NCBI GenBank assembly: GCA_947260005.1
Contig: CAMYOL010000007.1
Coordinates: forward strand, 62,001 to 126,000
DNA: 64,000 bases
Direction of reading: 5' to 3'
Source of the DNA: an uncultured Ectothiorhodospiraceae bacterium
Lineage (GTDB): Bacteria > Pseudomonadota > Gammaproteobacteria > UBA6429 > Thiohalophilaceae
Below the pieces are notes generated by a model. The model made no database searches. It saw only the letters and a list, made by a program, of their open reading frames with translations, and was not told the DNA's origin. Shown here piece after piece: positions 1 through 64,000 of this stretch. The position numbers and the translations under genes are program-made. The first letter of the stretch is position 1. Every line of letters starts with the position of its first letter.

Positions 1-459
1 AATTGAGGCACTGGACAAGACATTTTTACTACCGGTACTAATAAGCTGTTCCAGGTCTTTACTAATGACCTCGACCTGCTTGCTACTGATAAAATCATAC
101 TTCTCCGGCAAGGTGAACAGATAAGCCTGTGCTTTAGACCAGTAAAGCGTCACCTCTGGAATAAATTGTGCCAGCTGATTTGAAAGCAATGGCAACATGC
201 CAAACACCAGGAAAATCAAAAAGGCCACGAACACAAACCAGACTAATATCACTGCAATCTGTCTTTGTGATCCCAGTTGTTTCATCTTTTGCACAACGGC
301 TTCAAGCAAATAAGCGATCACCATTGCCGCCAAAACTGGGGCCAACATATTGCCGAGAGTTAATACGATGGTAAAACCAACAATCAGCAACACCAAAAGC
401 AGAACAGCTTGAGGATCGGAAAAATAGCGATTATACCAGGCCTTAAAAATTTCGATCAT
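1..459 (-). CDS. AI-2E/PerM family transporter, N-terminal part (runs off window)
   Basis: The reading frame is open from an ATG at 459 to the window edge (153 codons, no stop), so only the N-terminal part is present. The protein starts MIEIFKAWYNRYFSDPQAVL and continues with hydrophobic stretches at about residues 18-36 and 68-90, followed by an amphipathic segment. This layout (short cytosolic start, two close membrane helices, then a helical extracytoplasmic region) and the sequence resemble the AI-2E/PerM permease family, whose substrates are mostly unproven. The start overlaps the stop of the upstream small gene by four bases (ATGA), so the two are probably translationally coupled. The family call is from recognition of the N-terminus only. 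Confidence 0.7.
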   Translation of the reverse strand, partial: MIEIFKAWYNRYFSDPQAVLLLVLLIVGFTIVLTLGNMLAPVLAAMVIAYLLEAVVQKMKQLGSQRQIAVILVWFVFVAFLIFLVFGMLPLLSNQLAQFIPEVTLYWSKAQAYLFTLPEKYDFISSKQVEVISKDLEQLISTGSKNVLSSASI

Positions 460-878
460 TTGCTGTTGCCTGCGTCTTCAACAAATTTGTCATAGGCTTC
501 AGCAAACATTTCTTCAATCTCATTAATAACGACAACCGCCGGTTTACCAAACATCACATGTTGAGCCACCAGCTCAGATGCTTTATTTAAAAGGGTCTTC
601 TTTTCAAGCATCGGATAAGTCGCAGATAATCGCTTTAATGCATCGACAACCCGTTCATCTTCGGGTCGTTCAATTTTTTCAGGTTCGGGAATGACATCAT
701 TTTTAACTGGGGATTGATCAGAAGGGGACTCAGTTTCATCCATCCCAGGTTTATCAACCGCTGACTCAGAGGACACCGTTCCCGTTGCCAGAAATTCAGC
801 AAAGCGCAAAAGACTGTGTTTGTCTTCTAATGATAAATCCTGATAGAAATCGAGTAGAGTTTGTTGTTCGTCCGTCAA
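456..878 (-). CDS. Conserved hypothetical protein, 140 aa, coupled to the PerM-like gene
   Basis: I do not recognise the function. The protein has a helical N-terminal part with the motif LLDFYQDLSLEDKHSLLRFA, an acidic/proline-rich linker (about residues 35-75) and a helical C-terminal part. No signal peptide or membrane segment is seen, so it is probably cytosolic. The only suitable start is a TTG at 878, preceded by AAGG with seven bases of spacing. Its stop overlaps the ATG of the following transporter gene, so the pair looks like one transcription unit. The linker between two helical ends suggests an adaptor-like protein, but this is inference. Confidence 0.65.
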   Translation of the reverse strand: MTDEQQTLLDFYQDLSLEDKHSLLRFAEFLATGTVSSESAVDKPGMDETESPSDQSPVKNDVIPEPEKIERPEDERVVDALKRLSATYPMLEKKTLLNKASELVAQHVMFGKPAVVVINEIEEMFAEAYDKFVEDAGNSK

Positions 879-949
879 TATACTGCCTTATATTCTAAGG
901 GTTATCAGATAAGTTTAGAGTATTTTGACGAATTTTAAAAAGATCTCGC

Positions 950-1855
950 TTAGACATCCTGATGGGATTCGCAATAATTGCGAGCAAAACTCAATAATTC
1001 ATCCATGGCACGGGCTTTGAACTTTTGTTTTTGATGCACAAACGAGAATGGGCGATGTATAGGAGGATCGGTGTTAATTGCGACAAGCGTTCCCAGTTTT
1101 AATTCTTTTAACAAAGTCGCCTTCGATAAAATCGACACACCCATTCCGGATTCGACGGCACCTTTGATCGCTTCCAGGCTCCCAAGCTCCATGGCAATGT
1201 TCATATCGCTGGGGTTGATGCCCGCAGCCTGCATACTTTCAATCATGACTTCGCGAGTACCTGAACCCTCTTCACGACAAATAAACGGATATTCAATAAT
1301 TTTAGAAATAGGAATGCTTTCTTCTTTCGCTAATTCATGCTCAGGCGGCACAATCATCACCAGGTGGTCAGTACGACATTCTTCGACCATCAGATTTTTA
1401 TTATTCACCGGGGCCTCAACCACACCCAGGTCGATCTCATTGTTTTCAACCTGAGAGACGATACCGTCCGTATTGGCGACTTTCAAACGAATCGTCACTT
1501 CCGGATGCTTCGACTTAAAATCGCCTAATAAAACTGGCAGCATATATTCTGCAATCGTGGTGCTGGCACCCAGAATGAGTACACCACTGATATCACCCGT
1601 CAGCTCACGGACAGCGTTATCCATTTCACCATAGAGCTGGAAAATTTGCTCGGCGTAGTTATAAACACGGCTACCCGCATCCGTCAGACTAATGCGATTA
1701 TGGGTGCGGTCAAACAGACGGGTATTAAATTGCTCTTCGAGTTGACGAACCTGGAAGGTGACCGCAGGCTGAGTCATATGAAGCTCTTCAGCCGCCTTAG
1801 TAAAGCTCAACAATCGAGCTACTGTATGGAAAACCTGCAATCGTCGATCAGACAT
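950..1855 (-). CDS. LysR-family transcriptional regulator (CysL/CbbR-like)
   Basis: This is a full-length LysR regulator of 301 aa. Residues 1-60 form the winged helix-turn-helix (RLQVFHTVARLLSFTKAAEE, then TQPAVTFQVRQLEEQF), followed by a linker helix and a type-2 periplasmic-binding-protein fold for the co-inducer. Sequence features such as GVLILGASTTIAEYMLP and EEGSGTREVMIE are typical of the CysL/YeiE/CbbR branch, which often controls sulfur or carbon assimilation. The ATG at 1855 has AAAGG eight bases upstream. It lies 143 bp beyond the end of the RND permease gene on the same strand, so it may have its own promoter. Its target genes cannot be told from this window. Confidence 0.85.
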   Translation of the reverse strand: MSDRRLQVFHTVARLLSFTKAAEELHMTQPAVTFQVRQLEEQFNTRLFDRTHNRISLTDAGSRVYNYAEQIFQLYGEMDNAVRELTGDISGVLILGASTTIAEYMLPVLLGDFKSKHPEVTIRLKVANTDGIVSQVENNEIDLGVVEAPVNNKNLMVEECRTDHLVMIVPPEHELAKEESIPISKIIEYPFICREEGSGTREVMIESMQAAGINPSDMNIAMELGSLEAIKGAVESGMGVSILSKATLLKELKLGTLVAINTDPPIHRPFSFVHQKQKFKARAMDELLSFARNYCESHQDV

Positions 1856-1998
1856 GGTGTTACCTTTTGTAATACATTCTTAAATGCTAAATAATTTGAT
1901 TCTATGCGGCCATTCGCAAAACTAAGGACTGGATAGTATCAATAATCAGCACAAAGGCAAATACAACTGAGGATATACACCCAAATATCGATGATTTA

Positions 1999-4900
1999 TT
2001 AGCCTTTTGACGCACCTCGCTTGAGTTGGTAAGCGTAGTACCAGACAGGAATGACCACTAGGGTCAACAAAGTGGAAACCAATATCCCTGAAATTAACGA
2101 TATTGCCAGACCATTGAAGATTGGATCATCCAGAATAAAGAAAGCGCCCAGCATGGCAGCTAAACCGGTCAGAATAATTGGTTTAGCCCGTACCGCTCCA
2201 GCCCGGATCACCGCTTCCTCGAGTGGAATATCCCAGTCAATTTGTTGATTGATGAAATCGACCAACAATATTGAATTACGCACAATGATTCCGGCCAAAG
2301 CGATCATACCGATCATTGAGGTGGCGGTATATTGAGCGTCTGCTAAAAATCCCATAATGGCATGTCCCGGCATAACACCGATTATCGTTAATGGAATCGG
2401 CGCCATAATAATGATTGGCACAAAATAAGAACGGAATTGAGCAACCACCAGCAGGTAAATCATCAACAGACCGACTGCATAGGCAATGCCCATATCTCTG
2501 AAGGTCTCATAGGTCACTTGCCATTCTCCATCCCATTTCACGCTGGATGAATATGGATTTTCCGGTTGATTAATAAAATACTGTTCAACCTGATTATCTT
2601 CCATATCAGAATCGGCAAGATCAATCGCGACTTCAAACATGCCATAGAGTGGACTATCCGTCTCACCGGCCGCATCGGCGGTGACAAATACGACGGGTAA
2701 TAAATCTTTATGGAAAATAGCCTGCTCTCTGGTGGACTGAGTTACCTTAACCAGGTCCGACAAAGCAATATTTTCACCACCTCGGCCGCGCACGTGAATC
2801 TGTAACAGATTGTTGAGATCAGTTTTATTCTCGTCATCAAATTCGACGCGAATGGGTAATGGAAACTTAACATTTCCGGGATGTAAATAACTGACATCCT
2901 CTCCATTTAATGCCGTCGAAATCGCCGATACCACTGATTTATGCGATACCCCCCATAACGCAGCCTTGCGTTGATCTACTTTTATGATCCATTTAGGGGT
3001 CGAGGCAACAATCGAATCATCCAGATCAACTACGGCCTCATTGCTAGCAAGACTTTTTCGGATCTGTTTTGCGGTTTCGATTTGTTGCTGGTAATTTAAT
3101 CCATAGACTTCGGCAACCAGTGGTGACATGACCGGCGGCCCGGGCGGGACTTCAACGACTTTCACATTGGCATTGTATTTCTTTGCAATTTCCTGCAGCG
3201 GTGCTCGTACGGATAAGGCGATCTCATGACTCTTGCGATCACGATCAGATTTTGGTGTTAGGTTAACCTGAATATCAGCCATGTTCGCTTCCGAACGCAA
3301 ATAATACTGACGCACCAGACCATTAAAATTAATCGGGGCGGCGGTACCGACATAGGCTTGATAATCAATGACCTCAGGCACCGTGACCAGGTATTGACCG
3401 AGTTCGTTGGTGACTCTCGCCGTGTGTTCTAACGGCGTGCCTTCCGGCATATCGATGATGACCTGAAACTCCGATTTATTATCAAATGGCAGCATCTTCA
3501 TCACCACCAGTTTGAACACGGCCAGACTGACCGACAACAGGATCAACACCATGATACCGACGAATAACAGTCGACGTTTTTTCCTGCCCGCTTCACCCAT
3601 GAGTAAAGGCCCAACGTAACGTTTAAACACAGCATACAATTTACCCTCATCATCGCCACCAGCATGATGAGCACCCGCTTCAACTTTTATATATTTGTTT
3701 GCCAGCCAGGGAGTAATAACAAAGGCAACGATCAAAGAAATTAACATCCCGGTGCTGGCATTGATTGGAATAGGACTCATATACGGCCCCATCAAACCAC
3801 TGACAAAGGCCATCGGTAGTAACGCAGCGATCACGGTAAAGGTTGCCAGGATAGTTGGTCCACCGACTTCATCGACTGCCTTGGGAATCGCTTCGACCAG
3901 GTTACGGGCACCGAGTTGAATATGTCGGTGGATATTTTCGACGACTACAATCGCGTCATCCACCAGAATACCAATCGAAAATATTAACGCAAATAATGAG
4001 ACTCGATTTAAAGTAAAACCCCAGATCCAGGATGCGAACAAGGTGATTGCCAGAGTAATCACGACGGCCACACCAACAATCACCGCCTCTCTTTTACCGA
4101 GTGCAAATAACACCAATAATACGACTGATATGGTTGCGAAAATTAATTTTTGAATCAGTTTTTTCGCCTTCGCATCCGCGGTCTCACCGTAATTACGAGT
4201 AATACTGACTTGTACATCACTTGGAATAAAAACACCTTTTAGATGTTCTACGCGTTCAATAATTTTATTGGCAATTGACACCGCATTCGTGCCCGGTTGT
4301 TTAGCCACGGCAATGGTGACGGCAGGATAGTTCTTGGCCAGACCTTTTTGCACGTCTGAATGATTGCCTTTACTGTGCCAGACATATTGTTCGGCTTGAT
4401 CAGGCCCATGACGAACTTCGGCCACATCACGTAAATACACCGGTTTATTTTTATGTATACCAATAATAAGATCTTTTACTTGCTGTTCGGAAACCAGAAA
4501 CTGACCAGCCTGCACTGAGATCTCAAGTTCTTCTTCTAACATCGCACCCAACGGTTCGGTCGCATTACTCAGCTTTAATGCATTACGCAAATCGGACAGG
4601 TTTAAGTTATAAGAAGCCAGTGACGCAGGATCGAATAACACATGCACGACGTTTTCAGGTCCGCCGATGGTATAGACATCGCGGGTGCCGGGGACACGTT
4701 TTATTTCGGCCTCTATCGCATGGGCGACCCGGGTCAACTCATGGGCTGCGAGCTCTTTATTTTCAGACCACAGCGTTAAACTGACAATCGGAACATCATC
4801 GATACCTTTTGGTTTAATGATAGGCCGTGAAACTCCGACGTTGTCGGGTATCCAGTCTTGTTTTGAATAAACAGCATTGTATAAACGGACAATCGCCTGA

Positions 4901-5226
4901 GTGCGATCTTCACCCACCTTGAATTGTGCCGTTAATACTGCCAGTCCAGGATAGGATACTGAATAAACATGCTCCAGGCCTTGAAGCTCAGAGATAATTT
5001 GCTCGGCCGGGGTACTGACGATCTCTTCAACCTCTTTTGCAGAAGCACCGGGATAAGCAATAAAGATATTCGCAAAGGTCACGTTTATTTGAGGTTCTTC
5101 CTCACGCGGCGTAACAAGAACCGCAAACACACCTAACAAAAAACCGACCAGTGCCAGTAGCGGTGTAATCTCGGAAGTTAAAAACGCTTTCGCTATTCGT
5201 CCTGAAATACTCAATGGTTCAGCCAC
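1999..5226 (-). CDS. RND efflux transporter permease
   Basis: This 1075-aa inner-membrane proton-driven pump subunit belongs to the AcrB/MexB superfamily. It shows the expected plan: a first membrane helix near residues 20-38, a large periplasmic porter domain (about 40-340), a block of helices, a second porter domain (about 560-870) and a final helix block. The fourth-helix region SIGILVDDAIVVVENIHRHI carries the paired acidic residues used in proton relay. Translation begins at a GTG preceded by AAGGA, only three bases after the adaptor stop, so adaptor and permease are one operon. No outer-membrane TolC-type gene is adjacent, so an unlinked partner is likely. Substrate is unknown. Confidence 0.93.
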   Translation of the reverse strand: MAEPLSISGRIAKAFLTSEITPLLALVGFLLGVFAVLVTPREEEPQINVTFANIFIAYPGASAKEVEEIVSTPAEQIISELQGLEHVYSVSYPGLAVLTAQFKVGEDRTQAIVRLYNAVYSKQDWIPDNVGVSRPIIKPKGIDDVPIVSLTLWSENKELAAHELTRVAHAIEAEIKRVPGTRDVYTIGGPENVVHVLFDPASLASYNLNLSDLRNALKLSNATEPLGAMLEEELEISVQAGQFLVSEQQVKDLIIGIHKNKPVYLRDVAEVRHGPDQAEQYVWHSKGNHSDVQKGLAKNYPAVTIAVAKQPGTNAVSIANKIIERVEHLKGVFIPSDVQVSITRNYGETADAKAKKLIQKLIFATISVVLLVLFALGKREAVIVGVAVVITLAITLFASWIWGFTLNRVSLFALIFSIGILVDDAIVVVENIHRHIQLGARNLVEAIPKAVDEVGGPTILATFTVIAALLPMAFVSGLMGPYMSPIPINASTGMLISLIVAFVITPWLANKYIKVEAGAHHAGGDDEGKLYAVFKRYVGPLLMGEAGRKKRRLLFVGIMVLILLSVSLAVFKLVVMKMLPFDNKSEFQVIIDMPEGTPLEHTARVTNELGQYLVTVPEVIDYQAYVGTAAPINFNGLVRQYYLRSEANMADIQVNLTPKSDRDRKSHEIALSVRAPLQEIAKKYNANVKVVEVPPGPPVMSPLVAEVYGLNYQQQIETAKQIRKSLASNEAVVDLDDSIVASTPKWIIKVDQRKAALWGVSHKSVVSAISTALNGEDVSYLHPGNVKFPLPIRVEFDDENKTDLNNLLQIHVRGRGGENIALSDLVKVTQSTREQAIFHKDLLPVVFVTADAAGETDSPLYGMFEVAIDLADSDMEDNQVEQYFINQPENPYSSSVKWDGEWQVTYETFRDMGIAYAVGLLMIYLLVVAQFRSYFVPIIIMAPIPLTIIGVMPGHAIMGFLADAQYTATSMIGMIALAGIIVRNSILLVDFINQQIDWDIPLEEAVIRAGAVRAKPIILTGLAAMLGAFFILDDPIFNGLAISLISGILVSTLLTLVVIPVWYYAYQLKRGASKG

Positions 5227-5229
5227 GGT

Positions 5230-6348
5230 TTAATCCTTTTTGGTTTTTTCTTGTGACTTAATCGCCATCACGGCCTGGTTTGGATCTAACAATACGGTTT
5301 CTCCAACCGACAGCCCTGATAAAATTTCCTTTTGATCGTTGCCTAACAAGCTGCCACAACGGATATATCGAAATGAAAGTTGTTCATCCTTTAGCACATA
5401 AACACCCGTCACTTCACTGCGTTTAACGATTGATGCCCTTGGAATAACCATGCTTTGTTTTTCACCGGTTAAAAAGGCGACCTTGGTATGCATGCCTGGA
5501 TAAACATGATGCTCTCCCGCCGGTAAATTAATTCGAACCAGGAAGGTATGACTATCGGGATCGGCAAAGGGACTGACGGTCAGGCTTTCGGCTTTAATTC
5601 GCTTATCCAGATTTTTGCCGACCCAAACCCAGGTTTGTTTGTGTTTACGAACGTCATGAATAAGAGACTGCGGGAGTTCCACAATGGCGCGAAGTTTTTC
5701 AAGAGACAAACCGGTCATTAATTTTTGTCCGACATTGGCCGTCTCGCCGACCTCAACATGACGTTTCACAACAATACCACTATACGGAGCCCGCACCTGG
5801 GTATGAGCGAACGATTCGTTGGCTTGTTCGAGGTTTGCTTTTGCGGCCTTATAGCGAGCCTGCGCTTTATCCAGTGCCGACTTGGCAACCAGACCTTTTC
5901 GATAAACTTCCTTTACTCGGGTATGCTCAGAATAGGCTTCTTCAAAGCGGGCCTTGGCAGCATCCAACGCCGCTCGTTGTTCTTTGTCACGAATGCGTAG
6001 AATGACGGTTCCCTTCGATACGTAATCATCGACATCGACACTGATCTCAGTAATTCGACCCTGGATCATTGCCGAAACCGTCGCCTGTTGTACCGCTTCA
6101 ATTGTTGCATCAACGACTCGAATTTTAGGGGTGGTGATTTGCTTGACGGTTGCTACTTTTTGTTTAGCTTGCTTAGATGACTCGGCTTGCCTAGTTGGTT
6201 CTGCTTGCTTAGACGGTTCAGCTTGCTTAGTTGGTTCAGCTTGCTTAGTTGGCTCGGCAGCAAAGACTGAATGAAATGAGACTGATTGAATTAGACCTGC
6301 ACATACTAAAAATACGGCCAATAGCTTGCGATATGAGCTTACGTACAT
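5230..6348 (-). CDS. RND efflux periplasmic adaptor subunit (MFP/HlyD-like)
   Basis: This 372-aa membrane fusion protein links an RND permease to an outer-membrane channel. An N-terminal export signal (residues about 1-31) is followed by a low-complexity stretch built of repeated KQAEPT-like hexapeptides (about 32-66). Then come the canonical barrel-sandwich half (VSAMIQGRITEISVDVDDYV), an alpha-hairpin coiled coil (about 115-165), the second lipoyl half (VRAPYSGIVVKRHVEVGE) and beta-barrel domains. The ATG at 6348 is preceded by AAAGGGATGG. The repeated linker is encoded by an 18-bp tandem repeat, so its length may vary between strains. The permease gene follows after three bases. Confidence 0.92.
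   Translation of the reverse strand: MYVSSYRKLLAVFLVCAGLIQSVSFHSVFAAEPTKQAEPTKQAEPSKQAEPTRQAESSKQAKQKVATVKQITTPKIRVVDATIEAVQQATVSAMIQGRITEISVDVDDYVSKGTVILRIRDKEQRAALDAAKARFEEAYSEHTRVKEVYRKGLVAKSALDKAQARYKAAKANLEQANESFAHTQVRAPYSGIVVKRHVEVGETANVGQKLMTGLSLEKLRAIVELPQSLIHDVRKHKQTWVWVGKNLDKRIKAESLTVSPFADPDSHTFLVRINLPAGEHHVYPGMHTKVAFLTGEKQSMVIPRASIVKRSEVTGVYVLKDEQLSFRYIRCGSLLGNDQKEILSGLSVGETVLLDPNQAVMAIKSQEKTKKD
6167..6256 (-). repeat. 18-bp tandem repeat, five copies, in the RND adaptor gene
   Basis: Five consecutive 18-bp units (6167, 6185, 6203, 6221, 6239), each close to GCTTGCTTAGTTGGTTCA on the plus strand, encode hexapeptide repeats of the KQAEPT type just after the signal peptide. Copies differ at a few bases; the units at 6203 and 6221 differ at two positions. 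Because the unit is a multiple of three, gain or loss of copies keeps frame and only changes linker length. Confidence 0.9.
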
Positions 6349-6466
6349 AATCCATCCCTTTGAATATAAGTAACTGCTAATTTTACAACAAACTTCAACG
6401 TTATGCTTATCTTAAAATAAAAATAAGCTTTGCACCGTAATTTTTTCGGGGTTATAAAAAAATAGA

Positions 6467-6500
6467 AAAAAAATAGGGGTCAGAAAAAAATAGGGGTCAG
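6467..6500 (+). repeat. 17-bp direct repeat with GGGGTCAG motif
   Basis: Two adjacent copies of AAAAAAATAGGGGTCAG (6467-6483 and 6484-6500) lie directly upstream of the OrfA-EttA hybrid gene. The motif GGGGTCAGAG recurs in both arms of the large inverted repeat at 60493-60581. From memory, such motifs flank transposon- or REP-type elements in gammaproteobacteria. Here they probably mark the remnant boundary of the mobile element whose transposase start lies just downstream. Confidence 0.6.
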
Positions 6501-6526
6501 AGTAAACCTGCCCTGATTTGACGCAC

Positions 6527-6561
6527 ACTCTCTAATGGGGACAATAGTCCCACAGGAGAGT
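6527..6561 (+). promoter_or_regulatory. Hairpin sequestering the ribosome-binding site of the OrfA-EttA hybrid
   Basis: ACTCTC (6527-6532) pairs with GAGAGT (6556-6561), and inside it GGGAC (6538-6542) pairs with GTCCC (6547-6551). The 3' strand of the outer stem contains the AGGAG Shine-Dalgarno sequence that serves the ATG at 6566. Hairpins of this kind ahead of transposase genes are known to block translation of transcripts reading in from outside an element. Here the same structure would now sit in front of ettA. Confidence 0.55.
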
Positions 6562-6565
6562 AGAA

Positions 6566-6742
6566 ATGACCAGAAAACCAAGAACCACGTTTAGTGCAGA
6601 ATTCAAGCGAGAAGCGGTGCGCTTATTAGAACAAGGCGATAAAGACGCGTCGCACTTAGCAAGAGAATTAGGGTTACGTCGAAATCAATTGTACAAGTGG
6701 AAAACCGAACTCGATGACTATGGAGAGGCGGCCTTTCCAGCG
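6566..6742 (+). mobile_element. IS3-family orfA remnant (5' end only)
   Basis: This part of the hybrid gene encodes only the N-terminal helix-turn-helix of an IS3-type OrfA. No remaining OrfA, no OrfB integrase core (DDE domain) and no right-hand terminal repeat is found before or after ettA. The likely history is insertion of an IS near the ettA start followed by an adjacent deletion that joined orfA codon 58 or 59 to ettA codon about 29. The upstream edge of the remnant is not clear; the hairpin at 6527-6561 and possibly the GGGGTCAG repeats belong to it. Confidence 0.7.
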
Positions 6743-8326
6743 TTTTTTCCTGGCGCTAAAATCGGGGTACTGGGTTTAAACGGTTCCGGTAAATCAACCT
6801 TGCTGCGTATTATGGCTGGGATCGATACCGAGGTTGAAGGTGAAGCACGTCCTCAGCCGGGTATCAATATCGGATACTTATCTCAGGAGCCCCAACTTGA
6901 TCCCGATAAAGATGTGCGTGGTAATGTCGAGGAAGCCCTGGGTGCGATTAAAGAAGCTCAAACAAAATTGGATGCGGTCTATGCGGCGTATGCCGAACCC
7001 GATGCGGATTTTGATGCGTTGGCCGCAGAACAGGCCAAACTGGAAAACCTGTTACAGACTTCCGATGGCCATAACTTAGACCGCACGATGGAAATCGCCG
7101 CCGATGCCTTACGACTTCCACCCTGGGATGCGGATGTCACGAAACTTTCCGGCGGGGAACGTCGCCGTGTTGCCTTGTGCAAGTTGTTATTATCCAATCC
7201 AGACATGTTGCTGCTCGATGAGCCAACCAATCACCTGGATGCGGAGTCCGTTGCCTGGCTCGAACGCTTTTTACATGACTATCCCGGTACCGTGGTGGCG
7301 GTGACTCATGATCGTTATTTCCTGGATAATGTAGCCGGCTGGATTCTGGAGCTGGATCGCGGTGAAGGTATCCCCTGGGAAGGTAATTATTCGTCCTGGC
7401 TAGAGCAAAAGGAAAATCGTCTCGAAAATGAAGAGAAGCAAGCTTCGGCCCGTACCAAGGCCATGAAGGACGAGCTGGAATGGGTGCGCAGTAATCCCAA
7501 AGGCCGCCATGCTAAAAGTAAGGCGCGGCTTGCTCGCTTTGAAGAACTCAGCTCCACAGATTTCCAAAAACGAAACGAAACCAAAGAACTCTACATCCCA
7601 CCCGGCCCACGCCTGGGTGATGTGGTCATTCAGGCAACGCACGTGAAAAAAAGTTTTGGCGATCAACTGCTTTATGAAGATTTAAACTTCAGTCTGCCTC
7701 CTGGCGGCATCGTCGGTATAATCGGTCCCAATGGCGCAGGTAAAACCACGCTATTCAGAATGATCGTCGGTCAGGAACAACCCGACGAAGGTGAACTTAA
7801 AATCGGCGAGACCGTACAACTCGCCTATGTGGATCAATCGCGTGATGCGCTAGACGATAATAAAACGGTTTGGCAGGAGATCGCAGATGAATCCGATATC
7901 ATTACCGTGGGTAAGTACGAGGTTCAATCCCGCGCCTATGTCGGTCGTTTTAATTTCCGCGGCACCGATCAACAAAAACGCGTCGGTGATCTATCCGGTG
8001 GTGAACGTAACCGCGTGCATCTGGCCAAACTACTAAAAAGCGGTGGTAATGTCCTGTTACTCGACGAACCGACCAACGACCTCGATGTGGAGACCTTACG
8101 GTCGTTAGAAGATGCGCTGCTCGCCTTTCCCGGTTGCGCGGTCGTTATCTCGCATGATCGCTGGTTCCTGGATCGGACCGCCACTCACATATTGGCATTT
8201 GAAGGCGATAGTCAGGTGGTCTGGTTTGAAGGTAACTATGCTGACTATGAAGTCGATCGAAAACGACGACTCGGGGATGAAGCCGATCAGCCTACTCGTA
8301 TTAAATACAAAAAACTGACACGATAA
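6566..8326 (+). CDS. ettA: Chimeric protein: IS3-type OrfA N-terminus fused to EttA (energy-dependent translational throttle) lacking its own start
   Basis: The first 58 or so codons encode the helix-turn-helix start of an IS3-family transposase OrfA ([20 protein letters not shown], then [17 protein letters not shown]). From about codon 60 (6743) the frame is EttA, an ABC-F ATPase that gates ribosome elongation according to ATP/ADP level. EttA normally carries about 28 residues before [11 protein letters not shown]; these, including the first strand of ABC domain 1, are gone. The rest is intact: Walker [10 protein letters not shown] (70-78), [16 protein letters not shown], the arm and linker region, second Walker [18 protein letters not shown] and DEPTNDLD. 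From the junction to the stop it matches the normal EttA length. The lack of any frameshift over about 527 codons argues for recent formation or retained function. It could be non-functional. Confidence 0.88.
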
Positions 8327-8341
8327 TTAAACTATCACGAA

Positions 8342-8385
8342 TAAAAAACACCGCACTCTGATCCATTCAAGTGCGGCGTATTTTA
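8342..8385. terminator. Bidirectional terminator between ettA and the DUF2914 gene
   Basis: CCGCACT (8351-8357) pairs with AGTGCGG (8370-8376) around a 12-nt loop. An A-run precedes the stem and a short T-rich run follows, so it can serve the two convergent genes. Confidence 0.6.
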
Positions 8386-8413
8386 TGAAAGTATATTTTC
8401 TTTTAAAAATTAA

Positions 8414-9097
8414 CTATTCAGCCGAGATACCCGTTGGGGCTAAAGGCGGCTCACTATTTGTGCCAGCATCCGTTGCCGCAGGTTGAGTTGGCATTTCGTT
8501 CATAGGTGTTGCAGAACCACTGTTCGCATGAGGAATTTCAGATAAACTGATTAATTCCTCAGAAATGGTTTCACCCGCACCATTGACAACCGAGACTTTC
8601 CAATCTCCAGCGGTACTGGGTACAAAACTCTTGCTTGACCAAACACGCCAGCGCGGGCCACGCACATCAAACTGAACTTCAGCCATCACTTTGCCATCAT
8701 GTTCCCAACGATGAGTTGCCGTTTGTCCTGACATATCACGTAGCTCTGTAAAATAAAAAACCTGCTCGGTATCACTCGCTGCATTATTCAGTTTATCAAT
8801 CGGCTCTCTATCCTGAATCGCTGTGGTAAAAATAGATCGCACCACACTGCCACGTGAGAAACCAGCCTGCTCGGCCGCCGTCGTTTCTGTATTTGTCGTT
8901 TCTGTGGTTGTCGTAGCGGTTGGCGTGGTCGCATCCGTTGTCGTCGCTTCAGTGTTTGATTCAGTCGCCGGCATGGTTTCCGCTGTAGCCTGGGTAGCCG
9001 GATCAGCAGCAGTTGTCTCAGCAGTAGAAGTCTCTGGATCTGCAGCAAATACAAACGTCGACATAAATAAGGCCATTATATAAAGGATAGATTTCAT
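8414..9097 (-). CDS. Secreted DUF2914-domain protein with Thr/Ala-rich linker
   Basis: A clear signal peptide (about residues 1-18, ending FVFA before AD) is followed by a long low-complexity segment of Thr, Ala and Glu (about 20-76). Next is a globular part matching the DUF2914 pattern: ITELR-like FYFTELRDMSGQTATHRWEH, then VQFDVRGPRWRVWSSKSF and a terminal strand with GDWKVSVVNGAGE. The protein should be periplasmic or surface exposed; its biochemical role is unknown. It is convergent with ettA and monocistronic as far as can be seen. The extra C-terminal 30 residues are again Pro/Thr/Ala rich. Family membership is fairly sure, function is not. Confidence 0.8.
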   Translation of the reverse strand: MKSILYIMALFMSTFVFAADPETSTAETTAADPATQATAETMPATESNTEATTTDATTPTATTTTETTNTETTAAEQAGFSRGSVVRSIFTTAIQDREPIDKLNNAASDTEQVFYFTELRDMSGQTATHRWEHDGKVMAEVQFDVRGPRWRVWSSKSFVPSTAGDWKVSVVNGAGETISEELISLSEIPHANSGSATPMNEMPTQPAATDAGTNSEPPLAPTGISAE

Positions 9098-9235
9098 TTT
9101 AAGGTATGCTCCATAAGATTCGGCTCAGTAGTGGCCGGTTAAAATTATTTTTTGAATCGTTATCGTTGATCTTGCTAAAGTGCTACAACAACAAAATATA
9201 GTTCACATATCTGTGAACGTATTCACAGAGTTAAA

Positions 9236-9730
9236 TTATTTTTCGAAATCTATCAATTTATCGGATATTAACCCATAAAAATCAAGGCTGTGTCCTTTCT
9301 GATAAGACCAACCGATATGTTGTTGACAGTCCGGGCAGGTCACAATTCGCCATTCATATCCGACAAACCAACTATAGTCACTCATTGCTTCAGTTTGTGC
9401 ATGACATTCTGCATGTCGATACAGGCTTATTTTGAAGGTTATGCCATTCGGGTTAGTCACCGTGTGTTGATGTTGACCTTCAACTTCGACTGCATATTTG
9501 GCTTGAGTTATCCGGGCATGGCAGTTGCGACAACAAATGCCTTTTGGTGCAGAATTTTTAGAGGTTAATTTACTTTTTGGTTTTGTTGAATTTTTACTTG
9601 AAGCGTCTGAACCTGAATGGATTGAGGTGTCATCAAAATAATTTAAAATGTTTTTAATTCCTGGCAGATCTGAACTAAAGAACCACTGGCATGCAGACAA
9701 TAAGGAAGAATGATTTAATGTCATGAGCAT
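9236..9730 (-). CDS. CULT-domain protein (bacterial cereblon-like thalidomide-binding fold)
   Basis: The last 100 residues match the CULT domain of human cereblon and of the bacterial single-domain homologue from Magnetospirillum. Two zinc-binding pairs are seen, C67-x2-C70 and C132-x2-C135. The three tryptophans of the ligand cage are at W121, W127 and W141, with exactly the 6- and 14-residue spacing of cereblon W380, W386 and W400, in SWFVGYEWR and HIGWSY. A 65-residue N-terminal extension is Ser/Lys rich and shows no recognisable signal. The ATG at 9730 is preceded by AGGTGA lying inside the end of the dehydrogenase gene two bases upstream, so the two genes are coupled. Family knowledge says the cage binds uracil- and imide-like ligands; the role in bacteria is not established. 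Confidence 0.85.
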   Translation of the reverse strand: MLMTLNHSSLLSACQWFFSSDLPGIKNILNYFDDTSIHSGSDASSKNSTKPKSKLTSKNSAPKGICCRNCHARITQAKYAVEVEGQHQHTVTNPNGITFKISLYRHAECHAQTEAMSDYSWFVGYEWRIVTCPDCQQHIGWSYQKGHSLDFYGLISDKLIDFEK

Positions 9731-9732
9731 GA

Positions 9733-10689
9733 CTAGTTCACCTGATTAATCGTTTTGCCCGCTAACCACGAACGAATATTCTCAGCCACCTTATCAAGTA
9801 AGCACTGACGTGCCTGGCGACTGGCCCAGGCGATGTGGGGGGTGATAATGAGATTAGGCAACGACTTCTTGATTAACATCGACGTTGACTCGGGTGGTTC
9901 CTGGCTTAAGACATCCAATGCGGCACCGGCAATCTGCCCCGATTGTAACGCCAAGAATAAATCCTGCTCATTGACCATGCCACCACGCGCGGTATTGATT
10001 AAAAACGCGCTATCTTTCATTTGTGCAAAAACATCGCGATTAATTAAATCATAAGAATCTGGAGTCAGAGGACAATGCAAGCTGATCACATCTGCTTGAG
10101 CATAGACCTGGGCTAACGGTACCCGTTCTCTAGATTGATTTTGATCTGTTAAGCTCTGTGCAATCAGGATGTTCATCCCGAAGCACTCACCGATTTTTGC
10201 AACGGCCTGGCCGAGTTCACCATAACCGATGATTCCCAATGTTTTTCCACTTAAGGATTCAACTGGATGGGTGAGTAAACAAAAATACTCACTGTTTTGC
10301 CATTCATTATTCGCCAGGCTATTTTGATAATGGGTAAATCGTCGCATCAAATTCAGGATCAACATAAATACATGTTGCACGACTGAGTCAGTGGCATAAC
10401 CGCGCACGTTGCTGACGACAATCTTTTTATCCGCTGCTGTCTTTAGGTCAACATTGTTGGTTCCGGTTGCGGCGATGGCAATATATTTAAGTCGATGACT
10501 GAGCGCGAGCAACCGTTGATCCAGGATGATCTTATTCGAGACCACGATATCAAAATCATTAATGGTTTGTTCAAGTTCTGTTGTATTGATGTTGCTAAAA
10601 TACTGCCAGTCCAGCGGAAGCACATCCAACTGACTTCGATCCAGTTCATCACCATTGAGGCTGTCCCAATCCAGAAAGGCCGCATGCAT
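9733..10689 (-). CDS. D-2-hydroxyacid dehydrogenase (glycerate dehydrogenase / hydroxypyruvate reductase type)
   Basis: This 318-aa NAD(P)-dependent cytosolic enzyme of the D-isomer-specific 2-hydroxyacid dehydrogenase family interconverts 2-keto and D-2-hydroxy acids. It has the Rossmann motif GIIGYGELGQAV (about residues 149-160), the substrate-binding arginine in NTARGGMVNE, the catalytic glutamate region DVLSQEPP and the acid-base histidine in ITPHIAWAS. The nearest familiar member is HprA-type hydroxypyruvate reductase, though lactate- or phosphoglycerate-type substrates cannot be excluded. It is the first gene of a two-gene unit with the CULT protein and is divergent from hemH. The ATG at 10689 has AGGAG about ten bases upstream. 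Confidence 0.88.
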   Translation of the reverse strand: MHAAFLDWDSLNGDELDRSQLDVLPLDWQYFSNINTTELEQTINDFDIVVSNKIILDQRLLALSHRLKYIAIAATGTNNVDLKTAADKKIVVSNVRGYATDSVVQHVFMLILNLMRRFTHYQNSLANNEWQNSEYFCLLTHPVESLSGKTLGIIGYGELGQAVAKIGECFGMNILIAQSLTDQNQSRERVPLAQVYAQADVISLHCPLTPDSYDLINRDVFAQMKDSAFLINTARGGMVNEQDLFLALQSGQIAGAALDVLSQEPPESTSMLIKKSLPNLIITPHIAWASRQARQCLLDKVAENIRSWLAGKTINQVN

Positions 10690-10855
10690 TCGCCAGTGTC
10701 TCCTGATAGCCGTGGTTATATATTCGGTTCAATATATCGTTAAGTCTTGTTACTATTATATAGTTAAATCGGTATAGCTATATCGATTCGCTCTGGTTAT
10801 CTCGATATCACCAGGACTTTAATATTAAGACGTTGAAGAGCTAAACACTACCAAA

Positions 10856-11953
10856 ATGAAATACACCAGCAAATCTAATTTTGCCCATGATCAGGCACCC
10901 TCTACTGGCGTATTGCTGGTCAATTTAGGCACCCCCGATGCGGCGACGCCCAGTGCGGTTCGACGTTATTTAGCTGAATTTCTGGCCGATCCCCGGGTCG
11001 TCGAATTCCCTCGTTTATTATGGCGAATCGTACTGCACGGTATTATATTGCGTTTTCGACCCCGTCATGTCGCTAAGGCCTACGCGAAAGTCTGGACGGA
11101 ACAAGGTTCACCCTTGTTGGTTATCTCACAAGCCATTAGCGACAAATTACAATTACATGTCAATCAGGTTCTTCAAGGCCCCGTGCATATTGAGCTGGCC
11201 ATGCGTTATGGGAATCCGAGTATTGCCGACGGACTTGAAAAATTGCGTGACAAAAATATAGAACGATTGCTTATATTACCGCTCTACCCCCAATACTCAG
11301 CCACCACGACCGCGGCTATTTTTGATGAGGTCAGCAGTCAACTCAAACACTGGCGGTGGTTGCCAAATATAAGAATGTTGATGCAGTACCACGACCATCC
11401 TCTTTATATTGATGCCATTGCAAACCAGATCAAACAAGCACAATCGGAACATGGCAAACCGGATAAATTAATTCTCTCGTTTCACGGTATACCCGAACGT
11501 TATCTACATGCTGGCGATCCCTATTTTTGCCAATGCCAAAAAACCGCGCGACTGGTAACCGAGTCACTGAGACTCGAAGCAGATGACTGGAAGCTGTGTT
11601 TCCAGTCTCGCTTCGGTCGCGAACCCTGGCTGCAACCCTATCTGGATAAAAATCTTGAAATCATGCCGGAACAAGGCATCAAATCCGTACAGATTATTGC
11701 GCCTGGATTTTCAGCCGATTGTCTGGAAACACTTGAAGAACTGGCGATGCAAAACGCCGAGCTGTTTAAACAACATGGTGGCGAGGCCTACCATTACATT
11801 CCCGCTTTAAATGACAGTGATGCACAAATTGATTTGCTCACCGGTCTGATCAAACAAGAGGGTTATGCATGGCCTGAGATAGATGCCGATGCTCAGCAAA
11901 CAGACATCGCTAAAAGAGATAGTCACGCAAAGGTAAAAGGTGCCAATGTGTAA
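10856..11953 (+). CDS. hemH: Ferrochelatase
   Basis: This enzyme inserts ferrous iron into protoporphyrin IX, the last step of haem synthesis. The 365-aa protein begins with GVLLVNLGTPDAATPSAVRR, the standard ferrochelatase start. It carries the metal-binding histidine in LSFHGIPERY and the acidic ETLEEL segment near the C-terminus. The C-terminal 30 residues are longer than in many bacterial forms and look disordered. No CxxC-type iron-sulfur cluster ligands typical of some members are obvious at the C-terminus. The gene stands alone, divergent from the dehydrogenase and convergent with the chemoreceptor gene; the 31-bp gap between them shows no clear terminator. Confidence 0.95.
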   Translation: MKYTSKSNFAHDQAPSTGVLLVNLGTPDAATPSAVRRYLAEFLADPRVVEFPRLLWRIVLHGIILRFRPRHVAKAYAKVWTEQGSPLLVISQAISDKLQLHVNQVLQGPVHIELAMRYGNPSIADGLEKLRDKNIERLLILPLYPQYSATTTAAIFDEVSSQLKHWRWLPNIRMLMQYHDHPLYIDAIANQIKQAQSEHGKPDKLILSFHGIPERYLHAGDPYFCQCQKTARLVTESLRLEADDWKLCFQSRFGREPWLQPYLDKNLEIMPEQGIKSVQIIAPGFSADCLETLEELAMQNAELFKQHGGEAYHYIPALNDSDAQIDLLTGLIKQEGYAWPEIDADAQQTDIAKRDSHAKVKGANV

Positions 11954-11984
11954 TTTTATTAATCCCTGGTATCTACCGTCTCCG

Positions 11985-13685
11985 TTAAACCTTAAATTGG
12001 GCAATCATTTGCTGTAGATTGACCGCCATACGCGACAACTCTTCACTTGAAACTGTGATCTGATTTACCGCCGCTGCATTTTGGTCCGTCACAGCACTGA
12101 TATTGTTCACATTACGACTAACATCTTCCGCGACTGAGGATTGCTCCTCAGCAGCGCTCGCAATTTGAATATTCATATCATTAATCTGGCTTATCATCCT
12201 GGCAATCGATTCAAGCGAAACGCCCGCTTTAATGGCCTGTTCAACACTGACACTGGCCTGGTCACGACCGGTCTCCATCGCATCGACTGCGTTTTTAGAG
12301 CTACTTTGCAGGCGAGATATCATTTCTTCGATCTCTGAAGTTGATTCCTGTGTGCGTTGGGCCAGGGTACGAACCTCATCAGCCACGACCGCAAAGCCAC
12401 GCCCCTGTTCACCGGCACGTGCTGCTTCTATCGCGGCATTTAGTGCCAATAAATTAGTCTGTTCGGCAATGCTTTTGATCACATCCAGTACCGTGCCAAT
12501 ATTAATACTATCCTGCCCCACCTGTTGAATAACTGAATTCGCATTATCAACCACACCGGCCAGTGACTCGATGGCATCAACCGTACTTTTTACGACTTGT
12601 TGACCTTGTTGAGATTCCAGATTAGCATCATTAGCTGACGCGGAGGTTAGTTGAGCATTGCTGGCTACTTCTTGTACTGCGGCCGTCATCTCAGTCATCG
12701 CCGTTGCCGCCTGTTGTATTTCATTTTGTTGGGTGTGAAGAACGCGATTAGTATCCTCACTGACGGTGGTAAGCTCTTCTGATGATGTGGCCAATTCGAT
12801 GGAGGCATTATTCATAGATTTAATCATTGTATGTAATTTGTCTTTCATATTGCCTAGTGACGTGAGTAACTTCCCTATTTCATCACTACCATAGCTATGG
12901 ATTTCTTCCGTTAGATCCCCATTGGCAATACTTTGTGCAGAGGCGACCGCACGTTGCAGTCCTTTGCTTATATCGGAAATGATAATAAAGGCAATAATGA
13001 GTGCAATGACAGAGGCAATACCTGCAATAAATATAAGATTACGGAATGCAGTCAATTCATCATGTTCAGCGGCGAGTGCAGCCTGTTCTGTAAAATTTTC
13101 GATTCCAACCAGAAGATTTACCAGTTCATGATTAATACTTTCTTCTTCCAATTCAACTTTTTCTGCAAGAACATAGGCATCGTGTAATTTACCCTGGCTA
13201 ACCAACTTAAACACTTGCTCGGATCGTTCACTAAAGTCTTTATGTTCTTGCTCTATCTTTTTAAGTGACTCATCAATGTGCTTAAACTCTTTTTTCTCTG
13301 CTTCACTATGTGCTAATAGCATCGCGTGTTCAGCTAGCGACTCACCTTTTATGATTTCTTCATCGACTTTATGCATATAACTACGAAATTTTTGTACCGA
13401 GTCTTTATAGTGTTTAGCCGCCGTTGATTCCTTATCAAGGTTTTCTCCAAATCGTAAGGCTCGCTCAAAATTGATGGCCTGCTCCAGCTGATGAACAGTA
13501 ATCTCAGTGATAACTTTGGTAAGCGGGATATCCTCTTCCGCAATGGCCACCAGTTTTTCACCGATACGACTCATGGTCATCAGGGCATAGATCACAGAAA
13601 TAGCCATTGCAGCAATCAGGCTACCAACCAATGCGTAGATTTTTATTTTAACGGATATATTATGTAAATTTAGACTTAAACTCAT
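11985..13685 (-). CDS. Methyl-accepting chemotaxis protein
   Basis: A transmembrane chemoreceptor. With the start at ATG 13685 (preceded by TGGAT; an upstream in-frame codon at 13715 would add ten residues) it has a first membrane helix at about residues 14-36. A helical periplasmic four-helix-bundle type sensor domain (about 37-215) follows, then a second membrane helix ([18 protein letters not shown]), a HAMP domain and a long cytoplasmic coiled coil. The conserved hairpin tip is [20 protein letters not shown] followed by [19 protein letters not shown]. There is no C-terminal CheR-docking pentapeptide. The ligand is unknown. It is monocistronic, with 449 bp of gene-free DNA upstream. Confidence 0.93.
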
Positions 13686-13715
13686 ATTATTTATCCAGGC
13701 AATTAATTGACACAC

Positions 13716-14134
13716 TGAACATGTTGTTCATAACTGACCTAAAATAAATTAGAGGCCCTAATATGGCATAGAAAAGATTTAAAATAATCTCTCCTATATA
13801 ATTCTGTATGTAAATGATTGTTATCCCCTCCCCAAAGCTTAAAATAATATCGGATGATAAAGAATAATCTTGAATTTTTTAGTTATTTTCGCAACTTACA
13901 TTGAATGACAAACAATAGCAGGAAATTAGTCTGGCATTACTTCAAATAAAGATGTTCAAAAAGTAAATATTGGTTCCCAAAACCTTATAAACGATCATAA
14001 ATATTTCTATTCATAACCATATTATCTTAAGAAATTAACAGGATTAATCCTCTGTGATTACTTATTACCTGAAACTAAAAAAGGGAGCCTAGGCTCCCTT
14101 TTTTAATTTACTGTTATCATAAAGCCGATAAATA
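13716..14134. other. Gene-free AT-rich region between the chemoreceptor and soxB genes
   Basis: About 420 bp with no coding sequence I can support. It must hold the chemoreceptor promoter on the minus strand and contains the soxB terminator at 14077-14104. I found no convincing flagellar sigma-28 promoter and no other structure. Confidence 0.6.
14077..14104 (-). terminator. Rho-independent terminator downstream of soxB
   Basis: A perfect 28-bp palindrome: six A, GGGAGCCT, AGGCTCCC, six T. It forms a G+C-rich stem flanked by an A-run and a T-run and lies 30 bp beyond the soxB stop. Its symmetry lets it work on either strand. Confidence 0.9.
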
Positions 14135-15970
14135 CTATCCTAGTTTACCTCGGTAATTGGAGATACCCGGATTACCTTTCGCACCAATGATCTTCGGTAC
14201 ATTTAGCTTCTTAACTTTAGCGACTTTCTCGCTACGTAAATAAGATGCAACTGTTTCCCAAATAGGTTCACCTGGGGCCTGACTACCCACGGTCGCCCAA
14301 CCAGAAACCTTATAGGATTTATCCAGTTCAATCTCGGTACCATCATCAAGACGCATATCAGTAACGCGTTTACCAATAGCTTTATTAATATCCATTGTAT
14401 AATCCATACCACCGACACGTACCATATCACCACCCTGTTGTTTGTAGGGATCGGTGTTAAAGAGATTATCCGCCACATCTTCCAGAATCAGTTTTAGATC
14501 CGATCCTTTCATATCACGTGAATAGGTTTCAGGATAGGTGATACAGGTTTGATCCATCACATTGTCCATCGTTATCGTTTGACCTGGTAATACTGTTGTA
14601 CCCCAGCGGAAACCTGGTGATAAAGAGATTTGCGAATCATTTACCGCATTGAGTGCATCACAGATGATTTGATCGAAAGTCCCATTGAAGTTACCACGGC
14701 GGAATAATTCTTCACCTTCCGGATCAGCGACGGCTAATTCTTCAGTTAAGGTTTCAACATAGGGTTTACGAACATCACGAATATAGGTTGTCATCTCTTT
14801 GTCTGCTTCAAGCAAGTTAGAGAAAACAGGTAATAAACGATAGCGGAAGTCCTGAACTTTACCGTTACGAACGTCCAGCTGCATGAAACCAAGGAATTTA
14901 CCATTCGAACCGGCATTGGTGACGAGCGTTTGACCGCCCTTATTTTTCACAACCGTCGGAGCCGGAACACCGTCATGTGTATGTCCACCAAAGATGGCAT
15001 CAATACCAGAAACAACCGAGGCCATTTTCAGATCCACGTCCATACCGTTATGAGAGATAACGATAACAGCATCGGGTTTTTCGGTCTCACGAACCATATC
15101 GACTGTGCTTTGCATTTCCGCATCGCGGATACCAAAGGTCCAATGAGGAATGAAGCGACCTGGATTGGCAATCGGTGTATACGGGAAGGCCTGTCCGATT
15201 ACCGCGACTCGAACACCACCCATGTCTTTGATGGTGTATGGCTTGAAGGCACGTGAACTATTTTCATCAAAACCTTCAAACTCACCAAATTCATAATCGA
15301 AAGACGACTCGTCTTTAACAAATACGTTTTGGCAAACGAAATCACCCTTGAAGTCTTTTACATTTGAGATAACTTCTTCATCAAGGTAGGTGAATTCCCA
15401 GTGACCCGTCATCACGTCAACCCCCAACAGATTACACGCTCCGACCATGTCTTTACCGCGAGTCCAGTAGGCCGTACCCGAACCTTGCCAGGTGTCACCA
15501 CCATCGATTAATAAGGTACGATTGGCGCCATGATCTGCACGAAGCTTTTTAACCAGAGTACGTAAATGCGCGAAGCCGCCAACTTTACCGTACTTCCTGG
15601 CCGCCTCTAAATAATCCAGATAAGTAAATGCATGAGATTCAATGCTGTTGGGCGCAACACCAAAGTGTTTAAGTAATTTGTCGCCAACAATGTGTGGAGG
15701 CTGACCAAAGTTACCGCCAATACCCAGATTTACATTGGGTTCACGAAAGTAAATTGGATTCAATTGAGCATGACAATCCGTCATATGCATTAATGATACG
15801 TTACCAAATTTTGGCACGTTATAAAGGTCCTCTGGACTGCGAGCAGCCGCGGCACCACTGGTAGCCGTTCCTTTAGTTGCAGTTGATTCATTTTTATCAC
15901 ATCCAGGGACCAGGCCTGCAGTAGCAGCAATACCCATTAATTGGATGAATTCACGACGGTTAAGAGACAT
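14135..15970 (-). CDS. soxB: Thiosulfohydrolase SoxB (sulfur oxidation)
   Basis: SoxB removes the terminal sulfone as sulfate from SoxY-bound cysteine S-thiosulfonate in the periplasmic Sox pathway; it is a dimanganese enzyme of the 5'-nucleotidase fold. The protein has a Tat signal (NRREFIQLMG at residues 4-13, hydrophobic to about 22). SoxB-type metal and active-site motifs follow: LMHMTDCHAQ (60-69), LLIDGGDTWQGSGTAYWTRG, GHWEFTY, SHNGMDVD and GGHTHDGVP. The chosen ATG at 15970 follows AGGAGG with ideal spacing; a TTG codon lies just before it. About 611 aa is slightly long for the family. It stands alone: no soxXYZA genes occur in this window. A strong terminator follows. Confidence 0.95.
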   Translation of the reverse strand: MSLNRREFIQLMGIAATAGLVPGCDKNESTATKGTATSGAAAARSPEDLYNVPKFGNVSLMHMTDCHAQLNPIYFREPNVNLGIGGNFGQPPHIVGDKLLKHFGVAPNSIESHAFTYLDYLEAARKYGKVGGFAHLRTLVKKLRADHGANRTLLIDGGDTWQGSGTAYWTRGKDMVGACNLLGVDVMTGHWEFTYLDEEVISNVKDFKGDFVCQNVFVKDESSFDYEFGEFEGFDENSSRAFKPYTIKDMGGVRVAVIGQAFPYTPIANPGRFIPHWTFGIRDAEMQSTVDMVRETEKPDAVIVISHNGMDVDLKMASVVSGIDAIFGGHTHDGVPAPTVVKNKGGQTLVTNAGSNGKFLGFMQLDVRNGKVQDFRYRLLPVFSNLLEADKEMTTYIRDVRKPYVETLTEELAVADPEGEELFRRGNFNGTFDQIICDALNAVNDSQISLSPGFRWGTTVLPGQTITMDNVMDQTCITYPETYSRDMKGSDLKLILEDVADNLFNTDPYKQQGGDMVRVGGMDYTMDINKAIGKRVTDMRLDDGTEIELDKSYKVSGWATVGSQAPGEPIWETVASYLRSEKVAKVKKLNVPKIIGAKGNPGISNYRGKLG

Positions 15971-16218
15971 CAATCTCCTCCTGATAACTAACTAATTGGT
16001 TTAAATAATTGAACAAACCTTATCGGTATGCCTGTAATTTTCTTTTATTCGGTCGATTATGACATGATTTAGACCGATTTTAAATTTCGTACTGAAAAAC
16101 AGGGGTAATTTTATTACATTCTGTCCAGGGTTGGGATACTAAAAATAGATTAATTCAGCCCTGACACGAGAATTGACTGCAATATGCAGCATTATCTGAG
16201 GTTTTGAACAATTTCAGA

Positions 16219-16821
16219 CTAGCTAGGTGGTATTTTCGGGGGAAATTTGGCCTTGATAAAGCGATAACCTAGTAGACCGAGTAAACATAATGAAAATATA
16301 ATCGGACGAATCTTATCCAGTTTCACCAGCCAGTAAAAATGCAATACCGCCAATATTGCAATAGGATAAATCAATCGATGCAGAGATCGCCATTTTTTGG
16401 CTAATTTTCTTTGGCTCCAGCGGTTAGACGTCAGCGCCAAGGGGATCAAACCTAAAAATGAAAGCATCCCGAAAGTGATAAAAGGCCGTTTAATAATATC
16501 CGTGCCAATCTCCTGCCAGTCAAAGAACTGGTCAAACCAGAGATAACTATTCAAGTGAAGCAAGATATAAAAGAAGCAAAACAGACCCAGCATTCTTCGA
16601 ATCAGGATCGGCCAGGTTTGACCGGTCGCATCACGTAATGGCGTCATCGTCAGGGTTACGATTAACAGCATCAGTCCCCACTCACCCAGGCTACGGGTCA
16701 CCACTTCAATGGGATTTGCCCCAAGCTGGTTGGTAAAAAGCGCGTATATCAACCAGGCGAGTGGTAACAGGCAAAGCGTGAAAAGAGTAATTTTTAGCGT
16801 GATACGCTGCGGGCTCGACAT
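16219..16821 (-). CDS. msrQ: Haem-binding membrane subunit MsrQ (YedZ)
   Basis: This inner-membrane b-type haem protein of 200 aa passes electrons from the quinone pool or flavin reductase to the periplasmic MsrP. About six membrane helices are visible, with haem-ligand type histidines in helices such as LLHLNSYLWFDQFF and SLHRLIYPIAILAVLHFYWL. The ferric-reductase-like domain fills the whole protein. It follows msrP by 39 bp on the same strand, the normal msrPQ order, so the two form an operon for repair of oxidised methionines in envelope proteins. Confidence 0.93.
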   Translation of the reverse strand: MSSPQRITLKITLFTLCLLPLAWLIYALFTNQLGANPIEVVTRSLGEWGLMLLIVTLTMTPLRDATGQTWPILIRRMLGLFCFFYILLHLNSYLWFDQFFDWQEIGTDIIKRPFITFGMLSFLGLIPLALTSNRWSQRKLAKKWRSLHRLIYPIAILAVLHFYWLVKLDKIRPIIFSLCLLGLLGYRFIKAKFPPKIPPS

Positions 16822-16860
16822 GAAAACGATTCTATCTGGAAACTTTGAATAAATACGCGT

Positions 16861-17799
16861 TTAGTAAAACTTACGCAGATCCATGCCCTTGTATAATTCT
16901 GCCACCTGTTCTTCATATCCATTAAATTTCAAGGTCTTGCGTTTTAAAAACTCGCCAATACGTCGTTCACGTTTCTGACTCCAGCGTGGGTGATCCACTT
17001 CCGGGTTCACGTTCGAATAGAAGCCATATTCACGAGGGATAGCTTCTTGCCAGCTCGAAACCGGTTGTTTCTCTACAAAATTGATTTTAACAATGCTTTT
17101 GATGCTCTTAAATCCATACTTCCAGGGCACAACCAAGCGAATTGGCGCCCCATTTTGCTTGGGCATCGTCTCGCCGTAGAGTCCTACAGCCATCAGGGTC
17201 AGGGGATTCATGGCCTCATCCATACGCAAGCCTTCCTTGTAAGGCCAGTTTAGCGTACCCCGGCGTGTGCCCGGCATTTCTTCCTTGCGGACCAGGGTGG
17301 TGAATTCAACAAACTTTGCTTTTGAAGTCGGGTTAAAACGCTTAATCAGATCCGCTAATGGAAAGCCAACCCAGGGGATCACCATTGACCAACCCTCAAC
17401 ACAACGTAAACGGTAGACACGTTCCTCAAGGGTATGGGGACGTAAAATATCTTCGAGGGTATAGGTGCCTGGTTTCTCAACTGCGCCGGCTACCGTGACC
17501 GACCATGGGTCCGTCGTTAATTGCTGCGCGCCTTTTGCCGGAGAATATTTATCAGTGCCAAATTCGTAAAAATTATTATAGTGAGTGATATCCTGGTGTG
17601 TCGTCAGATCTTCATCCAGACGATAAATCTTTGATTTTTCATGTTTAAGTGGTTTATTGCCATAACCTGCCTGTGCCGTGCCCAATAGCGGTAACAAAGA
17701 GATACCGGCTAAGGATTGCATGAACTGTCGACGGTCTCGATAGACGGTTTCATCCGTAATTTCTGAGCTGGGGATATCCTGGGGGCGCTTAATGAGCAT
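16861..17799 (-). CDS. msrP: Protein-methionine-sulfoxide reductase catalytic subunit MsrP (YedY)
   Basis: This periplasmic molybdenum-cofactor enzyme reduces methionine sulfoxide in exported proteins. A twin-arginine signal ([19 protein letters not shown], about residues 22-40) is followed by the sulfite-oxidase-type fold. The molybdenum-ligand cysteine lies in [10 protein letters not shown] (C133), and further family motifs are [29 protein letters not shown]-like [20 protein letters not shown] and [17 protein letters not shown]. Length (312 aa) is usual. The gene precedes msrQ. The enzyme is a sensible companion to an oxidative sulfur metabolism, but this link is only inference. Confidence 0.95.
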
Positions 17800-17958
17800 A
17801 TTGACTCCAAATACGTATTTTCTAGATTGTGTCTAATAATGAGTCTAGTCTGGCACAAAAGTTCGGCAGATTTGTTCACATTTTTATCACAAGATTAGAT
17901 GCCGCGATGATTTTGCGCTAATATTGGCAGCTCAACTTCGTGACTAGAATACAAATAA

Positions 17959-18582
17959 ATGTCAGACGCCGAACCCCGATCGATCAATAAGACCCTGGTA
18001 CAAGTGAGCAAGGCCAAGGGTGAGACGCGCACCTTCCAAATCTATGATGAGAAATTTTTAGACGTCACCATCGATAACCTTTTCGGCCAAAAAAACTATC
18101 AGTTGAATTTATGTATGCTCGAACCGTGGCCAGTTCGCAATCGGGAGTTTTCCTGGCGCTGGCTGTTAAGCATGGCCTACTTTGCCATCGCCGCCCTCGC
18201 CTATATGGTTTATCTGTTTCAGAACCCTTATGGCGAGATGCTCAGTCGCCTGATTCCTTTCTTTGTTATTTTTATACTGTTGCTACTCGGATCATTATTG
18301 ATGTTTATGTACCGTTCACCCAACGTGACCGAGTTTCGAAGTCGTTATTGCGGTTGTGTGTTGGTTAGCTTGTTGTATAGTAATCCGGGTAAAGAAGCCT
18401 TTAATCAGTTTGTAGAAGAATTAAAACAGCGCATACTGGCGGCCAGCCAATCCGTGCGTATTGATAAGCATCGTATGTTGATCAATGAAATTACCAAATT
18501 AAGACGACTTCGCAATGAGAGTATCATAACTGAACGTGATTACGTCGCGGCATCACGACGTATCCCGAACATGCGAGCCTAG
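17959..18582 (+). CDS. Unknown inner-membrane protein, two membrane helices, SHOCT-like tail
   Basis: I do not recognise a named family. The 207-aa protein has a cytosolic N-terminal domain (about 1-65), two adjacent membrane helices (WLLSMAYFAIAALAYMVYLF at about 68-87 and LIPFFVIFILLLLGSLLMFM at about 98-117) and a C-terminal cytosolic part. The end, EITKLRRLRNESIITERDY, resembles the short SHOCT-type oligomerisation helix-turn-helix. It is divergent from msrP and convergent with clpB. A role in the stress-related genes beside it is possible but unsupported. Confidence 0.7.
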   Translation: MSDAEPRSINKTLVQVSKAKGETRTFQIYDEKFLDVTIDNLFGQKNYQLNLCMLEPWPVRNREFSWRWLLSMAYFAIAALAYMVYLFQNPYGEMLSRLIPFFVIFILLLLGSLLMFMYRSPNVTEFRSRYCGCVLVSLLYSNPGKEAFNQFVEELKQRILAASQSVRIDKHRMLINEITKLRRLRNESIITERDYVAASRRIPNMRA

Positions 18583-18601
18583 GAACTTCTGATTTAATTA
18601 T

Positions 18602-21199
18602 TTATGCGGCCGCCGCTTTTTTACGGCTCTTGCGAAAAGTTAATAACTCACCATCGACATCAACCTCAATTACATCGTTCGGTAAGAATTTTCCACCAAG
18701 AATATCCTGCGCCAACGGGTTCTCCAACTGTTGTTGAATCGAACGTTTTAAAGGTCTTGCCCCATAGACCGGGTCAAATCCAGCTTCACCGAGTTTATCC
18801 ATAGCCGCATCAGAGATATCCAGCCCCAGGTCGCGCTCTTTGAGTCGATTGCGCAGATATTCAATTTGAATATTGGCAATAGAACGAATCTGTTCCTTGA
18901 GCAATGGATGGAAGACCACCACTTCATCAATTCGATTGATAAACTCAGGTCTGAAGTGCTGGCTGACATTTTCCATCACGGCCGATTTCATCGCGGCGTA
19001 GTTTTCTTCACCTGCCAGTTCCTGAATATTTTGCGAACCGATATTCGATGTCATCACGATCACCGTATTACGAAAATCTACCGTCCGACCCTGGCCATCG
19101 GTTAAGCGACCGTCATCCAGAACCTGTAACAACACATTAAACACATCAGGATGTGCCTTTTCGACCTCATCTAACAACACGACCGAATACGGTTTACGAC
19201 GGACGGCTTCTGTTAAGTAACCACCTTCTTCATAGCCAACATAACCTGGAGGCGCACCGATTAAACGTGCTACCGAATGCTTTTCCATAAATTCTGACAT
19301 ATCGATACGCACCATCGCCGCTTCGGTATCAAACAGGAAAGACGCCAACGACTTAGTCAATTCAGTTTTACCGACACCCGTCGGCCCAAGGAATAAAAAG
19401 GAACCATTAGGGCGAGCCGGATCCGACAACCCGGCACGAGAACGTCGAATCGCATCAGAAACGGCTTTCACGGCCTCTTGTTGACCGATGACGCGTTTAT
19501 GCAGTTCTTCTTCCATACGTAATAATTTATCGCGTTCACCTTCGAGCATTTTAGAAACCGGTATGCCGGTCCACTTGGAAACGACTTCGGCAATCTCTTC
19601 TTCGCTCACTTTGTTACGCAATAATTTCGTTTCCTGCATCTCGGCTTGCCCGGCCATATCGAGTTGTTGTTCTAACTCAGGTATACGACCGTATTGCAGT
19701 TCGGACATACGTGCCAAATCACTTGCGCGACGTGCCGTCTCTAATTCCATACGAGCACGATCAAGTTCTTCTTTAATATGTTGCGTGCCTTGAAGGGCGG
19801 CTTTTTCCGCTACCCAGATCTCTTCAAGATCTTTGTATTCGCGTTCGGCTTTATCAATTTCATCCTGTAAATTATCCAGACGTTTTTTTGAAGCCTCATC
19901 CGTTTCCTTGTTTAAGGCCTCACGTTCGATCTTCAACTGGATTAACTTGCGATCGAGTTTATCCATGGTTTCGGGTTTGGAATCGATCTCCATACGAATT
20001 CGACTCGCCGCTTCATCGATCAGATCAATCGCTTTATCGGGTAATTGTCGATCCGTTATATATCGGGTTGAAAGCGTTGCTGCAGCGACAATGGCCGGGT
20101 CGGTAATATCAACACCATGATGAACTTCATATTTCTCTTTTAACCCACGCAAGATAGCAATCGTTGCCTCTGCACTGGGCTCGTCTACGAGCACCTTTTG
20201 GAATCGACGTTCCAACGCCGCATCTTTTTCAATGTATTGTCGGTATTCATCGAGAGTTGTCGCACCCACACAGTGCAATTCTCCTCGCGCGAGTGCCGGC
20301 TTTAACATATTACCGGCATCCATTGCGCCTTCGGCCTTACCCGCACCGACCATGGTGTGGATCTCATCGATGAATAATATGATTTGACCTTCTTGTTTAG
20401 CCAGATCATTTAACACTGCTTTCAAACGTTCTTCGAATTCTCCACGGAACTTAGCACCGGCTAATAATGAACCCATGTCGAGTGATAATACGCGTTTGCC
20501 TTTAACACCTTCTGGGACTTCACCGTTGACAATGCGTTGCGCCAGGCCTTCAACAATTGCCGTTTTACCGACACCCGGCTCACCAATCAGCACGGGGTTG
20601 TTTTTCGTACGCCGTTGTAATACTTGTACGGCACGACGAATTTCATCATCGCGTCCGATAACGGGATCCAGCTTGCCTTGTTCGGCTCGCTCAGTCAGAT
20701 CAATAGTATATTTTTCCAGGGCCTGACGATTTTCTTCCGCGTTCGGATCATCAATGTTCTGTCCACCCCGTACTTGCTCAATTGCTTTTTCGATAGCGGC
20801 CTTATCGGCACCACTCTTTCGTAAAATTTCGGCGACCTGGTGCTTGTCATCCATCAAGGCGAGTACAAACAGTTCTGATGATATATATTGATCTTTACGC
20901 TGTTGAGCCAATTTATCGGTTTGATTTAAAATCCGCGCCAGGTCATTTGATATGTGTAAATCAACGGCTGAACCGGTCACCGAGGGCAAGTGCTCAAGTG
21001 CCTCACCTAATTGTGAACGTAATAGATTAACGTTAGCACCGGCGAGTTGTAATATATGTCGGACCGTGCCGCCTTCCTGATCCAGCATTGAAATCAAAAC
21101 GTGTAAAGGCTCGACCACTTGATGGTCACGGCCAACGGCGACACTTTGCGCATCCTGTAATGCTAGCTGAAATTTACTGGTTAATTTATCCATTCGCAT
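18602..21199 (-). CDS. clpB: ATP-dependent disaggregase ClpB
   Basis: A hexameric Hsp100 AAA+ machine that pulls proteins from aggregates together with DnaK. The 865-aa protein has the Clp N-domain (residues 1-145), first AAA+ module with Walker A GEPGVGKT and the Walker B region [14 protein letters not shown], the ClpB-specific coiled-coil middle domain (about 400-525), second AAA+ module with GPTGVGKTE and a D2-small domain. It lacks the IGF loop that docks ClpA/ClpX to ClpP, as expected for ClpB. Start at ATG 21199, [19 protein letters not shown], matches family N-termini. A sigma-32-like promoter lies 52-77 bp upstream. Confidence 0.97.
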
Positions 21200-21250
21200 G
21201 TGACAAGTTCCTCACAATTTTTAATTTAATCTTGCGTTGCTTTAGGATTT

Positions 21251-21276
21251 ATAGGGATGTATTTTTCTGTTTCAAG
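21251..21276 (-). promoter_or_regulatory. Sigma-32 (RpoH) type heat-shock promoter for clpB
   Basis: On the minus strand CTTGAA (21271-21276) is followed after 14 bp by CCCTAT (21251-21256). The enterobacterial RpoH consensus is CTTGAA, 13-15 bp, CCCCAT; only one base of the minus-10 core differs. The position fits clpB, a classical heat-shock gene. Confidence 0.75.
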
Positions 21277-21369
21277 TCAATCAGGTATTGATCTATATCA
21301 ATTTTAGACCATTACCGCGTTTAAATCTCGCGACAAAAGTCAAAAAAATGGGCCGAAGTTTTCGACGTC

Positions 21370-22878
21370 TCAAGCCTGGCGTTTTTTAGATTCTTTTGCC
21401 AGGTGGCTGGGTTTAAATTCAGGGTAGAGTTTCTCAAGTGATATACTATATCCTGGCTTTTGTACAATACGGACATGTTTGCGAGAAAACTCACTTGCAT
21501 TACGCAACCCGCATGAATGAGCAATCACATTAATTTCATGATTCACCCAATGGGCATAATTCGCTACACGCTGCCCTTTATCTTCTACAACCAGTCCTTT
21601 TTGGAAACGTTTATTATGCGTGGTAATACCCGTTGGACAGGTATCCCGATGACATTGCAATGACTGTATACATCCTAAGGCAAACATAAACCCACGCGCG
21701 CTTACCGCGAAATCAGCACCCATGCAAAGAGCCCAGGCCACATTACCAGAAGTAACGAGCTTTCCTGACGCAATGATTTTTATCTGATCACGCAGATCGT
21801 ACATGTTTAGTGTATCCACCATGATCGGTAATGATTCTCTTAACGACAAACCAACGTTATCCGATAACACTTGTGGTGCGGCTCCGGTACCACCTTCACC
21901 ACCATCGACGGTAATAAAGTCAGGAGCATAATCCAAACCGCGTCGATGAATCGTTTCGCATAACTCATGCGGAAAATCCTCTGACCCAACCACGGCCTTA
22001 AAGCCGACTGGCCGTCCTGTTAGTTCTCGAATCTGCTGAATCATGGTCAGTAGCTGATCGCAATCGCGTATCTCTTTATGGCGATTAGGACTGGACGACA
22101 CCTCGCCTTGAGGGATGCCTCTGATCGCTGCAATCTCTGCCGTCACTTTATTGCCAGGTAAAACTCCGCCCCGACCTGGCTTTGCTCCCTGAGACAATTT
22201 AATCTCGAATGCCTTTACCCGTTGGCCGATCTGCCTGACTTTTTCAGGATCAAGCTTGCCATCCTGATCGCGTATTCCATACTTTGCTGTCCCTACCTGA
22301 TAAATAATATCGGGACCAAATTCTTCATGATAAGGCGATATCCCACCCTCTCCCGTGTTTAACCAAACCTTTGCATCGGCAGCCCCTTTCGATAACGCGC
22401 GGACGGCCGGTTTCGAGATGGCACCAAAACTCATACCGGAAATATTAAAAATAGAAGCGGGCTCAAAAGGATGTTCACAATTTGGGCCAATGATCAATTT
22501 AGGGCGATCGGTCTTTTCTTCTTCGAGTAACGGAAAAGAGGCATTGACGAAAATAACTGAACCATTGGAATTCATATCATTGGTCGAACCAAAACCAACC
22601 AGGCCGCCAAGACCCTTGGCAGTACGATAGACCCAGGCACGGGCCGCACGGTTAAAGGGTTGCTCTTCACGATCGGCGGCAAAAAAATACTGACGGAAAT
22701 ACTCGCCAAGACGCTCAAAGCGATAACGCATACGACCGATAACCGGATAATTTCGCCGGATAGCATGCGAGGTTTGGGTTACATCCTGCACATACATGAT
22801 CACAATCGAAACCAGGGCAAACACAGCTAACGCCGCAAATCCGAGGATAACCCAATCGGCAATATTATCTAGAAACAT
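21370..22878 (-). CDS. FMN-binding glutamate-synthase-like protein, membrane-anchored
   Basis: This 502-aa protein corresponds to the central FMN/iron-sulfur synthase domain of glutamate synthase without the glutaminase domain. An N-terminal membrane helix (about 8-31) precedes the barrel. FMN-domain motifs include ISGMSFGAISKPAVRALSKG, GEGGISPYH and VDGGEGGTGAAP. The three cysteines of the 3Fe-4S cluster appear as C-x5-C-x4-C in GCIQSLQCHRDTCPTG. Known as a widespread stand-alone family; the reaction is not settled, since no glutaminase or GltD partner lies nearby. It is downstream of clpB in gene order with its own likely promoter. Confidence 0.85.
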   Translation of the reverse strand: MFLDNIADWVILGFAALAVFALVSIVIMYVQDVTQTSHAIRRNYPVIGRMRYRFERLGEYFRQYFFAADREEQPFNRAARAWVYRTAKGLGGLVGFGSTNDMNSNGSVIFVNASFPLLEEEKTDRPKLIIGPNCEHPFEPASIFNISGMSFGAISKPAVRALSKGAADAKVWLNTGEGGISPYHEEFGPDIIYQVGTAKYGIRDQDGKLDPEKVRQIGQRVKAFEIKLSQGAKPGRGGVLPGNKVTAEIAAIRGIPQGEVSSSPNRHKEIRDCDQLLTMIQQIRELTGRPVGFKAVVGSEDFPHELCETIHRRGLDYAPDFITVDGGEGGTGAAPQVLSDNVGLSLRESLPIMVDTLNMYDLRDQIKIIASGKLVTSGNVAWALCMGADFAVSARGFMFALGCIQSLQCHRDTCPTGITTHNKRFQKGLVVEDKGQRVANYAHWVNHEINVIAHSCGLRNASEFSRKHVRIVQKPGYSISLEKLYPEFKPSHLAKESKKRQA

Positions 22879-22966
22879 AAGAAGTAAAATCCTTTGTAGA
22901 CAAAGACTTCATCGGCCAACTAAGAGATTACTTAATATACCAGGATAGAAAAGGCAGGATTCAAAA

Positions 22967-23467
22967 TTACTTATATACCTTACGTTTAAAAAGGTCATTA
23001 TGTCGACTGACCAGCCGATCAAGAAACAGCAATCCATCAAGATGATCAAGCTCATGCTGAATAGCACGCGCTTCGTAACCATTTGCCTCAAGCTGTTGTT
23101 GTTCACCTCGCTCATCCAGATAGGTCAATTCTATTTGATCTGCACGAATCACATTGCCGGTGAAATCAGGCACCGACATACAACCTTCGCGCCCCACCTT
23201 CATTCCATCCCAGCGGCTTATCTCAGGGTTAATCAACACTAATCGACCATGCTGGTCGATCTTAGCTTTACTCGAAACATCAACGATGGCAATCCGCTCA
23301 ATACGCCCCACCTGTGGTGCGGCAATACCGACCCCGCCTGACCCAGCGCGCATCGTCTCTTCTAACTGAGATATAAAACTCAGTAAGCTAGCGTTGATGT
23401 CTTCGACCTCTTTTGATATCTGCTTCAACGCCGAATCTGGATAAGTGAGTATCGGTAATACCGCCAT
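22967..23467 (-). CDS. def: Peptide deformylase
   Basis: Removes the formyl group from the N-terminal methionine of new proteins in the cytosol using a bound ferrous or other divalent metal. All three signature motifs are present in 166 aa: GVGIAAPQVG, the metal-cysteine motif EGCMSVP (usually EGCLSVP) and HELDHLDG with two metal histidines and the catalytic glutamate. It starts three bases after the stop of the ACT-domain gene, so the pair is an operon. The usual partner fmt is not here, so this could be a second, accessory deformylase. Confidence 0.95.
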   Translation of the reverse strand: MAVLPILTYPDSALKQISKEVEDINASLLSFISQLEETMRAGSGGVGIAAPQVGRIERIAIVDVSSKAKIDQHGRLVLINPEISRWDGMKVGREGCMSVPDFTGNVIRADQIELTYLDERGEQQQLEANGYEARAIQHELDHLDGLLFLDRLVSRHNDLFKRKVYK

Positions 23468-23470
23468 TAC

Positions 23471-24037
23471 TTATCCGATCAAAGTATCAATGGGAAACAC
23501 TTTTATATCGATCTCAGATTTCGATTCCCTATTCAAAGCCTGTTCGAGATCGTCTGCACTACTTTGACAGACTCCTTCGATGTGCATGATATAAATAGGT
23601 TTGTCATCCGAACCGGCTACATCCGATTCCAGATCTAAAATATTGAAATCTTGTTGTTGTAATATATTTGTCACCCGGGCAACGATGCCTGGACGATCGG
23701 CACCGTAAACACTAACGCGTAAATTTGGGGTGATGTGTTCATGCAAATGGGCTTCGATCGGATCGAGGTGGACTCGTAAATCAAGATCTGTCAAACAGGG
23801 TTGTAACTGCGCTTTGATTTTAGCCTCATTAATTTCATCTTCGTCAATTACATTTTCGCCAGTTGCATTGCCATTGGTGCCACGACTAACCATTAGCATC
23901 ATGGTAAAGTTACCGCCAAGACGCATCATGGATGTTTCACCTAGTTGATAACCAGCCTCAAATAATCCGTTACTGATTTGAGCAACAATACCTGGTTGAT
24001 CTCGTCCTACGATCGTTAACATATACCATGCTGACAT
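23471..24037 (-). CDS. Tandem ACT-domain protein, GcvR-like
   Basis: The protein consists of two ACT domains: residues about 4-85 (YMLTIVGRDQPGIVAQISNG) and about 105-180 (RVSVYGADRPGIVARVTNIL). This is the architecture of the glycine cleavage repressor GcvR and relatives, which bind glycine or other amino acids and act through protein contacts rather than DNA. No DNA-binding domain is present. It is co-directional with, and three bases upstream of, def. The target regulator is not in the window, so I call it GcvR-like only. Confidence 0.85.
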   Translation of the reverse strand: MSAWYMLTIVGRDQPGIVAQISNGLFEAGYQLGETSMMRLGGNFTMMLMVSRGTNGNATGENVIDEDEINEAKIKAQLQPCLTDLDLRVHLDPIEAHLHEHITPNLRVSVYGADRPGIVARVTNILQQQDFNILDLESDVAGSDDKPIYIMHIEGVCQSSADDLEQALNRESKSEIDIKVFPIDTLIG

Positions 24038-24065
24038 ACGTTTTCTCCGGATTGTTTAATTTCTT

Positions 24066-24845
24066 TTAGTGCAGGGTCGCATGCGCAAAATATATAACAA
24101 CAATGCCAGCGATAATAAGGGTAATTTGACGAAGCGTTTGACTAAACTCAACTCGTTTATGTAAACCGGGGATAAGATCGGCGACGGCGATATAAATAAA
24201 ACTCGACGCCGCTATTGCCAGAATATAGGGAACGATAGCCTCGGCATTACTCAAACTATAATAAGCGATAACTGCTCCAATAATGGTTGTAATACTTGCC
24301 AGGATATTAAATATGAAGGCTTTTTTGCGAGTAAAGCCACTGTGTAACAAAATGGCAAAATCCCCGACCTCCTGAGGAATTTCGTGTGCCGCTACGGCGA
24401 GACTGGTAATCACACCCAGATGAAAATCCGTCATAAAAGCCGCGGCAATCAAGATACCATCAACCAGGTTATGCACCCCGTCGCCGATTATGATTAAAGA
24501 ACCCGCCGCATGTTTATGGTGTTGTTCTTGAACTTCATGAACCTCACAATCGTGTTCATGGCAGTGACGCCATAACACCAATTTTTCCATCAGGAAAAAT
24601 CCTAACAGACCGATCAACAAGGTTAAACCAAGTTGATGGTATTCAATCGCATGTCCTTGTGTCAGGCTATGAGGAATTAATGCGAGAAAGGCGGCACCCA
24701 ATAAGGCACCGATAGCAAAACTAACAAAGTGAGGTAGCATGGCTTGTCGTACCCGATCCGGGAACAACAAAAACACCGCAGCCGCAGTGACGCTAACAAT
24801 TCCACCCAACAAACTAAATATGATAATCCAAGCGAGTAACGGCAC
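24066..24845 (-). CDS. ZIP-family divalent metal transporter
   Basis: An inner-membrane metal-ion permease of 259 aa with about eight helices. The two metal-site helices carry GDGVHNLVDG and HEIPQEVGDFAIL, the ZIP binuclear centre residues. A His-rich cytosolic loop (HCHEHDCEVHEVQEQHHKH, about residues 93-113) is typical of metal sensing or delivery. Zinc is the likeliest cargo, iron or manganese are possible. It lies between the ACT/def pair and pgeF, all on the minus strand. Confidence 0.92.
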   Translation of the reverse strand: MPLLAWIIIFSLLGGIVSVTAAAVFLLFPDRVRQAMLPHFVSFAIGALLGAAFLALIPHSLTQGHAIEYHQLGLTLLIGLLGFFLMEKLVLWRHCHEHDCEVHEVQEQHHKHAAGSLIIIGDGVHNLVDGILIAAAFMTDFHLGVITSLAVAAHEIPQEVGDFAILLHSGFTRKKAFIFNILASITTIIGAVIAYYSLSNAEAIVPYILAIAASSFIYIAVADLIPGLHKRVEFSQTLRQITLIIAGIVVIYFAHATLH

Positions 24846-24915
24846 AAGCTATCCTGCCAAAATTAAGAGGGGCACATAATACCTTAATTCACGGTCAATA
24901 CTAGTCATCTCTATA

Positions 24916-25653
24916 TTACTTAGTTAGCCAAATCAAACTGGCCATCCGGCCCGTTTGACCTTCACGTCGATAAGAATAAAAACGCTCCGTATCAGTATAG
25001 GTACAAAATTGTCCTCCATAGATTTGCTCGACCCCGGCCACCGCCAGTTGTAAACGTGCAATGCTATACATGTCCATCATCCACTTACCTTGATTAACAC
25101 TATTGATAAAACAGGCGATGAAGGCCGGGCTCTGTTGCAAAAACTGTTCTCGTACTTCGGCCCCGACTTCAAACGCAGTTGGACCGATTGCGGGGCCTAA
25201 CCAGACCAGTAATGAATCTGGCTCGGCCTGCATATTTTCAATACAACGTAAAATTGTCTGTTGCTCCAAGCCACGCCAGCCAGCATGAATGGCTGCAACC
25301 TGCGTGCCTTGTTTGTTGGTAATAAGCACTGGTAAACAATCCGCCGTCATCACTACACAAATCTGACCTGGTATATTTGTGATACTCGCATCGGCTTGAT
25401 GAACAGGGTGGTCGTCAGTCGAAACTGTATGGCCATGAACCTGTTCTAACCAACGCGGTTCACTCGGTAACTGTAAAAAATCTTTTAATTGCTGACGATT
25501 TTTTTCGACTCTCGAAGGGTCATCTCCAACATGCATGGCCAGATTAAAGCCGGCATAGTTTCCCTGGCTCTCGCCGCCAACACGCGTGGTAATTCCGGCA
25601 ATGACATTCGCCGGTGCAGGCCACTGCGCCGGTATCCAGCTCTGCTCATTCAC
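24916..25653 (-). CDS. pgeF: Purine nucleoside phosphorylase / peptidoglycan editing factor PgeF (YfiH/LACC1 family)
   Basis: A single-domain 245-aa member of the YfiH/LACC1 family (cytosolic), reported to act on purine nucleosides and to edit mis-built UDP-MurNAc peptide. The metal-site triad residues appear in LEQVHGH, MTADCLPVLI and AIHAGWRGL. It overlaps the end of rluD by eight bases, so rluD and pgeF are translationally coupled, the same order as in E. coli, where clpB follows directly. Here four other genes separate them from clpB. Confidence 0.93.
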   Translation of the reverse strand: MNEQSWIPAQWPAPANVIAGITTRVGGESQGNYAGFNLAMHVGDDPSRVEKNRQQLKDFLQLPSEPRWLEQVHGHTVSTDDHPVHQADASITNIPGQICVVMTADCLPVLITNKQGTQVAAIHAGWRGLEQQTILRCIENMQAEPDSLLVWLGPAIGPTAFEVGAEVREQFLQQSPAFIACFINSVNQGKWMMDMYSIARLQLAVAGVEQIYGGQFCTYTDTERFYSYRREGQTGRMASLIWLTK

Positions 25654-26659
25654 TTTTCACATCCTCAGCAAGGACATTGAGCAGTCGCTGCATATCATCA
25701 GGGACCTCAACACGCCAACCCATGGACTCATGTGAAACGGGATGCACCAATCCCAGGAAACGCGCATGCAGGGCCTGACGTTTAAAATGCTTTAACTCAT
25801 GGATCAAATCTTCACTACAACCTGCTGGCAATTTAAAACGCCCACCGTATACCGGATCACCAACCAACGGATGGTGAATATGGGCCATATGAACGCGAAT
25901 CTGATGTGTCCGCCCGGTCTCTAGATTCACTTTCACCGCAGTATGACCACGAAAACGTTGTTCCACTCGATAATGGCTCACTGCCGGTTTACCGTGATCC
26001 ACCACCGCCATCTTGACGCGTTGTTGAGGATGCCGACCAATCGGTGCATCGACGGTCCCCCCTGCGGTTAAGACACCATTAACGACAGCAATATATTCGC
26101 GTTCGAAGGCTCGCGCCTGTAATTGATCAATTAAGGATTTATGAGCTGCAAGCGTTCGAGCCACCACTAACACACCACTGGTATCTTTATCGAGACGGTG
26201 CACGATTCCGGCACGTGGGATAGATTCAAGTTCCGGCGCATAATTCAATAAGGCATTGAGTAAGGTACCGGATGGATTACCCGCCGCTGGATGCACGACC
26301 ATACCCGCAGGCTTGTTGATTATAATCAGATTTTCATCAGCAAAGACGACATTCAAATCAATCGCTTCGGCCTGCCATTCGCCTTCGGCAACGGTCTGGA
26401 CCTGCAGCAGGATTTGTTGGCCGACACTGACCTTATCCTTGGCCCTTAGGACTTTGTTATCGACTGTTACGTGCCCGGCACGAATCCATTGTTGTAAGCG
26501 ACTGCGAGAATATTGAGGAAATAACCGGGCCAAAGCCTGATCCAGGCGGGAACCATGCATCGATTCCGGAATCTCAGTTTCAAGCAGCGAATTCTCCATT
26601 TGAGATCCGGTACTGCCATTTATATCAGTATCATTTTCAGATGTTATGTCTGTCATCAT
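25646..26659 (-). CDS. rluD: 23S rRNA pseudouridine(1911/1915/1917) synthase RluD
   Basis: Makes three pseudouridines in helix 69 of 23S rRNA. The 337-aa protein has an N-terminal S4 RNA-binding domain (about residues 35-95; SRSRLQQWIRAGHVTVDNK) and the RluA-type catalytic domain with the active-site aspartate in IVHRLDKDTSGVLVV. Family motifs ETGRTHQIRVHMAH and GDPVYGG are present. It is divergent from bamD with a very short shared upstream region, the usual gammaproteobacterial arrangement. Confidence 0.96.
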   Translation of the reverse strand: MMTDITSENDTDINGSTGSQMENSLLETEIPESMHGSRLDQALARLFPQYSRSRLQQWIRAGHVTVDNKVLRAKDKVSVGQQILLQVQTVAEGEWQAEAIDLNVVFADENLIIINKPAGMVVHPAAGNPSGTLLNALLNYAPELESIPRAGIVHRLDKDTSGVLVVARTLAAHKSLIDQLQARAFEREYIAVVNGVLTAGGTVDAPIGRHPQQRVKMAVVDHGKPAVSHYRVEQRFRGHTAVKVNLETGRTHQIRVHMAHIHHPLVGDPVYGGRFKLPAGCSEDLIHELKHFKRQALHARFLGLVHPVSHESMGWRVEVPDDMQRLLNVLAEDVKSE

Positions 26660-26738
26660 TCAAGGCTATTCGTGTGCGTCTCTATATATAACAAGGTATA
26701 CTAACCCAAGTTCACCGACTGAGATGAGAAATAAAGTG

Positions 26739-27494
26739 ATGGTTCGAGCAATAAAATTTGGTTTTCTGGCTTTTGTATTAGGCTCTTTATTTAGCTGTGC
26801 CTCAGTCGATGGTGATGATCCTACTGAAGGCTTGAATGCAGCGGAGATATACGAATTTGCCAACCAGTACCTGAAAGAAGGCGATTACGAACAGGCCATC
26901 GCCTACTACGAACGACTGGAATCACGATTTCCCTACGGTAAATATGCCGAGCGTGCTCAAATGGAGATTGCCTATGCCTATTATAAGGATTCAGAACCTG
27001 AATCCGCTATCGTAGCCGCCAATCGTTTTATTAAATTACATCCCGACCACGAAACCGTCGATTATATGTATTATTTACGCGGACTGGCCAGTTACGATCT
27101 AAGTGAGTCGTTCCTCGAGAGTCTGTTTAATGTTGACCCATCTCAACATGATCCCAAATCTGCCCGACGCTCCTTCGAATATTTTGCCCAACTCATTAAA
27201 AAATATCCGAAGAGTCGTTATGCAAAAGATGCCATTGAACGCATGACCCTGATTCGCAATAACCTGGCCTTATATGAAGTGCATGTGGCAAGCTATTATA
27301 TGCGTCGCGGTGCCTTTTTAGCCGCAGCTAACCGCGGTAAATATGTCGTTGAAAATTACCAGCGCACACCTGCGATGGCCGATGCACTTGCAATTATGGT
27401 TGAAGCCTATGGAAAATTAGGGATGACCGATTTGGCTAACGATGCCAGAAAAGTATTAAAGCTCAATCATCCTGATCACAAATCACTAAAGTAA
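26739..27494 (+). CDS. bamD: Outer membrane protein assembly factor BamD (lipoprotein)
   Basis: Essential TPR lipoprotein of the BAM complex that inserts beta-barrel proteins into the outer membrane. From the chosen ATG at 26739 it has a type II signal peptide with lipobox LFSC at about residues 17-20, then TPR repeats (NQYLKEGDYEQAIAYYERLE and following). Alternative in-frame starts are 26724 and 26646; the latter would place a non-signal stretch ahead of the lipoprotein signal and overlap the start of rluD, so I disfavour it. A small hairpin follows the stop. Confidence 0.94.
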   Translation: MVRAIKFGFLAFVLGSLFSCASVDGDDPTEGLNAAEIYEFANQYLKEGDYEQAIAYYERLESRFPYGKYAERAQMEIAYAYYKDSEPESAIVAANRFIKLHPDHETVDYMYYLRGLASYDLSESFLESLFNVDPSQHDPKSARRSFEYFAQLIKKYPKSRYAKDAIERMTLIRNNLALYEVHVASYYMRRGAFLAAANRGKYVVENYQRTPAMADALAIMVEAYGKLGMTDLANDARKVLKLNHPDHKSLK

Positions 27495-27507
27495 TAACAC
27501 ATTTCTC

Positions 27508-27525
27508 CCCACCTAATCTGGTGGG
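27508..27525. terminator. Hairpin between convergent bamD and P-II gene
   Basis: CCCACC (27508-27513) pairs with GGTGGG (27520-27525) around a 6-nt loop. The following T-content is weak, so terminator activity is uncertain. Confidence 0.4.
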
Positions 27526-27538
27526 AAGAATTTAGATT

Positions 27539-27901
<363 letters not shown>

Positions 27902-27961
27902 TTATTTATAGGAAATCAGTTATTTATAGTTATTAACATGCTCATGATTTCATCACATCTC

Positions 27962-27977
27962 AGCAAGTGGAAATCCA
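27962..27977 (-). promoter_or_regulatory. Candidate sigma-54 promoter of the P-II gene
   Basis: On the minus strand TGGATTTCCACTTGCT has the invariant GG and GC separated by exactly ten bases and a good TTGCT minus-12 element; the minus-24 element is weaker than TGGCAC. It lies about 85 bp upstream of the P-II start codon and just downstream of an NtrC-like site, which strengthens the call. Confidence 0.5.
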
Positions 27978-28005
27978 CCTGTCGTAAACACTAGCCTGAT
28001 CACCA

Positions 28006-28022
28006 TGAACCAACATTGTGCA
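28006..28022 (-). promoter_or_regulatory. Candidate NtrC binding site upstream of the P-II gene
   Basis: The minus strand reads TGCACAATGTTGGTTCA, matching 12 of 14 defined positions of the NtrC consensus TGCACCA-N3-TGGTGCA. It sits 28 bp upstream of the candidate sigma-54 promoter, within the range used by NtrC activator sites. Confidence 0.5.
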
Positions 28023-28069
28023 TAAGATATCGGGAAAATCACTCCAACACTAGCCCAAAATGGCTCAAT

Positions 28070-29746
28070 TTATCCTTTCTCGGCCTCACTATCCGCCTTA
28101 ATTCTACGCTCGCGGCCATGATGAAAGCCTGATGTTACCGGATACCGACGATCCCGCCCAAAGGCACGCTCGGTAATGCGCACCCCGGGGGGGGCCTGAC
28201 GGCGTTTGTACTCGGTGGTATCGACCAGTCGCATAACTTTGCTTACATCTTGAGCAGCATAGCCCTCTTTAATCATATCGTCGGCACTTTGATCATGTTC
28301 GATGTAATGTTCCAGAATTGGATCCAGTACCCCGTAATCTGGCAGGCTATCACTGTCTTTCTGATCCGGCGCCAGCTCCGCGGATGGCGGCCGATCTATC
28401 ACTCGCTGAGGAATAACTCGGGATTGTTGATTACGCCAATTGGACAAAGCAAAGACTCTGGTCTTAGATACGTCTTTAAGGACATCAAAACCTCCGGCCA
28501 TGTCGCCATACAAGGTCGCATATCCCACCGCCATCTCACTTTTATTACCGGTGGTCAGTACAATTTTGCGTTTCTTATTTGAGATCGCCATCAACAAAAT
28601 CCCGCGACAACGAGCCTGAATATTTTCTTCCGTAGTGTCGGCAGGTAGATCGCCGAATACTGGTTTGAGTAACTCTAAAAAGGCATCAAACGTTTTTTCA
28701 ATCGAAATAAGTTCGAAGTTAACCCCAAGCAGGTCACACTCCTCTTTAGCATCATCAACGCTCATGTCCGCGGTATAACGTGATGGCATCGAAACTGCCT
28801 CAACATTTTCCGCCCCCAGGGCATCTACCGCAATGGCAAGCGTTAAAGCCGAGTCAATTCCACCCGACAAACCAATTACGGCACCATTGAATCCGTTTTT
28901 ATGTACATAATCACGCACCCCCACAACCAAAGCCTGATAAATACTGGATAACTCATCAAGTAATTCCGTGCACACTTGTGGCTGAATCAACACACGTTCA
29001 CCATCCCAATCGATTTGTACTGTATAAAGACCCTGTTCAAACTCCGGTGCACGTTGTACTACATCGCCTTTTTCATTAACGGTAAACGAGTGACCATCGA
29101 ACACCAGTTCGTCTTGCCCGCCTACCAGGTTGGCATAAAGAATAGGGAGCTGATGATTACGAGCATGGGCCGTAAGCACGGATTCTCTTTGAACCGGTTT
29201 TCCAATATGAAAAGGAGACGCATTGAGATTGATAATACATTTCGCACCGTCTGCAACACTTTTTGCAATCGGGCTATCGACCCAGATATCTTCACAGAGG
29301 GTAAGACCGAATGGAATACCCCCGATCTTAACTACACAAGACTCATGACCGGCGGAAAAATAACGCTTCTCATCAAACACTTTATAGTTCGGTAAGCTTT
29401 GCTTGGCATATTCATCGGTTATTACTCCCTCCTGGATGACACCGGCCATATTTAAAATTTTATTTTGCTCGTGCCTTGGATACCCTAGTACGACAGCAAA
29501 AGGGGTTTGATATTTTTTTAGATGCTCACAAATTCTATATAAGGCATCATCACAGCGTTGATATAACTCGGGACGTAATAATAGATCTTCTGGAGGATAC
29601 CCCGTTAAAGCGAGTTCAGGAAAAACGATTATTCTGGCCTGTTGCTCAAAGGCCTGCTGGCATGCATCAATAATGATATCTCGATTGGATTCAATATTTC
29701 CGACGATAAAATTGAGCTGCGCTATAACTAGCTTAACCGTTTTCAT
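28070..29746 (-). CDS. nadE: Glutamine-dependent NAD+ synthase
   Basis: Final step of NAD synthesis: amidation of nicotinic acid adenine dinucleotide. The 558-aa protein fuses an N-terminal nitrilase-type glutaminase (about 1-260; catalytic glutamate in FPELALTGYP, lysine region QSLPNYKVFDEKRYF, cysteine in LCEDIW) with a C-terminal NAD synthetase domain. The synthetase domain carries the ATP-pyrophosphatase loop SGGIDSALT and the motif TTGNKSEMAVGYATLYGD. Length and motif order are complete. It follows sucCD after 226 bp that hold a palindromic repeat, and precedes the P-II gene, so nitrogen and NAD metabolism genes are adjacent. Confidence 0.97.
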   Translation of the reverse strand: MKTVKLVIAQLNFIVGNIESNRDIIIDACQQAFEQQARIIVFPELALTGYPPEDLLLRPELYQRCDDALYRICEHLKKYQTPFAVVLGYPRHEQNKILNMAGVIQEGVITDEYAKQSLPNYKVFDEKRYFSAGHESCVVKIGGIPFGLTLCEDIWVDSPIAKSVADGAKCIINLNASPFHIGKPVQRESVLTAHARNHQLPILYANLVGGQDELVFDGHSFTVNEKGDVVQRAPEFEQGLYTVQIDWDGERVLIQPQVCTELLDELSSIYQALVVGVRDYVHKNGFNGAVIGLSGGIDSALTLAIAVDALGAENVEAVSMPSRYTADMSVDDAKEECDLLGVNFELISIEKTFDAFLELLKPVFGDLPADTTEENIQARCRGILLMAISNKKRKIVLTTGNKSEMAVGYATLYGDMAGGFDVLKDVSKTRVFALSNWRNQQSRVIPQRVIDRPPSAELAPDQKDSDSLPDYGVLDPILEHYIEHDQSADDMIKEGYAAQDVSKVMRLVDTTEYKRRQAPPGVRITERAFGRDRRYPVTSGFHHGRERRIKADSEAEKG

Positions 29747-29839
29747 ATATCACTGATTTCCAAAAACGCCATCACGATGAGTTTTATAAATTGAACCACT
29801 ATTGTCCCATTAATTTAACACGTCTTACTGTCTTTCTTT

Positions 29840-29878
29840 AATCCTGTCATCCTGTCTTACTTCAATCCTGTCATCCTG
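29840..29878. repeat. Partial duplication of the palindromic repeat edge
   Basis: AATCCTGTCATCCTG occurs at 29840-29854 and again at 29864-29878, the second copy forming the left edge of the 76-bp repeat. This looks like a fragment of a further repeat copy. Confidence 0.6.
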
Positions 29879-29945
29879 AGGAGTGAAACGACGAAGGATC
29901 TTAGATCTTTCACTCCCCAAGATCCTGCGCTCCGATGAGGATGAC
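29870..29945. repeat. Dispersed 76-bp palindromic repeat, copy A (nadE/sucD gap)
   Basis: The element begins GTCATCCT and ends AGGATGAC, with inner complementary blocks such as AAGGATCTT and AAGATCCT. It can fold into a long imperfect hairpin. A nearly identical element of the same 76-bp length occurs at 41102-41177, and related arms bound the larger element after pilR. The family resembles REP-type extragenic palindromes; no transposase for it is seen here. Confidence 0.8.
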
Positions 29946-29972
29946 AATATTACGAATTTTGCGTTATATATT

Positions 29973-30842
29973 TTATTTGATCACTTGTTGCATGTAGTGG
30001 CCTAATTTTGCCGGCGATTCACTGACCGTGACACCCGCTTCTCGCAAGGCCTCCATCTTACCGTTAGCGGTACCTTTGCCTCCGGTAATAATGGCACCCG
30101 CATGCCCCATGCGTTTACCTGAAGGTGCGGTTTGACCTGCAATATAAGCAACAACCGGCTTGTTCACTTTGTTGGCGATATACTCTGCGGCCTCCTCTTC
30201 GGCACTGCCACCTATCTCACCCACCATAATAATGCCTTCGGTTTGTGGATCATTTTCAAACATCTCAAGACAATCAATAAAGTTAAGACCATGAATAGGA
30301 TCACCACCAATCCCGATACAAGTACTCTGTCCTAATTGGTTTTGGGTGGTTTGGTATACCGCTTCATAAGTTAAGGTACCTGAACGTGAAACGACACCGA
30401 TACGACCGGGTAAATGAATCGCAGCAGGCATAATCCCAATCTTACATTCACCTGGGGTAATCACGCCTGGACAATTGGGACCAACCAGTCTGGAAGATGT
30501 GTTTTTTAATACGGCTTTAACACGCAGCATATCTAAAATTGGAATGCCTTCGGTAATGCAGACAATGACTTGAATACCTGCATCAGCGGCTTCCAGAATC
30601 GCATCAGCAGCAAAAGCAGCAGGCACATAGATCATAGTGGCATCAGCACCGGTTTCATTGACTGCTGCTTGCACCGTATCAAATACCGGGCGTTGCAGGT
30701 GTGATTGTCCACCTTTTCCAGGAGTCACCCCACCGACTAATTGTGTGCCATAGTCAATGGCTTGTTGCGAATGAAAACTACCTTGTTTACCGGTAAACCC
30801 CTGGCAAATAACTTTCGTATTCTTATCAATTAAAACCGCCAT
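29973..30842 (-). CDS. sucD: Succinate-CoA ligase alpha subunit
   Basis: The alpha subunit of the TCA-cycle enzyme that makes ATP (or GTP) from succinyl-CoA. The 289-aa protein has the CoA-binding Rossmann start [17 protein letters not shown], the [16 protein letters not shown] motif and the phosphorylated histidine in [14 protein letters not shown]. It starts three bases after sucC, so the two form an operon. No 2-oxoglutarate dehydrogenase genes are nearby. Confidence 0.97.
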
Positions 30843-30845
30843 GAT

Positions 30846-32006
30846 TTAGTTTCCCCTCGTCGCAGCAACGGCTTTACTCGCCGCATCATCGAGATCGTTT
30901 GCCGAGATGATATCCAGATCGCATTCGGATAATAATTTTTGTCCCTGCTCGACATTGGTCCCTTCAAGCCGAACAATAACCGGGATCGATACCGATACTT
31001 CTTTAATGGCTTTGATAATCCCTTCGGCAATAAGATCACAACGTACGATGCCACCAAAGATATTAACCAGAATGGCTTTGACTTTTTCATCTGATAAAAT
31101 AATCTTAAAGGCCTCGGCGACTTTTTCAGCCGTGGTGCCTCCTCCGACATCGAGAAAGTTAGCCGGCTCGGCACCAAAATGTTTGATCATGTCCATGGTC
31201 GCCATTGCCAAACCGGCCCCATTGACCATGCAGGCGATGTCACCATCCAGACTGACATAATTTAATCCATGTGCCTGGGCCTGGGCTTCTTTTTCGTCTT
31301 CCTGACGCAAATCCCGTAATGAGGATTTGTGTTTGTGACGATACAGGGCATTGTCATCAAAATTGATCTTCGCATCGATGGCCATTAATCCGTTGGCATT
31401 CACCACTAACGGATTGATCTCAACCAGACTGATATCTTTATCAAGATACAATTGATATAAGGCCTGCATGATTTTGGTCATCGCCTTGGCATGCTCAGCC
31501 AGGCCCAGGGCAAAAATGACTTGCCGACATTGATAAGCCTGCAATCCAACAACGGGGTCTATATATAAGGAGTAAAGCTGTTCTGGGTGATCACGCGCCA
31601 CTTCTTCGATCTCCATACCACCCGCTGCCGACGCCATCATCACAACTCGTTCTTTAGCGCGGTCGACCAGCATACCCAGATATAATTCCCGATCGATGTC
31701 GGTTGGCATTTCGATCAATAATTGATCAACCGGTTGCCCATCCAGTCCACTTTGTTGAGTAACCAATTGAGAACCCAACAGCGATTCGGCAACGTGTTCT
31801 ACTTCCTGCAGCGAATCGACAACCTTGACGCCACCGGCCTTGCCACGACCGCCCGCATGGACCTGGGCTTTAACCACCCAACGCGCACTGTCGAGCTCTT
31901 TAGCAATTCGGACAGCACCATCGACGGTACGGGCAACCTCGCCTTCAGGAACTGGAACGCCGTACTCCCGGAATAAGGCTTTGGCTTGAAATTCATGGAT
32001 ATTCAT
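30846..32006 (-). CDS. sucC: ADP-forming succinate-CoA ligase beta subunit
   Basis: The beta subunit of succinyl-CoA synthetase, 386 aa: ATP-grasp domain at the N-terminus (MNIHEFQAKALFREYGVPVP, then VVKAQVHAGGRGKAGGVK) and a C-terminal ligase domain with FLDVGGGTTAEKV and LVNIFGGIVRCD. Complete and typical. It is the promoter-proximal gene of the sucCD unit; its start is separated by 237 bp from the divergent pilus regulator genes. The gap shows no structure I can name. Confidence 0.97.
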   Translation of the reverse strand: MNIHEFQAKALFREYGVPVPEGEVARTVDGAVRIAKELDSARWVVKAQVHAGGRGKAGGVKVVDSLQEVEHVAESLLGSQLVTQQSGLDGQPVDQLLIEMPTDIDRELYLGMLVDRAKERVVMMASAAGGMEIEEVARDHPEQLYSLYIDPVVGLQAYQCRQVIFALGLAEHAKAMTKIMQALYQLYLDKDISLVEINPLVVNANGLMAIDAKINFDDNALYRHKHKSSLRDLRQEDEKEAQAQAHGLNYVSLDGDIACMVNGAGLAMATMDMIKHFGAEPANFLDVGGGTTAEKVAEAFKIILSDEKVKAILVNIFGGIVRCDLIAEGIIKAIKEVSVSIPVIVRLEGTNVEQGQKLLSECDLDIISANDLDDAASKAVAATRGN

Positions 32007-32243
32007 AATAGCTATTTATAACCTGTGGTTCACTTTCTTGTATTTCATGGTTTTGTGTTTTGAGGCGGCATATTTTGTCGGAAAGCGCCTGACAAAGCAA
32101 AATTTCTCTTATCCTGTACCTTTTTTGCCATCACGCGATAGATTCCAGGGATTCCAACGCAGATTTAGTCTTGCCCCCGTCTATGCTACTGTAGGCATTA
32201 AAATCAATCTGATATCAGCCTGAAATATCAATAGGACATCATT

Positions 32244-32477
32244 ATGGGAATTTTTCGTTTACTGACTATTTTACTGATAGCCTGGTTATGTTATGCGCTT
32301 TATAAAAGATACCTTAAAAACAAGTCACCTAAACGCCCAATGAAAAAAGGTAAAAATCTGGAAAATATAGTCAAATGTGAACACTGTGCCATGCATATCC
32401 CGGAGCACGAGGCAATAGTGGATAAAGGGCGCTATTATTGTAGTGAGGAGCACAAACGAATAAGTAATAAATCATAA
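32244..32477 (+). CDS. Small PP0621-type membrane-anchored zinc-ribbon protein
   Basis: A 77-aa protein with one N-terminal membrane helix (FRLLTILLIAWLCYALY, about residues 4-20), a basic stretch and a C-terminal cysteine motif: CEHCAMHIPEHEAIV, then YYCSEEH. The CxxC and later C/H residues look metal binding. It matches the PP0621 family found beside pilS in many gammaproteobacteria; function is unknown. AGGA seven bases ahead of the ATG supports the start. It precedes pilS by 17 bp and is likely in its operon. Confidence 0.8.
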   Translation: MGIFRLLTILLIAWLCYALYKRYLKNKSPKRPMKKGKNLENIVKCEHCAMHIPEHEAIVDKGRYYCSEEHKRISNKS

Positions 32478-32494
32478 TTACATCTCATAAATTT

Positions 32495-34126
32495 ATGGAA
32501 CTCTATTTTTTAAAACCCGGCCAGCAAGCGACTAACGGAATCCCTATCAGTCATGATCCACGGCGGCCATTGCAACTACTCAGTGCTTTCCGAATATTTA
32601 TTTCTGTTTCATTTTGTTTGTTATACGCAACCGACAATCTGATCACACCGCTCGGCGTCAATAATCCAGAGGCTTTTCTAACTTATAGCGTAATCTATTT
32701 AATCCTTGGTCTCAGTATCTGGTGGACGCTGAATATCAGATCGATCCCCTTTACCTTTAAGGTTTGGGCCAGTGCATTAACCGATATCATTCTACTGACT
32801 CTGCTCATGCACGTTAGCGGGGGAATCCAGAGTGGTCTTGGTGTCTTGATTGTTATTACCATAGCCAGTACCAGTGTGATTCTGGGCGGGCGAACTGCAT
32901 TGGGGCTTGCGGCATTAGCTACCATTGTGATCTTAATTGAGCAAATCTCCATTAGCTTCACCTACCCAAAAGGCAACAGTTACCCTTTCGCCGGATTACT
33001 GGGTATGACCTATTTTGGTACGGCTATTTTATTTATGTATGTTGCGCGTCGTGTTCGCGAAAGCGAAGATTTAGCCGCCAAACGAGGACTGGACCTTGAG
33101 AATCTTGCCCAGCTTACCCAACACATTATTCAACGTATGCAAACTGGTGTAATCGTTTTGGATCAACACGGTGATATTCGTCTAATCAATGAGTCGGCTG
33201 CACTAATGTTACATATTGATGAAATGCAACATAATGCGAATATATCCAAGGTCGTTCCTGAACTTGCGGTTCAATGGCAAGCCTGGGTAAAAGATCCGAA
33301 CCGGGATTCTGAAGCCATTCAGTTAGTTTCTAATCCAATTGATATTTCACCACGTTTTGCGCGCATTGGTGATCAAGCCGATGCCGGTGCAGTTATATTT
33401 TTACAAGATATGGCAGCTATGGCACAACAGGCACAGCAATTACAGCTTGCATCACTGGGTCGACTCACTGCCAGTATTGCTCATGAAATTCGCAATCCTC
33501 TCGGTGCAATCAGTCACGCCGGACAACTGCTGGCCGAATCTGAAAACCTTGACAGTAATGATGAGCGTCTCACGCAAATTATTTCGGATCATTCACGACG
33601 CCTGAATACCATCGTCGAAAATGTAATGACCGTGAGCCATCGAAATCCTTCACACGTTGAGCTGTTTAATCTCAATGATTATGTAGATCAATTTATACAT
33701 GACTATGTGATTGGGCATGGTCTGGATAAAGAAGCTTTTTACGTCAATATCTCACCGGCTACCACCATGGTTCGTTTCGACACGGGTCATCTCCACCAAA
33801 TCCTGACCAATCTGTGTCAAAACGCACTCTGGCATAGTCAGTCCACTGATGAAATGCCATTTGTGAGTTTAGTAGGTGGTCGGTCTGATATTGAAACGCG
33901 TCCATTTCTTGATATATTCGATAAAGGTCCTGGTGTACCGTCTGATGCCGTTGACCATATTTTTGAACCCTTTTTCACCACTGAGACCACCGGTACTGGC
34001 TTAGGCCTGTATTTATCCCGGGAATTAGCCGAAGGAAATCAGGCACATTTAAATTACATTGACGAAGGTGACGGACAACGTTATTTTCGGATAACATTCC
34101 AGGACCCACGCCGGCAGATTGACTAA
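32495..34126 (+). CDS. pilS: Sensor histidine kinase PilS
   Basis: Membrane sensor kinase that phosphorylates PilR to control type IV pilin transcription. The 543-aa protein has about six membrane helices in residues 30-185, a PAS-like region (about 205-310), a HisKA domain with the phosphorylated histidine in SIAHEIRNPLGAISHAGQ, and an ATPase domain with NLCQNALWHS, DKGPGVP and GTGLGLYLSREL. The pilR start follows the stop directly. In Pseudomonas PilS senses pilin in the membrane; the same is likely here since the pilin gene lies 14 kb away beyond the T2SS operon. Confidence 0.94.
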   Translation: MELYFLKPGQQATNGIPISHDPRRPLQLLSAFRIFISVSFCLLYATDNLITPLGVNNPEAFLTYSVIYLILGLSIWWTLNIRSIPFTFKVWASALTDIILLTLLMHVSGGIQSGLGVLIVITIASTSVILGGRTALGLAALATIVILIEQISISFTYPKGNSYPFAGLLGMTYFGTAILFMYVARRVRESEDLAAKRGLDLENLAQLTQHIIQRMQTGVIVLDQHGDIRLINESAALMLHIDEMQHNANISKVVPELAVQWQAWVKDPNRDSEAIQLVSNPIDISPRFARIGDQADAGAVIFLQDMAAMAQQAQQLQLASLGRLTASIAHEIRNPLGAISHAGQLLAESENLDSNDERLTQIISDHSRRLNTIVENVMTVSHRNPSHVELFNLNDYVDQFIHDYVIGHGLDKEAFYVNISPATTMVRFDTGHLHQILTNLCQNALWHSQSTDEMPFVSLVGGRSDIETRPFLDIFDKGPGVPSDAVDHIFEPFFTTETTGTGLGLYLSRELAEGNQAHLNYIDEGDGQRYFRITFQDPRRQID

Positions 34127-35524
34127 ATGAACAATGATAAACAATTAATCTTAATCGTTGATGACGAACCTGATATTAGAGAATTACTCGAAATCACACT
34201 GTCACGAATGGGCAAGGACACTATCAGTGCGAAAGACATCGGTCAGGCTAAAAAGCTTTTATCTGAGCAAGACTATGATCTCTGTTTAACTGACATGCGT
34301 TTACCCGATGGAAATGGAATTGATTTGGTAAAATATATTAATAATGAATTTCCTCAATTACCCGTCGCCATGATAACTGCTCATGGAAACATGGAAACAG
34401 CGATAGAAGCCTTGAAAGCAGGCGCCTTTGATTTTATATCGAAGCCGGTAGAACTAAAAACCTTACGTCATTTGATCAATGCGGCATTAAAACTTGCCCC
34501 TCCACTAACAACCGGTGAACAAACTGAGGACGATACCGAGCTTGAGTTACTCGGGTCTTCTGCCGCCATGCAAGCGACACGCAAAACGATTTCCAAATTG
34601 GCCCGTAGTCAGGCACCGGTCTATATAAGTGGTGAATCTGGTGTAGGAAAAGAATTAGTCGCTCGTCTAATCCACTATAAGGGGCCGAGACAGGAAAAGC
34701 CTTTTATTCCAGTGAATTGTGGTGCCATTCCAACTGAATTAATGGAAAGCGAATTTTTTGGCCACCAGAAAGGCAGTTTTACCGGTGCGCTAACCGATAA
34801 GCAGGGCTTATTCCAGGCGGCCGATGGTGGCACATTATTTTTAGATGAAGTCGCCGATCTGCCGTTACAAATGCAAGTAAAATTACTACGCGCTATTCAG
34901 GAAAAAGCGATACGTCCCATTGGCGGTAACGATGAAATTCCGATTAATGTTCGTATCCTCAGCGCGACACATAAAAACCTTGCCGACCTGGTCGCTAGCA
35001 GCCAGTTCCGTCAGGACCTGTTTTATCGAATTAATGTCATCGAACTCACCGTCCCATGTTTACGAGATCGTCGTGAAGACATCCCGATCCTGGTTGAGCA
35101 CTTTTTAAAATTGATTTCTAACGAATGGAAAGTTGATGTCCCGCATCTTACCGATGATGCCTTCGAAGCCCTGGCCGTCTATCCTTTTCCTGGAAATGTT
35201 CGTGAGTTAGAAAATATATTAGAACGCGCCATGACTATGTGCGAAAACGATGAAATCAACCGTCTCGATTTACACTTACCCGATTTAAATTCTTCGACCG
35301 AATTAAACGAGATACTCGAAAGTACTGCCGACCTGGATATTCGTGGTAGTGAACTCGAACTGGATGAAAGTTTTTCACTCGATCCAGCCATGAATATAAA
35401 AGAACGCGAAGTGATTACCAAGGCGCTGGAAAAGACCCGTTACAATAAAACGGCGGCCGCAAAACTGCTAGGGATAACCTTTCGACAACTACGTTATCGC
35501 ATCAAAAAACTGGGAATTGAATAA
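34127..35524 (+). CDS. pilR: Sigma-54-dependent response regulator PilR
   Basis: NtrC-type activator of the pilin promoter, 465 aa. Receiver domain (1-120) with the phospho-acceptor aspartate in CLTDMRLPDG; AAA+ domain with Walker A GESGVGKE and the sigma-54 contact loop as GSFTGA (usual GAFTGA, second residue Ser); C-terminal Fis-type helix-turn-helix (TRYNKTAAAKLLGITFRQLR). It is immediately downstream of pilS. A very good sigma-54 promoter occurs ahead of the pilin gene at 47991, its expected target. Confidence 0.95.
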   Translation: MNNDKQLILIVDDEPDIRELLEITLSRMGKDTISAKDIGQAKKLLSEQDYDLCLTDMRLPDGNGIDLVKYINNEFPQLPVAMITAHGNMETAIEALKAGAFDFISKPVELKTLRHLINAALKLAPPLTTGEQTEDDTELELLGSSAAMQATRKTISKLARSQAPVYISGESGVGKELVARLIHYKGPRQEKPFIPVNCGAIPTELMESEFFGHQKGSFTGALTDKQGLFQAADGGTLFLDEVADLPLQMQVKLLRAIQEKAIRPIGGNDEIPINVRILSATHKNLADLVASSQFRQDLFYRINVIELTVPCLRDRREDIPILVEHFLKLISNEWKVDVPHLTDDAFEALAVYPFPGNVRELENILERAMTMCENDEINRLDLHLPDLNSSTELNEILESTADLDIRGSELELDESFSLDPAMNIKEREVITKALEKTRYNKTAAAKLLGITFRQLRYRIKKLGIE

Positions 35525-35537
35525 TAGAAATTATTAT

Positions 35538-35916
35538 TGTTATCCCGTTAACACAACACTTCCTACTTGCTTTGAAACGCTGCGCGGTTCGTGCAGTATT
35601 ATCGTACTGTCATCCTCACCGGAGCGAAGCGTAGGGAATACTGCACGAAGCGCGAAGCGATTCAAGGCAAGTAGACTGTAGCAAAGCGGAAGGAACACTG
35701 TATGAAACACGCAGTGGTTCGAGGCAGTGACTGCACGAACCGCGAAAGGTTGACCGGAGCGCAGCGAAGAAAATGCTGTGCGATGCGCAAAGCGCATCAA
35801 GACAGTACAAAGCACGTGGAGCGGAGCGAAGGATCTTGCAGAGGTTGGATCATACAAAGCGACAGATCTAGATCCTTCGCTCCACTCAGGATGACAGATC
35901 GAGTTATCGGGATACA
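35538..35916. repeat. Large composite inverted-repeat element after pilR
   Basis: This fills most of the 422-bp gap between pilR and gspN, which holds no gene. Outer arms near 35538-35552 and 35902-35916 are imperfect inverted copies (TATCCCG and CGGGATA cores). Inner arms at 35609-35628 and 35876-35895 share TCATCCT and GGAGCGAAG blocks in opposite orientation and belong to the same family as the 76-bp repeats. The interior has many short palindromic GCGAAGCG-like segments. No open frame in it looks coding. Confidence 0.7.
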
Positions 35917-35946
35917 GAGTATTGGGATACATCAGAGCATTGTTAA

Positions 35947-36765
35947 CTAACGTATCTTTCTTTGACCTCTCACGTTCTTCTTCCCTAAACTGCCATTATA
36001 TGAAACCCAAAATCTTCCGGTACTGTCTGCACGCGCTCCAATAAATCGTAATGCCTCGGTGATGTGTTGCTGGCTTTGGTCTCGTGCCTGCATCCATCCA
36101 TTTAAGGTGTATTTACCTTTGCCGGTGAGTTTAATATTGAGCTCAGTCTTAACCGGTCCCTGGTTTTGGTCGGTAACTTTTATTTTTGTGCCTTGATTGA
36201 GAGGTGACATGTCTATCAAAAAGTCACCTAACTCAATATTTTGTGGTGCACGTAAAGCCGCCCCTTGCCAGACAACACGGCCATCTGCCTGTAATTGTTC
36301 AAACTGAATATAATTTAATTCAGTTATAGAACCACGCAAGTCACCAGAGATGCTGATTGGAAAACCCGAGAACAACGGTTGTAACATTTCAGCCGGAAAA
36401 TTAAGTTCGATATCACTTGCTGAGGCCGATCCACCCAATCCTAATGACAGGTCACCGACACCATTAGCAAGTTCAGATTTAAAGTTAACATCTAAATTAA
36501 TATTTCCTAATAACAATCCCCAACTACTTAAATCCCAGTTTAATACACCAAGGTTAAATTGACCAATTCGGGTATTGTTCGCCTGTCCTTCCCAAAGACT
36601 GCCACGCACACTTTGTAGCTTTACCATTCCAGTCGAATCAACCGAGGGTAATATATAACGTGTTAAAAAACTGGCCGGAAGCGTGATGAGTAAAAAAACC
36701 AGATAACAGGCAAGCCCAACATAGATTAATTGGCGGTTTTTCTTTGACAACTTTAAATTGGCCAT
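35947..36765 (-). CDS. gspN: Type II secretion system protein N
   Basis: The last gene of the twelve-gene T2SS operon. The 272-aa protein has one N-terminal membrane helix (LIYVGLACYLVFLLITLPASF, about residues 13-33) and a beta-rich periplasmic domain of the GspN/AsmA-like type. GspN is present in only some systems and its role is auxiliary. Its ATG overlaps the gspM stop by one base (TAATG). A large palindromic element follows, which probably ends the transcript. Confidence 0.88.
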   Translation of the reverse strand: MANLKLSKKNRQLIYVGLACYLVFLLITLPASFLTRYILPSVDSTGMVKLQSVRGSLWEGQANNTRIGQFNLGVLNWDLSSWGLLLGNINLDVNFKSELANGVGDLSLGLGGSASASDIELNFPAEMLQPLFSGFPISISGDLRGSITELNYIQFEQLQADGRVVWQGAALRAPQNIELGDFLIDMSPLNQGTKIKVTDQNQGPVKTELNIKLTGKGKYTLNGWMQARDQSQQHITEALRFIGARADSTGRFWVSYNGSLGKKNVRGQRKIR

Positions 36766-37256
36766 TAACTTTCTACCAACACACTGGCTCGTACATTGCC
36801 AGGGGTTTTACTTCTGTCTATTTTAAAGTCTTTAATATTTATTTTATATTTCATTTGCAGATCATCCAGCCAGAACATGACGGCATCAAATCCTGCATTT
36901 TTAATCTGTACACGAATGCCTTTTTTACCTTCCTGTTGGATACGAATATCACCACCGAATTTTTGCCGTGCCGTTTTTTCAACAAGACCATATAATGATT
37001 TACCTGTTGTATTCGAACTGCTTGCACTACGCGATAGTTGTTGCACCTCACTTAATTTGGACTGCATCCAGACCAGATCCTGTTCTTGTTTTTCAACTTT
37101 TGTGCGTCTTTCCACCACTCCATTTACAATGGGAGACCAGATAAATTGATACGGAATAAAAACAGCCAGGGCTATGGCTGCCGCAATCACCATAGTGCGC
37201 TCACGACTATTGAGTTGCTCATAGTGACTTTTTAATTTTTCGATATTTTCATTCAT
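36765..37256 (-). CDS. gspM: Type II secretion system protein M
   Basis: Bitopic inner-membrane platform protein of the secreton, 163 aa, that partners GspL. It has a short cytosolic N-terminus, one membrane helix (MVIAAAIALAVFIPYQFIW, about 22-40), a coiled-coil (about 45-75) and a ferredoxin-like periplasmic domain. It starts 14 bp after gspL and ends in a TAATG overlap with gspN. Confidence 0.9.
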   Translation of the reverse strand: MNENIEKLKSHYEQLNSRERTMVIAAAIALAVFIPYQFIWSPIVNGVVERRTKVEKQEQDLVWMQSKLSEVQQLSRSASSSNTTGKSLYGLVEKTARQKFGGDIRIQQEGKKGIRVQIKNAGFDAVMFWLDDLQMKYKINIKDFKIDRSKTPGNVRASVLVES

Positions 37257-37270
37257 AATCGAATCTTTTC

Positions 37271-38494
37271 CTAACCTGAACTCTTTATATTCAACCGAAC
37301 CTTAGTCACACCTTTCGACGTACTTGCATTTGATTTTACGTCCCAGCCAGTTTGCTGTTTAATCTTTGCTTCCAGAGGTTCCACATCACCGGAGCCTTTT
37401 ACGGTTAAATCGATATCCAGTTTTCCATTACTAAACCTTAAACCATCAATGACAACGCCTTTAACATTTTTCAAAATCGGAGCCGTTTTTACTAACATTT
37501 CCTGCAGGCTACCTTTAGCCTGACCTTGCCTTTCTAACAATTTATTGATTTTCGATTCCATACTGCTACGTTCATAACCTAATGGTGGTTTTTTTGCACC
37601 ACTAAAAGCTGATTTATAAACATTTTGCATTTGCAGGGTAAGCTCTTCACTGCGATTTCCAAGATCAATCATCGCAGAAATATTGACAACCAGTTGCCAG
37701 CCAATCCAGACCGCAAACAATCCCGCAGCCGGGATCCAGGGTTTAATATGTTTTCCGATACCTTGCTGGCGATTATATTCACCTTGTAACAGGTTTACGC
37801 TATGACGAGCATCATAATGGCGTGCAAACACTCCAAACGGTCCATCAGGACAATCGACCAAAGTAAACTCGACATCTGAACACAATGCCTTCAAGGCCGT
37901 CATATGATTGGCTTGTGAACAATCGTATACGGTCACTTCCTCTGGTTTATCTTCTGCTTGCTTGTGCAGGTTATTCAACATCAGTGGTAAATTTTCGATA
38001 TCACTACTGAACATACCCTGCGGGGTTCGAACCAGGGCCCGGTTTGATTCTAACAGAACGGACCAGGATTCTTTTGAGTCAATTAATGCCAGCACATCTG
38101 GAATCATTGTTTCTGCATGGATCCCAACCGCCTTTAATGCATTGTCCCAATATTCTATAAGCCGGGTTTCGACTGCAGCGACAATAAATTTTCCGTCTTT
38201 AGGGGCGGGACTTAAGGCAAAATGAAGCGTTTCGATATCATCAACAATCTGATCTTCAACTGCATAGGGGACTGCCTTAATTAATTTCTTGCGATTTTTA
38301 CCCGGTAATGTAATTTGTGTAATGAAAACCTCTTCAGCTGGAACCATCACGACAACGCTGGCACCGCGACAATATCGAAAAGCCTCCGCCAGGCGACCCT
38401 TATGGAATGAACCGGCTAACTGACCATTTTCTATACGTTGCCAGCTTGCATCGGTGGCCGTTGGATCTATGCGTAATAAAACAGTTCGAGCCAT
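37271..38494 (-). CDS. gspL: Type II secretion system protein L
   Basis: The inner-membrane link between the GspE ATPase and the platform, 407 aa. The actin-like cytosolic domain (about 1-235) starts MARTVLLRIDPTATDASWQ. A membrane helix (WIPAAGLFAVWIGWQLVV, about 250-268) and a periplasmic ferredoxin-like domain (about 330-405; VVIDGLRFSNGKLDIDLTVK) complete it. It overlaps the gspK stop by one base. Confidence 0.92.
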   Translation of the reverse strand: MARTVLLRIDPTATDASWQRIENGQLAGSFHKGRLAEAFRYCRGASVVVMVPAEEVFITQITLPGKNRKKLIKAVPYAVEDQIVDDIETLHFALSPAPKDGKFIVAAVETRLIEYWDNALKAVGIHAETMIPDVLALIDSKESWSVLLESNRALVRTPQGMFSSDIENLPLMLNNLHKQAEDKPEEVTVYDCSQANHMTALKALCSDVEFTLVDCPDGPFGVFARHYDARHSVNLLQGEYNRQQGIGKHIKPWIPAAGLFAVWIGWQLVVNISAMIDLGNRSEELTLQMQNVYKSAFSGAKKPPLGYERSSMESKINKLLERQGQAKGSLQEMLVKTAPILKNVKGVVIDGLRFSNGKLDIDLTVKGSGDVEPLEAKIKQQTGWDVKSNASTSKGVTKVRLNIKSSG

Positions 38495-39432
38495 TACAAC
38501 CCTCCCTGTGAACGCATAACAACACTGATGTTATCTTTATCCTGACGATAGATAATACTGTCCATTCGGGATTTAGCGCGTTGTACTGAAGCAAAAGACT
38601 CTAGTAAGAAATAGTTGGTTTCCGTACTCAGGCCATTCACATCCACTTTTTTCCCTTTTACTAACGCATGATCGATCAAGTCATCCGGTTCATTGAGAGG
38701 ATTTTCGGCCAGATCTTCTGCCAGATCTTCGGCATCACTATCGCTGAGTTCTGGTATGATCATACGCAATACACTGGGCGGTGCGGTATTGATGTTAATA
38801 GTGGCATTGTTTTCATTTGGGATGGCCGTCAATACTTCGAGTAATTGCTCATACTTCTCCTGATTCATTCCTTTTAATAATTTTAATTCCGAAATACTGC
38901 CCATTTGGGTTCCAGCAGTGCGATAAGGTCGATCACCACTTAAATAATCAACGTCTTCAGCGCCACCGGATAAAGAGTCCTGATTATCATCCATCCAGTC
39001 AATGATGACACTGGCTAAATCAACGGGAATATTATTATTCGCCATCGCTTGTCGCAGTCGATCTTCATCCCATTTGTTGCGCGGTTCTTTGGATAAATTA
39101 TTAATATTCAGCTTACCTTGGAGATCCAGCACTTTACCCGTTAATACCCCGCCTTCAATAGGAAAAACGATCGGTTCTTCGCTATACCAGTCATCTTGTA
39201 AGGAATCCAGTTTAGGATCATCTTCTGCTAAAACAATCTTGGTAAAATCTTCCGCACTTAATAGATACATAAAGACTTGTTCATGGTAACGAATATTCTC
39301 GGTACGCCGCATATATACCTGTTGATCGGCGGTCATTGAAACCGCCGTAATCGTAGCCAGGCTCATAACCATCATCGCCGTTATCAGGGCGACGCCTTTT
39401 TTGAACCGCATTTGTTGGAAAATGCTAAACAC
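38494..39432 (-). CDS. gspK: Type II secretion system minor pseudopilin K
   Basis: Minor pseudopilin thought to cap the pseudopilus tip with GspI and GspJ. The 312-aa protein has a prepilin leader ending MRFKKG before VALITAMMVMSL; as usual for GspK, the residue five after cleavage is not Glu. The large helical insert domain includes NINNLSKEPRNKWDEDRL and INTAPPSVLRMI. Gene starts two bases before gspJ ends in the same tight operon. Confidence 0.93.
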   Translation of the reverse strand: MFSIFQQMRFKKGVALITAMMVMSLATITAVSMTADQQVYMRRTENIRYHEQVFMYLLSAEDFTKIVLAEDDPKLDSLQDDWYSEEPIVFPIEGGVLTGKVLDLQGKLNINNLSKEPRNKWDEDRLRQAMANNNIPVDLASVIIDWMDDNQDSLSGGAEDVDYLSGDRPYRTAGTQMGSISELKLLKGMNQEKYEQLLEVLTAIPNENNATININTAPPSVLRMIIPELSDSDAEDLAEDLAENPLNEPDDLIDHALVKGKKVDVNGLSTETNYFLLESFASVQRAKSRMDSIIYRQDKDNISVVMRSQGGL

Positions 39433-39433
39433 T

Positions 39434-40066
39434 TTAAACCTCAGACATCAAAAACATCCGGTTAACTTCACCGAAGTCTTTTATCGTTATTTTAACCGCG
39501 ACCGCCTTAGGAATTCCCATCGGCTGTGGATTTTGCACCTGATCAATAGGCGTTTCTGCCGAATCCCAACTGGTTTCCCATTCACCTTTAGAGCTTAAAA
39601 ATCGAACTTCAACATTTTCGACTTCAGCCAGTATTTCGGTTTTACGTGGCTCGGTGTCCTGTGCCTGATCCAATACTGGCCATGAGATCCGATACAAGGT
39701 TTCATCTTCTAAGACATAACCAACGCGCATCAAATTACTCTTCGGAAAATCTTTTGGAACGTGACGTCCGCCGCGTGTTATTGCTAATCGGTAATCGGCC
39801 AACTCATCGCCCACTACCTCGCCGACATAATCGCCAAAACTATTACGTATAGGTCGTTTTACAACATGTTGTAAGTCACGCTCCAGGTTTAAAAAGGTTA
39901 ACTGGATATCTGCAAGTCGTTGCTGAGAAATCGTTGTCTGTTCTCTTGCATCTAAAATTTGTGCCAGACCCGTGTATGCCATATAGGTCACCACGCCAAA
40001 CACAGCCATCGCGACTAATAACTCAAAGAGTGTAAATCCGGTCTGTTTCGTTGATTTAGTGATCAC
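39434..40066 (-). CDS. gspJ: Type II secretion system minor pseudopilin J
   Basis: Minor pseudopilin, 210 aa, with leader MITKSTKQTG followed by FTLFELLVAMAVFGVVTYMA (Glu at position 5 of the mature form). The C-terminal globular domain shows GspJ motifs such as LVRVGYVLEDETLYR-like LMRVGYVLEDETLYRISWP. The start codon is GTG and overlaps the gspI stop (GTGA), indicating coupled translation. Confidence 0.93.
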   Translation of the reverse strand: MITKSTKQTGFTLFELLVAMAVFGVVTYMAYTGLAQILDAREQTTISQQRLADIQLTFLNLERDLQHVVKRPIRNSFGDYVGEVVGDELADYRLAITRGGRHVPKDFPKSNLMRVGYVLEDETLYRISWPVLDQAQDTEPRKTEILAEVENVEVRFLSSKGEWETSWDSAETPIDQVQNPQPMGIPKAVAVKITIKDFGEVNRMFLMSEV

Positions 40067-40449
40067 AGCTCACCTATTAATGAAATCACGGTAGAGGTTG
40101 CCGGTGCATCCGCGTCATCTGTCGCCGGTTTAACCTCAATATGAACTTCTCGTAATTTTGGGTAAGGTGTCTCATTTACAATGATATCCCAACGCCAGTC
40201 GCGACCGGCCATTTCATCCTGTCCATTTGTGCGACCCGTTTTAGGTAACGACTTTGCCAGGCGCAACTCAACCATTTTGTTCATCGCCACCCATTGTGCG
40301 ATGGTAATCTCCTGTAAATCGATAGCAGAACGGGTCACCGCTGACGCCACTTTGATCGCCGCCAACAAACTAAGCGACAAGATCACCATTGCGACCAACA
40401 CTTCAATGAGCGTGAAACCCTTTTTCTGTTTTGATTTAATCAGCATCAT
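40063..40449 (-). CDS. gspI: Type II secretion system minor pseudopilin I
   Basis: Minor pseudopilin of 128 aa; leader MMLIKSKQKKG, then FTLIEVLVAMVILSLSLLAA. The motif ITIAQWVAMNKMVELRLA is typical of GspI. PilD is the probable processing enzyme. Overlaps gspH by one base (TAATG) and gspJ by four. Confidence 0.94.
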   Translation of the reverse strand: MMLIKSKQKKGFTLIEVLVAMVILSLSLLAAIKVASAVTRSAIDLQEITIAQWVAMNKMVELRLAKSLPKTGRTNGQDEMAGRDWRWDIIVNETPYPKLREVHIEVKPATDDADAPATSTVISLIGEL

Positions 40450-41042
40450 TAACCAAATTCTTCGGGTAATACGACCTTTAATTTACCATCATCATCAAGC
40501 ACTAGTTTAACTTCAATTGTTTCATCTTCATTACGTAATATCAGTTCAAATGGAAATATTTCACCACTCGGTTCTATATAAACGCGCTGGTATTTATCTT
40601 CTTCCCCATTTTCTTCAGCTTCTGCCTGTTTTTCCTTTTCCTCTTTTTCTTCCTGTAGTGACAGTTCACGTTTAAATTCTATATTTCTGGCTTCTTTTTC
40701 TATTTCATCGATCACCAGCGAAAAGGAAGTGCCTGGTACAACGGTACGTTCCCGAAAGACCTTTTCATCTTCTAATGTCTGCCAGGTCTCATCCTCGACA
40801 TTCAAAATATCAAACCGATATGTATTTTCGCTCACCGCTAATGACATAACTTGCCCTTGCATAATCGCTTCTTCCTGAGCCAGATTGAGCAGGACATGCA
40901 GGCGGGTCATCTCGACTTCCATCTCTTCCTGGATCTCATTGGTATTTAATGAGATCACCATCATTGAGACAATGATGCCCATGATTACGAGCACCACCAT
41001 CATCTCGATTAAGGTAAAGCCGTATTGCTTTGGCCTTTTCAT
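40449..41042 (-). CDS. gspH: Type II secretion system minor pseudopilin H
   Basis: Minor pseudopilin, 197 aa; leader MKRPKQYG, then FTLIEMMVVLVIMGIIVSMM. The beta-rich body contains EIQEEMEVEMTRLHVLLNLA and YIEPSGEIFPFELIL. An unusual, highly charged Lys/Glu insert (about residues 125-155) lies in the variable loop. Between its start and gspG's stop is a 147-bp gap holding a palindromic repeat, the only real gap in the operon. Confidence 0.9.
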   Translation of the reverse strand: MKRPKQYGFTLIEMMVVLVIMGIIVSMMVISLNTNEIQEEMEVEMTRLHVLLNLAQEEAIMQGQVMSLAVSENTYRFDILNVEDETWQTLEDEKVFRERTVVPGTSFSLVIDEIEKEARNIEFKRELSLQEEKEEKEKQAEAEENGEEDKYQRVYIEPSGEIFPFELILRNEDETIEVKLVLDDDGKLKVVLPEEFG

Positions 41043-41101
41043 AAAATTATATATTTATCTCTAGCCACTACTGCTCCATTAACTCAAGGTACTCTCTTAC
41101 T

Positions 41102-41177
41102 GTCATCCTGAGGAGTGAAACGACGAAGGATCTTGAGTCCTTCGCTCCGCAAGATCCTTCGCTCCGCTCACGATGAC
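41102..41177. repeat. Dispersed 76-bp palindromic repeat, copy B (inside the T2SS operon)
   Basis: Same length and nearly the same sequence as the copy at 29870-29945: starts GTCATCCTGAGGAGTG and ends GATGAC, with GGATCTT and AAGATCC inner arms. It sits in the gspG-gspH gap, so the gsp transcript would carry a long hairpin just downstream of gspG. Confidence 0.85.
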
Positions 41178-41189
41178 AAAATAAACAAA

Positions 41190-41624
41190 TTAATTCGCCG
41201 TTAAATCTTCATCCAGATTCCAATTGCCAATATCGTCTTCAGGCGAACCCGGGTTTTTACCACCGGAAAAAATATCAATCTTTCCATGTGTTCCCGGACT
41301 CAGGTATTGATATTCATTTTTCCACGGATCGTCACTCACCTTCTTCACGTAAGGCCCTTTCCAGCTTCGTGGCTCAGGTGATCCGGTTGGCTTTTTGACT
41401 AACGCCTGTAACCCCTGTTCGGTGCTGGGATAGTCTGAGTTATGCAATTTGTATCGATCCAACGCTAATTCAAGTGCACGGATATCCTGTTTTGCTTTAT
41501 TAATACGTGCGTTTTCAGGTTCATCCATAATATTTGGTACCACCACTGCGGCTAAAATCCCTAGAATGACCACGACGACCATTACTTCGATTAAGGTAAA
41601 ACCGGATTGGTTTCGAATATTCAT
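41190..41624 (-). CDS. gspG: Type II secretion system major pseudopilin G
   Basis: The main subunit of the T2SS pseudopilus. I place the start at ATG 41624 because AGAGGA lies eight bases ahead and it gives a normal leader, MNIRNQSG, before FTLIEVMVVVVILGILAAVV; an upstream GTG (41648) would add eight residues. The body contains the calcium-site region typical of GspG (YLSPGTHGKIDIFSGGKN). About 144 aa. A repeat-borne hairpin follows the gene, a plausible way to raise its level over the minor pseudopilins. Confidence 0.95.
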   Translation of the reverse strand: MNIRNQSGFTLIEVMVVVVILGILAAVVVPNIMDEPENARINKAKQDIRALELALDRYKLHNSDYPSTEQGLQALVKKPTGSPEPRSWKGPYVKKVSDDPWKNEYQYLSPGTHGKIDIFSGGKNPGSPEDDIGNWNLDEDLTAN

Positions 41625-41657
41625 ATTTTGTTTCCTCTTGCCTTCCACTAAATTTAT

Positions 41658-42884
41658 TTAACTAATTAATTGGTTCATATTAAAGATCGGCAATAAGGTA
41701 GCCATTACTATAAATAAGACTACCATGCCCATCACAATTATGAGTATCGGTTCGAGCATACTCATTAAGAACGATATCTGTGTCTCTTGCTCACGTTCCT
41801 GGTTAATCGAAGCTCGCTCCAGCATTTCCTCCAGATTACCACTGATTTCACCGCTGGCGATCAAGTTCACCGTCATTGGTGGGAAATAACCACTTTGCTC
41901 TAATGACTTAGCCAGACCAGCGCCCTCGCGAACCTTATGCGAAGCCGATTTAACAGCTTCACGCATCGGCAGGTTACTCACCACCTGGCTGGCAATCCGC
42001 AGCGCATCCAATATCGTAACCCCGCTTGCGGCTAAAATGCTTAAGGTACGCGCAAACCGGGCCGTGTTAACCCCCCGGGTAAATCGTCCCAGGACCGGCA
42101 GTTTTAACACAAAATTATGGAATTTATACTTCGGTCCTGGTTTCTTTAGGATATAGATCGCGGCCGCGACTAAACCAAGCCCACCTAAAAACATATACAT
42201 AAAATAATCCCGAAACACACCACTGACCGCAATCAGGATTCGGGTCATCAATGGTAACTCCTGTCCCATATCCTCAAACACTTCAACCACTTGTGGAACC
42301 ACATAACCGAGTAATACCGATACCACTCCTATCGCCATAAAGGTCAGGATGGCAGGATAAAACATCGCCATCTGGATGCGTTGTGCCATCACCTGGCGTT
42401 GTTCGGTATAGTCTGCGAGGCGTTCCAGGATGGTATCCAGATGACCAGATTGTTCGCCAGCAGCAACCGTCGCACGATATAGCTCAGGAAAGACATGTGG
42501 AAATTTACCCAAACCTTCAGCCAGGGTATGGCCCTCCATTACTTTCGCCCTGACTCCCAGCATTAAACTTTTCAAACGCGGTTTTTCAGATTGACGCGCC
42601 ACCGTTGAAGTAGCTTCATCCAGTGGTAATCCAGATCGAACCAAAGTCGAAAGCTGTCGAGTCAATAAAGCCAGATCGGTCGCACTGATACCGCGCCGTA
42701 TAGATAGATTAAACCGTTTATCAACACCGGATGAACTTTCCCGTTGTGATGCCTCCGTGACGGATAAGGGTATAAGTCCATCATCACGCAGTTGTTGCCT
42801 GATCGCCCGGGGTGAATCGCCTTCTAAGACGCCCTTTTTTTCCTTCCCACTTGGATCAAGTGCTGCAAATTCAAAGGCACCCAT
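41658..42884 (-). CDS. gspF: Type II secretion inner-membrane platform protein F
   Basis: Polytopic platform protein, 408 aa, with two GspF-type domains (about 70-195 and 270-400), each a helical cytosolic bundle, and three membrane helices (for example MFYPAILTFMAIGVVSVLLG and the last near 375-400). N-terminal domain starts FEFAALDPSGKEKKGVLEGD. Two bases separate it from gspE. Confidence 0.95.
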   Translation of the reverse strand: MGAFEFAALDPSGKEKKGVLEGDSPRAIRQQLRDDGLIPLSVTEASQRESSSGVDKRFNLSIRRGISATDLALLTRQLSTLVRSGLPLDEATSTVARQSEKPRLKSLMLGVRAKVMEGHTLAEGLGKFPHVFPELYRATVAAGEQSGHLDTILERLADYTEQRQVMAQRIQMAMFYPAILTFMAIGVVSVLLGYVVPQVVEVFEDMGQELPLMTRILIAVSGVFRDYFMYMFLGGLGLVAAAIYILKKPGPKYKFHNFVLKLPVLGRFTRGVNTARFARTLSILAASGVTILDALRIASQVVSNLPMREAVKSASHKVREGAGLAKSLEQSGYFPPMTVNLIASGEISGNLEEMLERASINQEREQETQISFLMSMLEPILIIVMGMVVLFIVMATLLPIFNMNQLIS

Positions 42885-42886
42885 GA

Positions 42887-44422
42887 TTAATCCTCACGGG
42901 TGACACGCAATACTTCTTCAAGTGATGTCTCACCGGCCAGGATACGCCGCAAACCATCCTGACGGATGCTTGGCCAGTGTTGCCGCGCATGCATTTCCAA
43001 TTCGTGCTCACCGACACCTTCATGTATCAGGCTACGCATCTGATTATCTATCTCAATCAATTCGTATATACCTGTTCGACCACGATAACCCAGGAAGTTG
43101 CAGTGCTCACAACCAGTCGGTTCATACAAGATGGGCGGATCGTCCGCAGGCAGGCCTAATAGATCACACTCGGAAACATCGGGCACATGAGGGCGTTTAC
43201 ATTGCGGACACAGTAAACGCACGAGTCGTTGCGCTAATACTCCAATCATACTCGACGAAAGTAAAAATGGTTCTACCCCCATATCTCGCAGACGCGTGAT
43301 CGCACCAATCGCGGTATTGGTATGCAATGTGGAAAACACCAGGTGGCCGGTTAAGCTCGACTGAATGGCGATCTCAACGGTCTCCAAATCCCGTATCTCA
43401 CCGACCATCACCACATCGGGATCCTGACGCAAGATAGCGCGCAGACCACGCGCAAAACTCATATCAACCTTGGCATTCACCTGAGTCTGACCTATGCCAT
43501 CTATATAGTATTCGATCGGGTCCTCGACCGTCATAATGTTGCGACTGGTATCGTTCAAATCACCCAGTGCAGCATATAAGGTTGTGGTCTTACCAGAACC
43601 GGTTGGCCCGGTTACCAGAATAATGCCATGTGGCTTATGAATCATATGATCCAATACTTCTTGAATCTCGGGATCCATACCAAGTTTGGTTAGATCCAGA
43701 CGACCCGCGGCTTTATCCAATAATCGTAATACGACACGTTCGCCATGCCCGGATGGTAAGGTTGATACACGCACATCAACCGGGTGCCCGGCAATCGTAA
43801 ATGAAATACGGCCGTCTTGTGGTAAGCGCTTCTCGGCAATATCAAGCTTCGCCATGACCTTGATACGGGAAGTCACCAATGGTGCCAACGCCCGTGGTGG
43901 TTGTAGCACCTCTCGCAATACACCATCGACCCGTAAGCGTACCATTAGGCGATTTTCAAAAGGTTCAATATGAATATCCGAGGCGTTTTCTTTTACTGCC
44001 TGGGTTAACAATGCGTTAATCAATCGAATAATGGGCGCATCGTCTTCCGCTTCTAACAGATCTTCTGGCTCGGCAAGTTCTTGCGCAATACTGGACAGAT
44101 CAAGCTCATCACCTAAGCCCTCCATCATCTCAACGGCTTCATCGGTCGATGAGGTTTCGTATTTTTCCTGCAGAAGTTTGTCGAATGCCTCGGCATCGAC
44201 CGTATTTAGTTTTAAATTACGTTTAAAGTGACGACGCAGTTCGAGTAACGGGGTGTTATCCGCATCCTGGCGTAAAGTCACTTCGACCGCAACCGGAGTG
44301 ATATCGGAAACTATCACACCATGACGTTTGGCATAGGTATACGGTAACTTTCGAAAACCGGCCGATGCAGCGTCTACATCAACCGAGACTTCTTCAGCCT
44401 CATTGATCAGCTCGTCCTGCAT
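42887..44422 (-). CDS. gspE: Type II secretion system ATPase E
   Basis: Hexameric ATPase that powers pseudopilus assembly. I choose ATG 44422 (AAGG eight bases upstream); an in-frame earlier start at 44506 would lie deeper inside gspD. About 511 aa. Features: N1E-like domain, DDAPIIRLINALLTQAVKE, Walker A GPTGSGKTTT, Asp/His boxes, Walker B region LRQDPDVVMVGEIRDLETVE, and the tetracysteine zinc motif C-x2-C (CPQC) with CEHC about 30 residues later. The first codons overlap the end of gspD by 23 bp. Confidence 0.94.
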   Translation of the reverse strand: MQDELINEAEEVSVDVDAASAGFRKLPYTYAKRHGVIVSDITPVAVEVTLRQDADNTPLLELRRHFKRNLKLNTVDAEAFDKLLQEKYETSSTDEAVEMMEGLGDELDLSSIAQELAEPEDLLEAEDDAPIIRLINALLTQAVKENASDIHIEPFENRLMVRLRVDGVLREVLQPPRALAPLVTSRIKVMAKLDIAEKRLPQDGRISFTIAGHPVDVRVSTLPSGHGERVVLRLLDKAAGRLDLTKLGMDPEIQEVLDHMIHKPHGIILVTGPTGSGKTTTLYAALGDLNDTSRNIMTVEDPIEYYIDGIGQTQVNAKVDMSFARGLRAILRQDPDVVMVGEIRDLETVEIAIQSSLTGHLVFSTLHTNTAIGAITRLRDMGVEPFLLSSSMIGVLAQRLVRLLCPQCKRPHVPDVSECDLLGLPADDPPILYEPTGCEHCNFLGYRGRTGIYELIEIDNQMRSLIHEGVGEHELEMHARQHWPSIRQDGLRRILAGETSLEEVLRVTRED

Positions 44423-46604
44423 CTTCTTGGCCTTCTTCGCTAAATAAGTTAGGGGGGAGCTCAATGTTATCGGATGATGAGCTTGAATCAGATGGATCCG
44501 TATCAATCATATTGGTATCAGACGAATCAGGATCATCCACGTCAGGTGGCGGAAGAGTCGAATCAGTTAACTGACCCGCTACACCGCCTGGCGCGCTGAG
44601 TTCCATACGCTGAACCGAGTCTTCGTATGCCGGGGGTAAGCGGATAAAATCTTCCATTTCCTCCAAGATAGGTGCGACATCATCATCCATTAAGCGCACG
44701 CCCTCTTCTTTCATTTTCATTTGTTTAGAACGAATGTAATTATATTTTTCACTCGTAAAGGCCATCATGGTTTTGTTGTCTTTCAAAATGGTGGGATGGA
44801 TGAATATCATCAAGTTGGTTTTAACTTTGGTGGTACGTTGATATCGAAATAACCAACCAAGTATCGGAATATCGCCAAGGCCTGGTACCTTTTGTTCACT
44901 CTCAATAAGATCATCTTGAATAAGCCCACCTAATACGATGATCTGGCCATCATCAACCATGACATTGGTAGTAACAGAACGTTTATTAGTAATAATATCA
45001 ACTGCCGCACTGCTTGGTGCAATAGTCTGAATCTCTTGTAGCACTTCGAGCTTAATGGCATCGCCTTCGTTAATCTGGGGTTTGATCTTTAGGGTTAATC
45101 CAATGTCCTCGCGAGAGACCGTATTAAATGGATTTGTTGGTGACGAGCTACCCTGCCCGGTAAAGCTGCCGGTAACAAATGGTACGTTTTGACCGACAAG
45201 GATTTCCGCTTCTTCATTATCCAGAGTCACTAAACTTGGCGTAGATAATATATTTGTCTGCGAATCCCCTGCAAGAGCAGATAACAGTGCGACAATAGGA
45301 TTACTACCGGTTAAATCGCCAAAACCAATATTCAGACCAATCGGGTTCGGTGGACTTTCCAGGTTGGCATAGGCGGTAATCGGAGTGCCTAAACTAAAAT
45401 TAACCAGACCGACCGCACTATTGCCGGCACGTCCGTCAACCCCCCATTGCACTCCCAGCTCTCGCGAAGCTTCATGCGATACTTCAGCAATAATTGCTTC
45501 GACCATCACTTGTGCCCGCCGCACATCGAGCTGCGAAATGACAGCCTTTAACTGGCGAAATACGGCAGGCGGTGCGGTAATCACCAAGGCATTGGTATTC
45601 TCGTCGGCCTGGATGGAGATCTGCGAATTTTGTGAGCTAGTCGCAGCCGCGCCTTTCTTGCCCTTAGACACATTTTGACTCACACCTGTTAATACCGGCA
45701 CTAGATCTTTGGCAACCGCATTGCGCAGATAGACAACGTGGGTATTACCACCAATCTCAAGCGGGGTGTCGAGATGCATTATCAAGGCTTTGATATTTAA
45801 GCGTGATGACTTGCCACCACTAATTAATAAACTATTAGTACGCTCATCCGCAATCACCTTAGGCTGACCGGCCGCCTTTTTGGGATCGGCCTGGCCAAGT
45901 TGACTGAGTATTCGTACCAATTCAGAAGCCGAAGCATGTTGCAAAGGGATCACTTCAATCTCATCACCGGATACGGTATCAATACGACGAATAATTTTAC
46001 TTAAACGCGATATGTTAGCGGCTGAATCAGATAGGATAATGACATTCGATGAAGGTACTGCAGCCAAATGACCACGTTGTGGAACGAGTGGTCGCAAGAT
46101 AGGTACTAATTGCGCTGCATTGACGTATTTCACTTCAATGATATGGGTTACCAGTTCATCTCCTTCGGCAGCACTTAAACCGCCTGAAGAACGGATCGCA
46201 TCCTGTTTGGCATTCACGTCCGGAACAATCTTGGTGACATCTTTGCCTGGAATTGCGGCAAAACCATGAACCTTCAACACAGACAAAAAGACCTGATAAA
46301 CCTGATCCGCATCCATGTCACGTTGTTGAATAATCGTGACCTTGCCTTTCACCCGTGGGTCAATAATAAAATTTTGCCCGGTTAATTTCGCCACGGCATC
46401 AATAACGGTTCGAATATCGGCTTCGACAAAATTTAACTTGGTAGTAATCGGGGTATCAGCATCCTTAGCCGGCGGAGCTGCATAGACCTGCCTTATCATG
46501 CCAAAAGAAACAATGAGCGAAACCGACAGCAGTGTTATCGCCATTAAGCGAATAAACGGTATATTTGTTTTATTAAAATTAATTGTTAATACCCGAAACG
46601 ACAT
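44400..46604 (-). CDS. gspD: Type II secretion system secretin D
   Basis: Outer-membrane channel of the T2SS. From ATG 46604 (AGGAT ahead, seven bases after gspC's stop) the protein is about 734 aa with a signal peptide ending near VYAAPP. The N0 domain (KLNFVEADIRTVIDAVAKLT), N1-N3 domains and the secretin core (LGDIPILGWLFRYQRTTK) follow. The C-terminal about 70 residues are Asp/Ser/Pro rich and low complexity, where pilotin-binding S-domains are usually found; no pilotin gene is seen here. An earlier in-frame ATG (46655) would lie inside gspC and is less likely. Confidence 0.94.
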   Translation of the reverse strand: MSFRVLTINFNKTNIPFIRLMAITLLSVSLIVSFGMIRQVYAAPPAKDADTPITTKLNFVEADIRTVIDAVAKLTGQNFIIDPRVKGKVTIIQQRDMDADQVYQVFLSVLKVHGFAAIPGKDVTKIVPDVNAKQDAIRSSGGLSAAEGDELVTHIIEVKYVNAAQLVPILRPLVPQRGHLAAVPSSNVIILSDSAANISRLSKIIRRIDTVSGDEIEVIPLQHASASELVRILSQLGQADPKKAAGQPKVIADERTNSLLISGGKSSRLNIKALIMHLDTPLEIGGNTHVVYLRNAVAKDLVPVLTGVSQNVSKGKKGAAATSSQNSQISIQADENTNALVITAPPAVFRQLKAVISQLDVRRAQVMVEAIIAEVSHEASRELGVQWGVDGRAGNSAVGLVNFSLGTPITAYANLESPPNPIGLNIGFGDLTGSNPIVALLSALAGDSQTNILSTPSLVTLDNEEAEILVGQNVPFVTGSFTGQGSSSPTNPFNTVSREDIGLTLKIKPQINEGDAIKLEVLQEIQTIAPSSAAVDIITNKRSVTTNVMVDDGQIIVLGGLIQDDLIESEQKVPGLGDIPILGWLFRYQRTTKVKTNLMIFIHPTILKDNKTMMAFTSEKYNYIRSKQMKMKEEGVRLMDDDVAPILEEMEDFIRLPPAYEDSVQRMELSAPGGVAGQLTDSTLPPPDVDDPDSSDTNMIDTDPSDSSSSSDNIELPPNLFSEEGQEDAGRADQ

Positions 46605-46611
46605 CTTAATC

Positions 46612-47577
46612 CTACATATTAATATTGATATTTTCACGATGACCATTACGTTCAATGCCCAACGAAATATTCGATTGCGACTTCAAATCAGAAAACAAAC
46701 TTTGTAATACTGCCGGGTCACTAACCTGCTGCCCATTCACTTCTAAAATCACGTCACCGGGTCTTAAACCCAGGGCACGCATGGTTTGTCGATCCTTATG
46801 TGTAAATTTATAACCTTTAATCTGTTTAGCTGCGTCAAAAACCGGGTTAATCTGGACCTCTGCCATAAATTCTTGCGGGTTTTCTGACAGCTTCTTTTTT
46901 AAATCCTCTAAACGTTTACCTGCACGAATCGTTCTTGTCCGTACCACACCCGAGCTGCGCGGTGCAGTTGCTTTCGGTCGGGTAGAACGTCCTCTTGTTG
47001 AGCGAACGGGTCCGCGACCACGGCTCTTTTTCCCTTCAACCAAAGTCAGGGTTTCAAAATTTCCACTGCGATCCAGAATCACCTTATCCGCTAAAATGTC
47101 ATGAAGTATCACGCCAGAAAAAATAGTTTCGTTTTTTTTGTAAACTTTCTCTTCTCCCTGTGCATTAGCAATCATGGCTAAGGCCTGACCTGCGTCATTC
47201 GATGCAAACACGCCACGTAAGGTTAATTTTAACCCGGTCTTCGGCGCATCCACTGGGGCCTTCACGGTTGCGGCACGATTCACCTCGCCAAACAGATGCA
47301 AATTCGCCACCGTACGTAATCGTGGTTGCGAGCTACGAGTGACTGGCACCGTTCTTGGTTGCGGCTTGGTTGTCACGATCACTTCATCTGGCGCAAAGAT
47401 GATCCAGGTTAAGTCCGCAGCCGACTTCGCAACCAACACCACCAGAATAAATGACACCCAGGTTGGTGCTGAACGCCACCATTTCTTCAATGGCAGATTT
47501 GTGAAGAGCGACGCCCACTCCTGCGTGGCCTTTTGTATCTGACCTTGCATTGATTTCCTTGATTCCTGTGACTTCAA
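46612..47577 (-). CDS. gspC: Type II secretion system protein C with PDZ domain
   Basis: Links the platform to the secretin. The 321-aa protein has one membrane helix (WVSFILVVLVAKSAADLTWI, about 39-58), the HR domain (GLKLTLRGVFASNDAGQALA), a very basic linker rich in Arg, Gly and Ser (about 180-215), and a C-terminal PDZ domain (MRALGLRPGDVILEVNGQQV). It is the first gene of the gsp operon, divergent from pilA with 717 bp between. Confidence 0.93.
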   Translation of the reverse strand: MKSQESRKSMQGQIQKATQEWASLFTNLPLKKWWRSAPTWVSFILVVLVAKSAADLTWIIFAPDEVIVTTKPQPRTVPVTRSSQPRLRTVANLHLFGEVNRAATVKAPVDAPKTGLKLTLRGVFASNDAGQALAMIANAQGEEKVYKKNETIFSGVILHDILADKVILDRSGNFETLTLVEGKKSRGRGPVRSTRGRSTRPKATAPRSSGVVRTRTIRAGKRLEDLKKKLSENPQEFMAEVQINPVFDAAKQIKGYKFTHKDRQTMRALGLRPGDVILEVNGQQVSDPAVLQSLFSDLKSQSNISLGIERNGHRENININM

Positions 47578-47781
47578 TTCAGTTTGGTTTAAAAAACCAA
47601 TTGAGTTCCTAGTTATTTAATTGGTAGTCACACAACACTTCTTTTTCACATAGTGCTTGACGACACCAATATATTTATATTACAAGTAGTTACTAAGTTT
47701 AGTTAATTTATTTCATTAAGTGAAGCGATTGTTGGCAACATAAGCCGATTTTGCACAGAGTTCGACAAAGTGACCAAAATT

Positions 47782-47850
47782 GTCAGTTTTCTACACTATG
47801 GGTGCTTAAATTCATAAAACTGACTAAAACTAAGCATATCGAAAACTGAA
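47782..47850 (+). promoter_or_regulatory. Three AAAACTGA motifs upstream of pilA (possible PilR sites)
   Basis: GTCAGTTTT (47782-47790), AAAACTGAC (47816-47824) and AAAACTGAA (47842-47850) share one 8-base core, the first inverted relative to the others. They lie about 165-235 bp upstream of the expected pilA start of transcription, a place where enhancer-binding activators act. Assignment to PilR is inference. Confidence 0.35.
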
Positions 47851-47990
47851 CAAAGAATATACAAGTGTTTGATTTTACCGAGGTCGTATTACTAACACGT
47901 GAAGGCCGTCACATTAACTAAATGAAAACCAAGGAAAATTTAGCTAGAATCCGATAAGGATAAAAGTAACTGCAGGATGCAGACAAAACA

Positions 47991-48006
47991 TGGCATGCAA
48001 GCTGCA
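47991..48006 (+). promoter_or_regulatory. Sigma-54 promoter of pilA
   Basis: TGGCATGCAAGCTGCA matches the consensus TGGCACG-N4-TTGCA at all but two defined positions, with GG and GC exactly ten bases apart. Transcription should start near 48017. PilR, encoded in this window, is the expected activator. Confidence 0.85.
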
Positions 48007-48016
48007 ATAAGGATTC

Positions 48017-48294
48017 ACAGGAGCCTCTGATTAAGGCCATCAAGTGGATGGATGGCTAGGCAGAAAAGGGAACGAGTAAGTTAGAAATTAATGACTTTCA
48101 CGTGATTTTGGCGGCGAAACCCGCTTAAGAGTCTTAAACAGAGGCTTCAGAATGGTTCTGATTGGTTTATACCTTGCAAGTCGAAATACTGTCCGTATCG
48201 ACAGCATCGCAGGCAAAGCAAATAAAGGGACTGACGGTACAGCAGGAAATTAAGAACTGAATATTATTCACCCCCAAAAATTTGGAGAGAACAT
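48017..48294 (+). ncRNA. Structured 5' leader RNA of pilA (candidate cis-regulatory RNA)
   Basis: The predicted transcript start leaves about 278 nt before the pilA ATG. A closing helix pairs 48020-48029 with 48139-48148 (ten pairs, one G-U; core AGCCTCTG with CAGAGGCT). Inside are GCCATC/GATGGC (48036-48041 with 48051-48056), GACTTT/AGAGTC (48093-48098 with 48128-48133) and an inner GCGG/CCGC hairpin (48111-48114 with 48121-48124). Downstream come CAGAA/TTCTG (48148-48160) and a GTCGA/TCGAC hairpin (48180-48202). The ribosome site GGAGAGA precedes the start. It does not match the c-di-GMP riboswitch consensus I know. Confidence 0.5.
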
Positions 48295-48759
48295 ATGAAA
48301 GCAACAAAAGGTTTTACACTTATTGAATTGATGATTGTTGTCGCGATCATCGGTATTTTAGCGGCCATCGCCATCCCGGCCTATAATAGCTATGTAACCA
48401 GTGGTAAGGTCACCGGCCATGTTAGTAACTTCGAACGTGCCTATGCCTTTGTCAAATCTGAGGCATCTAAAAAAGCGGCGTCTTATGATTGGGACAACCA
48501 TTGTTCAGATGTGATAAACGAATTGAATGCAGGTAACAAACGCGCCGTAGGCGATACGGCCTCTGACGCTTTTACCACTGCTGCACCTACTGCAGGACAA
48601 GTACAAGTATCTGGTTTGGTAGCTGTTAATGGTAAACAGTGTGTTGACACCGGTGCTAATATTACCATCACCAGTGGTGGCGTTGCGAACGGTACGGTTG
48701 TTGGGGACTATCCAGGTGGTTTAGCTGTCCCGGATCCAATTAACTTCACAGTAGAGTAG
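48295..48759 (+). CDS. pilA: Type IV major pilin PilA
   Basis: Major subunit of the type IV pilus, 154 aa. The short leader MKATKG is cleaved before [20 protein letters not shown], with the essential Glu at mature position 5. The C-terminal half is Thr/Ala/Gly rich, with two cysteines (in NHCSDV and KQCVDT) that probably form the disulfide of the D-region. GGAGAGA lies ahead of the ATG. Expression is probably sigma-54/PilR driven, through a long structured leader, and ends at a strong terminator 40 bp after the stop, so pilA is mostly monocistronic. Confidence 0.95.
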
Positions 48760-48794
48760 GTGTGGCTACACCACACCTACTTGAATTTTAAAAA

Positions 48795-48834
48795 TACCAC
48801 TCAGGGCCAAACGGATTGGCCCTGAGTATTTTTG
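48795..48834 (+). terminator. Rho-independent terminator after pilA
   Basis: ACTCAGGGCCAA (48799-48810) pairs perfectly with TTGGCCCTGAGT (48816-48827) around a 5-nt loop, followed by ATTTTTG. A textbook terminator for a highly expressed gene. Confidence 0.93.
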
Positions 48835-48861
48835 TTAAACCCTACCGATGAGTGACATAGT

Positions 48862-49287
48862 ATGAAAACATACACAAGATTAGTTATGGCTAGAGGCGTC
48901 ACACTGATAGAGCTAATGATCGTGGTGGGGCTACTGGCCATTATTGGAAGCATCGCTATCCCAGCGTATAACAACTACGTAAAAACCGGCGAAGCGACCG
49001 AATGTCGTAATGAAGTCGCCATTATCCAACTAGCCTTAGAAGAGAATTTTCTTGATTCAAGTCAATACTTTTTAGGTGCTGATATTCTTGCTATTCGTGA
49101 TAACAGCAATGGTCTCTATACGCATACCTTCGACTCTGATGCTGCCGCCACCGCATCCAATTGCACCTACGCGGTTACCGCTGGTTCCACTGGTAGTATT
49201 AATACTAGTTACACACTCACAGCTGATGCTAACGCATCCGGACCGCTAGCCGGTGCTCCAAGTCCTCTTCTTCAGAAAGGAAATTAA
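48862..49287 (+). CDS. Second type IV pilin-like protein with atypical cleavage site
   Basis: A 141-aa pilin-like protein. Leader MKTYTRLVMARG is followed by [20 protein letters not shown]: the glycine and mature Glu5 are conserved, but the first mature residue is Val instead of the usual Phe. Two cysteines (in ECRNEV and NCTYAV) could form a disulfide. The globular part is small and Thr/Ala/Ser rich and resembles PilE-type or alternative major pilins. It starts about 35 bp after the pilA terminator and has no clear promoter of its own, so low-level read-through is possible. It could be a minor or alternative pilin. Confidence 0.85.
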   Translation: MKTYTRLVMARGVTLIELMIVVGLLAIIGSIAIPAYNNYVKTGEATECRNEVAIIQLALEENFLDSSQYFLGADILAIRDNSNGLYTHTFDSDAAATASNCTYAVTAGSTGSINTSYTLTADANASGPLAGAPSPLLQKGN

Positions 49288-49637
49288 TATTTTCAATATT
49301 TAGCAGAAATTTTTTGGCGACCCTCAGGAGCAAGAAGCTGTCTAATCGTTTTATGATCTGGCTATTATTTTTCATTATATCAATTACCATACTCTTCATT
49401 CGCTGTTCTAGTAACCGGGTTTACTAACTCTTACAACGAAATTCTTAAATAACTAATTGATTTATAGATAAGAATCTAGTAAAACCAAATTTAGTCATGG
49501 ATTATAATAGTGACTGAAACTACAATATAAAAATGCAAAGTAAGTCAAGATCTAACGGATTTGTGACGATATCTTACCCGTCATGTAAAGAAAAACGATA
49601 TCATATCGAGCGTTAAGGAACTGATAAAAGCAGATTT
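49288..49637. other. Gene-free AT-rich region upstream of pilB
   Basis: 350 bp with no supported gene. It should hold the pilB promoter. A 24-codon frame with a hydrophobic stretch exists at 49353 but has no ribosome site. No strong sigma-54 element was found and no hairpin stands out. Confidence 0.6.
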
Positions 49638-51353
49638 ATGGCCACTCCAAATCCACAGATTCAACTCGGCGGCCTTGCCCGTAAACTCGTCGTAGACGGC
49701 CTTTTGCCTGAACCCAAAGCACTCGAGGCTCAGAAAAAAGCCTTTGAGACTAAAATTCCATTCGTCAATTATCTGGTTAGTAAAAACCTGGTCAGCGGGC
49801 TCAATGTTGCTAAAGCGGCGGCCAATGAATTTGGTGTGCCGGTAGTCGATATCGCGTCCATCGAGCTGGATCCTGAAGTCGTCAAGCTGGTCAGTGAAAA
49901 ATTGATCCGTAAGCATCGCACTCTACCCATCTATAAACGTGGCAGCCGACTTTTTGTGGCCGTCTCTGACCCAACCAATCTGCAAGGTCTCGATGAGATC
50001 AAGTTCCAGGCCGGAATGGGAACTGAAGCTATATTGGTTGAAGATAACAAACTCACGACGGTTATCGAAAAAGCGATGGAAGCCACCGACACCGTCATGT
50101 CCGATTTAGGCGATTCTGATTTAGATGATCTTGACTTTGCTGATGAAGATACTGCTGGTGGCCCCGAAGTTTCAGAAAGTGATATTGATGATACCCCCGT
50201 GGTTCGCTTTATCAATAAAGTATTACTCGATGCCATAAACAAAGGGGCATCGGATATCCACTTTGAGCCCTATGAAAAAAATTATCGGGTAAGACTCCGA
50301 ATGGACGGTATGTTAAGCGAAGTGGCTTCGCCCCCCGTGGGTATGGCGCCCAAACTCTCGGCCCGGATCAAGGTTATGTCCCGTCTGGATATCTCTGAAC
50401 GCAGAATCCCACAAGATGGTCGCATCAAAATGAATTTATCGAAAAACCGTTCGATCGATTTTCGTGTTAATACCTGTCCGACACTCTATGGCGAAAAAAT
50501 AGTATTACGTATTTTAGATCCAAGTTCCGCCAAGATGGGTATCGATGCACTCGGTTTCGAACCATTTCAAAAAGACATTTACATGGAAAATCTGGCCAAA
50601 CCCTATGGCATGATTTTAGTGACCGGCCCAACCGGTAGTGGTAAGACCGTATCGTTATATACCGGTGTAAATGTATTAAATCAACCCGGAGTCAATATCT
50701 GTACCGCGGAAGATCCGTCCGAAATTAACATGCCTGGCGTTAACCAGGTAAACGTGAATACGAAAGTCGGCTTGACCTTTGCCAGTGCCCTACGCGCCTT
50801 TTTGCGTCAGGACCCGGACATCGTACTGGTTGGCGAAATCCGGGATCTGGAAACGGCTGAGATCGCCATCAAAGCGGCACAAACCGGTCATCTGGTATTA
50901 TCCACCTTACACACCAATGACGCTCCACAAACACTCACGCGTTTAAGTAACATGGGTGTACCAACTTATAATATAGCGTCATCGGTAAACTTAATTATTG
51001 CGCAACGCCTGGCTCGTCGTCTTTGTACTCACTGCAAAAAGCCAGTTAATATTCCAAAAGAAGCCCTTCTGAAGGAAGGTTTTACTCAGGAGGATGTCGC
51101 AAAAGGGATTACGGTGCATACGCCTGCAGGTTGTGACCAATGCAATGAAGGCTACAAAGGCCGGGTTGGTATTTATCAGGTTATGCCCGTTACTGAAGCG
51201 ATTGGTCGGATTATAATGGAAGGTGGCAACTCAATGCAGATTGCCGAACAGGCCGCGAAAGAGGGCGTTCCCGATCTACGCCAATCCGGTCTGAAAAAAG
51301 TCAAAGACGGTATGACTAGTCTCGATGAGATCAACCGCGTAACAAAAGATTAG
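49638..51353 (+). CDS. pilB: Type IV pilus assembly ATPase PilB
   Basis: Hexameric ATPase for pilus extension, 571 aa. N-terminal GSPII_E-type domain (about 40-150), an acidic linker (DLGDSDLDDLDFADEDTAGG), then the motor with Walker A GPTGSGKTVS, Asp/His boxes, Walker B region RQDPDIVLVGEIRDLETAE and the zinc tetracysteine motif CTHC ... CDQC. It precedes pilC and pilD in the standard pilBCD order. Confidence 0.97.
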   Translation: MATPNPQIQLGGLARKLVVDGLLPEPKALEAQKKAFETKIPFVNYLVSKNLVSGLNVAKAAANEFGVPVVDIASIELDPEVVKLVSEKLIRKHRTLPIYKRGSRLFVAVSDPTNLQGLDEIKFQAGMGTEAILVEDNKLTTVIEKAMEATDTVMSDLGDSDLDDLDFADEDTAGGPEVSESDIDDTPVVRFINKVLLDAINKGASDIHFEPYEKNYRVRLRMDGMLSEVASPPVGMAPKLSARIKVMSRLDISERRIPQDGRIKMNLSKNRSIDFRVNTCPTLYGEKIVLRILDPSSAKMGIDALGFEPFQKDIYMENLAKPYGMILVTGPTGSGKTVSLYTGVNVLNQPGVNICTAEDPSEINMPGVNQVNVNTKVGLTFASALRAFLRQDPDIVLVGEIRDLETAEIAIKAAQTGHLVLSTLHTNDAPQTLTRLSNMGVPTYNIASSVNLIIAQRLARRLCTHCKKPVNIPKEALLKEGFTQEDVAKGITVHTPAGCDQCNEGYKGRVGIYQVMPVTEAIGRIIMEGGNSMQIAEQAAKEGVPDLRQSGLKKVKDGMTSLDEINRVTKD

Positions 51354-51393
51354 TAATGATCTAAACACAAAATTTATAACTAAGGATTAAACC

Positions 51394-52617
51394 ATGGCAG
51401 CATCAACAGCAGCGAAACAGGACATTTTTGTTTGGGAAGGCCGCGATAAAAAGGGTCAGAAGATCAAAGGTGAACTAGGTGGTAAAAACATATCTTTAGT
51501 CAGAGCCAATCTGCGCCGCCAGGGCATCAACCCAACCAAAGTTCGTAAAAAGTCTAAACCGTTATTTGGCGGTGGTCGTGTAAAAGCCAAAGACATCGCC
51601 CTGTTCGCCCGTCAACTCGCCACGATGATGAACTCAGGTGTTCCACTGGTACAAGCCTTCGATATTATTGGTCGTGGTCATGAAAACAAAGGTATGCATG
51701 ATCTTCTCGTTACGATTAAAGCCGACGTTGAAGGTGGTAGTAACCTCTCTGACGCTTTGGGCAAACATCCCTATCACTTTGATGAATTATTTGTGAACCT
51801 GGTCCAGGCTGGTGAACATGCCGGTATCCTCGATGATATTCTAGATAAAGTCGCGACCTATAAAGAAAAAACAGAGTCCATCAAGGGTAAGATCAAAAAA
51901 GCCATGTTTTATCCTACTGCCGTGTTAGCGGTATCGTTTATCATTACCGCTATATTAATGATTTTCGTTGTTCCCGAATTTGCAAATCTCTTTTCAGGCT
52001 TCGGTGCCGATTTACCCGCGATGACTAAATTTGTGGTGACTCTATCCGGGATCTTTACAGATTATTGGTGGTTAATTTTTGGCGGTATAATTGGTAGCAT
52101 TGTTGGTTTGATACAAGCCAAAAAACGCTCGAAAGCCTTTAATCACTTTCTGGATCGCGCGTTACTTAAGATTCCAGTGTTAGGCACCATCCTGACAAAA
52201 GCCGCGATTGCGCGTTACGCCCGTACCATGTCTACCATGTTTGCTGCCGGTGTACCGCTGGTAGAGGCCATGACCTCGGTCGCGGGTGCTGTCGGTAATG
52301 TCGTCTACGGTGAAGCGGTGATTAAAATGCGCGATGAAGTCGCAACCGGTACCCAATTAAACGTCACCATGCAAAAAACCAACCTGTTTCCAAATATGGT
52401 CATACAGATGACTGCAATAGGTGAAGAAGCCGGTTCGGTCGACTCGATGTTAGGGAAAGTGGCCGACTTCTATGAGGAAGAGGTCGATAACGCCGTCGAC
52501 TCCTTAAGTAGTCTATTAGAGCCATTGATCATGGTGATCCTCGGTACGTTAGTCGGCGGTATTGTTGTCGCAATGTATATGCCTATCTTCCAAATGGGCA
52601 AGGTCATTAGTGGCTAA
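51394..52617 (+). CDS. pilC: Type IV pilus inner-membrane platform protein PilC
   Basis: Polytopic platform protein of 407 aa homologous to GspF, with two GspF domains (about 70-195 and 270-400) and three membrane helices (AMFYPTAVLAVSFIITAILM, WWLIFGGIIGSIVGLI, and one near the C-terminus). It starts 40 bp after pilB. Together with gspF in this window it gives two paralogous platforms for pilus and T2SS. Confidence 0.97.
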   Translation: MAASTAAKQDIFVWEGRDKKGQKIKGELGGKNISLVRANLRRQGINPTKVRKKSKPLFGGGRVKAKDIALFARQLATMMNSGVPLVQAFDIIGRGHENKGMHDLLVTIKADVEGGSNLSDALGKHPYHFDELFVNLVQAGEHAGILDDILDKVATYKEKTESIKGKIKKAMFYPTAVLAVSFIITAILMIFVVPEFANLFSGFGADLPAMTKFVVTLSGIFTDYWWLIFGGIIGSIVGLIQAKKRSKAFNHFLDRALLKIPVLGTILTKAAIARYARTMSTMFAAGVPLVEAMTSVAGAVGNVVYGEAVIKMRDEVATGTQLNVTMQKTNLFPNMVIQMTAIGEEAGSVDSMLGKVADFYEEEVDNAVDSLSSLLEPLIMVILGTLVGGIVVAMYMPIFQMGKVISG

Positions 52618-52652
52618 CACATAAACAACTGTCAATTAACGAATCCTCAACC

Positions 52653-53564
52653 GTGTCGATCATTGTTGCCTTTCAAGAAGATCCTGCGCTGTTCTATGCG
52701 TCGGTAATCATCTTTAGTTTATTAGTCGGTAGTTTTCTAAACGTTGTCATTCATCGAATTCCAGTAATGATGAAACGAGAGGCGAAACAAGACTGCAGTG
52801 AATTCTTTGCTGAACATTTCCCCGATTCACTTTCCTCTAGTGAGCAAACGCTTGTAAAATCCCAAAATCCAGTCGCAAGTAAATACAACCTGATTGTACC
52901 TCGCTCTGCTTGCCCTCACTGCGGACATTTAATTACCGCACTTGAAAATATCCCGGTTATTAGTTATTTGTTTCTCAAAGGAAAATGCCGGGAATGCGGC
53001 AGCAAGATTTCGATAAGATATCCTTTCGTCGAGATCTTAAGCGCCATTTTAGTCGTTATTGTGGCATTAAAATTCGGTGTCAGTTATCAAACATTGTTCG
53101 CTGCTTTTTTTACCTGGGCCTTACTGGCGCTAACTTTTATCGATCTGGATACACAATACTTACCCGATCAAATTACTCTCCCCTTTCTTTGGCTAGGATT
53201 GTTAATCAACCTCGATAATACCTTTACTGATATACACTCTGCTTTAATCGGTGCAGCTGCTGGATACCTGACATTATGGAGTGTATACAAACTGTTTAAG
53301 TTGTTAACCAATAAAGAAGGCATGGGTTACGGTGATTTCAAGTTGCTCGCTATGATTGGGGCCTGGTGTGGCTGGCAGGTTATCCCCGCGGTAATTTTAA
53401 TATCTTCCGTCATTGGTTCTATTGCCGGCATTTTAATGATTGTTACCAAGTACCATAAAAAAGGTAAACCCATTCCATTTGGTCCCTATCTAGCTGGCGC
53501 GGGTTGGATTGTTCTGCTTTGGGGTACTGAAATCAATAATACTTATTTAAAACTTTTTGTCTGA
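52653..53564 (+). CDS. pilD: Prepilin peptidase / N-methyltransferase PilD
   Basis: Aspartic membrane protease that cleaves prepilin leaders at the inner membrane and methylates the new N-terminus; 303 aa. It carries two zinc-type cysteine pairs (CPHCGHLI and CRECGSKI), the first catalytic Asp in FIDLDTQYLPDQ and the second in GMGYGDFKLLA. About eight membrane helices. The start is a GTG with a weak ribosome site. No other prepilin peptidase is in the window, so PilD likely serves PilA, the second pilin and GspG-K. Confidence 0.96.
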   Translation: MSIIVAFQEDPALFYASVIIFSLLVGSFLNVVIHRIPVMMKREAKQDCSEFFAEHFPDSLSSSEQTLVKSQNPVASKYNLIVPRSACPHCGHLITALENIPVISYLFLKGKCRECGSKISIRYPFVEILSAILVVIVALKFGVSYQTLFAAFFTWALLALTFIDLDTQYLPDQITLPFLWLGLLINLDNTFTDIHSALIGAAAGYLTLWSVYKLFKLLTNKEGMGYGDFKLLAMIGAWCGWQVIPAVILISSVIGSIAGILMIVTKYHKKGKPIPFGPYLAGAGWIVLLWGTEINNTYLKLFV

Positions 53565-53605
53565 CCCGCTAGCGTCCCTCACTCAAATTCTTATACAATT
53601 TATCT

Positions 53606-54229
53606 ATGTTGGTCATTGCACTCACAGGTGGAATTGGTTCCGGTAAAAGTACGGTAGAAAATTTGTTCCGTTCTTATGGTATCCCGATTATCGATACGGA
53701 TGTTATCGCTCGCGAATTATTATCAGATAACTCAGCCATCAAGAAAGAAACGATTAATTATTTTGGTCAGGAGATTACTCAAGAAAATGGTGAAATTGAT
53801 CGCTCCAAGTTACGCACACTAATCTTTGATGACGAACAGAAACGTAATGCTTTGCAAACGATTCTACACCCTGTCATTCATCAGCAAACATTACGACAGT
53901 TAGAACAACTGGAAAATTCCGATGCACCCTATTGTGTAATTGTGATCCCTTTATTGGCTGAATCAAACCACAAATATCCGCATCATCGGGTTCTTCTGAT
54001 TGACAGCCCTGAATCACTGCAAATAAAACGTGCTAGCACTCGCGACCGATCGACTCCAGATCAGATTAAAAAGATCATCGCTAGTCAGGCAAGCAGGAAA
54101 CAACGTCAGACTATTGCCGATGATGTTATCGAGAATGATGGCGATCTTACATTATTACGTCAAAAAGTTAATCGTTTGCATGAGAAATATTGCTCACTGT
54201 CGGCTAGTGAACAGGAAGTTAATTCCTAG
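53606..54229 (+). CDS. coaE: Dephospho-CoA kinase
   Basis: Last step of coenzyme A synthesis (cytosol). The 207-aa P-loop kinase starts MLVIALTGGIGSGKSTVENL with the Walker A GGIGSGKS, followed by IDTDVIARELL and the lid region RDRSTPDQIKKIIASQASR. It follows pilD by 41 bp, as in many gammaproteobacteria. A TATACAAT sequence just upstream may be a minus-10 element. Confidence 0.96.
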   Translation: MLVIALTGGIGSGKSTVENLFRSYGIPIIDTDVIARELLSDNSAIKKETINYFGQEITQENGEIDRSKLRTLIFDDEQKRNALQTILHPVIHQQTLRQLEQLENSDAPYCVIVIPLLAESNHKYPHHRVLLIDSPESLQIKRASTRDRSTPDQIKKIIASQASRKQRQTIADDVIENDGDLTLLRQKVNRLHEKYCSLSASEQEVNS

Positions 54230-54310
54230 TCAGGACAAGTCGATAAAATCAAATTACCGGTTCATTCCAGCTCATTTCGCGATAAATAAAAAAGCGTGTA
54301 CAATGCGCTC

Positions 54311-55078
54311 ATGAGCGACACTATCTACTATGAACAGCCGTTAAATGAGCGTATCCGCACCTTTTTACGCCTCGAGCATTTATTCTGTCAATCCGACTAT
54401 ACTTTACGCGGTTTTTCAATTTGGGATAGTCGCAGTACCCTACATGCTTTAGTTGATACCCTGGAGATTTTAAGCCGATCTGATTTTAAATCCGAATTAC
54501 TGATTGAGCTTGAACGTCAGTCCAGTAAATTAATAGCATTACAAAATGCACCGGGGGTGGATACACAACAACTGGATATGGTTTTATCTGAATTACAGTC
54601 AGCAGAACAAGCCTTACATGAATTAAATGGACAAATCGGACAACAAGCACGAGACCATGATCTAATAGCCAATCTTCGCCAACGTGGCCCGACGCCTGGC
54701 GGAGATTGTCCTATCGATCTGCCTGCTTTACATTTATGGTTGCAGCAAGCCCCTGAGCAACGTATCGAACAACTCGAACACTGGAATAATGAATTATCCA
54801 TTGTACGCAAACCAGTTGCGCTTTTGCTTGGTATGATTCGTGAAGCGTCGATGCCTGAAAACAAGCAGGCCAGCGAAGGATTTTATCAACAAAGCCTGGA
54901 CAGTAATACACCCATTCAATTGATTCGCGTTATGGTTGATGGAAACTTACCACACTATGCAGAAATCAGCGCGGGGAAACATCGTTTAACGATTCGTTTT
55001 TTAGAACCTCAACTCGGTCGACGCCCCTTACAAGCCCAGAATAATGTCGACTTTAAGCTAACCTGTTGTTCAATATGA
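54311..55078 (+). CDS. zapD: Cell division protein ZapD
   Basis: Cross-links FtsZ filaments at the division ring. The start at ATG 54311 ([20 protein letters not shown]) aligns with family N-termini; an upstream GTG at 54296 would add five residues. Motifs include [16 protein letters not shown]-like segment [20 protein letters not shown] and [21 protein letters not shown]. 255 aa, all-helical then beta. No clear ribosome site precedes the ATG. Its stop overlaps the yacG start (ATGA). Confidence 0.95.
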
Positions 55079-55281
55079 AAAAGAAAATTAAATGCCCAGG
55101 TTGTGGAAAGTTATCAGAATGGAATAAAAATAATCCTTTTCGACCTTTTTGTTCCGAACGATGTCGATTAATAGATTTAGGCGACTGGGCAAACGAATCA
55201 CATCGCATTCCCAGTGATACACCTGGCAATGCCTTCAATGATATTCCCAGTGATTACTTCAACGATGATAGCTCGTCATAA
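55075..55281 (+). CDS. yacG: DNA gyrase inhibitor YacG (zinc ribbon)
   Basis: A 68-aa zinc protein that binds GyrB and restrains DNA gyrase. ATG 55075 overlaps the zapD stop by four bases. The zinc site is C-x2-C (KCPGCGK) and C-x3-C ([20 protein letters not shown]). A Gly/Asp/Ser-rich tail follows. The operon coaE-zapD-yacG is the usual arrangement. Confidence 0.95.
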
Positions 55282-55329
55282 CCTGTATCACTATACCGCG
55301 AGTACTGTAATTAACCTGATTTTCGTCTA

Positions 55330-56289
55330 TTAGGCATTCCATAATGCCGAGATTGCAGCAATACCCTGGGCACCATGTTGGTAGGCACATTCAAGCAGAT
55401 CAACGTTCATACCTCCCAGGGCATAAACCGGTATTGGGATATGATCTACAATATCTCTAAATTTTTCCCATCCTAATGCCGGTTCACCTGGATGGGATTG
55501 GGTCGGTAAAACCGGTGATAGCATAGCAAAATCCGCTCCTATCTCCACCGCATGTTTTAATTCCTCCAAAGTATGCGTTGACACTGAAAAGAGTTTATTT
55601 TCAGCAACCGGACGTTGCTTACAGTCACGCAAACGTTGTCCGGTATAATGCAAACCATCCGCATTGGTTTTTGAATATAAATCGAATGAAGAATTTAAAA
55701 TGAGTTTGGTCGGTGAAGGCTCCGTTATTTTTAATAATTTTTTTGCTAAATCTAAATAATCTGAATCGGACATTTCTTTCTGACGGAGTTGAATTAATCC
55801 TGTATGACGATCAACCGCTGTTTGAATCTTTTTTTCGAATAATTCAATTGACTCATACCTACCGGTTATCACATATTTTTCAGGTAATTGAATGGCTGAA
55901 ATGATTGCTTTATTTGCCGCAGGAAAAGCATACTCCGATAAACGGGCGATATCAGCCCAGACAAATTCTTGACTTTCATTACTTTGAGGCGTTCCAGAAT
56001 AGGACTCGGTAATATAAACGTTTAAATAGACTTGTTTATCACTGTACTCATGTGGAATGGTAATTAACGGTCGATAATCTGTAACATTCAAATTTAGTTC
56101 TTCTAAGAGTTCACGTTTCAGCGCAGCTTCAGGTGTTTCAAAGCTCTCAACTTTTCCACCTGGAAATTCCCACAATCCGCCTTGATGTAGATAATCATGG
56201 CGTTTAGATATCAGTACTTGATTGTTTTTATTAATGACTACGCCTACGGCCACCTGTACATAATCAGTTTCTAGGTCAGAAATAGTCAT
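55330..56289 (-). CDS. Nudix (MutT-like) hydrolase fused to thiamine-phosphate-synthase-like domain
   Basis: A 319-aa fusion. Residues about 12-135 are a MutT-type Nudix domain with the box GGKVESFETPEAALKRELLE then EL, expected to hydrolyse oxidised dGTP. Residues about 145-319 form a ThiE/TenI-type barrel (LIQLRQKEMSDSDYLDLAKK, HYTGQRL, SVSTHTLEEL, YALGGMN). The second domain may lack full thiamine-phosphate synthase activity. Fusions of this kind next to argJ/secA are common in gammaproteobacteria. Convergent with yacG. Confidence 0.92.
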   Translation of the reverse strand: MTISDLETDYVQVAVGVVINKNNQVLISKRHDYLHQGGLWEFPGGKVESFETPEAALKRELLEELNLNVTDYRPLITIPHEYSDKQVYLNVYITESYSGTPQSNESQEFVWADIARLSEYAFPAANKAIISAIQLPEKYVITGRYESIELFEKKIQTAVDRHTGLIQLRQKEMSDSDYLDLAKKLLKITEPSPTKLILNSSFDLYSKTNADGLHYTGQRLRDCKQRPVAENKLFSVSTHTLEELKHAVEIGADFAMLSPVLPTQSHPGEPALGWEKFRDIVDHIPIPVYALGGMNVDLLECAYQHGAQGIAAISALWNA

Positions 56290-56375
56290 TTATTTATAAA
56301 TTAGTTTAAAAATGTAGAGATCGATTCGTATCACACAGTTTGGGTAAACTGATATTAATATCCAGAAATTTAAAA

Positions 56376-57584
56376 TCAGGTACGGTACTCAGCATTAATT
56401 TTCACATAGTCGTAAGAAAAATCGCAAGTCCAAACTGTCGTTTTAGCTGATCCACGATGTAAGTTAACGCTAACCGTGATCTCAGCTTTGTTCATCACAC
56501 GCTGTCCTTGTTCTTCAGTATACGATTGAGATAATCCTCCATGCTGAACCAGGCAAACATCATCTAAAAAAAGTTCGACTTTATCAATATCCAGACTTTC
56601 TACTCCCGCATAACCGACGGCCGCGAGGATACGCCCCCAGTTCGGATCGGAGGCAAAAAATGCGGTTTTAACTAAAGGAGAATGAGCAATCGCATACGCA
56701 ACCTTTGCACATTCAGTTTCATCCAATCCATTCTCAACAACCACATTGATTAGTTTAGTTGCACCTTCGCCATCGCGAATGATTGCTTTCGCGAGCGTTT
56801 CACATAATTCATTTAACACTTTCTGGAATGATTCAAGATTAGTTTTATCGATGGTAACACCTGATTTCCCAGTAGCCATCAACACGACAGAGTCATTCGT
56901 TGAAGTATCACCATCAACGGTAATCCGGTTAAAAGAATGATCTACGGCTTGTTGCAAACTTGATTGCAGCTGCGCAGAATCAAATTTAGCATCTGTCGCG
57001 ATATAACTTAACATTGTTGCCATATTGGGACGGATCATACCGGAACCTTTTGCCATACCGGTGATATTGAGCGCCTTCCCATCGATTTCAAATTTCGCAG
57101 AAAATAATTTGGGCACGGTATCGGTCGTCATGATCGCTTCGGAAGCATTACGCCATAGTTGTGCATCCAGCCCAGAATTTAAATCAGTTAAGCAAGAAGT
57201 AATCTTGTCGACAGGCAGCGCCTCGCCAATAACGCCCGTGGAAAAAGGCAAAACTTCATTAGTCAAACATTGAGTAACTTTAGCAACACCTGAGCAACAA
57301 GCTAATGCGGCTTCAATACCACCCTGCCCTGTACCAGCGTTTGCATTACCGCTATTGATTAACAGGTAACGTGGTGTAGCTTCGGCAAGATGTTGCTTAG
57401 CAATTTGTACAGGGGCTGCACAAAAGGCATTTTTGGTGAACACCGCGGCTACGTTAGTACCCGCAGCCAGTTCAACTAAAACCAGATCTTTGCGATCAGG
57501 TCGACGGATATGCGCAGCGATTGTATTTAAACGAATACCATCAATGATCAGCGGTAATTCTTGAATAGATGAAGGTTCTGTCAT
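56376..57584 (-). CDS. argJ: Bifunctional glutamate N-acetyltransferase / amino-acid acetyltransferase
   Basis: Transfers acetyl from N-acetylornithine to glutamate in the cyclic arginine pathway. The 402-aa precursor self-cleaves before the Thr of GMIRPNMATML (about residue 190), giving two chains; the Thr is the nucleophile. Other motifs: INSGNANAGTGQGG, DTVPK and ASDPNWGRILAAVGYAG. It lies downstream of secA on the same strand with 69 bp between, containing a repeat. Confidence 0.96.
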   Translation of the reverse strand: MTEPSSIQELPLIIDGIRLNTIAAHIRRPDRKDLVLVELAAGTNVAAVFTKNAFCAAPVQIAKQHLAEATPRYLLINSGNANAGTGQGGIEAALACCSGVAKVTQCLTNEVLPFSTGVIGEALPVDKITSCLTDLNSGLDAQLWRNASEAIMTTDTVPKLFSAKFEIDGKALNITGMAKGSGMIRPNMATMLSYIATDAKFDSAQLQSSLQQAVDHSFNRITVDGDTSTNDSVVLMATGKSGVTIDKTNLESFQKVLNELCETLAKAIIRDGEGATKLINVVVENGLDETECAKVAYAIAHSPLVKTAFFASDPNWGRILAAVGYAGVESLDIDKVELFLDDVCLVQHGGLSQSYTEEQGQRVMNKAEITVSVNLHRGSAKTTVWTCDFSYDYVKINAEYRT

Positions 57585-57605
57585 GGTTCATTACTATCCC
57601 GTCAA

Positions 57606-57641
57606 CTCCCTTTCCCACCGGGAGAGGGTTGGGGTGAGGGG
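57606..57641. repeat. Short extragenic repeat between argJ and secA
   Basis: CTCCC (57606-57610) can pair with GGGAG (57620-57624), followed by the G-rich AGGGTTGGGGTGAGGG. This sequence type recurs in many proteobacterial genomes as an extragenic repeat; only one copy is seen here. Confidence 0.55.
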
Positions 57642-57653
57642 AAATATAAATAG

Positions 57654-60350
57654 TTAACTAATTTTACCATGACACTGTTTATATTTTTTACCTGAACCAC
57701 AGGGACAGGGCTCATTGCGTCCTACTTTACGTCCATCGCGTACGAATGGTTTCGCTTCTTCCTCTTGATTTGGTGCGGTTATTGAACCTGCTTCATCATG
57801 TTGAAATTCCATCGGATTCTCATTTTGACGACGATGTTCTTCTTCCATTCGCTGCACTTCTTCTTCACTGCGAATTTGTACCTTACTTAAGATACTAATC
57901 ACTTCATTTTTGAAGCGTTGCAACATTTCGCTAAACAGCTCAAATGACTCACGCTTATATTCCTGTTTAGGATTTTTTTGCGCGTAGCCACGTAAATGAA
58001 TACCCTGGCGTAACTGATCCATGCTGGCCAGATGATCTTTCCATTGTTTGTCTAAACTTTCGAGTGTTACCGCCTTTTCAAAATGGCGCAGCACTTCAGA
58101 TCCTGCCTCATCTTCTTTTACCTTATAGGCGGCTGCTAGTTCCTCTGAAATTCGCGCACGTAATGTCTCTTCATGTAAGTCGTCATTTTCATCTAACCAA
58201 CGGCGTATTTCTAATTTCAGACCAAACTCACCTTCCAGGGACTCTTCTAAACCCGGGATATCCCATTGTTCTTCAATACTTTGAGGAGGGATATAGGTAT
58301 CAATAACCGCGTGTAAAACATCGTCGCGAATTGCAAAAACCGTTTCAGAGATATCATCCGTTGACATCAAATCATCACGAATACTGTAGATTTCTTTACG
58401 CTGATCATTGGCAACGTCATCATATTCCAACAGATTTTTACGCATATCGAAGTTATGTCCTTCGACTTTACGTTGTGCATTTTCAATAGCGCGAGAAACC
58501 AGATTGTGTTCAATCGCTTCCCCTTCCTGCATACCAAGTCGTTTCATTAAACCTGCTACTCGGTCGGAAGCAAAAATGCGCATTAAATTGTCTTCTAATG
58601 ACAGGTAAAAACGGGAAGAGCCCGCATCACCCTGACGTCCTGAGCGACCACGCAGCTGGTTATCAATCCGACGAGATTCATGTCGTTCAGTACCAACAAT
58701 ATGCAAACCACCGGATTCTAAGACTTGCTCATGACGTTTTTCCCATTCTTTACGTAACTCGTTTATTTTTTCCTCAGAAGGATTCTTTAATCCCTCAACC
58801 TCAACATCAAAATTTCCACCCAATACGATATCTGTACCACGACCTGCCATATTAGTCGCAATGGTCACGGCACCAGGGCGCCCGGCTTGAGCAACGATCT
58901 CCGCCTCGCGCGCATGTTGTTTTGCATTGAGAACTTCATGTTTAATGTTTGCTTTTCTTAGTGCATTTGAAAGTAATTCCGACACTTCAATCGAAGCGGT
59001 ACCAACTAACACAGGTTGCTGGCGTGTTAAACAGTCTTTAATGTCTTCAATGATAGCCATGAATTTTTCTTGTTGAGTCAAATAAACAAGATCTGGCATA
59101 TCATTACGTATCATCGGACGATGCGTTGGGATAATGACAACTTCAAGACCATAAATAGACTGGAATTCGAAGGCCTCGGTATCCGCCGTACCCGTCATAC
59201 CAGACAATTTTTCATATAAACGGAAAAAGTTCTGGAAAGTAATTGAGGCCACCGTTTGATTTTCCTGTTGAATCGGTACCCCTTCTTTCGCTTCGACTGC
59301 CTGATGTAAACCATCCGACCATCGTCGTCCCTGCATGGTTCGACCGGTAAATTCATCAACGATAACCACTTCATTATTACTATCGACGATATAATCGACA
59401 TCTTTTTGAAACAGGTAATGTGCACGCAAACCTGCATTGATGTGATGCATCAAACTAATGTTCGCGGCATCGTAAAGACTTTCACCTTCATTAAGCACAC
59501 CGGATTTATACAGCATCTCTTCAACATGCTGATGCCCTTCCTCGGTTAAGAAGATTTGTTTGTTCTTTTCTTCAACCGTAAAATCACCCGGGCCATCTTC
59601 TTCCTCTTGTTTGACCAGATTCGGCACCAGTTCATTGACTCGATAATACAAATCGGAACTGTCATCAGTCGGGCCTGAGATAATGAGCGGTGTACGCGCT
59701 TCATCAATTAAGATTGAATCCACTTCATCGACGATCGCAAAAGCATGTGAGCGCTGAAATTTTTCTTCCGTCTTGAAGGCCATATTGTCGCGTAAATAAT
59801 CAAAGCCATATTCATTATTCGTACCGTAGGTAATGTCTGCATTATAGGCGGCTTTTTTATCTTCAAATGACAAATCCGCTATGACCACGCCGACACTCAT
59901 GCCCAGGAAGTTATATAACTGTCCCATCCAGGCGGCATCACGCTTAGCTAAATAGTCGTTCACCGTCACCACATGCACGCCTCTTGCAGGCAATGCATTG
60001 TGATAGGCCGCCAGTGTGGCCATCAGGGTTTTACCCTCACCCGTACGCATCTCGGCAATATTGCCATCATTCAAAACCATCGCACCAATTAGCTGCACAT
60101 CAAAATGACGCATGCCCAATACGCGCTTGGATCCTTCGCGCACCACGGCAAAAGTCTCAGCTAACATATCATCCAGCTTAGCCCCATCATCCAGTCGCTT
60201 ACGAAATTCTGTGGTTTTCTCTTTTAATTGTTCATCACTTAGTGCAGCGAACGTTTCTTCCAGCCCATTAATAACATCAACGGTCTTACGGTATCGTTTC
60301 ACCAGGCGGTCATTGCGGCTGCCAAAAACTTTTTTTGCAATTGCTAACAT
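57654..60350 (-). CDS. secA: Preprotein translocase ATPase SecA
   Basis: Motor that drives proteins through SecYEG. 898 aa with nucleotide-binding domain 1 ([20 protein letters not shown]), preprotein cross-linking domain, nucleotide-binding domain 2 ([13 protein letters not shown]), helical wing/scaffold and the C-terminal zinc motif [14 protein letters not shown] that binds SecB and lipids. Complete. Its upstream region contains a large inverted repeat on the capA side. Confidence 0.98.
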
Positions 60351-60492
60351 GATTGTCGTCTTTAATTTTGTTTAATAAAATTGATCGGCCGTTCGCAGAC
60401 CCATCAGTCAGATTCGGTAAAACCCCGTATTCTACAGGTCCATCCTAAGTTTGTCCCAGCTCATTAATGGCGCGAAAATTCATTTTGAAAGG

Positions 60493-60581
60493 AAATAATT
60501 GGGGTCAGAGACGTATTTTTAGCTAGCTATCTTGCTACTAATAATTGCCAGGTTAAAATACGTCTCTGACCCCAATTATTT
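60493..60581. repeat. Perfect 27-bp inverted repeat with GGGGTCAGAG motif
   Basis: The left arm 60493-60519 and right arm 60555-60581 are exact reverse complements across 27 bases, with a 35-bp spacer. The arms contain AATTGGGGTCAGAGACG. The right end lies five bases from the capA stop, so it could act as a large hairpin at the end of the capA message. The GGGGTCAGAG motif also occurs at 6493, suggesting a REP- or MITE-like family. Confidence 0.85.
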
Positions 60582-60586
60582 GACCC

Positions 60587-61786
60587 TTAATCCAACAATT
60601 TACGCACTTCGCTAACTTCTTTCACTTTAATTTGGCCATCAGCAGAGATTTCAAGCGGCGTATTAGGAAAATCTTTTGCCGTCAGTTCGGCAATTAACTT
60701 AGCCGCCCGGTGGTGCGGATCCAGTGTGGGGCCGTTTGGCCTAATTTGCTCTGCGGATATAATTTGAGCAGATACAAGCTGACCGTCAGACGATAATTTC
60801 ACACTTAAAATAGGGGCTAAGCCATTGAGGCCCCTTACATTAATCCCATAATAAGTACAAAAATTACCCAGGCTATAAGCTATCAAATGCCCCTGATAAA
60901 GTTCGATTGCTCGGGGTACGTGTGGTCCGTGCCCTATTACCAGTGCTGCACCGGCATCGATCATTGTCCTGGAAAAAAGTACAACATCACCTCTATTCTC
61001 TCCATGAAAATATTCTTCGTTAAATGGAATTCGCGTGGCCTCGGCACCTTCAGCGCCCATATGCATCGAGATTATTACGATATCGTTCTCTGTTTTAACT
61101 TCCCGAATCAATTGCGCCGCCAATTCAATATCCAGAGGATTGTGTGCGCCACGAAAAGGGGCAAAGGCAACCATGGCAAGTTGCTGGCCATTGACCTGCC
61201 AACGGGCCACATCGCCCTGTAAACCCGAGTGAAGAATACCCGCCTCAGCTAATGTCGACATGCTCGATAATCGTCCTGATTCACCAAAATCACGGGCATG
61301 ATTGTTGGCAAGACTCATGACATCGAAACCGGAATTAACTAGATTTTGTACATAATGAGGGGGCGTTCTGAACAGATAGCAACGCTTTGGATTACTGCAT
61401 TTTTTTGCCGGCTCGCCAGCCACCAATAAACTACCTTCATAGTTCCCAAAGGTAACATCAGCATCGACTAATATAGAAGCCACCCCTGATAGTAAATGCT
61501 TACCATCATCGGGTGGTAGGTGGTTTTCAGGAAAATCCGTTCCTAACATCACATCCCCGACGGCAATAATATGAAGCGGTTCCTTCTCAGGTAAAGATGG
61601 TTCCACCGACTCTTCACTATGCTTTGTCGTCTCCTGAGGAGTCGTATCGCTTGCTTCAACTGGAGAATCTGAAGAGGGAGTTGTTTCCGACAAGGTCGAA
61701 CAGGCAGCCGCTGTTAAGCCCAGAACGAGTACTAATAAAATTCTATAGATCTGATTATAAGTAAGGATAAATAACGGAATAGACAT
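60587..61786 (-). CDS. CapA-family lipoprotein (poly-gamma-glutamate capsule-type metallophosphatase fold)
   Basis: About 399 aa from ATG 61786. A signal with lipobox LTAAAC (about residues 25-30) predicts a lipoprotein, followed by a Ser/Thr/Pro/Glu linker (about 31-65). The CapA domain has motifs AVGDVMLGTDFP, TFGNYEGSLL, SLANNHARDFGESG, HMGAEGAE and VIGHGPHVPRAIE, which place metal ligands as in calcineurin-like phosphoesterases. An earlier in-frame ATG at 61816 would add ten residues. In Bacillus the family helps anchor poly-glutamate; no capB/capC genes are here, so the role is open. Confidence 0.88.
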   Translation of the reverse strand: MSIPLFILTYNQIYRILLVLVLGLTAAACSTLSETTPSSDSPVEASDTTPQETTKHSEESVEPSLPEKEPLHIIAVGDVMLGTDFPENHLPPDDGKHLLSGVASILVDADVTFGNYEGSLLVAGEPAKKCSNPKRCYLFRTPPHYVQNLVNSGFDVMSLANNHARDFGESGRLSSMSTLAEAGILHSGLQGDVARWQVNGQQLAMVAFAPFRGAHNPLDIELAAQLIREVKTENDIVIISMHMGAEGAEATRIPFNEEYFHGENRGDVVLFSRTMIDAGAALVIGHGPHVPRAIELYQGHLIAYSLGNFCTYYGINVRGLNGLAPILSVKLSSDGQLVSAQIISAEQIRPNGPTLDPHHRAAKLIAELTAKDFPNTPLEISADGQIKVKEVSEVRKLLD

Positions 61787-61845
61787 GCTTAACGATCCCT
61801 CTTTGTCATAAGACATCGACTAAGCACTAAGTATATTAGGATATA

Positions 61846-62769
61846 CTAACGTGAAGCGTGGATATATTTTTTCGGATTGACCGCTCGGCCGTTAACCATC
61901 ACTTCAAAATGGACATGGGGCCCGGTCGAACGACCCGTCGTACCCATCTTAGAAATCACCTGCCCTTTTTTAACTGTTTCACCAACTGAGACAAGATTTT
62001 TCAAACTATGACCATAGCGTGTGACATAACCATTTCCATGGTTAATTTCGACCAGGTTACCGTAACCTGAGCGCTTGCCAGAATAAGTCACGACACCCGC
62101 TGCAACCGCAACGACATCTGAACCTAACTTACCGGCAAAATCGACACCAGAGTGATGGACTCGGCGACCAGAGAAAGGATCTGTTCGAATACCAAAATAC
62201 GATGACAACCAACCACGTGAAACAGGACGACCGGTCGGCATCACTTCAGCCTGTAAATTACGGGTCATCAGCATGGTTTCGAGCACATCGAGTTGTTTAC
62301 TGCGATCATCTAACTGTGCGGATAATCCATTTAAGGCTGAAATAAAATCGGGGACCTGGATTGGGCTGCCCTGTGTCGCAACCGGACCACCTTGAGCAGG
62401 TGGGCTGGCAAAATCAAATTCACCTTTATCAAGCTTGGCCATGTTAGTAAGGCGACCACCTAATGCATCCAGTCGAATGACATGTGCCTGTAATTTACCT
62501 AAGCGTAATGCCAGGGCATTGAGATTATCTTCTGCCTTGGTGGTGACTTCGGTCAACTCCAGTCGCTGAGCATCCAGCTCGGCCTGAACAGCGACAGTGA
62601 GGTCATCAGGATTGGCTTTCATATGCGCGATACCAATTTGGTAACCGGCATAGATAAGGACTGCAGGCAATAATATAAAGAAGCTTGTTAACACCGCAGC
62701 CAATTTCTGATGACTTAGCGAAACAAGACCCGAACACCCTTTTTTACGTCTCAATACAACGATATTCAT
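61846..62769 (-). CDS. M23-family peptidoglycan endopeptidase, membrane-anchored
   Basis: About 307 aa from ATG 62769. A membrane helix (about 22-44; KLAAVLTSFFILLPAVLIYA) is followed by a coiled coil (about 60-105) and a C-terminal LytM/M23 domain with the zinc ligands in HHSGVDFAGKLG and GPHVHFEVMVNG, so it is probably an active cell-wall DD-endopeptidase of the MepM type or an amidase activator. It lies between dciA/lpxC and secA as in related genomes. An upstream in-frame start at 62811 would add 14 residues. Confidence 0.9.
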   Translation of the reverse strand: MNIVVLRRKKGCSGLVSLSHQKLAAVLTSFFILLPAVLIYAGYQIGIAHMKANPDDLTVAVQAELDAQRLELTEVTTKAEDNLNALALRLGKLQAHVIRLDALGGRLTNMAKLDKGEFDFASPPAQGGPVATQGSPIQVPDFISALNGLSAQLDDRSKQLDVLETMLMTRNLQAEVMPTGRPVSRGWLSSYFGIRTDPFSGRRVHHSGVDFAGKLGSDVVAVAAGVVTYSGKRSGYGNLVEINHGNGYVTRYGHSLKNLVSVGETVKKGQVISKMGTTGRSTGPHVHFEVMVNGRAVNPKKYIHASR

Positions 62770-62938
62770 TTTCCAAGCGCCACTGAGCCAGAATAAGTGC
62801 TGGCTTCTCAATTAGTTATCGGTTAGGTAACATTTAACTTTATTTTTATTTACTTAAGGACTGATTTAAAACACAATCCTGAAAGCGTTTCACAAAATTT
62901 AACTAAGCCGAAAGTAAATAGCAAGCTAAATTTACCCC

Positions 62939-63388
62939 ATGATTATGAAATTAAGTCGGTCCGTAAACAAGGTTCTTGTAGAAGCAAATGATGATCTTGC
63001 GATCTTAGTCACAAGAACCAGGCAATTATCACACCTGACCCACATTTTGCGGCAGCAATTAGAACCCGATCTGGCTGCTCATTGTTATATAGGTAATCTG
63101 GACCGAGAAAACCTGGTAATATTAGTCGATTCAGCTGCATGGGCAAGTAAATTACGTTTTCACTCTCAAACCCTGCTGGCACAATTGCAGGCCGCACACC
63201 AGAGTTTCGCGTCGATCGAAATGATTCGAGTGAAAATTCTCAGCCAATCGGTCTCGGCTCCCGAACCGGTATACCAAAAACCGCAGATGAATAAAGAAAA
63301 TGCAAAAGGGCTGAACACCTTAGCGGAGAGCATCCAGGATGAGGCATTACAGTCGGCACTGGCGCGCCTCGCCAAACGCGCTAAATAG
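62939..63388 (+). CDS. dciA: DciA-like protein (DUF721)
   Basis: 149-aa protein of the DUF721/DciA family; DciA loads the replicative helicase DnaB in bacteria without DnaC. The KH-like N-terminal domain (about 1-95) contains LTHILRQQLEPDLAAHCYIG and LVILVDSAAWASKLRFHSQT; a disordered tail with SALARLAKRAK follows. It is divergent from the M23 gene and convergent with lpxC, the usual neighbourhood. Start at ATG 62939 or 62945. Confidence 0.88.
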   Translation: MIMKLSRSVNKVLVEANDDLAILVTRTRQLSHLTHILRQQLEPDLAAHCYIGNLDRENLVILVDSAAWASKLRFHSQTLLAQLQAAHQSFASIEMIRVKILSQSVSAPEPVYQKPQMNKENAKGLNTLAESIQDEALQSALARLAKRAK

Positions 63389-63427
63389 TATTTATTTTAA
63401 TTAATTCAATAAGTTAAGGGGAATAAT

Positions 63428-64000
63428 TTAATTAGCTTGAACAGGCTGCATAAATGAGATCGGGGCCTTATCTTCGTCTTCGAAGGTCACCAGATCCCAG
63501 GCATTTTCATTGGCAATCAATTCACGTAACAAGCGATTGTTAAGTGCATGACCGGACTTATGACCACTGAAGGCACCAATAAGACTGCGACCCAGCAGAT
63601 ACAGATCACCAATCGAATCGAGGATTTTATGCTTCACAAATTCATCCATATAACGCAAACCATCTTCATTTAATACACGATAGTCATCCAGAACCACGGC
63701 ATTATCGAGACTTCCACCTAAGGCCAGGTTACTGGCACGCAAACTTTCAATTTGGTTCATAAAACCAAATGTTCGCGCGCGTGATATCTCTTTTACAAAG
63801 GAAGTGGTCGAAAAATCGACTTCAGCTTGCTGGTGAGCTTCTTTAAAGGCCGGATGGTTGAATTCAATCGAAAAGCCAACTTTAAAGCCATCAAATGGCT
63901 CAAATTTGACCCATTTATCACCATCTTGCACTTTAACTGGGCGTTTAATGCGAATAAACCGTTTTGGGGCGTTTTGCTCCGCAATTCCAGCGGATTGAAT
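63428..64000 (-). CDS. lpxC: UDP-3-O-acyl-N-acetylglucosamine deacetylase LpxC, C-terminal part
   Basis: The frame runs from the window edge (codon for Ile in [20 protein letters not shown]) to a stop at 63428, giving the last 190 residues of this zinc deacetylase, the committed step of lipid A synthesis. Zinc ligands His and Asp are in [16 protein letters not shown], and the catalytic His is in [10 protein letters not shown]. The N-terminal about 115 residues lie outside the window. Confidence 0.96.

Follow-up and report, generated by a model that had tools for sequence, protein, structure and literature searches.

The leader of pilA, the type IV major pilin gene (48295..48759, + strand; Pfam N_methyl PF07963), contains a transposon remnant directly behind its promoter. 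Segment 48020..48148 (+ strand) is a degenerate MITE of IS5 type (MITEs being small, non-autonomous transposons), 129 bp long, which would be transcribed as one long hairpin, and it is followed by a conserved 88-nt element of three helices at 48165..48252 (+ strand). We think it probable that the leader is built in two layers behind a sigma-54 promoter, an older three-helix RNA and a younger MITE hairpin kept by selection. All positions are those of the window, the whole stretch of 64,000 nucleotides that was analysed.

Promoter and gene context of pilA

The window holds a leftward type II secretion cluster (gspC, gspD, gspE and gspF) and a rightward type IV pilus cluster consisting of pilA, a second pilin gene, pilB, pilC and a prepilin peptidase gene; gspE, gspF, pilC and the peptidase gene were named by reading the open reading frames. 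The second pilin gene (48862-49287), directly 3' of pilA, matches ComP_DUS, a family of DNA-uptake minor pilins. The gap between gspC and pilA is 717 bp. It includes an AT-rich block (47656-47725) whose core is 97% identical to that of the congener SZUA-24 and which is also kept in genomes G032, G010 and G009; perhaps this is a regulatory site shared by the divergent operons. At the 5' end of gspC (47420-47550), third codon positions are 85-95% identical, compared with 25-60% in the rest of the gene. Other genera conserve the stretch as well, and the coding sequence may overlap a regulatory signal there.

The sequence TGGCATGCAAGCTGCA at 47991..48006 (+ strand) fits the sigma-54 consensus with the correct spacing of GG and GC, as an earlier note on this DNA had proposed. 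Its score was equalled by none of 60 shuffled sequences, and a site of this kind is present in 26 of 30 upstream regions of pilin genes in the family. Because no more than 71-95 nt separate it from the start codon in several relatives, it is likely to be the pilA promoter. From the distance to this site we infer that transcription starts near 48017, which would give a leader of 278 nt (48017..48294, + strand). Without the inserted element the leader would measure 149 nt, near the length of the leaders in the congener G003 and in G032 and G010. Upstream of the promoter, the segment 47767..47789 (+ strand), which contains AGTGACCAAAATTGTCA and is conserved in loci L027 and L030, is a probable activator site; the activator may be PilR-like.

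Other sigma factors were considered as well. Near-consensus matches to the sigma-28 (flagellar) promoter occur within the pilA leaders of L009, L027 and L030, and others of sigma-28 type closely precede the sigma-54 site in L018, L020-L022 and L035; one example near pilA in the relatives is TAAAGATT-N11-ACCGATAA. A flagellar sigma factor is thus a possible second control of pilin in these relatives. The leader in the window had no significant match of this type, and no sigma-70 promoter carried by the MITE was found.

Identity and history of the 5' hairpin

The ten bases GGAGCCUCUG at 48020-48029 pair with CAGAGGCUUC at 48139-48148 in a helix of 10 pairs, one of them G-U, exactly as the earlier note had placed it. 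That note drew the helix closing around at least two inner stems; the best fold of 48020-48148 is instead a single long imperfect hairpin. For segment 48017-48150 the folding energy is -46.8 kcal/mol (z = -4.80), and none of 200 shuffled sequences was as stable. The expectation of a long structured leader is borne out for the leader as a whole (z = -2.86). Its 3' half (48151-48294), taken alone, is no better than chance (z = -0.26).

When the leader was used as a DNA query, the whole of it was found in SZUA-24 (84% identity) and only its 3' part in G003. In addition, a 31-bp piece of the left side of the hairpin was found at an unrelated locus of MC-03, where it forms an end of an element that has long inverted repeats. 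The left terminal inverted repeat, GGARCCTCTGATTAA (48020..48034, + strand), forms the 5' arm of the closing helix. It occurs 51 times in genome G007, where the reversed control pattern does not occur at all, and these copies are often the paired ends of elements of 50-200 bp flanked by TTAA or TTAG. The right terminal inverted repeat, TTAAACAGAGGCTTC (48134..48148, + strand), forms the 3' arm and is degenerate; it may be compared with TTAATCAGAGGCTCC in MC-03. Further copies of the MITE are present in the window's genome, G003 and MC-03.

Two sequence models recover the element. A profile HMM of eight copies, none of them from a pilA locus, matched the window at 48021-48090 with nhmmer (E = 3.8e-9), the sole significant match in 64 kb, and the right inverted repeat gave a weak reverse-strand match at 48147-48121. 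A sequence-only model run with cmsearch aligned to 48024-48136 (E = 1.2e-6) and found family members in 19 of 40 genomes, with a maximum of 73 in MC-03, 24 in G003, 21 in G032 and 5 in the window's genome. Consistent with a MITE, the element is short, its terminal repeats have a few mismatches, and no open reading frame of at least 80 amino acids overlaps it. A search for the repeat ends in the window's own genome returned only the copy at pilA and no high-copy MITE; the family could be recognised only with the genomes of relatives. Because copies exist elsewhere, the profile matches and the family is multi-copy, the closing helix is, judged by its sequence, the terminal inverted repeat of a MITE.

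The assignment to the IS5 family, whose MITEs have 4-bp duplications of YTAR type, is suggested by the GGARCCTCTGATTAA ends and by duplications of TTAA, TTAG or TAAA at several other copies (TTAA and TTAG in G007). It differs from the typical case in that no target-site duplication is recognisable at the pilA copy and that no transposase element turned up whose ends are identical; a search for a parent element in plasmid records gave no match. Among the loci with a DUF772 transposase in MC-03, one has similar but not identical ends. This locus (L085, 1274-2518) is an IS5-like element with ends GGAACCTCTAAAAAT, and it may be related to the MITE family as an autonomous element.

In G003, which belongs to the same genus, and in G032 and G010, the promoter and the downstream leader of pilA are retained, with an empty site where the MITE would lie. 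Only two congeners, the window's genome and SZUA-24, carry it at pilA. A pattern scan of the genome collection for the left end returned three records only, namely SZUA-24 (at pilA), MC-03 and a Chromatiales MAG, the last two at other loci. A single insertion, in the ancestor common to the window's species and SZUA-24, would be the simplest history. Since the MITE is missing at pilA in G003 and in the other genera, it is not an ancestral pilin riboswitch; the strong helix that the earlier note took as the core of a riboswitch-type leader is a transposon end.

Conservation of the MITE at pilA

Between the window's genome and SZUA-24, 114 of 131 columns of the MITE at pilA are identical (87%), and the leader outside the MITE is about 85% identical. 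Identity at the fourfold sites of gspC, gspD and gspE is 39-45% (about 41%), and these sites are near saturation; the difference has a Fisher p of approximately 4e-22 if sites are taken as independent. The two genomes share the position of a second MITE copy, upstream of a cytochrome c gene (L114, 193-290, and L122). This orthologous copy has lost 34 bp and kept 46 of 95 columns, and the pilA copy differs from it at p of approximately 4e-10 over all columns and 0.05 over aligned columns only. Because the MITE at pilA is 87% identical against about 41% at fourfold sites, and the other orthologous MITE has decayed, the comparison suggests that the element has likely been co-opted at pilA, most likely to serve as a 5' hairpin that is structural or is processed by an RNase.

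We also weighed the possibility, which we regard as real though the weaker case, that the MITE is a neutral passenger with no role in pilin control, conserved by chance or through a local exchange of genes. Intergenic DNA is where MITEs usually insert (PMC10969869), and this one is absent from the congener G003. Local gene exchange could have lowered divergence here; the third positions at the 5' end of gspC (85-95% identical between the two genomes at 47420-47540) are also unusually conserved, as they would be in a recombination tract. However, that end of gspC is kept in other genera as well, for which constraint is the explanation. Intergenic identity falls to 67-68% in two 60-bp windows and is high in patches elsewhere, a pattern that speaks for patchy constraint and is unlike that of uniform recent exchange. 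A passenger would also have to account for a MITE still at 87% beside fourfold sites near saturation, and for the decay of its counterpart ahead of the cytochrome c gene.

The level at which selection on a co-opted MITE would act is a separate matter. The two genomes share 35 pairs of the hairpin, and the changes between them are mostly one-sided (T-G to C-G). The closing helix in SZUA-24 has lost one G-C pair and has no clean two-sided compensatory change, and it thereby fails the covariation test that the earlier note set for it; random substitutions of the same kind left a hairpin equal in stability to that of SZUA-24 in 6% of trials. With two carrier species RNA-level selection on the MITE is unprovable, and selection on the DNA could also be at work.

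A mechanism for the co-opted MITE can be proposed by analogy. The IS5-type element would have inserted just after the transcription start, so that its full-length palindrome would be transcribed into a 129-nt hairpin at the extreme 5' end of the mRNA. Correia elements, the MITEs of Neisseria, offer a precedent: they too are short dispersed inverted-repeat elements, lying for example just downstream of the mtrCDE promoter, that give a long transcribed hairpin, and RNase III cuts their transcripts at the inverted repeats (PMC10969869). The host is different, no sequence relation is claimed, and RNase cutting, known for Correia elements, is extended to pilA by analogy. ERIC elements of enterobacteria are likewise palindromic intergenic repeats that alter mRNA fate when transcribed, but in the described cases they work through RNase E at the 3' ends of genes (PMC10969869), and again no sequence relation is claimed. 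On the Correia precedent, the MITE palindrome most plausibly alters mRNA stability or processing: kept by selection, it would most likely shield the 5' end or be cut by a double-strand RNase and in this way set the lifetime of the mRNA.

The downstream element and possible control of pilin

The leaders of five species in three genera (the window's genome, SZUA-24, G003, G032 and G010) have a common fold over 48165-48252. It comprises P1 (48167-48173 with 48236-48242), P2 (48174-48177 with 48216-48219, UUGC/GCAA), a short P2b within the same segment and the P3 hairpin (48189-48193 with 48200-48204), all on the + strand, with nearly invariant GG(G)A and CAGG motifs 3' of P3. P1 varies by species: it is UUAUACC/GGUAUAA in SZUA-24, UUGUAUC/GGUACAA in G003 and UUGUGCC/GGCGCAA in G032. 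The window's P1 has one A-C mismatch, and the majority of P1 pairs fail to align in G010. With G003 left out of its construction, the covariance model R2 matches G003 at E = 2.6e-12, a value to which sequence likeness contributes. Two-sided changes occur at 5 pairs, compared with a mean of 1.7 in shuffled alignments; 2 of 500 shuffles reach 5, and slid controls give 0-3, in a test that covers only five sequences with an alignment fitted to the model. In other words, the compensatory changes that the closing helix lacks are found further downstream, across three genera, and it is to this segment that the earlier note's idea of an undescribed pilin control element may be transferred from the MITE helix. 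We consider 48165-48252 a better candidate than the MITE hairpin for conserved pilin control, judging from these patterns; its most plausible mode of action is by way of a protein that affects translation or stability.

One such protein could be CsrA/RsmA, in which case 48165-48252 would be its binding leader, with conserved GGA-type motifs that flank the ribosome site as well as P1; the MITE would do no more than lengthen the leader. Two GG(A) motifs are nearly invariant across the five leaders, the genome encodes three CsrA homologues, and ANGGA motifs number 20 in 25 leaders, compared with 11.9 +/- 3.1 in shuffles. This enrichment is mild, however, and the leaders are related rather than independent; moreover, the predicted hairpin loops of the window's leader contain no GGA. 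We regard this specific assignment as doubtful, perhaps one chance in a few. Far less probable, and quite unlikely in our judgement, is the reading advanced in the earlier note, in which the leader, together with its MITE hairpin, would be a riboswitch sensing c-di-GMP, cAMP or a similar ligand. A long structured leader does stand ahead of pilA, as in leaders with c-di-GMP and cGAMP riboswitches, and such riboswitches in Clostridium difficile and Geobacter, respectively, are described in papers that deal with pilin genes as well (PMC6200980, PMC8835794). Here, however, the strong helix comes from the end of a transposon, the conserved segment measures only 88 nt, and a class-wide search of 274 genomes under strict filters matched it in the window's own genome only. 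Covariance models of the Rfam 15 riboswitch families had no match in the window, whether at the gathering threshold or with E values as high as 10, and none in 20 relatives; nor did any Rfam family match 48165-48252. The Rfam matches in the L009 leader were chance ones to snoRNA and lncRNA families. The earlier note's statement that the leader fits no known riboswitch therefore stands, and nothing specific favours a ligand riboswitch.

The two-layer leader accommodates these observations. The sigma-54 promoter would drive a pilA transcript in which the older layer, shared with other genera, probably controls translation or stability of the pilin mRNA, and to which the MITE hairpin was added later. 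More tentatively, and with the odds against it, P1-P2-P3 may represent an undescribed family of pilin-leader RNAs that, in this gammaproteobacterial family, controls pilA once sigma-54 has driven its transcription, with the transposon hairpin domesticated as an added 5' domain in one lineage.

PilB (49638-51353) contains an MshEN domain, a type of domain known to bind c-di-GMP. Second-messenger control of the pili may therefore act on the motor rather than on the pilA leader. If pilA has a conserved control element, it lies in the downstream half of the leader, which is the less stable one. Caution is called for with leaders that fold very stably, since such a fold can be the palindrome of a transposon. 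What had been a tempting riboswitch call becomes a testable example in which a transposon would have provided a surface-filament gene with a structured mRNA leader.
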